Source of the DNA: Campylobacterales bacterium
Lineage (GTDB): Bacteria > Campylobacterota > Campylobacteria > Campylobacterales > Campylobacteraceae
Assembly (NCBI GenBank): GCA_014859645.1
Contig: JACUTV010000013.1
Span: 1-40,661 of the forward strand
Reading direction: 5' to 3'
DNA: 40,661 nucleotides
In this document: piece by piece, positions 1 through 40,661 of the stretch
Layout: each line of letters begins with the position of its first letter
How positions within the stretch are numbered: the stretch's first letter is position 1
Notes under the pieces: generated by a model
Database searches by the model: none
What the model was told of the DNA's origin: nothing
Seen by the model: the letters and a program-made list of their open reading frames with translations, nothing else
Made by a program: the position numbers and the translations under genes

Positions 1-89
1 AAATTATATAGCGGTGAAGCTTAAAGGGAGGTAAAATTTGGAGGGGGTTTAGAGATTTTTTAAAAGTCTTTCTGTTGTGTATCAAAATA

Positions 90-124
90 CTTACATGTAA
101 AGGATTTTTCCCTTTACATGTAAG
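90..124 (-). terminator. Hairpin built from two inverted TTACATGTAA copies
   Basis: Two copies of TTACATGTAA (91-100 and 114-123) sit in an inverted arrangement that extends to a perfect 14-bp stem (90-103 with 111-124) around a 7-base loop. Read on the minus strand the stem is followed by GTATTTTG, a weak U-rich tail. It lies 13 bases beyond the stop of the cytochrome c gene, so it is a plausible terminator for it. Paired uptake sequences in Neisseria and Haemophilus serve as terminators in the same way; that parallel is inference. Confidence 0.5.
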
Positions 125-136
125 GCATTTATTTTT

Positions 137-430
137 TTATTTAATGACGTGATCTGCTAATGCTTCTATATCTGCGTCACTGAGATTTTTTACTTGGCCG
201 GTCATCATAGCTTTCATGGGACCGCCATAGGTTCCATCTTGATATCCTTTCATGGAAGCAATAAAATCTGCTTTTGTCATGTCTTTGATAATCTTGCTGC
301 GGTTGAGTGCTATTTTTTCACCTTGCGCACCATGGCACGCAACACAGGCTTGGTACTTTTTCTGAACATCCGCAAGAGCGCTTGAGAGCATTAATGTAAG
401 TATACTAAGAAGAAAAACACATTTTTTCAT
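137..430 (-). CDS. Small periplasmic monohaem c-type cytochrome (class I)
   Basis: The 97-residue product begins with a Sec signal peptide (MKK followed by a hydrophobic stretch ending near Ala20). A single haem-binding motif CVACH is at about residues 29-33, followed by a Met-rich segment (GPMKAMMTG, about residues 70-78) that can supply the distal Met ligand. The C-terminal helix (LSDADIEALADHVIK) is typical of cytochrome c553-like class I proteins. It should carry single electrons in the periplasm between quinol-oxidising complexes and terminal enzymes; the partners cannot be told from the sequence. The start is supported by AAGGAA 5-10 bases upstream. An FNR-like box and a -10 element precede it. 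The gene is alone in its unit and appears to end at the hairpin beyond its stop. Confidence 0.88.
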   Translation of the reverse strand: MKKCVFLLSILTLMLSSALADVQKKYQACVACHGAQGEKIALNRSKIIKDMTKADFIASMKGYQDGTYGGPMKAMMTGQVKNLSDADIEALADHVIK

Positions 431-484
431 GAAGTTCCTTTTGGAAAGATTGTCTAATCTTACAAAAAGAAGGGATTTTTTACA

Positions 485-498
485 TTGATGTGGGTCAA
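485..498. promoter_or_regulatory. FNR/CRP-family-like box upstream of cytochrome c
   Basis: TTGAT-GTGG-GTCAA matches the FNR half-site pattern TTGAT-N4-ATCAA with one mismatch. On the minus strand it reads TTGACCCACATCAA, and a TAAGAT -10 candidate follows with the box centre about 32 bases upstream of the -10 centre. That is the geometry of a class II activator site at -41.5. Campylobacterota have several FNR/CRP-family regulators of respiration, so oxygen or nitrogen-oxide control of the cytochrome is a reasonable inference, not shown. Confidence 0.42.
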
Positions 499-508
499 AA
501 GCGGGATG

Positions 509-949
509 CTAAACAGCTTTGTTTCGGTCTCGTATCTCTGCTTCTAAAAATTCAAGAATGCGCGATTGTAAAAGATTTGCCTCTTCATTTTCTTGACATA
601 TAAACCGCCGCAAGTGTTCGAGGTTGATTTTTTCCACGAAGCGTTTGTAATTTTTCAGTTCTCTATTGATTTCAATAATGAGTTCATCAATGTCTAAATC
701 ATTGTTATAAAGGATTTTATTGACGTATTCTTTCGTTGTGCGGACCATTACCTCCACACGGTATTCGTCGTCTTTGTAAATTTCTTGTGCAATCTCTTTT
801 AAAACATCGTATTCACACTGTTTGGCTTCAGGATTCGCGACAATCATTGCTGCAAAAAGTTTACACCGAAATTCTAAAGAGCGATGGTGGTATACCAAGG
901 CTTGGCGAAAAATGGATAAAAACTGCGATTTAATCTCTTTAAAACTCAT
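509..949 (-). CDS. Conserved-looking helical protein of unknown function
   Basis: I do not recognise this 146-residue protein. It lacks a signal peptide and membrane segments, is rich in charged residues, and looks all-helical. The first 60 residues contain a segment (RQALVYHHRSLEFRCKLF) followed by acidic and basic helices, and the last 40 resemble a coiled coil (EEANLLQSRILEFLEAEIRDR). The start is backed by GGAG eight bases upstream of the ATG. It stands between the cytochrome c gene on the same strand and the SRP RNA on the other. A cytoplasmic role is likely from composition only. Codon use looks like that of its neighbours, so there is no sign of recent transfer. Confidence 0.7.
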   Translation of the reverse strand: MSFKEIKSQFLSIFRQALVYHHRSLEFRCKLFAAMIVANPEAKQCEYDVLKEIAQEIYKDDEYRVEVMVRTTKEYVNKILYNNDLDIDELIIEINRELKNYKRFVEKINLEHLRRFICQENEEANLLQSRILEFLEAEIRDRNKAV

Positions 950-1008
950 GGTATATACTCCAACGGGTAATTTAAAACGAAATCAATAACCTTTAAGGCG
1001 TCTTTCGC

Positions 1009-1014
1009 TACTAT
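1009..1014 (+). promoter_or_regulatory. -10 element of the SRP RNA
   Basis: TACTAT sits 7-9 bases before the predicted 5' end of the SRP RNA helix, the right spacing for a sigma-70 -10 element. No clear -35 box is seen, which is usual in Campylobacterota. Confidence 0.5.
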
Positions 1015-1021
1015 TCCTCTC

Positions 1022-1129
1022 GCCTCTCTTTAGACCTGTGCAATGGGGTTTAAGAGTAACGCTTCAGGGTGGGAACACAGCAGAGCGCTTTTTTACCGCA
1101 GGTGCCGCAGGTATCTGAAGGGGGGTTTT
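1022..1129 (+). ncRNA. ffs: Signal recognition particle RNA (4.5S-type)
   Basis: Domain IV is unmistakable: CGCU (1060-1063), internal loop UCAGG (1064-1068), stem GUG (1069-1071), tetraloop GGAA (1072-1075), stem CAC (1076-1078), internal loop AGCAG (1079-1083), then AGCG (1084-1087). This is the Ffh-binding fold of small bacterial SRP RNAs. The outer arms also pair: CCUCUCUUUAGA (1023-1034) with UCUGAAGGGGGG (1114-1125), and ACCUGUG with CGCAGGU inside that, giving one long hairpin of about 105 nt. A UUUU tract follows at 1126-1129. With Ffh and FtsY it targets membrane proteins to the translocon. Its 3' end meets the stop of the convergent HD-domain gene. End points are accurate to a few bases. 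Confidence 0.9.
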
Positions 1130-2332
1130 ATACGGAAAGGTATGCTTCTATTTCACAAGCAAGCTTATAAAAATCAACCTCTCCACTCTTTCCTTTTTCT
1201 CTTAACTTCTCTTTTATATACTCTTTTCCATGTAACAATTCTTTTGATTTTACCCCATGACTAATAGAAAGGGTTGCTTCCACAAAGGCACCTAAGCGGT
1301 CACAATTTTTCAGCGCCTTGCCATCAATCGCGCAAAAACGGTCTTCATTATACCCTTCTAGCGTGTCAACAACCTGAGCATGTCCGTCAAAAATACGGTT
1401 ACTAAATTCATCTTTCCCCTCCGCGTGCATCCCCAACAGGTACAAAAATTCTTCCCGTAATCCTACAGGAATGTAAGGCAAAATCGCATCTTCGATTTGT
1501 TGCATTTCGTATTCACTGATAATATCATCTAACCCCGACACAGAATATTTTACCGGAGAGATAATATCGCGAGTGAGTGCTTCGGGGAGATCGTGAAATA
1601 AAGCACAAAAAAAGTTGTGTTCAAGCCGCTTAGGACACGCGTTTATTTTAATCGAATAAAAATAGCCCAAAATGGCCACCACAAGCATGTGTCCTAACAC
1701 GGATGTTTCAGGAACCCTTGGGGTTTGCGCCCAGCGTTTTTGAAACCGCAACCGCCCGCTTAAATCCACCAAATGGGAAAGTTTTTTCGCTAAGGCAATC
1801 TTACGCACGCCAATAAGTTCATAATAATCTTCAATCTCTTCCTCCACAGCTTCTTTCACGCGGTCAATGTCGCTTAAAAATTGACTGGTTTGATACACAA
1901 TAGAAAATTCCCAGCGGGTGGAGAGGTAGGAAGCGGCTTTTAAAATAAACCGTTCGCGTTTGTACATGGAAGGTGTGGTGAGATAGGCTTCAAAACGGCT
2001 GTAAAACGCCCCATTTTCAATAGGCTGAAGTGCGTCGTAGAGCTTTTCTAACACCCATTGGTTGATCTCTTTTGTCTTTTTCTCTAAGGCTTTATGAAAT
2101 ACATCGGGACGAATGTCTGTGACAACAACCCGTCTAAAAAACTCAAATAATCCCGCTTCAATCAAGTGAAGCAAGTTAACATCATCCTCTTCCGCTTTTG
2201 CTAAAAAGTAGGCGATGATGAACTTGTGAGCCTGTTTATCAAGCTCTACAAGTTCCACCATCCGAGGGTAATCATTCCAACGCTGAATGGACGCTGCAGC
2301 GAAAAGGTACTCAATCAGTTTTGGCGTGAGCA

Positions 2333-2333
<1 letters not shown>
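1128..2333 (-). CDS. HD-domain phosphohydrolase (YfbR/HD_3-like)
   Basis: This 401-residue cytoplasmic protein carries an HD metal-dependent phosphohydrolase domain in its centre. The HD pair lies in FFCALFHDLPEALTRD (about residues 238-253), with an upstream His in VLGHMLVVAILGYF and a downstream Asp in FDGHAQVVDTLEG. The HDLPE variant is typical of the HD_3 group that includes the YfbR 5'-deoxynucleotidases. The N-terminal 190 residues are helical and I do not recognise them. Its ATG overlaps the gyrB stop by one base (TAATG), so it is translationally coupled to gyrB at the end of the dnaA-dnaN-gyrB unit. A role in nucleotide metabolism would fit that company, but the substrate is unknown. 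Confidence 0.8.
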
Positions 2334-4648
<2,315 letters not shown>

Positions 4649-4656
4649 CTACTCCG

Positions 4657-5724
4657 TTAAATCATGATTGGCATGACGATGGTTTTAAAGTTTTCACTCT
4701 CTAGGGTAAAGGGAAGGCCGGCGTCATTATACCCTAAGGTAAAACTGCTCTCTTCGATGTTGCTCAAAAAATCAAGCATATAGCGGCTGTTTAGGGCTAA
4801 ATAGATTTCTTCTTCCAAGCCCGTAACGTACTCAATCTCTGTTTTTGCTTCGATGTTGTCATCGTTCAAACTTTCAAAGGTGATTTTGTCTGCTTTAAAA
4901 GTAACTTTCATCTCATGGGAAATGATGGCAATTTGTTTGATGGATTCGACAATCTTTTCTTTTGCCAATTTGAGACGGTATTTTTTCTCTTGAGGAATGA
5001 TTCTCGCGTAATCTGGAAATTTGCCATTAATAAGTTTGGTAAAAAATTGGAAGTGGTTAGATTGGGCGATGAGGGTAGTACCATCATAAAAGATTTCAAT
5101 ATCATCAAAAAAGAGTTTTTGAATCTCACTAATGGCTTTTTTAGGGATGATTAACGAAAAAGCATGGTCTGTAGGAGCTTCAAGACGAATGAGCGCTAGG
5201 CGTTTAGTGTCTGTAGCAACGAGGTTGATGTAGTTTTCTTTGATGTCAATGAGCGCACCGTTGAGTTCAAATTTTGGGTTATTGGTATCAATAGCGGGAG
5301 CTATTTTTTTAATAGCCCGTACCAGTTGTGTAGAGTTGATGTCAAATTTTGGTTTTTCATCGACCACAGGAAAGTCTGGAAATTCACTTGGATTAAACAT
5401 AGGGAGTTTAAATTTAGAATTTTTTTGTTTGATGTAGAGGTAGTCGTTAATGGTCTCAAGGGTAACTTCTTCATCTTTTAAAATTTTAATGATGTCAAGA
5501 AGTTTTTTACCGTTAGCTGTGGCTATACCTTCCGTGATGATTTTAATGGAATGGGTACTATAGGTTAGTCCTATTTCATAGTCAGTCGCTTTGATTTCAA
5601 GAGCGTCTCCAACGGTGCGTAACAGTAAATGGGAGGTGATTTGGCTCAAATCCTTTTTTTCCAAATAGGGTTGGGTATTGACCAAAACAGTCTCAAGAAC
5701 GCTTTTGTGAATCGAGACCTTCAT
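4657..5724 (-). CDS. dnaN: DNA polymerase III sliding clamp (beta subunit)
   Basis: The 355-residue protein has the normal length and three-domain pattern of the beta clamp. It opens with MKVSIHKSVLETVLVNTQPYL, and typical clamp segments follow, including GALIDI and VATDTKRLALI in the middle domain. It ends in a short hydrophobic tail (FKTIVMPIMI) as clamps do. As a dimer it encircles DNA and tethers polymerase III and other clamp-binding proteins. It sits between dnaA (155-base gap carrying DnaA boxes) and gyrB (11-base gap). GGAGAG precedes the ATG by about five bases. Nothing unusual is seen. Confidence 0.97.
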   Translation of the reverse strand: MKVSIHKSVLETVLVNTQPYLEKKDLSQITSHLLLRTVGDALEIKATDYEIGLTYSTHSIKIITEGIATANGKKLLDIIKILKDEEVTLETINDYLYIKQKNSKFKLPMFNPSEFPDFPVVDEKPKFDINSTQLVRAIKKIAPAIDTNNPKFELNGALIDIKENYINLVATDTKRLALIRLEAPTDHAFSLIIPKKAISEIQKLFFDDIEIFYDGTTLIAQSNHFQFFTKLINGKFPDYARIIPQEKKYRLKLAKEKIVESIKQIAIISHEMKVTFKADKITFESLNDDNIEAKTEIEYVTGLEEEIYLALNSRYMLDFLSNIEESSFTLGYNDAGLPFTLESENFKTIVMPIMI

Positions 5725-5734
5725 GACTCTCTCC

Positions 5735-5862
5735 TTAAGTTTTTAAATAAAAGTAGTAACAGTAGTAGAACAGCGTGAAAGTGTGAAAACATGCGATAAA
5801 GCCCGTACCAAGGCAGATGTCTTAGTGAAATGGGTTGGGTAAGATACGCACATCTTTTCACA
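5735..5862. other. oriC: Probable oriC unwinding region (dnaN side of dnaA)
   Basis: Read on the plus strand, an AT-rich run (5735-5753) is followed by a trinucleotide tract TAG-TAA-CAG-TAG-TAG (5754-5768), a short GC-containing linker, and two DnaA-box-like sequences in tandem (CGTGAAAGT 5774-5782 and TGTGAAAAC 5782-5790). A further inverted box, CTTTTCACA, is at 5854-5862. The order AT-rich, DnaA-trio, linker, boxes is that of bacterial unwinding elements such as that of Bacillus subtilis. Helicobacter pylori has a bipartite origin flanking dnaA with unwinding in the distal part, and this region occupies the same side. The assignment is from sequence pattern only. Confidence 0.65.
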
Positions 5863-5878
5863 TTTTGGTGCATAAGGG

Positions 5879-7210
5879 TTATTTTTCCTTCGTTAATACT
5901 TTGTGTTTTAGCTCTTCGAGCCGCAACCTAAAGTGTTCTTCGTTGTCAATGAGTTCGTTAATCTTTTTCATGTTGTGAGAAACAGCGGTGTGGTCACGCA
6001 TGCCAAAAAATGAAGCCAAAGAAGGCATGGAATTTGGTGTTAATGTGCGCGCAAGGTAAATGCCAATCCGTCTGGCTTCTACGATGTTTTTACTGCGTTT
6101 TTTAGACTTTATCTCACTGGGTTTGATGTTGAGTTCTTTGGAAATGATGTGGATAATATCTTCAAGGGTTATGTTATTGCGTTTCTCTTTAATCTGTTCT
6201 TTCATGACATTTTTAGCAAACTCAAGGGTGATTTCTTGGCGCATCAAAGAAGCGTAGGCATTGAGATTGATGATGGCACTTTCGATTTCACGGATGTTAT
6301 CGCCCATATTAGAGGCGATATAATGGACAATTTCACTGCCAAGGGCGATGCCATCAAGTTCGCATTTTTTGTTAATAATAGCGATTTTTGTTTCAAGTTC
6401 TGGAAGGGTAATATCGGCGATAAGCCCCCATTCAAAGCGACTTTTAAGGCGTTCTTCTAGGCCATTGATCATCTTAGGTGGTTTGTCAGATGTTAGGACA
6501 ATCTGTCTTCCTTTGGCATGAAGCTCATTAAAGGTGTGAAAAAATTCTTCTTGGGTTTGAATTTTATTGGAAAGAAATTGCACATCGTCGATGAGCAAGA
6601 TATCGCACTGGCGGTATTTTTCACGAAATCTGTCCATACTACCGTTTTTGAGGTTGTAGGTAAAATCGTTCATGAACTGTTCGATAGTCGTGTAAATGAC
6701 GGATTTTCCTTGGGTCATGGAAAAATTGCCAATGGCGTGAATAAGGTGGGTTTTTCCCAATCCCGTGGGACCATAAATAAACACAGGATTGTACATTTTT
6801 CCTGGTTTTTCAGCGATGGATTTAGCGGCGCTGTAAGCGTATTGGTTAGAACTTCCCACTACAAAACTGTCAAATTGGTATGAAGGGTTTAAGATGGTAC
6901 TTTTAGTCTGTTTGGTTTCTTCGTACAACGCCAAAGGGCTAGAAACGGTAGGGTTTTCAAGCTGAGACGTTTTTTGTGCGGGGATGATTTTAATGGAAGG
7001 TTTAATACCGGTTTTGATTTCAAATAAATGGGCAATTTTTGCAGCGTATTTGGTTTTAACCCAGTTACAAATGAGAATATTGGGTGCTGTAAATACGGCT
7101 AAATCTGAACGGGAAGCCTTTTCAAAAAACGACAATTGTTTAATGTAGCGCTCAAATTCTTGAGTGGGAATTTCATGGCGCAACATCTCTAAAATCGTAT
7201 CTGCTAACAA
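5879..7210 (-). CDS. dnaA: Chromosomal replication initiator DnaA
   Basis: The 443-residue protein has all four DnaA regions. The N-terminal domain I covers about residues 1-75, with a short linker. The AAA+ core starts near residue 110 and contains Walker A GPTGLGKTH (about 145-153) and Walker B LLIDDVQFL (about 205-213). The C-terminal DNA-binding domain has the signature RDHTAVSHNMKKI (about 400-412). It binds DnaA boxes, forms an ATP-dependent filament and melts the origin. Box clusters lie on both sides of the gene, which also suggests autoregulation. It is the first gene of the leftward replication unit, diverging from ruvC. It contains no TACATGTA copy. Confidence 0.98.
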   Translation of the reverse strand: MLADTILEMLRHEIPTQEFERYIKQLSFFEKASRSDLAVFTAPNILICNWVKTKYAAKIAHLFEIKTGIKPSIKIIPAQKTSQLENPTVSSPLALYEETKQTKSTILNPSYQFDSFVVGSSNQYAYSAAKSIAEKPGKMYNPVFIYGPTGLGKTHLIHAIGNFSMTQGKSVIYTTIEQFMNDFTYNLKNGSMDRFREKYRQCDILLIDDVQFLSNKIQTQEEFFHTFNELHAKGRQIVLTSDKPPKMINGLEERLKSRFEWGLIADITLPELETKIAIINKKCELDGIALGSEIVHYIASNMGDNIREIESAIINLNAYASLMRQEITLEFAKNVMKEQIKEKRNNITLEDIIHIISKELNIKPSEIKSKKRSKNIVEARRIGIYLARTLTPNSMPSLASFFGMRDHTAVSHNMKKINELIDNEEHFRLRLEELKHKVLTKEK

Positions 7211-7290
7211 AAGGACTCCTGCTGTAATGACGCGTGATTAAGGAGATATTTTACCTTTTTATAGTTGAATGCAATGTTAAGAGATACAGA

Positions 7291-7331
7291 TGTGAAAAAG
7301 TTTTTCACCCTGTGAATAAAACAGTGAAAAG
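7291..7331. other. oriC: DnaA-box cluster between dnaA and ruvC (second oriC part)
   Basis: Four DnaA-box-like sequences are packed in 41 bases: TGTGAAAAA (7291-7299), TTTTTCACC (7301-7309), TGTGAATAA (7311-7319) and AGTGAAAAG (7323-7331). TGTGAATAA is the complement of TTATTCACA, a close variant of the classical box, and TTTTCAC/TTATTCAC cores are those used by Campylobacterota DnaA. The cluster lies in the dnaA promoter region, so it may serve both initiation and dnaA autoregulation. Together with the dnaA-dnaN cluster it makes a bipartite arrangement. Confidence 0.65.
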
Positions 7332-7337
7332 AGCACA

Positions 7338-7817
7338 ATGATTATATTAGGAATTGACCCTGGGAGCCGTAACTGTGGGTACGCGCTCATCCAAAAAGAG
7401 GGACAAAAAGTACGGCTAGTAGAAGCGGGACTTATTCGCATTAAAGAGCGGGTTTTGCAAGATCAGATTATGGAGTTGGTGGAAGGGTTGGACATGGTAT
7501 TTAAAAACCACACCATTGATGAAGTGGCTATTGAAGATATTTTCTTTGCGTTTAATCCTAAAACCGTTTTAAAATTGGCCCAATTCCGTGGGGCATTGAT
7601 GCTAAAAATCTTGCAAGTGCATGGAAATTTTCACGAATACACGCCCTTGCAAGTGAAAAAAGCAGTCACAGGAAAAGCCAAAGCAGAAAAGGAACAAGTG
7701 GCGTTTATGGTGGGACGGATTTTGGGCATTAAACAAGTGATTAAACCTCTCGACATCACCGATGCTATTGCCGTGGCATTAACCCACGGACAACGGGTTA
7801 AAGTGCCTTACATGTAA
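7338..7817 (+). CDS. ruvC: Holliday junction endonuclease RuvC
   Basis: The 159-residue protein matches RuvC in length and motifs. [14 protein letters not shown] carries the first catalytic Asp (Asp7), VAIEDIFF the catalytic Glu, and [13 protein letters not shown] the C-terminal Asp residues. RuvC dimers cut Holliday junctions made by recombination, working with RuvAB. The gene diverges from dnaA across a 127-base region holding DnaA boxes. The stop codon is the TAA of a TTACATGTAA element (7808-7817), so the protein ends Pro-Tyr-Met; the element is part of a perfect 16-bp palindrome, GCCTTACATGTAAGGC (7805-7820). It converges on thyX with a gap of only two bases. Confidence 0.96.
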
Positions 7818-7819
7818 GG

Positions 7820-8434
7820 CTATTGAGGCGCTTCAACGCTAAAGAGGTATTGGTGTTCTTCTGGTAAGCTAGTGTATAAAGCCCGCGCGAGGTTTTGGAT
7901 TTCCCATAGGGCACTTTTACTGCTACGCAACGTGAGAAAGTTTTGTAAACTGCGTGCATTAATCGTCCACGTAAGTTCAGTTTTATAACTCTCAGGTAAG
8001 CAGTATTTGGCCTTGTCGTTGCTAATGCCTTCTTCTAAAAGTTGGCGTAGGTTTTCTAGGGCACGAATACTCATACAATCAACCCTTTCATCTCCTGTAA
8101 ATACAAGGTACTTTTTAGCGCGCGCGGATTCCTTACATGTAAAGGGTGCTTCGGTTTTGAGCTCTTTAAGGGTATAGCGGGTGGATTTGACCGAAGGAGA
8201 GGCCAAACGGTGGCGGGAGAGTTCTTGTAATAAAGCCCTTGAAATACCTTGGATATAAAAAGTGTAGACCAAGTGTTCCAAAGTAGAAGCGTGTTTAAAT
8301 TTATTGCCCACGCGGTCGATGAGATCACGGTCTTTTTGGCCCCCTTCATCGCTTTTATCAAAGCTTTGCCAGCAGGTGCGAATGGCACTTGCACAAACGG
8401 TAAGGGAAGTGTGTTGAAGGAGTGTGACAGTCAT
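7820..8434 (-). CDS. thyX: FAD-dependent thymidylate synthase ThyX
   Basis: The 204-residue protein has the ThyX signature RHRLASPSVKSTRY (about residues 76-89, pattern RHR-x2-S-x4-S-x-RY), which binds dUMP and FAD. ThyX methylates dUMP to dTMP using methylene-tetrahydrofolate with FAD as hydride carrier; it replaces ThyA in many Campylobacterota. Further ThyX features are the N-terminal HASTLEH segment and the C-terminal NARSLQNFLTLR segment. The RBS-like AAGGG and part of the start codon fall inside a strong hairpin (8433-8462), which suggests translational control. A TTACATGTAA copy (8133-8142) encodes Phe-Thr-Cys-Lys in a surface-type loop. Confidence 0.93.
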   Translation of the reverse strand: MTVTLLQHTSLTVCASAIRTCWQSFDKSDEGGQKDRDLIDRVGNKFKHASTLEHLVYTFYIQGISRALLQELSRHRLASPSVKSTRYTLKELKTEAPFTCKESARAKKYLVFTGDERVDCMSIRALENLRQLLEEGISNDKAKYCLPESYKTELTWTINARSLQNFLTLRSSKSALWEIQNLARALYTSLPEEHQYLFSVEAPQ

Positions 8435-8462
8435 AATGCGCCCTTTTTTTAGGGCGCATTAT
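8433..8462 (-). promoter_or_regulatory. Hairpin covering the thyX ribosome binding site
   Basis: A perfect 11-bp inverted repeat, ATAATGCGCCC (8433-8443) and GGGCGCATTAT (8452-8462), surrounds an 8-base A/T loop. In the minus-strand transcript the descending arm holds the thyX AGGG ribosome-binding sequence and the first two bases of the ATG. No U-tract follows on either strand, so it is not a standard terminator. It could limit thyX translation from flgE read-through RNA, or could terminate flgE poorly. Confidence 0.55.
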
Positions 8463-8478
8463 AGTACATGTAAACTAA

Positions 8479-11280
8479 CTATTGCTTGAGTTGTAAGAGA
8501 GTATTGAGCATTTGGTCAGAAGTGGTGATGGTTTTGGAGTTGGCTTGGTAACCCCGTTGGATGATGATGAGCTGGGTGAGGGAACGGGAAAGGTCCACGT
8601 TACTCATCTCAAGTGAGCTTGCTTGAATAAAACCACGTCCTCCAACAGCTGCTTGCCCAATGATGGGGTCGCCTGAGTTGGATGTTTGAATAAAAGTATT
8701 ACCCCCATTACTTTCTAGACCTTCATTGTTGGTAAATTTAGCCATAGAAACTTGGGCTAGACCAAAACTGCGTCCGTTGGTAAAACTGCCGATGAGGGTT
8801 CCTGTTTCATCAATACGAATGTCCCCTAAATCTCCCCCAGGGAAACCATCTTGTGAAACACCTCCTGTATTAGAAGTCCTATCAAAACTGGTTATACCGT
8901 CAAACTGGCTTGGCGTACCAAAATTGAGTGAAATATTTTGGTTGGGAGACGAACCATTGTTGGCTGTGTAGCGGATGGAGGAAGGAGAATAGGTAGAGAG
9001 AGAACCATCAGACCCAAAGGTAATAGAACCTGTGAGAATATTGCTCGGATAATTAGCATCATCAATGACACCAGGTTCAGGAACAGAAATAATCATATTC
9101 CACTGGGTTCCCCCCTCTTTTGTAACCCCCACTTTACGAAATTCCATGCGCACGGTGTGTTTACTACCCAGTGAATCAAACACATCGATACTTGAAGCAT
9201 GGGTAGCGGCGTAAATGTTTTGAGATGTTCGCGTGTTATTCCCCGTAGGAAGAGCACCTTGAAGGGTCTGCATCATGGTAGCAAAACGGGTATTTTCACT
9301 GATTTTATTGGCATTACTACTGTACCCTGTGACGGCAAGATTTACATTAAAGTCATCAGCAGTTTTTACGTCTGTTCCCGCAGGAACAACTTGGTTAGCA
9401 GGGTTAGCAAAGGTGGTGCCAGCAGGAAGTGTAACACCTGCCTCACTAGGCAAAGTCATGGTTGTAACGAGTGTACCTGCTGGAATCACCGTTGGTACAG
9501 TAACGGCAGGGTTACCATCAACAATAGTTCCCACAGGAACAAGAATATCTGCCGAGAGGGTAAAAGGTTCTGTAAAATTCATCTCGGGAGGGAAAGAGAC
9601 ATTATTGGCCAATGCGCCTTCTCCTGTACCTTCAAGTACGTAGGTGGAAGCAGCAGGCAAGTTTACAGCAGCAACAGCACCGCCAAAAGAAATGCTATCA
9701 TAAGTGCCTGCCGTGATAATATTGGCACCAGTGGAGACTATTGAGGCGGCTCCATTGATTGAATACGATACACCAGCGGGTACGGTGTAATCACCACTTA
9801 GTGTAACGTTTACTAAGCTTTCTCCATAGACATCTTCTGCACCCGTAGCGGTGACAAAACTTCCATCAATAGTTAGATTGGCAGACGCAGCTGTCCATGG
9901 ATTTCCAGCTGCATCCGTGGCTGTAACGACGTCCCCATCATCTGCGTTAAAGGCGTCCCCTTGGGGGTTGGCGACGACAAATTGGCCTGAACTGCTAATG
10001 GTAACAGTTACCCCATCGTTTTTATCGGGAGTGCCATTGCCTGTGTAATCAGTATTGAGTCTCGCATCGGTTTGCATGGCATGGCGAAGGTCTTCGGTTG
10101 TTCTGAAGGTACGTGATTCTGTGCGGTCAATCGCTGTGGAAGTAGAACTTGGTGTGTAGGTGTATTTAAATGCAGTGATTACTTGAACACTTGTAAAGCC
10201 TGTAGTATCTGCTGCACTGGCAATCAGGTTAATATTTTTCATATTATCTTCAGTGCCAAGGGTGTTGCTGTTGGTGAGGGTAATACCCCCTCCTCCTAAG
10301 TTTGCTTCCACGCCTGTTTGGGTGCTAAATTGATTGATAAGGTTTTGAATAAAGCGCATGTTTTCTTCTTGGCGCTCAGCAACGGTTGTGCCAGAAGGGG
10401 TATTAGAACCCACAATTTGCACGCCATTGATAATTAAATCTATATTAATCGGAGCGCTTGAGATGCCCGTTTGTGCGTAGGAAGCATCGGCATAACTTAC
10501 CCACGCTCCTTGCCCTGCAGTGAGAGAAAAGGACTCGCCTTTAGTATTAAACAGTGCCCCAAAATCTTCCCCACGTTCGTACATTTTTTTATCAGTGTTA
10601 AATTTTGCATCCGAACTACTTAGACCATTTTCATTGTGAAGCTCAAGGGTACTTTGGATACCGTTGCCATCTTCATCTACCCACCCATGGTATTGGTCGA
10701 GGGAGTAAATGGGTGATTTATTGACAATGGTACTACCTGAATTAAGGTTGGCTTTTACGGCGATGTAGGTGGTGTCTCTAGCCGGTGTGGTAAGGCCTGG
10801 AGGAATAGTAATATTGCCAATAGGAGTGGTAGCATCAATAGCTCCTGTTACTTCATCGCGCATCCACCCTTGTACGATATACCCGTTGCTGTCGGTGAAA
10901 TTGCCCAATGCATCTCTGGTAAAATCCCCACTCCGGGTAAATTTATAAGTCTTTCCGCCATCAGGGGAAACTACAAAAAATCCGTCCCCTTGGATGGCAA
11001 GGTCGGTATTTTTATCGGTGGTTTGAACAGAACCTTGTTTAAAAATTTTGGTGACCGAACTGATTTGTGTTCCAAGGCCAATTTGCATGGAGTTTTTACC
11101 GCCAAGCTCCCCTTGGGGCGCGGTGGCGATTTTTGCTGTTTGACTGAGCAAATCAGCAAAGTTTGCACGGCTGTATTTAAAACCCGTCGTGTTAACGTTG
11201 GCAATGTTATTACCTTCGACGTCCATCGCTATTTGGTGGGCTTGCAGTCCGGTAACGCCGGCCCAAAGTGATCGCATCAT
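8479..11280 (-). CDS. flgE: Flagellar hook protein FlgE (large form)
   Basis: The 933-residue protein opens with the conserved hook/rod terminus MMRSLWAGVTGLQAHQIAMDVEGNNIANVNTTGFK in which the NNIANVNTTGFK block is diagnostic. It ends with the paired helical terminus (SNVDLSRSLTQLIIIQRGYQANSKTI, then SDQMLNTLLQLKQ). The two termini form the D0/D1 core; the long middle makes surface domains. This is large even for Campylobacter-type hooks (about 840-870). Residues from about 490 to 680 are Ala/Val/Thr-rich and contain a loose repeat around PAGT (VPAGV, VPVGT, IPAGT, LPAGT, VPAGT). It is exported by the flagellar type III system and has its own sigma-54 promoter. Start chosen for the MMRS family match. 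Confidence 0.96.
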   Translation of the reverse strand: MMRSLWAGVTGLQAHQIAMDVEGNNIANVNTTGFKYSRANFADLLSQTAKIATAPQGELGGKNSMQIGLGTQISSVTKIFKQGSVQTTDKNTDLAIQGDGFFVVSPDGGKTYKFTRSGDFTRDALGNFTDSNGYIVQGWMRDEVTGAIDATTPIGNITIPPGLTTPARDTTYIAVKANLNSGSTIVNKSPIYSLDQYHGWVDEDGNGIQSTLELHNENGLSSSDAKFNTDKKMYERGEDFGALFNTKGESFSLTAGQGAWVSYADASYAQTGISSAPINIDLIINGVQIVGSNTPSGTTVAERQEENMRFIQNLINQFSTQTGVEANLGGGGITLTNSNTLGTEDNMKNINLIASAADTTGFTSVQVITAFKYTYTPSSTSTAIDRTESRTFRTTEDLRHAMQTDARLNTDYTGNGTPDKNDGVTVTISSSGQFVVANPQGDAFNADDGDVVTATDAAGNPWTAASANLTIDGSFVTATGAEDVYGESLVNVTLSGDYTVPAGVSYSINGAASIVSTGANIITAGTYDSISFGGAVAAVNLPAASTYVLEGTGEGALANNVSFPPEMNFTEPFTLSADILVPVGTIVDGNPAVTVPTVIPAGTLVTTMTLPSEAGVTLPAGTTFANPANQVVPAGTDVKTADDFNVNLAVTGYSSNANKISENTRFATMMQTLQGALPTGNNTRTSQNIYAATHASSIDVFDSLGSKHTVRMEFRKVGVTKEGGTQWNMIISVPEPGVIDDANYPSNILTGSITFGSDGSLSTYSPSSIRYTANNGSSPNQNISLNFGTPSQFDGITSFDRTSNTGGVSQDGFPGGDLGDIRIDETGTLIGSFTNGRSFGLAQVSMAKFTNNEGLESNGGNTFIQTSNSGDPIIGQAAVGGRGFIQASSLEMSNVDLSRSLTQLIIIQRGYQANSKTITTSDQMLNTLLQLKQ

Positions 11281-11364
11281 GGGGCTATCCTTTTAAGAGT
11301 GGATCAATATTTATTAGAGTTCTGGCAAAAAGTAACGACCAAGCGTTACATGTAAAGGTTAAAA

Positions 11365-11380
11365 AGCAAAAACTGTTCCT
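11365..11380 (-). promoter_or_regulatory. Sigma-54 promoter of flgE
   Basis: On the minus strand the sequence reads AGGAAC-AGTTT-TTGCT, with the -24 GG and -12 GC exactly ten bases apart as required by RpoN. It overlaps the last two bases of the upstream hook-like gene and lies about 85-100 bases before flgE. Hook genes are RpoN/FlgR class II genes in Campylobacter and Helicobacter, which supports the call. Confidence 0.8.
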
Positions 11381-13151
11381 AACGTTTCATTTGAATAGCA
11401 TTCTTAATCATCTCATCACTGGTGGTAATGCTTTTGGCGTTGCCGCTGAATGCTTTTTGCATGACAATAAGCTCTGTGAGCGCCGTGGCTAAATTGACGT
11501 TGCTACTTTCTAAACGGTTTGAAAAGACTTGGCTTCCTAAGACAAAATTACCATCCGCATCCGTGTAAAAGATGGGATTACCACTGTTAGAAGAGGCTTG
11601 AAATAACGAAGAGGTGGTGCGGGTAAGGCCTTGGTCATTTTGGAAGTGATACACTGCAACCTTTGCCATAGGGACACTGCGCCCGTTGGTAAATTCAGCA
11701 ATCACATTACCCCGTTCGTCCATGCCGTAACCTTTGAGCAACCCTGCCACTTGGCCATCTTGAGTATAAGAGCGAGAGGTGTTAAAGTTTGTGCTAGAGG
11801 TAAGACCATCGTAATTGTTGGCTGTTCCTAGAAAAATAGCCAACGGCGCGCCGCTGTTACTCATGGCGGGAATAGTACTCTCAAGAAGTTGCCCTGCTCC
11901 ACCAAAGGTAAGTTGCCCTACTTGAGAATCGGTGATTTGGTACACTTTGTTAGCGGTTTTATCCACATAAAACTGTGCAGGGTCGTAGATTTTGATGACA
12001 TAACCCATGTCGGCGTGAATTTCGTATTGGCTTGGGTCGTAGGTCACACTTGGGTCATACTCTTCGCGCGCATAATTTTCATAAAAGGTGCGTACTTGCA
12101 TAACCCCATCCCAAACGCTTCCACTTGCAGGTTGGGGGATTTGTTTGGTAAAGACCATGGAAAGCACATCTTTTTCTCCGCTAGGAGAGATGATGGAGGT
12201 GGAAAAGGTTTCAACGTTGGGAACTTCTTGCATGGTACTTAGGGTAGCAACCGTAGTTAAGGGCTGCGATATGTCTAAATCGCCCAAGTCAACACCCACA
12301 AGACTCCACGCGAGGTTTTCATCTAAATATGCCGAAACTTTTTGCGTTTGGCCAGTGTGGTCAGTAAGGACAATGGAAACCAAATCCCCTTCTTTGGGTG
12401 TGAGTGCTTCGGGCGTGTTGGTAAGATTTCCTGTGATGGAGGCTGTATTAGAGACCGTATTAAGGGTGGTATTGACATCATCCTCGTTGACAGTGATATC
12501 TACGGACTCGATGATAATCTTGGGGTCAAGATTACCTTTGTAACTGATGTTTTGTGTGGGAATGGGTGGGTAATACAGATAATCTGGCAAGGTAATCATG
12601 CCTTGTTGTTGCACAGGCCCAAGGGGAATGTCTTGGAGTTGGGTAACAGCGTAGATCTGGGCAAGTAGCATGTTATTATTGAGTCCATAATAGGACCCAA
12701 AATCTTTCATCACCTCTTCAGGAAGAGTGGTGGGCGTGTAGTTGTTGCCTACAGTTCCTAAAAGATAATTTCCATTAGCATCCACCATGTTCCCCATACC
12801 ATCAATAGAAAAAGAGCCCGCCCGCGTATAGTACGTTTGATTTCCTGTTCCTTTTACCCCAAACCACCCTTCACCACCAAGGGCGAGGTCAAAGACGCTA
12901 TCTGTGTTTTGGAAAGGGCCTTGGGTGGTGTTCATGGCAGTACTTTGCGCCCTGCTGCCATAGCCAATGTCACTAGTAATGCTACTGCCAAAATAAGAAT
13001 GCGTAAGGGTTGTAGCAAACAAAGAGGCAAATTCGGGGGTGCTACTTTTAAACCCCGTGGTATTAACGTTGGCAATGTTATCCGCCCATACATCAATCCC
13101 AAATTGGTGGGTTTTGGTGCCTGCGATGCCATTGTAAAAGGAACTGTTCAT
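11379..13151 (-). CDS. Second FlgE-family hook protein, next to flgD and fliK
   Basis: The 590-residue protein is a hook/basal-body family member. The N-terminus (MNSSFYNGIAGTKTHQFGIDVWADNIANVNTTGFK block, NIANVNTTGFK diagnostic) and C-terminus (SSNVNLATALTELIVMQKAFSGNAKSI, then SDEMIKNAIQMKR) are the D0/D1 pairs. A middle segment of about 430 residues is unrelated in detail to the large FlgE next door. Campylobacter and Helicobacter also carry a FlgE-like gene beside fliK and flgD in addition to the main hook gene, so this is the counterpart of that paralogue. Its role could be an early hook segment or a hook-type variant. It follows flgD by nine bases and belongs to the fliK-flgD unit. Confidence 0.9.
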   Translation of the reverse strand: MNSSFYNGIAGTKTHQFGIDVWADNIANVNTTGFKSSTPEFASLFATTLTHSYFGSSITSDIGYGSRAQSTAMNTTQGPFQNTDSVFDLALGGEGWFGVKGTGNQTYYTRAGSFSIDGMGNMVDANGNYLLGTVGNNYTPTTLPEEVMKDFGSYYGLNNNMLLAQIYAVTQLQDIPLGPVQQQGMITLPDYLYYPPIPTQNISYKGNLDPKIIIESVDITVNEDDVNTTLNTVSNTASITGNLTNTPEALTPKEGDLVSIVLTDHTGQTQKVSAYLDENLAWSLVGVDLGDLDISQPLTTVATLSTMQEVPNVETFSTSIISPSGEKDVLSMVFTKQIPQPASGSVWDGVMQVRTFYENYAREEYDPSVTYDPSQYEIHADMGYVIKIYDPAQFYVDKTANKVYQITDSQVGQLTFGGAGQLLESTIPAMSNSGAPLAIFLGTANNYDGLTSSTNFNTSRSYTQDGQVAGLLKGYGMDERGNVIAEFTNGRSVPMAKVAVYHFQNDQGLTRTTSSLFQASSNSGNPIFYTDADGNFVLGSQVFSNRLESSNVNLATALTELIVMQKAFSGNAKSITTSDEMIKNAIQMKR

Positions 13152-13160
13152 GCTAAACCT

Positions 13161-13814
13161 TTAAAAAAACTCTTTGACGTATTCAAGCGGCACATAAGAA
13201 GAGCCTAGTTTGATGAGTGCCTCCCCTTTGTCAATGCGAACCGATTCGACAGGATAGATTCCAAATTGGGTGGTTTGTTGTTTCAAATCACTGTCTAGGT
13301 ATTCGGCAGTGACCGAATAATATCCCTTCTCCACGGTTTGCCCTAAGTCATTGGTGCCATCCCATTCAAAGGACAATACTCCCTTTTTCCCTGCCTCTAA
13401 TTCAACGGTGCGCACAAGTTTGTCTTCTTTGTCTTTAATGAGAAGTTTTCCCGAGTGGATTTCATTTTCAAAATAGACTTCAAACTTGGCAGAACCCGTT
13501 TCTTCCAGCGAAACGGCATTAAAGCCAATAGATGCCATTTTCCCGATGGCGGAAATGGCATACATGTTCATGCTATTGCCCATTTGACTGGCCAATTTTT
13601 CCATCATCTTGTTGGTGTTTTCTTGGGTTTCAAGGGCTGCGAGTTGGGAAGTTTGAGTGAGCATTTTGTCCGAATCCATGGGACTGGTGGGGTCTTGATA
13701 TTGAAGTTCTACCAGAAGTAGTTTCATAAACGCGTCTTTATCGAGTTTAGAGCCGGGGTTAACCGCTATGTTGTCAGTTTTTGCTACTGCTGTTGAATCT
13801 GTGACGGTTGACAT
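13161..13814 (-). CDS. flgD: Flagellar hook-capping / scaffolding protein FlgD
   Basis: The 217-residue protein has the FlgD N-terminal signature: GSKLDKDAFMKLLLVELQYQDPTSPMDSDKMLTQTSQLAALE, with the key blocks FMKLL-x3-LQYQDP and QLAALE at about residues 29-72. The C-terminal half is the Ig/Tudor-like part, with FEWDGTNDLGQTVEKGYY matching the FLgD_ig pattern. FlgD caps the growing hook and is needed for FlgE assembly. It lies between fliK (17-base gap) and the second flgE (9-base gap) in one sigma-54 unit. Nothing is missing. Confidence 0.95.
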   Translation of the reverse strand: MSTVTDSTAVAKTDNIAVNPGSKLDKDAFMKLLLVELQYQDPTSPMDSDKMLTQTSQLAALETQENTNKMMEKLASQMGNSMNMYAISAIGKMASIGFNAVSLEETGSAKFEVYFENEIHSGKLLIKDKEDKLVRTVELEAGKKGVLSFEWDGTNDLGQTVEKGYYSVTAEYLDSDLKQQTTQFGIYPVESVRIDKGEALIKLGSSYVPLEYVKEFF

Positions 13815-13831
13815 ATTTTATCCTTTATAGG

Positions 13832-15361
13832 TTATACGTAATTGGGAAGAACCAGCTCAAGAGCGGTTTCTTCTTCAAGGGCATCGCTAAACTCTTCAGA
13901 GGAAAAATCTTCCTTTGAAGTGCCTCCTTTGGGGTTGTCTTGGCGTTCTTTTTGAGAAAAGTTCATTTCCAAGTTAGTAAAGCCCATGTTTACAAGGGCA
14001 TTTTTAAATTCCGCTTGATTTTGCACAAAAAGGCTCAAAGTTTGGTTGGTGTTGGACGTGACGTTTACATGTAAGTTGTTGCCACGGTTAATGAGAGTGA
14101 CATCCACTTCACCAAGATTTTTAGGATTCAAGGCGAGTTGGATTTTCATCATCGGCGGTTTGTAATTTTCCACTTGCTCTTTAAAGTCTTGTGCAAAGGT
14201 ATTGAAGGTTTGGCGCAACTGAGGAGTTTTGAGGTTTTGTTGGGCATTTTTGATGATTTCTCTACTAAAGGTATTGTTGTTTTTTGTTTCCCCTTCGCTT
14301 CCACCACTCTCTTTTTCTCCCCCTTTACTCTCTGTTTGACTGAGTTCGCTGAGGGTTTTAAGAGCGGTATCTTTGGCCGCTTGAGGGTGCTGTGCGCCTT
14401 CTATTTTTTCAAGAACAGGCGCGGTTACGGGTTGACTTTTAAGACCTTCAGCACGTACTTCACGCACCATACTTGCCTTGGTGTCTTGGGGAAGTTCGCG
14501 GGACGTTTTTTCATGGGAAGCTATCGTTTCTTTGGGTACCGTTTTTACGTCTTCTTTTTTGGTGGCGACTTTTATTTCTTCACTCTTTACTTCCTTAACT
14601 TCTGCTTTTACATCTGTTTTCACCTCAGGTTTTGTTTCGACCTTTGGTTGCGACTTTTCTTCACTTTTTACCTCTGTTTTCACGTCACTCTTCACTTCTG
14701 TTTTCGCCTCTTTTTTGGTTTCCACCGCACGTAAAAGGTCTTTTAAGGTTGTGTTTTCTTCGGAGGTTTTTTTGGCGGGGTTCTCAGGGTGCTTGCTCTT
14801 AAGCAAAGCTTCACTGCCGATGGTCTCTTTCTTGGGTTCAAAAAAATTGTTTTGGGTAAGTTTTGGAAAAAGCGCTTCTAAATTTTTGATTTCTTTGCTA
14901 GAAAAAGTGATTTTTTCTAGGCCGAGATTGTATTTTTGACTGAGTTTCATGACATCTTGAAGGGATTTTACCTCTTTGAGTTCTTTCATCACGCCTTCTT
15001 GGGCAAGCAGTGTTTCGATTTTTTGCGTGAGTTTGGGAAATTTTAGTGACGTTTTACCGCCATTGAGGGTTTCAATGAGTGCGAGCAGTTGGGCAAAAGT
15101 TGCTTTTTCTTCACTTAAAGATTCAACAGGTTTCAAATCAGTTTTTTCTGTCGCAACCACTTTGGCAGGAAGGTCTTGGACTGAAATTGTAAGTGTTGAG
15201 GGTGTTTTTACAGTAGAACTTGCCAATTGAGAAAGCATCATAGTTAAAAAATCAGTTCCCTTCTTTTCCTCTTTTCCTTTCAAATCACTCGTCATTTTGG
15301 CGAGCTTTTCTTTTGTAAGGACGGCCGTTTTAGGCGTATTGAGTGAGAGTGCTTCTTGCAT
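13832..15361 (-). CDS. fliK: Flagellar hook-length control protein FliK
   Basis: The 509-residue protein has the FliK layout: a long, low-complexity, export-friendly N-terminal region and a compact C-terminal Flg_hook domain (about residues 385-480, including LALNPKNLGEVDVTLI and ALVNMGFTNLEMNFSQ). Residues about 215-270 form a lysine/glutamate/valine repeat with the unit K-(T/S)-(E/D)-VK, probably a flexible spacer. FliK acts as a secreted ruler that switches the flagellar export gate (FlhB) from hook to filament substrates. It is first in the fliK-flgD-flgE2 unit, behind a sigma-54 promoter. One TTACATGTAA copy (14065-14074) encodes Leu-His-Val in the C-terminal domain. Confidence 0.9.
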   Translation of the reverse strand: MQEALSLNTPKTAVLTKEKLAKMTSDLKGKEEKKGTDFLTMMLSQLASSTVKTPSTLTISVQDLPAKVVATEKTDLKPVESLSEEKATFAQLLALIETLNGGKTSLKFPKLTQKIETLLAQEGVMKELKEVKSLQDVMKLSQKYNLGLEKITFSSKEIKNLEALFPKLTQNNFFEPKKETIGSEALLKSKHPENPAKKTSEENTTLKDLLRAVETKKEAKTEVKSDVKTEVKSEEKSQPKVETKPEVKTDVKAEVKEVKSEEIKVATKKEDVKTVPKETIASHEKTSRELPQDTKASMVREVRAEGLKSQPVTAPVLEKIEGAQHPQAAKDTALKTLSELSQTESKGGEKESGGSEGETKNNNTFSREIIKNAQQNLKTPQLRQTFNTFAQDFKEQVENYKPPMMKIQLALNPKNLGEVDVTLINRGNNLHVNVTSNTNQTLSLFVQNQAEFKNALVNMGFTNLEMNFSQKERQDNPKGGTSKEDFSSEEFSDALEEETALELVLPNYV

Positions 15362-15397
15362 GCCATATGCCTTTCATGGGAAATCATCCTTTCTTCT

Positions 15398-15413
15398 AGC
15401 AAGAACTGTTCCA
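15398..15413 (-). promoter_or_regulatory. Sigma-54 promoter of fliK-flgD-flgE2
   Basis: The minus strand reads TGGAAC-AGTTC-TTGCT, a near-consensus RpoN promoter with GG and GC ten bases apart. It sits 37-52 bases before the fliK start codon. A TTACATGTAA copy lies just upstream (15419-15428), where an enhancer or accessory protein could bind. Confidence 0.85.
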
Positions 15414-15491
15414 CTCTCTTACATGTAAGGCGAAAAAACCTGCTTAATCATCGCTTACATAAGTCGTAATCTATTAAAAAGGATTTTTCGC

Positions 15492-15497
15492 TATAAT
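15492..15497 (+). promoter_or_regulatory. -10 element of typA
   Basis: A perfect TATAAT lies 31 bases before the TTG start of typA, with an AGGAG ribosome binding site between them (15516-15520). Confidence 0.65.
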
Positions 15498-15527
15498 AGT
15501 CACCCTACTTTCAACAGGAGCATTTTT

Positions 15528-17336
15528 TTGAAGAATTTACGTAACATCGCCGTTATCGCGCACGTTGACCACGGCAAAACCACCCTTGTGGATGAACTCT
15601 TAAAACAATCTGGTACTTTTTCAGCACACCAAGCGGTAGATGAGCGCGTGATGGATAGCAATGCAATCGAAAAAGAACGCGGCATTACGATTCTCGCAAA
15701 AAACACTGCGATTCATTACAAAGATGCCAAAATCAACATCATTGACACCCCTGGCCACGCCGACTTTGGCGGCGAAGTGGAGCGGGTGCTTAAAATGGTC
15801 GATGGCGTTTTGCTGTTGGTGGATGCCCAAGAAGGCGTCATGCCCCAAACCAAATTTGTTGTTAAAAAAGCTCTTTCTTTGGGACTTTGCCCTATCGTCG
15901 TTATCAATAAAATCGACAAACCCGCGGCAGATCCTGACCGTGTGATTAACGAAATTTTTGACCTTTTTGTGGCTCTTGATGCCAACGATGCCCAGTTGGA
16001 ATTTCCTGTTGTGTATGCCGCAGCCATTAACGGTTACGCTAAACACCAGATGAGTGACCCAAATGACAACATGATTCCTTTGTTTGAGGCGATTTTAGAG
16101 CACGTTCCCGCTCCTACGGGCAGCGTTGATAACCCGTTGCAACTCCAAGTATTTACGCTAGATTATGACAACTACGTGGGCAAGATTGGTATCGCGCGAA
16201 TCTTTAACGGAAGCGTTAAGAAAAACCAAACCGTACTGCTTGCCAAGGCAAACGGCGAGCGCGTTAGCGGTCGGATTAGTAAGCTCATTGGCTTTTTGGG
16301 CTTAGTGCGCACCGACATCGAGGAAGCCTACTCGGGCGACATTATCGCCATTGCAGGGTTTGAAGCGTTGGACGTGGGGGATAGCGTGGTGGACCCTGCC
16401 AACCCCATGCCTCTTGACCCGTTACACATCGAAGAGCCTACCTTGACCGTTGTATTTGGAGTCAATGACTCTCCTCTTGCAGGCTTAGAAGGAAAGCATG
16501 TTACTTCCAACAAACTCTCCGAACGCCTTGAAGCAGAGATGAAAACCAATATCGCCATGCGGTATGAGTCTATCGGCGAAGGACGCTTTAAAGTCTCAGG
16601 GCGTGGAGAGCTTCAGATTACGATTTTGGCAGAAAACATGCGTCGTGAAGGCTTTGAGATGACTCTTGGCCGACCTGAGGTTATCATCAAGGAAGAAGAA
16701 GGGGTGAAATTAGAGCCTTATGAGCATTTGGTTGTGGATGTTCCTGATGAATTCACGGGCACGGTTATCGAAAAGCTAGGCAAGCGCAAGGCAGAAATGA
16801 CCGCCATGAACCCCACGGGCGATGGCCAAACACGCATCGAGTTTGAAATTCCTGCGCGCGGGCTCATCGGCTTTCGTAGCCAGTTCCTTACCGACACCAA
16901 GGGCGAGGGGATTATGAACCACTCCTTTTTGGAATTTCGCCCTTACATCGGTGGCGTAGAACACCGCATGAATGGCGCCCTTGTTTCCATGGAAAACGGC
17001 GAGGCTCTTGGGTACTCCCTCTTTAACCTTCAAGAGCGTGGCGTCCTTTTTTGTGGCCCACAAACCAAGGTGTACACGGGGATGATTATCGGTGAACATT
17101 CACGTCCTAATGACTTGGATGTGAACCCCATCAAAGGAAAACAACTCTCCAACGTCCGCTCTTCGGGTGCGGATGATGCTATCAAACTTGTTCCCCCTCG
17201 TCTTTTGAACCTTGAGCGTGCGCTAGAGTGGATTGAAGAAGATGAATTGGTAGAAGTAACGCCCAAAAGCATACGTGTGCGCAAGCGTTACCTTGACCCA
17301 ACCGTGCGCAAGCGCTTGTCGCGAAACGCAAAATAA
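15528..17336 (+). CDS. typA: Ribosome-associated GTPase TypA/BipA
   Basis: The 602-residue protein is a translational GTPase of the TypA/BipA group. G1 is [10 protein letters not shown] (about residues 11-20), the switch I motif ERGITI near 45-50, G3 DTPGHADF near 71-78 and G4 NKID near 125-128. EF-G-like domains III and V and the TypA-specific C-terminal domain ([20 protein letters not shown]) follow. It binds 70S ribosomes in the GTP state and helps large-subunit assembly and stress adaptation. The start is TTG, chosen because AGGAG precedes it by seven bases and the protein then begins [17 protein letters not shown]. Its own sigma-70 promoter is visible. GC content is higher than in the replication genes, as expected of a well-expressed gene. 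Confidence 0.97.
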
Positions 17337-17348
17337 CTTCCAAGCGCC

Positions 17349-17894
17349 GTGCAAAGCGTTGTTCTTGGTTTTGGTGTTTTTGCACTGATCGTCGCCCTTT
17401 TTTATAATTTTCTCATCGGGCGACGTAACCAAGTTGACAACGTTTTTGCAGGGCTGGAAGTCCAACTCAAAAAACGCTACGACCTCATTCCCTCCCTCGT
17501 TGCCCTCACAAAAAAAGCCCTAGAACACGAACGCCACATCTTTGAGCACCTTAGCGAACTTCGAGAGAAAGGGCTTCGTGCTCACAGCATCGAAGAAATT
17601 TCTCCTCTCCACGGGGAACTTTCCCAAGCCCTTAGCGCCTTACATGTAAAGGTCGAAGCTTACCCAGAACTTAGCGCCAATGCCAATGTCTTGGAGTTAC
17701 AACAACGCCTTGCGGAAGTGGAAGAGTACATCAGCGCAGCAAGGCGCGCGTACAACCAAAGTGTCACAGACTACAACAACGCTATTGAAATGATTCCTGC
17801 CAATGTGTTAGCACGCCTCCTTGGCTACACACGCAAGCAAGTGTTTGAAGCCTCTCCTTTTGAGAGAGAAAAACCGTCTGTACCCATGAGGTAA
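17349..17894 (+). CDS. LemA family membrane-anchored protein
   Basis: The 181-residue protein has an N-terminal membrane anchor (about residues 3-22) followed by RRNQVDNVFAGLEVQLKKRYDLIPSL (about 25-50), the LemA signature. Long helices follow and a late segment YNNAIEMIPANVLARLLGY is also typical. The function of LemA is not settled; the helical bundle lies outside or on the cytoplasmic face depending on topology. The start is GTG, 12 bases after typA, without a strong ribosome binding site, so coupling to typA is likely. It is followed by the DUF3137 gene, its common partner in many bacteria. A TTACATGTAA copy (17640-17649) encodes Leu-His-Val. Confidence 0.88.
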   Translation: MQSVVLGFGVFALIVALFYNFLIGRRNQVDNVFAGLEVQLKKRYDLIPSLVALTKKALEHERHIFEHLSELREKGLRAHSIEEISPLHGELSQALSALHVKVEAYPELSANANVLELQQRLAEVEEYISAARRAYNQSVTDYNNAIEMIPANVLARLLGYTRKQVFEASPFEREKPSVPMR

Positions 17895-17900
17895 GGCGCG

Positions 17901-18842
17901 ATGCTCGCCTCCTTCCTTGACCACTATTATGCCTCCATGAAAGAAGAACTCTCTTTTTTGGAAGCCAAGCGCCTTGAAACGTGTGCTAGGGTCAAAAGCA
18001 GTGGAGTGTATTGGGCAATCGGGGCGCTCTTTGTTGCTTTGGTGTTGGCTAACACGTTTTTTCAAGAAGACCACCTTGTGGCTTTTGCCTTGGGGACAGC
18101 CTTTGGGGGCATTGGCTACACGGTGCATTTTCGTTCTACCACGCAGATGTTTCACCGCCTCTTTAAAGAACATGTCATCGGTCATATGGTGCGCCATATG
18201 GGGCTCTCGTATGACCCAAAAGGCTACATTCCTCCCCATCTGTTTAGACAAGCCCAATGGTTTACGCAAGACTACGACGCGTATACGGGTGATGATTTGG
18301 TCTTAGGTGAGATTGAAGGGGTCAACGTGACGTGGAGCGATGTGAAGGTGACGTATACCACGCGTAATGCAAAAGGCAAAACCACGCGCCACACTCTTTT
18401 TGAAGGGATTTTTTTCGTGGCCCCTTTTCCTAAACACCTGCGTTCTTCAACATGGGTATTGCCCGATTTGGCGCAAAAAGTATTGGGAGATTTTGGCACC
18501 CTTGTGCAAGGGTTTGATGCACGAGGTGGATTAGTAAAGATGGACAATCCTGCCTTTGAGCGCGCGTTTGTGGTGTTAAGTAACGACCAAATCGAAGCAC
18601 GTTATCTTTTGTCTCCCGTGCTCATGGAACACCTCTTGGCGTTAAAAAACCAAGCCAATGTGCCCTTACATGTAAGCTTTATAGACGGAAAAATCTTTCT
18701 GGGTCTTGCTTATGGGAAGCCAAGCTTTGAGCCGTCATTGTTTCGCTCTTTGGAAACCTTTAGCACCCTTAAAGAACACGGGCATTTGCTTGGGGTGTTG
18801 TATGGAGTTGTAGGGTTGCTTGGGTTAGAAAAGAAGGGGTAA
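17901..18842 (+). CDS. DUF3137-type membrane protein, LemA partner
   Basis: The 313-residue protein has a pair of membrane segments near residues 35-72 (YWAIGALFVALVLANTF, then VAFALGTAFGGIGYTV). The rest is soluble and follows the DUF3137 pattern, including DYDAYTGDDLVLGEIEGVNVTWSDVKV and the block KMDNPAFERAFVVLSNDQIEARYLLSP. The function is unknown; in many genomes it follows lemA, as here (gap of six bases). The pair probably act together at the membrane. A TTACATGTAA copy (18666-18675) encodes Pro-Leu-His-Val. Transcription must end beyond the stop near the shared hairpin with tpx, although that hairpin has its U-tract only on the other strand. Confidence 0.82.
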   Translation: MLASFLDHYYASMKEELSFLEAKRLETCARVKSSGVYWAIGALFVALVLANTFFQEDHLVAFALGTAFGGIGYTVHFRSTTQMFHRLFKEHVIGHMVRHMGLSYDPKGYIPPHLFRQAQWFTQDYDAYTGDDLVLGEIEGVNVTWSDVKVTYTTRNAKGKTTRHTLFEGIFFVAPFPKHLRSSTWVLPDLAQKVLGDFGTLVQGFDARGGLVKMDNPAFERAFVVLSNDQIEARYLLSPVLMEHLLALKNQANVPLHVSFIDGKIFLGLAYGKPSFEPSLFRSLETFSTLKEHGHLLGVLYGVVGLLGLEKKG

Positions 18843-18862
18843 AAAGCCCGCAAAAGCGGGCT
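18841..18862 (-). terminator. Rho-independent terminator of tpx
   Basis: Stem AGCCCGC (18845-18851) and GCGGGCT (18856-18862) enclose a four-base loop. On the minus strand it is followed directly by TTTTTA, the classical terminator form. It begins just after the tpx stop. The plus-strand gene also ends here, so it may work in both directions less efficiently. Confidence 0.85.
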
Positions 18863-18867
18863 AGAGG

Positions 18868-19368
18868 TTATTTGAGTGCGCTTAGGGCTGCGTCGTAGTT
18901 TGGTTCTGCTGTAATCTCAGGAACAATCTCTTTGTAGGTGATTTTTCCTTGTGCGTCTACCACAAAAATAGCTCTACATGTAACGCCCGCAAGTGGTCCA
19001 TCCGCAAGAAGAACCCCATAAGCATTAGCAAAAGTTTTGTTTCTAAAATCGCTGCCAACGGCAAGGTTTTCGATACCTTCAGTGGTGCAAAAGCGTCCCA
19101 TAGCAAAAGGTAAGTCCATGGAAACAACGGTCACTTCCACCCCTTCTGTTTTCGCGGCTTCAACGTTGAATTTACGTGTTTCTGAGGCACAGACGGCTGT
19201 GTCAAGAGAAGGGACGATGACGAGCAACTGTGTTTTCCCTTTGGCGCCGCCAACGGTGATTTCTGATAAGTCTTTTCCAACAACAGTGACGGATGGGGCA
19301 AGGTCGCCAACTGCGAGTTCTGTGCCTGCAAGAGATACAGGTGTTCCTTTGAGAGCTGTTTTAGCCAT
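18868..19368 (-). CDS. tpx: Thiol peroxidase Tpx (2-Cys peroxiredoxin)
   Basis: The 166-residue product has the length of Tpx. The peroxidatic Cys is in LDTAVCASETRKFN and the resolving Cys in GRFCTTEG, about 35 residues later, the atypical 2-Cys arrangement. It reduces peroxides, including alkyl peroxides, using thioredoxin. The open frame continues 28 codons upstream, but MAKTALKGTPVSLAG matches the family start and AAAGGA lies eight bases before it. The frame extension also crosses the likely -10 element (TATACT, 19397-19402 on the minus strand). A TACATGTA copy (18975-18982) encodes Val-Thr-Cys-Arg; this added Cys is beyond the two catalytic ones. Confidence 0.95.
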   Translation of the reverse strand: MAKTALKGTPVSLAGTELAVGDLAPSVTVVGKDLSEITVGGAKGKTQLLVIVPSLDTAVCASETRKFNVEAAKTEGVEVTVVSMDLPFAMGRFCTTEGIENLAVGSDFRNKTFANAYGVLLADGPLAGVTCRAIFVVDAQGKITYKEIVPEITAEPNYDAALSALK

Positions 19369-19396
19369 GAATATTCCTTTACGATAAAGTTTCCAC

Positions 19397-19402
19397 AGTA
19401 TA
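19397..19402 (-). promoter_or_regulatory. -10 element of tpx
   Basis: On the minus strand CCTATACTG gives TATACT, 29-34 bases before the tpx ATG. It supports the shorter Tpx start. Confidence 0.55.
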
Positions 19403-19454
19403 GGCCAAAGAGGATAAAAAGACTCTTTATTTAAGGAGTTAACTTGGTGCATGC

Positions 19455-19460
19455 TATAAT
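19455..19460 (+). promoter_or_regulatory. -10 element of the FliL-like gene
   Basis: GCTATAAT gives a perfect TATAAT 28 bases before the ATG, with AAGGAGG as ribosome binding site between them (19477-19483 region). Confidence 0.65.
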
Positions 19461-19487
19461 ACGGTTTTTACTGAAGAAGGAGGTAAA

Positions 19488-19928
19488 ATGGGTGGATACC
19501 GCGTTAGTAAAATCACTATTTTTGTCATCCTCGCTGTGTCGATTGTTTACTTGATTTATGGCACGTTTTTCAAAGAAGGCCCGCGGTTTGGCGTAGGTGC
19601 TATGCCTTCTAGCGTTCGAGGTAGCACAGATCCGCTCGAAACAGGGCTTGACCAAATCCTTATCAATCTTTCAAAAGGCCAATACAGTTTTTTAAAAGCA
19701 GAAATCGCGGTCAAAGCAGAAAATCGCGCCGCTAAAGCCGAAATAGACAGGCTTCGAGAGCCTTTGCGCCGATTGGTGCTCAACATTGCCTCCAAAGAAG
19801 ACGGAGAAATCCTCGCAACACCCCAAGGAAAAGAGCAGTTTAAAGCGCGCATCATACAAGAAGCAAGACAACAGCTTGGTTTGGAACTCGAAGGAGTTTA
19901 TTTCCAAAATTTCGTCCTAGCGCGATAA
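19488..19928 (+). CDS. FliL-like single-span membrane protein
   Basis: The 146-residue protein has one N-terminal membrane span (about residues 8-26) and a soluble extracytoplasmic region. The end, LGLELEGVYFQNFVLAR, resembles the C-terminus of FliL (pattern hydrophobic-VYF-x2-FV), and the helix VLNIASKEDGEILATPQGKEQFKARIIQEA also fits the FliL core. FliL surrounds the flagellar stators and supports torque. No other flagellar gene is next to this one, and its promoter is sigma-70, so it may be a FliL paralogue with a separate job. It ends with a 12-base convergent overlap with the MFS gene. Family assignment is moderate. Confidence 0.68.
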   Translation: MGGYRVSKITIFVILAVSIVYLIYGTFFKEGPRFGVGAMPSSVRGSTDPLETGLDQILINLSKGQYSFLKAEIAVKAENRAAKAEIDRLREPLRRLVLNIASKEDGEILATPQGKEQFKARIIQEARQQLGLELEGVYFQNFVLAR

Positions 19929-20999
19929 AAATCTACAGGTGAGAAAGCCTAAAAAAGCGATGAGTGCGGACACTAAATACACATAAGGTCCGTACATCCA
20001 CCCCGCAATGAGCGCCCCAATAAAACCCCCAAGCCCAAAAGAAAACCCATAATAAAACTGCGCAGCCAAACGACGGTTGGCATAGACAGTATGCAAATAG
20101 CTAAAGGCCGCAGTGTGGTGAAGAGCGAAGCTAAACGCATGAAAGGCTTGGGAGAAAAATGCGATGGCGATGGAGCCAGGAAAGAGAAACAACAGAAGCC
20201 ACCGCATGGCCGTCATGAGGGTGGAAAACTGGACCAAACCCAACAGACCATACCGTTTTAAAATGGGCCCTTGAAAATAAAAAAGTCCAACTTCACAGAT
20301 AACCCCAAAAGCCCACATCCAACTGGTGATGGTTAAACTCACCCCGTGGTCGGTTTGGTAGATGGTAAAGAAGTTGTAAAAAGCACCAAAACTTACCTGC
20401 ATCAAAAACAAACTCACCCAAAATCCCAGCTGTGATTTTAGGTCAATACTGCCGCCATGGACGCTAGAGAGAGTGGTAAAATGGGCATTTTTACGGGTAA
20501 CAAGGAGCCCAAAACAGATCATGAGCGTCACCGCCGCAAGGAAAAAGTGAAGGCCCATGTAAGGGTCGTTTAGCAACATAGCAAGGACAATGCCCACTAC
20601 CATAAACCCCACAGAACCAAACAAGCGTGCTTTCCCAAAACGCTCTTTGCCTAAAAACTCCAAAGAATAGGTTTCGATAAAAGGCAAAATCAGCCCCAGT
20701 GCACCCCCTAAAAAAACGTTTGGCACCAAAAAAAACCAAACGTAGGGAATGGTGACGTAAAACAAAAGGGCGCTAAGAAGAGCAGAGCCCAAGGCCACAT
20801 AAAACACGGTTTGCGTTAGGGAAAACCATTTTTGAAAGAAGAAAGGGACGATGAAGCGCGTCAAGGGTGCGACGGCAAACACAAGCCCAATTTGTGCACT
20901 CGTGTATCCCAGTGTTTGAAGGATTTTTGGCAAAAAAATCACATATACACCGATAATGGAAAAATAAAAGTAAAAAAACCCCGAAATACGCGCAAACAT
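19917..20999 (-). CDS. Major facilitator superfamily transporter (HcaT-like)
   Basis: The 360-residue protein is almost entirely hydrophobic, with about 11-12 predicted spans. The N-terminus (FYFYFSIIGVYVIFLPKILQTLGYTSAQIGLVFA) and the short loop RFIVPFFFQKW fit the MFS_1-like subgroup that contains the phenylpropionate permease HcaT and sugar/nucleoside permeases. MFS carriers move small solutes across the inner membrane with protons; the substrate cannot be told. It is the last of a leftward run of eight tightly spaced genes and starts one base after the RDD gene stop. Its 3' end overlaps the convergent FliL-like gene. Confidence 0.83.
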   Translation of the reverse strand: MFARISGFFYFYFSIIGVYVIFLPKILQTLGYTSAQIGLVFAVAPLTRFIVPFFFQKWFSLTQTVFYVALGSALLSALLFYVTIPYVWFFLVPNVFLGGALGLILPFIETYSLEFLGKERFGKARLFGSVGFMVVGIVLAMLLNDPYMGLHFFLAAVTLMICFGLLVTRKNAHFTTLSSVHGGSIDLKSQLGFWVSLFLMQVSFGAFYNFFTIYQTDHGVSLTITSWMWAFGVICEVGLFYFQGPILKRYGLLGLVQFSTLMTAMRWLLLFLFPGSIAIAFFSQAFHAFSFALHHTAAFSYLHTVYANRRLAAQFYYGFSFGLGGFIGALIAGWMYGPYVYLVSALIAFLGFLTCRFLSR

Positions 21000-21000
21000 G

Positions 21001-21465
21001 CTAAGGGGTTACAAGGGTGGCGTGGGTGCCAGAGAGTAAGTCGTGTAGGTTTTTCCCGTCTTTTCTAAAGGGTGAGAGCATCAGTCCTATCATGGACGTT
21101 CCTGCGAGTAAAAAAGCGAGGTAGCGCCACATTCCCAGTAAAAAGCTAGGCGATTTTCCCGTGCGAGCATGCACAAGTCGCATACCATAAACGCGGTACC
21201 CAGGACTTTGTCCCGTGCGCATCCAAAAGAGGGAAAGAATTACGCCAAAAAGCAAGGTGAGGAGAAAGATGGCGAGCTGGTTAGACTGAAACGCGTCTTT
21301 GCCGCCTAGGATGCCGTAGGTGGTGAGGTAAAGTAAGGGCAGGTAAATCATAAACACATCAACGATAAACGCCTTGACGCGCAAGGTGGTTGGCGCAAGA
21401 GGGAAGCAAGGCAAAGAAGGCGCAGGAGGGCTTTTCTTGCCTTGTTTAAGGGTGCGCCAACGCAC
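21001..21465 (-). CDS. RDD family membrane protein
   Basis: The RDD domain is clear: three or more membrane spans, with the block TLRVKAFIVDVFMIYLP near the start (here the usual R-x-x-A-x-x-D-x-x-hydrophobic pattern) and a late GKNLHDLLSGT motif. Function of most RDD proteins is unknown; some act in ion transport. I place the start at a GTG whose first base is the last base of the pyrE stop (TAGTG), with GAGGA four bases before; this gives 154 residues. A longer frame begins 16 codons earlier inside pyrE but has no ribosome binding site. Translational coupling to pyrE is likely. Confidence 0.8.
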   Translation of the reverse strand: MRWRTLKQGKKSPPAPSLPCFPLAPTTLRVKAFIVDVFMIYLPLLYLTTYGILGGKDAFQSNQLAIFLLTLLFGVILSLFWMRTGQSPGYRVYGMRLVHARTGKSPSFLLGMWRYLAFLLAGTSMIGLMLSPFRKDGKNLHDLLSGTHATLVTP

Positions 21466-22073
21466 TAGTTTCCTCGACTGCCAGGTTTGATAGCAACCGA
21501 ACCGTCTTTGCATAAAGGACAGGAGCTTGGTTCGTAAATATCAAAGGTGAAATCACCCAAGGCAAAGAAGGGGACGTCGTTGGGGAGTTTACATGTAAGG
21601 CTTGCAGGGGTGTCGCTGCCGACACGCTTGCAAAATCCACGGTTGGCAAGGGCGGCAAACCCAAGCACGTTGGCGCCTTGGTTTTCAACACAAGCTGCTG
21701 CTTCAAGGGCAGAGCCTCCGGTGGTGATGATGTCTTCACACACAAGGATGCGTTCCCCTTTTTTTACCTCAAAACCGCGTCTTAATTGCATGGTGCCGTT
21801 CACTCTTTCGGTAAAAATAAACCGTACATGTAAGGCGCGTGCAAGTTCATAACCTGCCAATACACCTCCAAGAGCAGGAGAGCACACGGTGTCTACTTTA
21901 AGGCCTGCTGCTTGGATTTGTGTCGCTAGTGCTTGGGCGAGGTCGCCCGCGAGTTTGGGGTCTTCAAGCACCTTGGCACTTTGAAGGTAAAATTGCGAAT
22001 GGTTACCGCTGCTTAAGAGAAAATGCCCCTCAAGATACGCCCCCGCTTCTTTGTAAAGAGCTTCGAGGTTCAT
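21465..22073 (-). CDS. pyrE: Orotate phosphoribosyltransferase
   Basis: The 202-residue protein has the PRPP-binding motif [17 protein letters not shown] (about residues 108-124) with the acidic pair and TTGGS loop. Upstream are [18 protein letters not shown] (about 19-36), the substrate site, and [19 protein letters not shown]. It joins orotate to PRPP to make OMP in pyrimidine synthesis. A C-terminal CxxC pair ([10 protein letters not shown]) is seen in the longer form of this family. It lies two bases after frr and one base overlaps the RDD gene. Two TACATGTA copies are inside it (21590-21597, 21825-21832), read as Leu-Thr-Cys-Lys and Leu-His-Val. pyrG is elsewhere in the window. Confidence 0.95.
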
Positions 22074-22075
22074 GG

Positions 22076-22633
22076 TTAGACTTTCAACAATTCAGCTTCT
22101 TTTTCCCTGAACGCTTGGTCAACTTTTTCCACGTAAGTATCGGTGATTTTTTGCACATCGTCGTGGGCTTTTTTGGACTCGTCTTCGGTAATCTCTTTCT
22201 CTTTTTCGAGCTTTTTGATTTTGTCATTGGCGTCTTTGCGGGTGTTGCGAATGGCCACTTTGGCTTTTTCGCACATGGCTTTGGCTTTCTTGACGTTTTC
22301 TTGACGCTGTTCGACGGTCATAGGCGGGAAGTAGAGCTTGATGCTGATGCCATCGTTGTTGGGATTGACGCCGATATTGGCTGCGCGAATACCTGTTTCA
22401 ATCTCCTTCACCATGTTTTTTTCCCAAGGTGTGATGCTAATCGTCGTAGCATCGCTTGCCAGTACGGTGGCCACTTGGTTAAGCGCAGTAGGCGTTCCGT
22501 AGTAATTGACTAAAATATTGTCCAAAATATTGACAGAGACTTTGCCTGTACGGAGGGTGCCAAAGTCGCGCTTTAGGGCTTCGATACTTTTAGTAGAATG
22601 GTCCTCTTGGTCGAAAAAAATTTCCTCTAACAT
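22076..22633 (-). CDS. frr: Ribosome recycling factor
   Basis: The 185-residue protein has the standard RRF length. Signatures are [18 protein letters not shown] (about residues 16-33), [14 protein letters not shown] (about 43-56), and the helical bundle end [29 protein letters not shown]. With EF-G it splits post-termination ribosomes. Its ATG overlaps the stop of the deacetylase gene by one base (TAATG), so the two are translationally coupled. Nothing is unusual. Confidence 0.97.
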
Positions 22634-23580
22634 TACTGGTCCTTTATGAGAATATGCGTACTGATTTTTTTCCCAACGCTCAAGATAAGTCTTGTGCGGT
22701 CATGGGTAAGTGTTTGGTCAACGGTGTAATGAACGCGCCCATGTTCCATGGGAACCTCTTGCCAGCCAAGGCCGGTGATGTAAAGCCCTGCTTTGTCTCC
22801 TGCTTCTAAAACTTCGACTTCGACGGTGCTTAGTTTTGCGTCACTTGGATAGGTTTTTGGTGTAATCCATTGCGCGTTAAGATGGCGATAGCTGAGGAGA
22901 TTGGAAAGGTTGGAGTTTTCCCCAAGGGCAGAGCGGTCTAGGTTAAAAGGGTCGCTTCGGTGTGACACAGCACCCATGTTTTGGTTGATAATGGCTTTAA
23001 ACCCATAAGACGTTGCGATGGCCTTGACTCTTTCGTCGTATTCGCCGTAAGGGTAGCTAAAATAGCGTGGTTTTTTCCCTAAATGTTTTTCAAAAAGCGC
23101 CAACCCCGTTTCAAAGTCTTTTTTCAAGGCCGCGTCACTTAACTGGGTCATGTAGGGATGGTTGTGGGAGTGAAATTCTAACGCGCCATACTTGGCAATC
23201 TCACGAAGCTCTTTCCACGTGCTGTAGTCTCCGTACCCTTGCTCAGTGGCACCTGTGTATACAAAAAGTGTGAAAGGGTATCCAAACTCTTTAAAAAGCG
23301 CTAATCCATTTTCGTAAAAGCTCTTGTAGTTATCATCAATGGTAAGCACGACCCACGTGTCAGGGATGGGCTCTTTAGCGTAAACGCGTTCAACAACGTC
23401 TTGAAGGGGGACGACCTTGTAGCCTCGTTCTTTAAAAGCAGTGAATTGTTCCCTTAGTTTTTCAAGGGAAACATTGGTTGAGGGGTGGCGGTCATCACCA
23501 AATCGGTGGTACACAAAGAGGTGTGCGTCTGCAAGACCTTGCACGCACCATACACATAACCAAAAAAACAAGAAGCGCAT
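22633..23580 (-). CDS. Secreted polysaccharide deacetylase (NodB-like)
   Basis: The 315-residue protein begins with a Sec signal peptide ([17 protein letters not shown], cleavage near residue 19). The NodB-homology domain has motif 1 [11 protein letters not shown] (about residues 78-88; TFDDG is usual, both Asp are kept), motif 2 HSHNHP (about 139-144) and motif 3 [13 protein letters not shown] (about 174-186). A C-terminal beta-rich part of about 70 residues follows. Such enzymes remove acetyl groups from surface polysaccharides or peptidoglycan using a metal. It lies between secG (5-base gap) and frr (1-base overlap). The Asn in place of Gly in motif 1 is mildly unusual. The substrate is unknown. 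Confidence 0.85.
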
Positions 23581-23585
23581 AGGAA

Positions 23586-23915
23586 CTATTCAGCCTTAGG
23601 TGCTTGGGGCGCTTGTTGCGTTTGAGGAAGGGTGCTAGGAATGGAGTTAGGGACGACGCCTTGGATTTGTTCTGCCAAAGAATCTTTTTTATCGGTGTTG
23701 TAAAAGTACCCAAGTGCTAGGGTGTTTACCACAAAAAGAAAACCGATGGCAAAGGTAAATTTTGCTAAAAATCCTGCAGGCCCTTTAGCACCAAAAAGCG
23801 ATTCGTTGCTTCCGCTGTAGGCGCCAAGGCCAATAGAAGAGCTTTTTTGAAGTAATACAGCAATGGTTAAAATTGCAGTGAAAATAAACTGGGTAACCAA
23901 CAAAAGACTGGTCAT
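23586..23915 (-). CDS. secG: Preprotein translocase subunit SecG
   Basis: The product is 109 residues with two membrane spans (about residues 2-20 and 52-72) and the SecG core VLLQKSSSIGLGAYSGSNESLFGAKGPAGFLAK, in which LLQKS and the GA-rich loop are diagnostic. The tail is Pro/Gln-rich. SecG assists SecYE during protein export. The start at MTSLLLVTQF is chosen because AAAGGAAAC lies before it; the frame extends 49 codons upstream into the next gene but that part is not SecG-like. It sits 70 bases after the ThiD2-like gene and five before the deacetylase. Confidence 0.93.
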   Translation of the reverse strand: MTSLLLVTQFIFTAILTIAVLLQKSSSIGLGAYSGSNESLFGAKGPAGFLAKFTFAIGFLFVVNTLALGYFYNTDKKDSLAEQIQGVVPNSIPSTLPQTQQAPQAPKAE

Positions 23916-23985
23916 AATAAAGTTTCCTTTTAATGTAAGCTTAGAGATTGAAGGGTGATTGTATCTAAAAGTAGTTAAAAATTGG

Positions 23986-24378
23986 TTAAAAAAGAGCTTT
24001 TTCGATGTCGTAGAGGGCGTAGCGTATCTGTTTAAAACGCTCCGCTTCGACGGGGTTTTCAAGTTTTAAGATTTCTTCCAATACCCGTGTGCTTTCTTGG
24101 GCGCGTTTGATGTTGGCAAGGGTGATGGCATCGAGGGAGGTGCGGGAGGATTCGCTGTGGGTAGTGGCTTTGAGCACATCGTTTTGAATGTCGCGCGCTT
24201 TTAAGAGGTCAAGAACGTTGGGCAGTCTGGCTTGGTGACGCAAGTCTTTGAGTTTGGCCGCGAGGGCTTGGTCGTCAAACCCGTAGCGGCGGATATCCTC
24301 CAAGACGCGCAACCCTTCCCGAAGACGGTTAAGGTTGGCGTCAAGGATACGTAAGCTTGCAGGAGAAAACCCCTCCAA
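23986..24378 (-). CDS. Stand-alone ThiD2-like domain (thiamine synthesis)
   Basis: The 130-residue protein carries RILDANLNRLREGLRVLEDIRRYG (about residues 10-33) and later NIKRAQESTRVLEEILKLE (about 88-106). These two RExxRVLE-type blocks define the helical domain that is fused to the N-terminus of ThiE in some bacteria and has been described as ThiD2, a hydroxymethylpyrimidine phosphate kinase. Here it stands without a ThiE part. The start TTG is three bases after the Bax-inhibitor gene stop and has no clear ribosome binding site, so coupling is assumed. I am fairly sure of the domain and less sure of the activity. Confidence 0.68.
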   Translation of the reverse strand: MEGFSPASLRILDANLNRLREGLRVLEDIRRYGFDDQALAAKLKDLRHQARLPNVLDLLKARDIQNDVLKATTHSESSRTSLDAITLANIKRAQESTRVLEEILKLENPVEAERFKQIRYALYDIEKALF

Positions 24379-24380
24379 GG

Positions 24381-25085
24381 TTAGTCTCGGTTTCCAAGGA
24401 TACCAAAGATTTGGAGCAAGGAAACAAAGAGGTTTAAAAAGTCTAAGTATAAGGCAATAGCCCCTTCGATGGGGGTTTCGTACGCACCTTTGATGATGTT
24501 TTGCGTGTCGTACAAAATGAACCCGCTAAAAAGCAAGGCCCCGCCACTGGCGATAGCAAGTTGAAAGACTGGGCTACCAAGAAAGATGTTAAACAAGGAT
24601 GCTACGATCATGATAATAAGCGCAATGAAAAGCATTTTGCCCATAGCGCTAAAGTCACGTTTTGTGTTCATGGCAAACACGGAAAGTCCGCCAAAAGCAA
24701 CCGTAGTAAGAACAAACGCGTTCGCCACAATACCCGCTCCACCTGGCATGCCAAGGATGGTGGAGAGTAACGGAGTAAGTGTTAAGCCGCTTAAAAAGGT
24801 AAACCCAAATAAAAGGGCAAGGTTAAGTCCTGCTTTGCGTTTGGCAGCATACAGTCCAAACAAGCAGACAAACTCTAAAATCACAAGGGGCCAAAACCAC
24901 GCTGCGATGGCAGGGGCCATTCCAATGCCCACATACGCCCCAGCGCTTGCGGCAAGCAAGGAAGCGGCAAAAAGCTGATAGGTTTGCTTAATAAAGACGG
25001 AAAGTCTTGTTTGCGCCTGTGCAGCACTCTCACCATAGCCTCCAGCGGCTTGGTTTTGGATGTAGTCTCTGTCGTACAACGCCAT
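24381..25085 (-). CDS. Bax inhibitor-1 / YccA family membrane protein
   Basis: The 234-residue protein has seven predicted spans. The second half carries FGGLSVFAMNTKRDFSAMGKMLF and GFILYDTQNIIKGAYETPIEGAIALYLDFLNLFVSLLQIFG, where the late D-T-Q and D-F-L-N-L-F motifs are those of the YccA/BI-1 family. Related proteins are pH-sensitive calcium leak channels, and E. coli YccA modulates FtsH. It is the first gene of the eight-gene leftward run; AGGAG sits six bases before its ATG. Confidence 0.92.
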   Translation of the reverse strand: MALYDRDYIQNQAAGGYGESAAQAQTRLSVFIKQTYQLFAASLLAASAGAYVGIGMAPAIAAWFWPLVILEFVCLFGLYAAKRKAGLNLALLFGFTFLSGLTLTPLLSTILGMPGGAGIVANAFVLTTVAFGGLSVFAMNTKRDFSAMGKMLFIALIIMIVASLFNIFLGSPVFQLAIASGGALLFSGFILYDTQNIIKGAYETPIEGAIALYLDFLNLFVSLLQIFGILGNRD

Positions 25086-25162
25086 GGGTAACTCCTGTGT
25101 AAATGATAAATTTTACGAAGAGATAGTATATCAAAAAAGAGGTAAATGAAGCTTAAATAGCT

Positions 25163-27748
25163 TTACATGTAAGGGTTAAGACGCGTATTTTGGGTGTTAA
25201 TCCATGCTTGGAGCGAACTTAAATCTATCCCTTTTTCGTAGTAAAATCCTTGCCCTTCGTCGCACCCTTCTTGGGTCAAAAAAGCAGCTTGTTCTTGGGT
25301 TTCGATGCCCTCAGCTAGGGTGGTCATGTGCATGCTTTTGGCTAACACGATGATGGCTTTAGCGATGGCCTTGGCGTCTTCGTGATGGGGAAGATCGCGT
25401 ACAAAGGAGATGTCGATTTTGAGTTTATCCACAGGCAATCGGCGCAGGTAACTTAACGATGAATACCCCGTGCCAAAGTCATCAATGGCGATTTTGACAC
25501 CCAAAGAGCGGATTTTTTCTAAAATGCCAATCCACCGCACCGCGTCTTTCATGAAAATAGACTCGGTGATTTCCAGTTCTAAGGAGCTTGGAGGGATGCG
25601 GGTTTGGTGCAAGATTTCTTCCAGTGTGGCCGTAAAGTCATCGTTTTCAAGCTGAATGCCGGAAATATTCACCGACACTTTACCTTTAAAGCCAAGGGTT
25701 TCATGGAGGCAAACCAAATCCAAACATGCTTGTTTGAGGACAAAGGTGCCAATGGGCAGAATCATGCGAGACTCTTCCGCGTAAGGAATGAAGCGGTTGG
25801 GGCCAAGAAGTCCTTGTTCGGGGTGGTTCCAGCGGATGAGCGCTTCAAGGCCGACACACTGGTTTGTTTGCAGGTCGATTTGAGGCTGATAATACACTTC
25901 AAACTCGTTGTTTGCGATGGCGGATTTGAGTTCATTCTCAATAGTTAGCATTTCCATGGAGGCATTAGAAAGGGTTCGGTCGTAAAAACGAAAGCTGTTT
26001 TTACCCGCATCTTTTGCTTTATACATGGCCAAATCCGCGTTTTTTAGCAAGGTTTCACCCTCTTCGCCGTCGCTAGGGTAAAAACTCACCCCAATACTTG
26101 CGGTGAGGAAAAAAGGCTGTTTGTGAATTAAAAAGGGCGTTTCAAAGGTTTTTTGGATTTTCTCTAAGATGCGGGTTACTTGGTCTTTGTGGGTGATGTT
26201 ATCGAGCACCAATACAAACTCATCGCCCCCAAGGCGTGCGAGGGTGTCGGTTTCGCGCAAGGTATGTCGCGTGCGCTCCACCACCTGCAATAGTGCCGCA
26301 TCGCCGTAAGAGTGCCCAAAGCTGTCGTTGATTTTTTTGAAGTTGTCTAGGTCAATAAAACACAACGCTAAGAGCTGATTTTCGCGTTTACATGTAGCGA
26401 TTCCTTGCGCGATACGGTCGCTGAGCAACGCACGGTTGGGGAGTGCGGTGAGTGCATCGTGATGGGCAAGGTGGGCGAGTTGTTTTTCAAGGCTTAGTTT
26501 TTGCATAAGCATGGCGTTTGCACTGGTGGCGAGCGCGTCAAACTCATAAAAACGCAAATGGGTTTTGTTAATAGGGTAATTGTGATGGGCAAGGGAGTCA
26601 AAAAAGCTAAAAAAAGCATCAAAATCCGCTTTGAGCTGACGATTAAACCGTCGATAAAACACACTCATGATAAAAGCGGCTAGCCCAAACAAGGCCAAAG
26701 AGCTTGCCAGTGAGATGAAAAAAGAATGGTTGAGTTTTTGGTACTCAAGAGCAACGCGTTCGTGGATGTCGTCGGTGTAGACCCCTGCTCCTACATACCA
26801 TTCCCATTCGGGAATGGCTTGGACGTAACTGCGTTTATTGAGGGTGCGTTTTTCCTCAAGGTCGGGCATGACGTAATCTACAAATCCTCCTCCTTGCTTG
26901 GCAGTTTGGATGAGTTCTTGCACGAGAAACTTGCCATTGACATCTTGGGTGTTGTACATGTTTTTCCCTTTGGCTGGGGCTGTAAGAGAGATGCCGTCCC
27001 ATTGACCAATAAACAAATAATTTTCACCCTCAGGGTCAAACTGTAAAAGGCCAATATCTTCGAGGATTTTTTCTTGCAATTTTGCCCTCATATCATCGTG
27101 GTAAAGCCCCGTGCTAATCGTCCAACCGTAGGGCTCAAAACGTTTAAAAAAAGCGGTTTTTTCAAAAAGGCGGTCTTTAGGCTCGCCAGGCTTACTCCAC
27201 GCGTAGGTGTAAAACCCTTCCTCTTGCTGCAATGTTAGTGCAAGAAATTCTTGGACATAGGAGAGCTTGGAGGGAGTGCTTACATGTAAAAGGTTTTTTC
27301 CTTCGTATTCGGGGCCATCGGGAAAGAGAATTTTAACGCCATCGTTTCGGGTGATAAAAAAATAACCACTTCCTTCCATGTAGCGTATAGGGCGCAAGGC
27401 TTCGATGATGAGGCGTTGAAGCTCTTGGGGCGTGGTGGTGTGGCGATAGGTGGCGTAAAGGTTTGTGGCAAGGGCATGGGCTTTGGCAACTTCTTCTTTA
27501 AGAAGTACTTCAAGCTCCTTTTGGTGTTGTCTTTGGCGGGTTTGAATCAAATCGACGAAGTGTTTAACCTCCCAAGACAAACTGCGTTGCTGGTTGGCAA
27601 AATAATCTTCTTTCATTTTTTGAGAAGTGACGGAAAAATGAAGGTAATTTTGGAAAAAGTTTATGGCAATAAAAAAGAGTGTAAAGATAAAAAAAAGGAA
27701 TGCTCCGTACATGTAAACATGCTTAAAGAGCTTTTGTTTAGGCTTCAT
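25163..27748 (-). CDS. Cache-domain sensor with GGDEF and EAL domains
   Basis: The 861-residue protein has an N-terminal membrane span, an extracytoplasmic sensor of about 330 residues with two Cache-like blocks (each with YxYxW-type segments, WYVGAGVYTDDIHERV ending the second), and a second span near residue 400. Then comes GGDEF (LARLGGDEFVLVL, with the inhibitory site RETD five residues upstream), followed by EAL (LEALIRWNHPEQG, and DDFGTGYSSLSYL). Both active sites look intact, so it may both make and degrade cyclic di-GMP in response to a small ligand. The start is at MKPKQKLF; the 61-codon upstream extension is the reverse reading of a tRNA. The stop codon lies in a TTACATGTAA copy, and the protein ends Pro-Tyr-Met. 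Confidence 0.93.
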   Translation of the reverse strand: MKPKQKLFKHVYMYGAFLFFIFTLFFIAINFFQNYLHFSVTSQKMKEDYFANQQRSLSWEVKHFVDLIQTRQRQHQKELEVLLKEEVAKAHALATNLYATYRHTTTPQELQRLIIEALRPIRYMEGSGYFFITRNDGVKILFPDGPEYEGKNLLHVSTPSKLSYVQEFLALTLQQEEGFYTYAWSKPGEPKDRLFEKTAFFKRFEPYGWTISTGLYHDDMRAKLQEKILEDIGLLQFDPEGENYLFIGQWDGISLTAPAKGKNMYNTQDVNGKFLVQELIQTAKQGGGFVDYVMPDLEEKRTLNKRSYVQAIPEWEWYVGAGVYTDDIHERVALEYQKLNHSFFISLASSLALFGLAAFIMSVFYRRFNRQLKADFDAFFSFFDSLAHHNYPINKTHLRFYEFDALATSANAMLMQKLSLEKQLAHLAHHDALTALPNRALLSDRIAQGIATCKRENQLLALCFIDLDNFKKINDSFGHSYGDAALLQVVERTRHTLRETDTLARLGGDEFVLVLDNITHKDQVTRILEKIQKTFETPFLIHKQPFFLTASIGVSFYPSDGEEGETLLKNADLAMYKAKDAGKNSFRFYDRTLSNASMEMLTIENELKSAIANNEFEVYYQPQIDLQTNQCVGLEALIRWNHPEQGLLGPNRFIPYAEESRMILPIGTFVLKQACLDLVCLHETLGFKGKVSVNISGIQLENDDFTATLEEILHQTRIPPSSLELEITESIFMKDAVRWIGILEKIRSLGVKIAIDDFGTGYSSLSYLRRLPVDKLKIDISFVRDLPHHEDAKAIAKAIIVLAKSMHMTTLAEGIETQEQAAFLTQEGCDEGQGFYYEKGIDLSSLQAWINTQNTRLNPYM

Positions 27749-27849
27749 GTACGTTGCTTCCTCGTGCTGAACGAATGGGGTTACTGTAGTGTAAGTTTCT
27801 TGAAAAAAAAATAAATGATGTAAAAAAAAGTTTACTAGGCGGGAAATAC

Positions 27850-27937
27850 TGGCAGAGAGGAAGGGATTCGAACCCTCGGTGAGTTGCCCCACACACGCGT
27901 TCCAGGCGTGCTCCTTCAACCGCTCGGACACCTCTCT
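27850..27937 (-). tRNA. tRNA-Ser(GGA)
   Basis: An 88-nt class II tRNA with acceptor stem AGAGAGG/CCTCTCT (27931-27937 and 27854-27860), discriminator G and encoded CCA (27850-27852). The anticodon GGA is at 27901-27903, and the long variable arm is present. A TAGGAT -10 candidate lies upstream on the minus strand (27962-27967). Confidence 0.95.
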
Positions 27938-28317
27938 ATATGTAAAGCGGACGGAAAGTTTATCCTAAGTGTGCTTAGGTGGATGTTAAAAACGTGGAAG
28001 AGTGAGGAGGCATGAAGATGCGCATTCGCTTTAGGGGATTGGGGCGGGGTAACTTGTGTGTGTAGGAGTGGACATAGTGTCAGGTATGTCTAGCTATCAT
28101 TCCCATTCTTGAATGAGGTGTGTGGCAACACTCAAGAACCCTAAAGCGAACGTGCGATGTGTCCCTAAATTTAACCCACAGGAGAAGAAGTGAGGTAAAT
28201 TGGAAAGAATACTAGCACAAAGAAATGACGAAAAAATTGTCCCTTGTCAAGAAAAACACAAGGAGGAAAAAGTTTGCTATGATTAGGAAAAATGAATGTA
28301 AGAAAAGGAGGTAATGC
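27938..28317. other. 380-base intergenic region
   Basis: Between tRNA-Ser and the 32-codon gene there is no convincing protein gene. It holds a small hairpin CCTAAG-TGTG-CTTAGG (27964-27979), the candidate structured RNA (28021-28156), and the likely promoter (TGCTATGAT, -10 at 28278-28283) and ribosome binding site of the 32-codon gene. A 15-codon frame with AGGAGG (28018-28065) is overlapped by the RNA structure. Confidence 0.7.
28021..28156. ncRNA. Candidate structured RNA (strand not settled)
   Basis: The ends form a perfect 12-bp stem, TTCGCTTTAGGG (28025-28036) with CCCTAAAGCGAA (28139-28150), extended by CGCA/TGCG after a two-base bulge. Inside, CTTGTGTGT (28053-28061) pairs with ACACTCAAG (28128-28136) with one mismatch, and GACATA-N8-TATGTC (28071-28090) makes a hairpin. 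Three runs of four G lie between the first two stems (28034-28049). It matches no RNA family I know: it is not SRP RNA, tmRNA, RNase P or a recognised riboswitch. No clear terminator follows on either strand. Confidence 0.45.
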
Positions 28318-28416
28318 ATGGATGCGCGGTTTCGTCGTTTTTATATGCGGATGATAATAGGAGCGGTGTTTTTGCTTTCTATTCTTGCTTCGAGTATTTA
28401 CCATGCGTTTCAATAG
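28318..28416 (+). CDS. 32-residue single-span membrane peptide
   Basis: A 32-codon gene with a strong ribosome binding site (GGAGG at 28307-28311, six bases from the ATG) and an extended -10 element upstream (TGCTATGAT). The peptide begins with a basic stretch (MDARFRRFYMRM) and continues as a hydrophobic span (IIGAVFLLSILASSIYHAF), so it should insert in the inner membrane with the N-terminus inside. I do not recognise a family. Small membrane subunits of respiratory complexes and type I toxins both look like this. It lies between two tRNA genes and just downstream of the candidate structured RNA. Confidence 0.6.
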   Translation: MDARFRRFYMRMIIGAVFLLSILASSIYHAFQ

Positions 28417-28440
28417 GTTATGGTAAAAAAGAGCGTAACA

Positions 28441-28518
28441 TGGTCGGAGTGGCGGGATTCGAACCCACGGCCTCTACCACCCCAAGGTAGCACGCTAACC
28501 AGACTGCGCCACACCCCG
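28441..28518 (-). tRNA. tRNA-Pro(GGG)
   Basis: A 78-nt tRNA with acceptor CGGGGTG/CACTCCG (one G-U), discriminator A and encoded CCA (28441-28443). The anticodon loop TTGGGGT gives anticodon GGG at 28481-28483. Confidence 0.95.
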
Positions 28519-28589
28519 ACTATGAGAGGGCAAACTATAGCCAACTCTTCCTTAGAAAATCTTTTAATTTTCCTTACATGTAGCTAAAG

Positions 28590-28619
28590 TTATTCACTGC
28601 TTATTCACCCTGTGAAAGT
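28590..28619. other. DnaA-box-like cluster away from the origin
   Basis: TTATTCACT (28590-28598), TTATTCACC (28601-28609) and TGTGAAAGT (28611-28619) are three DnaA-box-like sequences in 30 bases. The central TTCACCCTGTGAA is the same 13-mer as in the dnaA-ruvC cluster (7303-7315). It could be a DnaA titration or regulatory site. A dyad-binding regulator is an alternative. Confidence 0.4.
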
Positions 28620-28632
28620 AGCACAAAAGTGC

Positions 28633-29109
28633 TTAATAATATCCTACGCACAAGGTGTCGGTGAGCTTTATTTTTCTCTCAAAAGGAGAAGGGGCGAAAA
28701 AATGGCACTTTTCGATGTAGATATTGTAGTGATACGCAAGGCCAAGAATGTCGTAAAATCCCTTTAAATCTACAAATTTAACGCCCATGAGCGTGACAAC
28801 ACGCAACTTTTCATACAGCTTTGAGCCGTTGCTTTGAGTAAGGTGCGAACTTGCAAGACCCGTAAAAGCGCAAAATGCTTGAGAAAGCACAAGGCCATCA
28901 AGTGGTGTGCAGTGTGCTTGAGCATTGGCGTGTTTGGGCGGGATGGTATCTTTGCGCAAAAAAACCGTGCGCGAGCCTTCAAATTTGGCGGCAATCCCAT
29001 TTTTCCAGTAGCGGTACGTGTTGCCTGAGATGCGCGCATGGGTGGCCAACTCGGCATTGAGAATGAAGTGGTCTAAAAAGTGGTTGGCAGAGAGAGTGAG
29101 CATTTGCAT
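28633..29109 (-). CDS. Unrecognised protein with a possible N-terminal HTH
   Basis: I do not recognise this 158-residue protein. It has no signal peptide or strong membrane span. Residues about 18-40 (NAELATHARISGNTYRYWKNG) look like a helix-turn-helix, with a turn at Ile-Ser-Gly; the rest contains LPP-free mixed segments ending in a Tyr-Tyr tail. AAGGGGA lies about eight bases before the ATG; a second ATG is two codons on. It follows a DnaA-box-like cluster at its 3' side and diverges from the AEC permease gene. A DNA-binding role is a guess from the N-terminal pattern. Confidence 0.6.
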   Translation of the reverse strand: MQMLTLSANHFLDHFILNAELATHARISGNTYRYWKNGIAAKFEGSRTVFLRKDTIPPKHANAQAHCTPLDGLVLSQAFCAFTGLASSHLTQSNGSKLYEKLRVVTLMGVKFVDLKGFYDILGLAYHYNIYIEKCHFFAPSPFERKIKLTDTLCVGYY

Positions 29110-29220
29110 CGGGATTCCCCTTTTGTGTGGAGTGTATAAAAATTAAGCACGCACCGTAACTGCTTTGTTTCCAATTTGTCGTATGATTTCAATGCCGCAA
29201 CGATTGCCCTCGTTCTGTCA

Positions 29221-29252
29221 AGAAAAGATGGGGTCGCCCGCCCCTCTTTTCT
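29221..29252. other. 12-bp hairpin between divergent genes
   Basis: AGAAAAGA-T-GGGG (29221-29233) pairs with CCCC-TCTTTTCT (29241-29252) around a seven-base loop, with one bulged T. It is upstream of the permease promoter (TACAAT, 29266-29271), so it is not in that mRNA, and no U-tract follows on the plus strand. It may be an operator or an upstream terminator for the minus strand. Confidence 0.45.
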
Positions 29253-29265
29253 CCTTGCGTTATGT

Positions 29266-29271
29266 TACAAT
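29266..29271 (+). promoter_or_regulatory. -10 element of the AEC permease gene
   Basis: ATGTTACAAT gives TACAAT with an extended TG-like context, 36 bases before the ATG at 29307. Confidence 0.4.
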
Positions 29272-29306
29272 TCTCCTTTTTAAATTCTTCCATATAAGTA
29301 GGTATC

Positions 29307-30224
29307 ATGGCAACGCTTTTTGCCGCACTTTCCCCGATTTTTGCATTAATTTTCATTGGTTATGGATTGAAACGCCTGCAATTCCCTGCTGAAGGCTTTT
29401 GGCCACTCCTAGACAAGCTGACCTATTATGTTCTCATCCCAGCCCTTTTGGTGCACCGCCTTTCTACAGCGACATTAGAAAGCACGACCGACGCGGTTGT
29501 GATGGTAAATGTAGTCCTTGGCGTGCTTGTGCTGATGAGCGTGTTGCTCATGGTGTTGCAGTATTTTTTAAAATTTTCTGGCCCCGTGTATTCGTCTGTG
29601 TACCAAGGCGTGATCCGTTATAACACGTATGTGTATTTGGCGTTGGTTGACGCGCTGTATGGGGATGAAGGTATCGTGTTAGCGGCGTTTTTGATTACCT
29701 TTGTGATTCCTGTCATTAATGTATTTTCGGTAAGTACTTTTGGGCTTTATGTGAGCGAAGGGCGGTTTTCTTTTAAGAGCCTAGCTAAGTCTATCGTCAC
29801 AAATCCTTTGATTTTAGCGTGTTTGTTGGGCGGCTTTTTAAATTTTAGCACCATCGGACTTCCTTTTGTGCTTGAGCCTATCATGGCACTTTTAGGGGCT
29901 CCTGGTATTCCTTTGGGATTGCTTTCCATTGGTGTAGGGCTTCGGTTTCGCTCTTTGGGAACCTTTAAGCCTGATTTTTGGGTTGCTTCTGTGGGCAAGC
30001 TGATTGTGTTGCCACTCATGATGGTGGGGGTTTGCGAATGGGTGGAACTTGAAGGGCTGATGCGCAATATTGTGATTTTATTTGCCGCCATGCCAACAGC
30101 GGCGGCCGCTTACATCTTGGCGCGTCAAATGGGGGGTGACGTGGAGTTGATGTCCACGCTTATCACAGGACAAACCCTGTTGGCGTTTGGCACCTTGAGT
30201 TTTGTGATGGCAGTGTTGCTTTAA
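29307..30224 (+). CDS. AEC family permease (auxin efflux carrier type)
   Basis: The 305-residue protein has about ten membrane spans in two sets of five, as in the AEC/bile-sodium fold. It opens with LFAALSPIFALIFIGYGLKRL and carries LDKLTYYVLIPALLVHRL (about residues 35-52) and the second-half repeat GLLSIGVGLRFRSL; FAAMPTAAAAYILARQMGGD (about 262-281) is typical of AEC members. Known members move malate, malonate or other carboxylates. The specificity here is unknown. AGGT precedes the ATG. Transcription probably ends at the strong terminator beginning at 30359. Confidence 0.9.
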   Translation: MATLFAALSPIFALIFIGYGLKRLQFPAEGFWPLLDKLTYYVLIPALLVHRLSTATLESTTDAVVMVNVVLGVLVLMSVLLMVLQYFLKFSGPVYSSVYQGVIRYNTYVYLALVDALYGDEGIVLAAFLITFVIPVINVFSVSTFGLYVSEGRFSFKSLAKSIVTNPLILACLLGGFLNFSTIGLPFVLEPIMALLGAPGIPLGLLSIGVGLRFRSLGTFKPDFWVASVGKLIVLPLMMVGVCEWVELEGLMRNIVILFAAMPTAAAAYILARQMGGDVELMSTLITGQTLLAFGTLSFVMAVLL

Positions 30225-30314
30225 AGGTAACGAACAACATAAATAAGGTAAATATTTTATCACCATTTAAGTCGCGCTAGTGTACATTTTCCTTGGCACC
30301 TGCATCAACAATGC

Positions 30315-30385
30315 GGGGCGGGGAAACTTGAAAGTTTGTGTGTGGGCTTTCAGGAGGAGGGAGGCGCGGTTGCCTCCCTTTTTTT
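30315..30385 (+). ncRNA. Candidate small RNA or 3' UTR element with terminator
   Basis: The segment starts with GGGGCGGGGAAACTTG (30315-30330), matching 15 of 16 bases of a motif in the candidate RNA at 28041-28056; TGTGTGT follows in both. TGAAAG (30329-30334) can pair with CTTTCA (30347-30352). The segment ends in the terminator at 30359-30385. It may be an sRNA or the 3' end of the permease mRNA. Confidence 0.35.
30359..30385 (+). terminator. Rho-independent terminator
   Basis: GGGAGGC (30359-30365) and GCCTCCC (30372-30378) form a 7-bp stem around a six-base loop, followed by TTTTTTT (30379-30385). It is one of the strongest terminators in the window and reads on the plus strand. It lies next to the stop of the convergent DUF2798 gene. 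Confidence 0.88.
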
Positions 30386-30611
30386 ATGAGTTACGAACGA
30401 GCAAGCTGACCAGTTTTCGCACTTGAGGTACCACTAGTAAAATCGTTGGAAATGCGACAATAAAAGCCTTAACAAAGGCGTTAATCCACAATCCTAAAAA
30501 ACCAGAAACCATTCCTATATTGATGAGCGTAATGACTCCGGACATAAAAAATGACATGAAAAGCGACATAAAAAAAGCAAAAAGCAAAAACTCGTAACGC
30601 CTTGGAAACAC
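30384..30611 (-). CDS. DUF2798-type small membrane protein
   Basis: The 75-residue protein has two membrane spans (about residues 8-34 and 41-63), separated by a short loop, and fits the DUF2798 pattern: FPRRYEFLLFAFFMSLFMSFFMSGVITLIN, then F-hydrophobic-WINAFVKAFIVAFPTILLVVPQVRKLV, with the P-x-R-x2-R-type tail. Function is unknown. The start is GTG, with AAGGGG five bases before it. It converges on the terminator of the plus-strand permease unit. Confidence 0.8.
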   Translation of the reverse strand: MFPRRYEFLLFAFFMSLFMSFFMSGVITLINIGMVSGFLGLWINAFVKAFIVAFPTILLVVPQVRKLVSLLVRNS

Positions 30612-30710
30612 ACGGGCCCCTTTGATAAAAAAATTGGATTTATTGTTACATGTAAACCTTAAAATAGCCCTAAAGTAAGAATATTAAAGTAAAATTAAAT
30701 TTACTGTAAG

Positions 30711-30716
30711 TATAAT
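30711..30716 (+). promoter_or_regulatory. -10 element of the chemoreceptor gene
   Basis: A perfect TATAAT preceded by AAG. It overlaps the first ATG of the longest frame, so that ATG would not be in the transcript; the GTG at 30751 with AAGGGGG is the better start. Confidence 0.6.
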
Positions 30717-30750
30717 GAAGAGTTATGGTATTTACTTCAAGGGGGTTAGC

Positions 30751-32388
30751 GTGTGGCATCGCATCCGAAATATTAAAATTTCCACCAAACTCATCACGAT
30801 TTCCATTCTTTCTGTTGTTGGCGTTGCGTTGCTCTCTTCGCTAAGTATTTACAGTGCAGTAACAGGTGAAAAATCCTTGAAAGAAATCTACGAGGGCAAT
30901 ATGGTGCCTGCGCAAAAAATCAATGTGGCCAAGGATGCCTTTGAGTCCGTTTTGAGCGATTTGGTCTATGTGATCGGCCAGTTTTTACCTACAGGCCAAG
31001 CACGAACACGTCTTCAAGAGACCCAAAAAACCATGAAAACCTACTTTGATGACGCCAAGCGAGACACCTTTTACCATGACCCCAGAGCAAAAAAAACACT
31101 CGATGCGCTAGAAAATGAGTATGGTGCCTTTGTGACGCGCTACCTCGCAATGATTGAAGAAGCGTACCAGTTGGACAGCATGGATGAGATGGGCATTGCG
31201 GCTATCATGATTGAGGAAGATTTTAAGGTGGTTTTGGAAAAACTGATGATGCTTTCTCAGATTGCCAATGAGCGCATTATCGACACAAAAGAACACATCA
31301 CAGAGCGCTTAAACCAAACGATTTACATCAACATTGCCTTTGCATTGCTGGCTTTTTTGGGCACAACGGGACTGTTGGTGAGCATTACCCGTTACTTGGT
31401 AAAAAACATCAACACCATGGATCGCTCCATCACCAAAAGTGCCAATGACCTTGATTTGCGTGACCTTACATGTAGTACCTCGGAAGATGAACTTGGCCAG
31501 ATTTGCAGTAACATCAATGGCTTGCTTACCAACTTGCGCCGCGCCCTTTCTAAAGCTAAGGTGGCTACGGAACACACGATGGAATCAAGCATGTCCATGC
31601 GTGAAACCGTGGGGCAGATGAATCAAATGGCTACCAAGCAAGACGCCATTTCCAAGGGTGTTGACGCACTAACCCAAGAGGTTGATACCAGGCTCCAAGA
31701 GTCCAAACAGCTAGCGCAAAAAAGTGCTGAAATCATGGAAGATGATTACCGAAGTCTTGAAGAAATGATTCGTATTTTAAGCACGGTGGTGGCGGGCATT
31801 ACCCGTGTGAGCGAAGATGAAAATGAGATTTCTCAAAAAATGCACCACCTCTCCGAACAAACAGCGCAGATTAAAAACGTTCTTGAGATTATCTCAGACA
31901 TCGCCGAACAAACTAACCTTTTAGCCCTCAACGCCGCCATCGAAGCCGCGCGTGCGGGCGAACATGGGCGTGGATTTGCGGTCGTAGCAGACGAGGTGCG
32001 AAAGCTGGCCGAACGCACGAAAAAATCCCTCTCCGAGATTGATGTTACGATCGGAATCGTGGTCCAAGGAGTCAATGACACCAATGACCACATTCAAATC
32101 AACGCCCAGCAAATCAACGCCCTCACTAAAGAAGCCCAAGCAGTGGGAACGTTGGCTCAAACCACCAAAAATAAGACCATGGATGGTCTTGAGATGACCC
32201 GCGGGGTAAACGAAAAAACCGATAGTGCTGTCAAAAGCATTGACGAGTTGCGCCAAAAAGTAGCTTCTGCTACACAAATCGCCCAGCAAAACACGCAAGT
32301 GGCGCTAAAAATCCAAGACATCGTAGACGCCCTCACCCACTCTTCCAAAGAACTAAGCGAAGAGATCAATGTGTTTCGGTTGAATTAG
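30751..32388 (+). CDS. Methyl-accepting chemotaxis protein (4HB sensor)
   Basis: The 545-residue protein has a first membrane span (about residues 14-33), a periplasmic helical sensor of about 155 residues of four-helix-bundle type, and a second span (near 190-215). A HAMP-like linker follows, and a long signalling helix pair with the tip [43 protein letters not shown] (about residues 395-437), the invariant CheA/CheW contact. No C-terminal CheR-binding pentapeptide is seen. The start is GTG ([11 protein letters not shown]) because AAGGGGG precedes it and the upstream ATG lies in the -10 element. A TTACATGTAG copy encodes Leu-Thr-Cys in the HAMP region. Ligand unknown. Confidence 0.94.
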
Positions 32389-32412
32389 ATTAAAAAGAGA
32401 GTGTGCGCCAAG

Positions 32413-32444
32413 GCCGTGTAGCACAACACGGCTACGTATTTTGT
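32413..32444 (+). terminator. Probable terminator after the chemoreceptor
   Basis: GCCGTGT (32413-32419) and ACACGGC (32426-32432) make a perfect 7-bp stem with a six-base loop. The tail TACGTATTTTGTT is only partly U-rich, so termination may be incomplete. Confidence 0.5.
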
Positions 32445-32520
32445 TAAAAATTTAGAGAAGTAAAGATGTTTGTGGGTGTTACATGTAAGGGTTGGTGGAG
32501 TTTGGGGGAAAACTAAAAGG

Positions 32521-32608
32521 TGGCCGGGAGAGAGGGATTCGAACCCCCGGAGGTGTTACCCTCAACGGTTTTCAAGACCGCCGCTATCGACCACTCAGCC
32601 ATCTCCCG
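32521..32608 (-). tRNA. tRNA-Ser(TGA)
   Basis: An 88-nt class II tRNA with acceptor CGGGAGA/TCTCCCG (32602-32608 and 32525-32531), discriminator G and encoded CCA. The anticodon TGA is at 32572-32574. Confidence 0.95.
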
Positions 32609-32623
32609 GTATAGTGCCGAAGG

Positions 32624-32773
32624 TTATTCGGTTTTTTCTTTAACGTAGGTTGCGCCTTGGTTGACCTTTTCTTTAGACCACTCCGCCGCATCGCCAGTAT
32701 CTTGTTTGACACCTTGCCATGTGGCGCATCCCGCAAAAAAAAGACTCATTAGAACAATCAAAAGAGTACGCAT
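32624..32773 (-). CDS. Entericidin-like small lipoprotein
   Basis: A 49-residue product: a basic start and hydrophobic span ([13 protein letters not shown]), then AGC as lipobox (Cys16), then a short polar tail. The tail ([21 protein letters not shown]) has the G-x-x-x-D-x-G-x-A pattern of the entericidin EcnA/EcnB family. AAGGAG lies five bases before the ATG. It would be lipid-anchored at the envelope. It sits between tRNA-Cys and tRNA-Ser, so it may be transcribed with them. Entericidins can act as toxin/antidote pairs; no second copy is seen next to it. Confidence 0.72.
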
Positions 32774-32803
32774 GTGAACTCCTTGTCTCCGTTAAAAAAG
32801 GGT

Positions 32804-32877
32804 TGGAGGCGACACCCGGATTCGAACCGGGGATGAGAGCTTTGCAGGCTCCTGCCTTACCACTTGGCTATGCCGCC
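32804..32877 (-). tRNA. tRNA-Cys(GCA)
   Basis: A 74-nt tRNA with acceptor GGCGGCA/TGTCGCC, discriminator U (diagnostic of tRNA-Cys) and encoded CCA. The anticodon GCA is at 32843-32845. Confidence 0.95.
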
Positions 32878-32890
32878 CTTTGTTTTTTGG

Positions 32891-32978
32891 TGGTGCCCGA
32901 GACCGGACTTGAACCGGTACAAACATAATGTTCGAGGGATTTTAAGTCCCTTGCGTCTACCAATTTCGCCACCCGGGC
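32891..32978 (-). tRNA. tRNA-Leu(TAA)
   Basis: An 88-nt class II tRNA with acceptor GCCCGGG/CTCGGGC, discriminator A and encoded CCA (32891-32893). The anticodon TAA is at 32942-32944. Confidence 0.95.
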
Positions 32979-33006
32979 AGACTTCTACATGTAAATAAAG
33001 AAAAAA

Positions 33007-33081
33007 TGGAGCGGGAAACGAGGTTCGAACTCGCGACCCCAACCTTGGCAAGGTTGTGCTCTACCACTGAGCTATTCCCGC
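33007..33081 (-). tRNA. tRNA-Gly(GCC)
   Basis: A 75-nt tRNA with acceptor GCGGGAA/TTCCCGC, discriminator U and encoded CCA (33007-33009). The anticodon GCC is at 33047-33049. It is the first of the tRNA-Gly, tRNA-Leu, tRNA-Cys, lipoprotein, tRNA-Ser cluster on the minus strand. Confidence 0.95.
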
Positions 33082-33175
33082 ACTGTAAAAAGAGACGAAA
33101 GTATATCAGAAGTTTTTTTAAAAGTAAAGATGAACGGGCGTTTTTTGGGCGTTTTTACTGTTTTAACCTTTAAGG

Positions 33176-33181
33176 TATAAT
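33176..33181 (+). promoter_or_regulatory. -10 element of ilvD
   Basis: AAGGTATAAT gives a perfect TATAAT 37 bases before the ATG of ilvD; AAAAGGAA is the ribosome binding site. Confidence 0.65.
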
Positions 33182-33218
33182 GCCATCACGAATTCTTACC
33201 ATTTAAAAGGAACCTCTC

Positions 33219-34901
33219 ATGCGAAGTGATATTGTCAAAAAAGGGTACGACCGTGCCCCGCACCGAAGCCTTTTCCGTGCTACGGGTCTTAAAGATGAAG
33301 ATTTTGAAAAACCGTTTATTGGGGTAGCCAATTCGTTTATTGAAATCATTCCCGGACACTTTTTTCTTAACCATTACAGCCAGATTATCAAAGAAGAGAT
33401 TCGCGCCTGTGGGTGTGTGCCTTTTGAGTTCAATACCATTGGTGTGGATGATGGTATCGCCATGGGGCACGAAGGGATGCTCTACTCCTTGCCTAGTCGC
33501 GAACTCATCGCCAACTCCATCGAAACGGTCATGAACGCCCACATGTTAGATGCGATGATCTGCATCCCCAACTGCGATAAAATCGTCCCTGGGATGATTA
33601 TGGGTGCGTTGCGCGTCAACGTGCCTACGGTATTTGTGAGCGGTGGCCCCATGAAAAAAGGGTACAAAAAAGACGGTACGCCCATTGACCTTACCACGGC
33701 CTTTGAAGCGGTGGGTAAGTTTAGCAAAGGGGACATCGACGAGGCAGAATTGTACGACATCGAGTGCAACGCGTGTCCCAGTGGTGGGTCATGTTCGGGG
33801 ATGTTTACGGCTAACTCCATGAATACCCTCATGGAAGCCATGGGTATCGCGCTTCCTGGCAATGGGACGATTTTGGCCCTTACGCCTGAGCGGGAAGAAC
33901 TCATCCGCAAAGCGGCACGTCGGGTGTGTGAGATTGCATTGGATGAGCGGTTCAAATTTAAAAACATCCTCAACGAAAATGCGGTTAGAAATGCCTTTGC
34001 CATCGACATGGCCATGGGCGGAAGTTCCAACACGGTCTTACACATGCTCGCTATCGCGCGAGAAGCGGGCGTGAACTTTGGTATCGAAAACATCAATACC
34101 ATCAGCAAAAACGTTTCGCACATCGCTAAAATCGCCCCTTCTCTTTCCACAGTACACATGGAAGATATCCACAAGGCCGGCGGCGTGAGTGCGGTCATGA
34201 AGGAAATCAGCAAGCGCGACAACGGCGTGTTGCATCTTGATAACCTCACGGTCACAGGCGAAACGATGGGAGAGCGCATCAAAGACGCGGTCATCACCAA
34301 CCCTGAAGTCATTCATCCCATCGACAAGCCCTACTCTAAGGTGGGCGGCTTGGCCATTTTGTTTGGCAATATTGCCGAAGAAGGGTGTGTTATTAAAACC
34401 GCAGGCATCACGGGTGCACGCCGTTTTGAAGGCAAGGCGGTTTGTTTCGATTCCCAGCAAGAAGCCATCGCAGGCATTATTGGCGGCAAGGTGAAAGCGG
34501 GCGATGTGGCGGTTATCCGCTACGAAGGCCCACGCGGAGGTCCTGGGATGCAAGAGATGCTCTCTCCCACCTCACTCATCATGGGCATGGGATTGGGCGC
34601 AGATGTAGCACTCATCACCGATGGGCGTTTTTCGGGCGCTACACGCGGATTAAGCATCGGGCATGTGAGTCCAGAGGCGGCTGAGGGCGGACTGATTGGG
34701 CTCCTTCAAGATGGGGATACCATTACAATTGATGTAGATAGTTATGAAATACATGCCCATCTGGACGAAATCGAAATCCAGACCCGTCAGGCGCATTTTG
34801 TGCCAAAGGTCAAAACTGTTAAAGGTTCATGGCTTAAACAATACCGCCAACTTGTCACCAACGCGAGCAATGGCGCCATGTTAAAGACGGAGTTTGAGTG
34901 A
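33219..34901 (+). CDS. ilvD: Dihydroxy-acid dehydratase
   Basis: The 560-residue protein is full length for IlvD. The iron-sulfur and metal ligands are in [13 protein letters not shown] (about residues 108-120) and [19 protein letters not shown] (about 184-202). Further conserved blocks are [23 protein letters not shown] (about 469-491) and [14 protein letters not shown]. It dehydrates dihydroxyisovalerate and dihydroxymethylvalerate in valine and isoleucine synthesis. AAAAGGAA lies before the ATG. Its last four bases overlap the start of the marC gene, so the two are coupled. No TACATGTA copy occurs from 32994 to 36449, one of the longer gaps in that pattern. Confidence 0.98.
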
Positions 34902-35536
34902 ACGAATTTTTCGCCCTGTTTTTACAACAGACCATCACGCTGTTTGCCATCATTGACCCCCTTGGGGTCAGTGCCATTTTGCTTTCCATGTTGCCTGCGT
35001 CTACAACCCAAGAACAAATGAATGGCATTGCCAAAAAATCGACACTAACCATCGTCATCGCCTTTTTTGTGGTGTTGCTCACGGGAAAGTTTGTGCTCAA
35101 TCTCTTTGGTATTGAGTTAGATGCATTAAAAGTCATGGGTGGGCTTGTGTTGTTGCTGATGGCTATTAAGATGGTCGAAGGGAGTTTGGAACCCAAAAAC
35201 CAAACCCCTGAAGAGCGCGAAGAAGCCAAGCATAGCCACGAGTTTGCGGTGATTCCTTTGGGGATTCCTATCACCTTTGGGCCAGGCATCTTTGCCACTA
35301 TCGTCATTTTTAAAGCCAGTGCTACGAGCTATCTTGACCTTGTGGCCTTGACTATGGCGTTTTTGGTGGTGGCGTTTTTGACCTATATTGCTTTTCGCAA
35401 TTCGCTTAAAATCCGCAAGCTTTTGGGTATCACGGGTCAAAAAATCATCAGCCGTTTGATGGGACTTATCGTGGGGGCTATCGCGGTGCAGTTTGTCGTG
35501 GGCGGGGTTTCCGCCCTGTGGAGCGCGGGGGTTTAG
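34898..35536 (+). CDS. MarC family membrane protein
   Basis: The 212-residue protein has six membrane spans and the MarC pattern: [25 protein letters not shown] (about residues 7-31), [24 protein letters not shown] in the middle and [18 protein letters not shown] after the central loop. It starts with GTG, overlapping the ilvD stop by four bases (GTGA). Despite the name, MarC is not shown to give drug resistance; related UPF0056 proteins may export small metabolites, including branched-chain amino acids in some reports. Its position after ilvD would suit the latter; that is inference. Confidence 0.9.
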
Positions 35537-35547
35537 CCCGCGTGTTT
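35524..35547 (+). terminator. Probable terminator of ilvD-marC
   Basis: CGCGGG (35524-35529) and CCCGCG (35537-35542) form a 6-bp stem around a loop that contains the marC stop codon, followed by TGTTT. The U-tract is short, so confidence is moderate. Confidence 0.5.
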
Positions 35548-35557
35548 AAAAGGTATC

Positions 35558-36964
35558 CTATTTTGCAATAGGCTCACTTTGCGTGTAGCCAAATTCTAAG
35601 GTGCGTTTTTCCCCTGCCCCTAGGGTGAAGTTCCAACGCGCCTTTCCTTCTGCGTCGAGAGTATCAGGCGCGTCTCCTAGGCGTTTAATCACCACTTTTT
35701 CATGGCTAGAAAGCGGCAATCTTTCTAAAAAATCAATCTTTTGAGACTTGGAAGAGCGATTGGTCACGGTGTAACGCCACATGCGTTCGGTGGTTTTAGT
35801 GGAGCCAAATCCCGATTCGGTCGTAAAGTTGCGCACCAGCTTCTTTTCCACATCAATCAAATCGTGTTTGCCAAAATAAATATGCGCCTCTTCCGCGGCA
35901 AGAAATTGCACATTGCTACGTTCTCCTAAAAGCATCCCATCAAGGACAAAGTTTGCCATGGCTGGTTCGATGGTCGTTTCAGGCGTAAAGCTCGCGCGCA
36001 TGTACGCCATAGCTGTACCGTACCCGTCTACTTCCACGCCATACTGGGCAAAAACCCGCTGTTGATGAAAGACAACTTGAGTGCGCTCTCCGCTTGGCAA
36101 GGTGACACCCGAGGCTTCCCATGCTTCTTTGCTTTCAAGTTCCACGGGTGTGCCCGCGACATCTTGCGTGGATTCGGCCGTGGATTTGAGTGCCATGGTG
36201 CGCATCATAGGCAGAGTTTCTGGCAAGCCTACATATTGGGGATAAAAAGGTACCGGTGTTAGGGAATGGTTGTAGCCAAAAGAGTAAAGCCGCAAGGCGA
36301 TGTTGTTTAAATCTTCCCCAAGGGTATGGGAGACGAAAAGGGATTGGGTCACCGCAAGCCGTCCTTCGACGCTCTCGCCCGTAAAGGTGTTGACGCGATT
36401 GGCTTGTAGGTTGGGGATTTCAAAGCGAATCTCCAACATGCTTGGTGCGTTACATGTAAGGGAAAGAGAGAGAGGTTTGACGTTGCTGGTCGTGTGTTTG
36501 GCGGTGAGTAAATCCAGAGCTTCTTGGGCGCGGTTGACGACCTCTTCTTGGTCATTTTTGGCCGCGAGGGTTTCAAGAGCCAAGGTAGTGAATCCTTCGG
36601 CGTTTTTTTGCAAGTCCCCAAAGGAACTATTGGTAAAGGCTACCCGTTCTAAAAGCCGTTCTTTGGCTTCAAGGGCTAAAAGCTGTTGACGCGCGGTTTG
36701 CAGGGTTTGGGTCGCTGTTTCGATTTGGGCTTGCAAGGGTGTGTTGGCTTTGGTGGGTGTGCCGATGGTGATCTCTTTGGTGGCACACGGTGTGCGGATA
36801 AAGAGCGTGTCGTTGTGGACAAATTCGGGAAGGGTTGTTTCAAACACCCCGCTTCCCACGTCAAACCGTTGGGTAAGAAAGGCTTTGTTGGTGTAGATTT
36901 CAAGCAAGGCGGTGTTGGCCATCAAGGAGAGGCTAGAGAGAAGTAGGGGGGCTAAAAAACGCAT
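35558..36964 (-). CDS. Secreted DUF4139 protein (MuiA-like)
   Basis: The 468-residue protein begins with a Sec signal peptide (MRFLAPLLLSSLSLMANT). A beta-rich N-terminal part and a coiled-coil (about residues 80-155, with QIETATQTLQTARQQLLALEAKERLLERV) precede the DUF4139 domain (about 200-465), with MAYMRASFTPETTIEPAMANFVLDG and the end W-x-hydrophobic-TLGAGEKRTLEFGYT. Members are sometimes called mucoidy inhibitor A homologues; the function is not known. It is single and separate from pyrG. A TTACATGTAA copy (36450-36459) encodes Leu-Thr-Cys-Asn. Convergent on marC with about 20 bases between. Confidence 0.82.
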   Translation of the reverse strand: MRFLAPLLLSSLSLMANTALLEIYTNKAFLTQRFDVGSGVFETTLPEFVHNDTLFIRTPCATKEITIGTPTKANTPLQAQIETATQTLQTARQQLLALEAKERLLERVAFTNSSFGDLQKNAEGFTTLALETLAAKNDQEEVVNRAQEALDLLTAKHTTSNVKPLSLSLTCNAPSMLEIRFEIPNLQANRVNTFTGESVEGRLAVTQSLFVSHTLGEDLNNIALRLYSFGYNHSLTPVPFYPQYVGLPETLPMMRTMALKSTAESTQDVAGTPVELESKEAWEASGVTLPSGERTQVVFHQQRVFAQYGVEVDGYGTAMAYMRASFTPETTIEPAMANFVLDGMLLGERSNVQFLAAEEAHIYFGKHDLIDVEKKLVRNFTTESGFGSTKTTERMWRYTVTNRSSKSQKIDFLERLPLSSHEKVVIKRLGDAPDTLDAEGKARWNFTLGAGEKRTLEFGYTQSEPIAK

Positions 36965-37052
36965 GGTTGTCCTCCGGGGGAATTAAAATGTGAAAGATAT
37001 TGTAGCACACCTCTTTGCCTTACATGTAAACCCTTTATAACCTTACTTCGGT

Positions 37053-37058
37053 TATAAT
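37053..37058 (+). promoter_or_regulatory. -10 element of pyrG
   Basis: CGGTTATAAT gives TATAAT 26 bases before the ATG, with AAGGA as ribosome binding site. A TTACATGTAA copy lies at 37020-37029, around the -35 to -40 region. Confidence 0.65.
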
Positions 37059-37083
37059 TTGCTCCAAAAAAACAAGGATATTC

Positions 37084-38721
37084 ATGCCCACTCTCCCTAC
37101 CAAATATATCTTCGTCACCGGCGGCGTCCTTAGCTCTTTGGGCAAAGGCATTGCCGCGGCGAGTATTGCGACACTTCTTAAAAACGTTGGCTTTAAAGTG
37201 AGTATTTTAAAAGCAGACCCGTATATCAACGTGGATCCAGGCACCATGAGTCCTTTGGAACACGGCGAAGTGTTTGTCACTGACGATGGGGCGGAGACGG
37301 ATTTGGATCTTGGGCATTATGAGCGTTTTTTGGACGTGGATTTGTTGCAAACCAACAACTTTACTACGGGCAAGGTGTACTCAACGGTCATTGAAAAAGA
37401 GCGCCGTGGGGATTATCTAGGCGAAACGATTCAAGTGATTCCCCACATTGTGGGCGAGATCACGAGACGCATGAAAGAAGCGGCCAAGGGACAGGATATT
37501 TTGATTGTTGAGATTGGCGGCACAGTGGGCGACATCGAAGGCTTACCTTTTTTAGAAGCCATTCGCGAACTACGCTCGGAAGTGGGCAAGAACAATGCCA
37601 TGAATATTCACTTGACGCTGGTGCCTTACATCACCGTGGCAGGGGAGCTTAAAACCAAGCCAACCCAACACTCGGTGCAAGAATTACGCCGTATTGGTAT
37701 CACACCAGATATGTTGATTTGCCGCGCGGAGCGTCCGTTGCCTAGAGAACTTCGCAACAAGCTTGCTTCTTCGTGCGGGGTGGAACGCAACAGTGTGATT
37801 GAGTCTGCCGATGCGCCGACCATTTACCAAGTGCCGCTCAATTTTCTCAAAGACAACATTTTGGTGCCCATTTCTGAAGTGCTCGGTTTAGGAGAACTTA
37901 AACCCAATATGGACCACTGGGATACCTTGGTAAAGCGGGTGATTGCACCTAAAGATGAGGTTGTGATTGCGTTTGTGGGTAAGTATTTGGGTCTCAAAGA
38001 ATCGTACAAATCCCTCACCGAATCCCTCATCCATGCGGGCGCGCACCTAAACGCACGGGTGAGTATCAAATGGGTCGATAGCGAAACCTTGGAAGAGCAA
38101 GGAGAGAAGAATTTGCTCGGCGACGTGGATGGTATCTTGGTACCAGGCGGATTTGGTGAACGAGGGGTTGAGGGCAAGATGCGCGCCATTAAATATGCGC
38201 GGGAAAATGGCATCCCCTACCTTGGCATTTGTCTTGGGATGCAACTGGCGATGATCGAATTTGCCCGCAACGTGCTAAAGATTGAAGACGCTAACTCGGT
38301 AGAATTTAACGCTACATGTAAGAACCCGATTATTTATTTGATTGACACCTTTTTGGATACCAGCGGTCAAAAACAACTTCGCACGCACCAAAGTCCTCTT
38401 GGGGGTACGATGCGTCTTGGGGCGTACGAATGCCAAACCAAAAAAGGTTCTTTGTTGCGCGAAGTGTACCATGGAAAAGCCACCATCAAAGAACGTCACC
38501 GCCACCGTTACGAAGCCAATCCTCACTATCGCGAAGCCTTTGAGGCCGCGGGGTTAAGTGTGAGTGGTGAATCAAACGGGTTGATTGAAGCGGTGGAACT
38601 TCAAGGACATCCGTGGTTTATTGGCGTGCAGTTTCACCCTGAGTTCACCTCGCGGTTAACCAACCCCAATAAAGTGATTTTAGGGTTTGCTCAGGCTGCG
38701 CTCACCGCACAACATGGTTAG
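37084..38721 (+). CDS. pyrG: CTP synthase
   Basis: The 545-residue protein is full length. The synthase domain has [20 protein letters not shown] (about residues 7-26) and AEFEGLPF-like [17 protein letters not shown] (about 148-164). The glutaminase domain has the catalytic Cys in LGICLGMQ (about 380-387) and the His/Glu in VQFHPEF (about 517-523). It aminates UTP to CTP with glutamine. Its stop overlaps the start of recJ by eight bases. A TACATGTA copy (38313-38320) encodes Ala-Thr-Cys-Lys close after the glutaminase nucleophile. In the promoter another copy lies close to the -35 position. Confidence 0.98.
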
Positions 38722-40297
38722 GCGGCTCACGAAAGAGGCTATTCGGGAGATTTTGGCGGCACGGTTTGAAGAAGACGTGTGCACCAAACTCTCCACGATT
38801 CCGCCCCCACATCATTTTAAAGACATCGACAAGGCTGCCCAACGCATCAAGCGGGCTATTGAACAGAAAGAATCCATCGCTATCGTGGGGGATTATGACG
38901 TAGATGGCGTGGTTTCCTCGGTCATTTTGAGCGAATTTTTTGATGCGCTGATGGTACCTTACACCCTTAAAATCCCCAACCGTTTTACGGACGGATACGG
39001 TTTAAATCCCAAGATTGTAGACACGCTTGATGTGGCCTTGATTATCACCGTAGACAACGGTATTTCGGCTTATGAAGCTGCCCAGTGCTGTTTGAAGCGA
39101 GGTATTGACCTCGTCATCACCGACCACCACACTCCCACGGAAACCCTTCCCGAAGCGTACGCTATCATCAACCCCAAGCAAGAGGACTGTGCTTTTCCTC
39201 ACAGTGAGATTTGTGGGGCGCAAGTGGCGTGGTATTTAGTTGCCGCTTTAAAAGACGTGTGCGAAGTGGAGTATGATTTGGGCAAGTGCCTTGACTTGCT
39301 TGCTATCGCCATCATGGCAGATATGATGGAGCTTAAAAACATGAACCGCACTATGGTGAAAAGTGGTATTCGTGCGCTAAATTGTTCGGCGCGCCCTGCT
39401 TTTGAAGCCATTAAAGGTTTTTTTAAAAAAGAGCATTTTGAAAGCGACGACATCTCTTTTTTGCTCGCCCCTCTCATCAACAGTTCTGGTCGCATGGACG
39501 ATGCGATGGTTTCTTATCGGTTTTTAAAATCCCCTTCCGTAAGCGCTGCCACGATTCTTTTAGAAGAAATCGTTGCGTTTAATAATCTGCGAAAAGAAGA
39601 AGAACAGCAACTGTTTGAGTCTTCGTTAAAAGCGGTCAAAGAAGACGACCACATCATCATCGTGTGGGGCGAAGCGTGGCACGAAGGGGTGATTGGAATT
39701 GTCGCTTCGCGGCTGGCCAAACGTTTTCACAAGCCTGCTATCGTCTTTTCGGTGGATGGGGCGCGCGCTAAAGGGAGTGCGCGAAGCGTGGGGCGGGTTG
39801 ATATTTTGTCCATCATAGCGCAACACGAAGCACTGCTGTTAGGATTTGGCGGGCACAAAGGAGCTGCTGGAATGGCCATCGACCCTGTAAATTTGCCCAC
39901 ATTTAAAGCCGCGTTAGAGTCTACATGTAAAGAGATTACACGTCACGAACTTGCCATAGAAGAAGATGTTTTAGGAGAAGTGGACCCTGATGAGATTGAT
40001 TTTGAGTTGTTGGAGATTTTGGAATTTTACGAACCTTATGGCCAAAAAAACCCGCGCCCTTCTTTTTTAATCAAGGATGTTGAGGTAAAGATTGACCGCA
40101 CTATTGGTAAAGAAAATAACCATTTGAAACTCATCTTGCAAACGCCCACAAGAACCTTGGAATCTCTCTTTTTTAATTTTGACACACGCGTCAAAAAAGG
40201 CAACAGGATTGACATTGTTTTTTCCGTCCAAAAAAACAGTTATCGCGGATTAGTAACACCCCAGTTACTTATAAAGCAGATTTTAAGCTACACCTAA
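38714..40297 (+). CDS. recJ: Single-strand DNA exonuclease RecJ
   Basis: The 527-residue protein has the DHH phosphoesterase motifs: [16 protein letters not shown] (about residues 56-71), [12 protein letters not shown] (about 112-123), and [20 protein letters not shown] (about 133-152). The DHHA1 domain has [13 protein letters not shown] (about 377-389). RecJ degrades single-stranded DNA 5' to 3' in recombination and mismatch repair. I choose the ATG at 38714, eight bases before the pyrG stop; a TTG at 38687 is also open but adds nine residues without RecJ likeness. A TACATGTA copy (39922-39929) encodes Ser-Thr-Cys-Lys. Confidence 0.93.
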
Positions 40298-40347
40298 AAG
40301 CCCCTGTGTTATGCTTCTTCTTGTCCCAAATATTGCAAGGAGAAGCT

Positions 40348-40661
40348 ATGGAGAAGAAGGAGTTAGACACGCTTTGTGAGGCGTTAGACACAGAGCTAAA
40401 ACGTCATGGATTATCACGCAGGGATGCGCTAAAGCTTGCCGGTCTGAGTTCCGCGGCTTTTTTGCTAAACCCGAGCGCATCGGTGGGTGCAACCTCGGCA
40501 GTGGCAAGCAGCGTCACTGGAAAAATCCTTATCGTCGGTGGCGGGGCAGCGGGATGTTCCATTGCCAATGCCTTGGTAAAAAAGATTTCTTCCCCAGACA
40601 TTACCCTCATTGAGCCCAATCCTCAGAGTGTGACGTACCAACCTGGTCAAACGTTTGTGGC
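40348..40661 (+). CDS. Tat-exported FAD oxidoreductase (FCSD/SQR-like), partial
   Basis: Only the first 104 codons are present; the gene runs off the right edge. The N-terminus has a twin-arginine signal (SRRDALKLAG, about residues 23-32, then a hydrophobic stretch SSAAFLLNPSASVGA), so the protein is exported folded. The mature part opens with KILIVGGGAAGCSIANAL (about 60-77), an FAD-binding Rossmann motif, and SVTYQPGQTFVA follows. This is the pattern of the flavoprotein subunit of flavocytochrome c sulfide dehydrogenase and related sulfide:quinone oxidoreductases. AAGGAG precedes the ATG. Sulfide oxidation or sulfur-compound redox would suit Sulfurospirillum, but the rest is needed to decide. 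Confidence 0.8.
   Translation, partial: MEKKELDTLCEALDTELKRHGLSRRDALKLAGLSSAAFLLNPSASVGATSAVASSVTGKILIVGGGAAGCSIANALVKKISSPDITLIEPNPQSVTYQPGQTFV

Follow-up and report, generated by a model that had tools for sequence, protein, structure and literature searches.

The sX13 RNA of Xanthomonas is highly structured and Hfq-independent, and its C-rich apical loops pair near translation starts (PMC3771888). CJnc230 of Campylobacter jejuni, an RpoN-dependent RNA of 98 nt, carries a putative anti-Shine-Dalgarno stretch, with two stem-loops flanking a 12-nt single strand (PMC11187230), and RepG (HPnc5490) of Helicobacter pylori base-pairs with a variable G-repeat in the tlpB mRNA leader (PMC8295292). 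The window analysed here, the whole 40,661-nucleotide stretch of a Campylobacterales genome, holds a predicted small RNA of about 180 nt that can be compared with each of these. It is like sX13 in being a highly structured RNA with C-rich loop motifs, the targets here being predicted; however, sX13 is built of three separate stems with CCCC loops and has no closing stem around a multi-branched loop, and no sequence relation is claimed. It has in common with CJnc230 the bacterial order and a putative anti-Shine-Dalgarno sequence, but its length, architecture and promoter are different, and the search of other genera in the family gave no copy of it. RepG is likewise a same-order sRNA that acts by base-pairing, as is proposed here; its target, however, is the variable tlpB G-repeat, whereas this RNA has CUUCUCC and CUCCUA in its loops.

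Two further comparisons concern the promoter and the size of the RNA. FnrS and AniS are FNR-activated sRNAs with a CRP/FNR-like box near -41 of the promoter. A CRP/FNR-like box near -41 also lies upstream of the promoter proposed here, but it is an imperfect palindrome with an only putative regulator, and the comparison implies no similarity in sequence. 6S RNA (RF00013) is similar in size, single-copy and standalone, as is predicted for this RNA, but it forms a rod with a central bubble and paired ends, whereas the RNA here combines a separate 5' hairpin with a multi-branched loop. The 6S model has no match in the genome of the window (G000), whereas 5 of 14 control genomes match it.

The first-pass annotation of the window had proposed a candidate new structured RNA at 28021-28156, with a closed three-stem fold. 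The perfect 12-bp terminal stem on which it leaned is present, TTCGCTTTAGGG (28025-28036) pairing with CCCTAAAGCGAA (28139-28150) across arms 102 bases apart. Its view that such a stem is unlikely by chance did not hold up: a shuffled window holds on average 0.5 perfect repeats of 12 bp spaced by no more than 150 bases, and 19 of 60 contain at least one, so the stem by itself is weak evidence. Both strands fold better than 200 of 200 dinucleotide shuffles, with a z-score of -4.5 on the plus strand and -5.0 on the minus strand. A fold of the plus strand reached a minimum free energy of -58.5 kcal/mol, against -47.4 kcal/mol for the minus strand. Three GGGG runs, said to lie inside the first loop, do exist on the plus strand (28034-28037, 28041-28044 and 28046-28049), but the first overlaps the end of the stem and is thus not entirely within the loop; nor are the runs conserved, since the relative G001 has GGGGAAGAGGAAG at that place.

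Comparison with homologues indicates that a predicted minus-strand RNA of about 180 nt runs from about 28201 to 28021, with 28021-28156 forming its inner, multi-branched portion; the observation holds, but the RNA reaches further and includes a 5' hairpin that had not been listed. The features of the locus are given below, with pair counts from two alignments, A7 (4 sequences) and A13 (10 sequences).

28021 to 28201, minus strand: structured small RNA, supported by covariance models R1, R2 and R3, by pair counts and by G.U versus A.C cells
28168 to 28201, minus strand: 5' hairpin H1 (AAUUUA-CUCAC ... GUGGG-UAAAUU), kept by all homologues, with two-sided change in 10 of 12 pairs (A13)
28180 to 28187, minus strand: apical-loop motif of H1, CUUCUCCU, complementary to Shine-Dalgarno sequences; CUUCUCC is identical in 12 of 12 homologues
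28139 to 28152, minus strand: 5' arm of closing stem P1, CGUUCGCUUUAGGG, with two-sided change in 11 of 13 pairs (A7) and 12 of 18 (A13)
28023 to 28036, minus strand: 3' arm of closing stem P1, with the same pair counts
28106 to 28138, minus strand: hairpin P2, whose loop carries CCACACACC, with two-sided change in 6 of 9 pairs (A7)
28050 to 28096, minus strand: third arm, from the minimum-free-energy fold; helix 3 of A13, with 4 of 6 pairs changed on both sides
28063 to 28069, minus strand: exposed motif ACUCCUA of the third arm, flanked by CACACA; all 12 homologues have CUCC, and 11 of them the longer CUCCUA
28209 to 28217, minus strand: extended -10 element TGC-TAGTAT; a -10-like hexamer is found in 12 of 12 homologues
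28237 to 28250, minus strand: upstream box TTGACAAGGGACAA, CRP/FNR-like, centred about -42 from the proposed start
28318 to 28416, plus strand: conserved gene for a 32-residue membrane-type peptide, a divergent neighbour and no part of the RNA
27850 to 27937, minus strand: tRNA-Ser(GGA), called by ARAGORN, the most constant neighbour and on the strand of the RNA
28633 to 29109, minus strand: gene for a 158-residue protein, the conserved upstream neighbour, with homologues by sequence and order in loci L106, L107 and L123
24381 to 25085: window gene, ACACAGGAGUUACC, whose 5' region is a candidate target

Within this architecture, the hairpin P2 is variable, being missing from one copy in the second family, f20 (G237; loci L109/L120). 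The outer stem of the third arm, UAGCU/AGUUA (28096-28092 with 28054-28050), corresponds to the f20 stem AAUCUG/CAGAUU, and a small hairpin, P3 (28090-28085 with 28076-28071), lies within this arm. CACACA tracts recur in two loops. The 5' end of the RNA would lie near 28201-28202, and its 3' end at or beyond 28021. No clear terminator 3' of the RNA is shared across the homologues compared; in L107, a hairpin-like stretch followed by a T-run lies 3' of the RNA and is common to the convergent ahpC gene.

The RNA is carried by 12 genomes, the window copy and 11 further ones, from two families of the order. In the window's family, f1, it occurs in 2 of 2 genomes of genus g1, with further copies in g9 and g12, and in f20 it occurs in 5 of 6 genomes of g57, 2 of 3 of g65 and 1 of 1 of g82. 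When relatives were searched at the DNA level, the only other genome of the genus (G001) matched over nearly the full length at 74% identity and another genus (G012) matched in pieces, and a search with the neighbouring peptide added a third genus (G009). All four f1 copies adjoin tRNA-Ser(GGA), the adjoining tRNA in G012 being partly masked, and their sequences, strongly diverged, yet share one minus-strand fold, namely H1 followed by P1 around P2 and the third arm. With a covariance model built from the window genome and G001 (R1), the E-value was 1.9e-13 for G012 and 9e-8 for G009. When R2 was run with greater sensitivity on 40 genomes, the four f1 copies, which are R2's own building sequences, scored at E 1.5e-23 or lower, and no copy was found in other genera, the next best match having an E of 0.11.

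A profile of four peptides, searched against 399 genomes of the order, matched mostly f20, with most matches near tRNA-Ser(GGA), and R2 located the RNA in several of these f20 peptide loci. As a cross-family test, a model built from f20 copies alone (R3) ranked 28219-28005, minus strand, first in the 40-kb window, at E 9e-4. R3 also matches loci L032 and L036, at E values of about 4e-6 and 5e-6, and added two genomes, G439 and G394. The RNA was not seen in the f20 genera g31 (24 genomes) and g39 (10 genomes), and because the wider searches used stricter filters and missed G009 once, absence elsewhere is not proven. Inspection by eye of 420 bases beside tRNA-Ser(GGA) in other genera of the family and order revealed no RNA, although for minus-strand loci these bases were those on the far side of the tRNA. 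A motif pattern run over the 399 genomes gave one true match, the window itself, and three chance matches, and a stricter pattern in named genomes gave four matches: two true ones, in the 'Campylobacteraceae bacterium' MAGs JAAYLJ010000175.1 and DDHL01000083.1, and two in unrelated bacteria; the exact closing-stem pattern found none in the named genomes. The RNA is single-copy in the window genome, and the plasmid search gave no copy.

At curated as well as relaxed thresholds, no Rfam 15 family matched the RNA, either in the window copy or at six homologous loci, the hits that fall on it being far below cut-off (KCNQ1OT1_1, 17.8 bits against 70; Cyano-1, 15.4 against 41), and ARAGORN gave no explanation for the stretch. 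A match of HPnc0260 (RF02194) at L036:1498-1638, plus strand, exceeds the gathering score mainly since the 3' part of the model equals a tRNA antisense; it rests on the antisense strand of a tRNA-Val and not on the RNA, and the HPnc0260 model is a likely source of false annotation.

Covariation in homologues, whose absence together with that of a transcript the first-pass annotation had named as grounds for giving up its proposal, was looked for and found. In A7, 98.1% of pair cells are standard and 24 of 41 pairs show two-sided change, and in A13 94.8% of cells are paired and 26 of 36 pairs show it, although part of this count leans on alignments fitted to models, which favours it. None of 500 shuffles, which ignore relatedness, reached these values in either alignment, and structures slid by 1-3 columns, a control that keeps relatedness, gave 33-49% in A7 and 32-56% in A13. 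The P1 changes are also seen in the raw sequences, where the arms read CGUUCGCUUUAGGG/CCCUAAAGCGAAUG, GCGUUUGUUUUGGG/CCCAAAACAAAUGU, GCAAAAGCCGAA/UUCGGCUUUUGC and UUUUGCAAGAGUCG/CGACUCUUGCAAAA, and compensatory changes in the closing stem extend over three genera of the window's family and into the second family. These changes show that selection acts on the predicted fold, in which a 5' hairpin precedes a long closing stem that encloses a multi-branched loop, in the 12 genomes from both families. With compensatory changes in two families and no Rfam match, the proposal of a new structured RNA is borne out.

The same alignments show which strand the predicted RNA occupies. Read on the minus strand, A7 contains 17 G.U cells against 1 A.C and A13 contains 28 against 5; an RNA on the plus strand would turn the minus-strand G.U pairs into A.C mismatches, and the RNA is therefore placed on the minus strand. 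In locus L002, the covariance score is 220 bits on the RNA strand against 18 on the opposite one. The -10-like hexamer lies a few bases before H1 in all 12 homologues, at an offset of 35-36 from the upstream box and preceded by TG in most. This hexamer and the G.U cells leave the plus-strand fold, which had been taken as the RNA, unsupported.

CRP/FNR-family class II activators bind near -42. The upstream box has the form TCTTGAC-N4-GACAATTTTTT, and within its core, TTGA-N7-CAA, both TTGA and CAA are identical in 12 of 12 homologues, 62-65 nt from the H1 loop. It resembles the HcpR motif wyTTGACnnnnGTCAArw (PMC1274295), its right half being mostly GACAA and not GTCAA, so that the palindrome is imperfect. 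CRP/FNR proteins are encoded in 19 of 19 genomes tested, some of which lack the RNA, so that the data permit the link to such a regulator and go no further. A second CRP/FNR-like site, TTGACCCACATCAA, lies on the minus strand at window positions 485-498 and precedes the minus-strand gene 137-430 by about 60 bases.

The two near-invariant C/U-rich loop motifs, CUUCUCC of H1 and CUCC(U/C)A of the third arm, are both complementary to Shine-Dalgarno sequences, and the loops CUUCUCC and CACUCCUA are close in sequence to the 16S rRNA anti-Shine-Dalgarno, CACCUCCU. A structured fold with conserved C/U-rich loop motifs is a trait that the RNA shares with the loop-acting trans sRNAs of the sX13/RepG-like class. 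Because of these Shine-Dalgarno-complementary loops and the precedents of sX13 and CJnc230, we propose a trans-acting, translation-blocking sRNA. With moderate confidence, we favour the reading of an independently transcribed minus-strand sRNA of about 180 nt whose loops pair with ribosome-binding sites and whose transcription is under CRP/FNR-type activation. The CUUCUCC and CUCC-type loops would pair with the ribosome-binding sites of several mRNAs and block their translation, while the closing stem P1 would set geometry and stability. A CRP/FNR-family regulator on the TTGAC-N4-GACAA box, at the class II position, may activate transcription, and the RNA would then respond to oxygen, nitric oxide or redox state. 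Duplex energies calculated for 35 window genes indicate that many start regions can pair with the loops, with no clear standout, anti-Shine-Dalgarno complementarity being cheap in that many genes match it.

The genes around the RNA bear on several other readings. In f20 the usual order, with variations, is the 158-residue gene, the peptide, a cyuA-like gene (PF03313), the RNA, a PerR-like gene (PF01475) and tRNA-Ser. In G394 (locus L123), where peptide, cyuA and perR are all missing, the immediate neighbours of the RNA are the 158-residue gene and tRNA-Ser, and in L107 it lies between cyuA and a convergent ahpC that separates it from perR. The first-pass annotation had also noted a 32-residue membrane peptide gene just downstream of its segment, and the 32-codon ORF, MDARFRRFYMRMIIGAVFLLSILASSIYHAFQ, is indeed there. 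RNA and peptide occur together in four f1 genomes and several f20 genomes; the implied link between them is nevertheless unsupported, since each occurs without the other, the RNA in G394 and the peptide in genus g39 and in G271. The peptide, of 32-35 residues (RFY...G..F...SSIY), is conserved in two families, mostly near tRNA-Ser(GGA), has no Pfam or NCBIfam match, and in the window its gene has its own -10-like TATGAT at 28278-28283. The 158-residue protein, also without a Pfam or NCBIfam match, keeps its position upstream of the RNA across two bacterial families.

We see some chance, well short of even, that the structured RNA instead binds a protein or has another non-antisense role, the C/U loops being protein-binding sites. 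A multi-branched fold with near-invariant loops exceeds the architectural needs of most antisense sRNAs, and the CACACA tracts would suit this role, but no known ribonucleoprotein RNA family matches and the clade-limited distribution speaks against a housekeeping role. A 5' leader or riboswitch serving the gene that follows, which would be tRNA-Ser in f1 and the PerR-like gene in f20, is suggested by the position of the RNA upstream of one or the other, on the same strand, in the copies examined. The partner, however, differs between copies, perR and tRNA-Ser each possess a separate promoter-like sequence (27989-27962 for tRNA-Ser), and a convergent ahpC intervenes before perR in L107; from the gene orders of L107 and L123 we judge a leader of either gene unlikely. 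A type I toxin-antitoxin pair in which the RNA is the antitoxin and the hydrophobic peptide the toxin is a little less probable still: a small membrane-type peptide divergent from a structured RNA and co-occurring with it in f1 and several f20 genomes invites the idea, but the distributions are separable and the obligate linkage to a toxin is lacking. Moreover, when 35 window genes are ordered by loop pairing, the start region of the peptide gene comes only at about place 21, and the two proposed transcription starts are about 90 nt apart and divergent, so antisense overlap is not expected.

A plus-strand RNA, for instance a CsrA/RsmA sponge, would profit from the lower free energy of that strand and from loops displaying CAGGAGAAG and UAGGAG (AGGAG/GGA). 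We regard it as very improbable, as the excess of G.U over A.C cells, the conserved -10 just upstream of H1 and the far higher covariance scores all favour the minus strand, and a sponge is rejected because the transcribed strand shows CUCC instead of GGA. A chance inverted repeat or a mobile-element remnant can practically be dismissed: a single such repeat of 12 bp is not unusual within 150 bases, but compensatory change in many genomes refutes chance, and the single copy and conserved gene order also stand against this origin.

Beyond the favoured reading of a loop-acting sRNA, we raise a broader idea that we hold to be rather doubtful: a new family, limited to a few genera from two families of Campylobacterota, whose closed multi-branched scaffold presents two anti-Shine-Dalgarno mimics and, under a redox CRP/FNR switch, serves as a general translation damper. 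If true, such a damper would become active upon changes in oxygen or nitric oxide in bacteria thought to be Hfq-less. To our knowledge, Hfq is generally missing in Campylobacterales, and we know of few sRNA families in the order outside Helicobacter pylori and Campylobacter jejuni. The family, a structured RNA new to Rfam, backed by compensatory changes and present in 12 genomes, may illustrate regulation by a highly structured RNA without a pairing chaperone, and the promoter box and two near-invariant loops give testable predictions for its regulator and targets.

Several minor observations concern the surroundings of the RNA. In f20 (L106, L107, L108 and L119), its flanks hold a cysteine-desulfidase/serine-dehydratase-like gene (PF03313) and a PerR-like gene of the Fur family, with an additional peroxiredoxin gene in L107, which suggests an oxidative-stress neighbourhood. 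In the window, beyond tRNA-Ser, the minus-strand gene at 25163-27740 appears from its translation to encode a large GGDEF/EAL-type protein with a membrane-anchored sensor region. Other RNA genes of the window include a bacterial small SRP RNA at 1027-1124 on the plus strand and a cluster of four tRNAs (Ser, Cys, Leu and Gly) at 32521-33081 on the minus strand.
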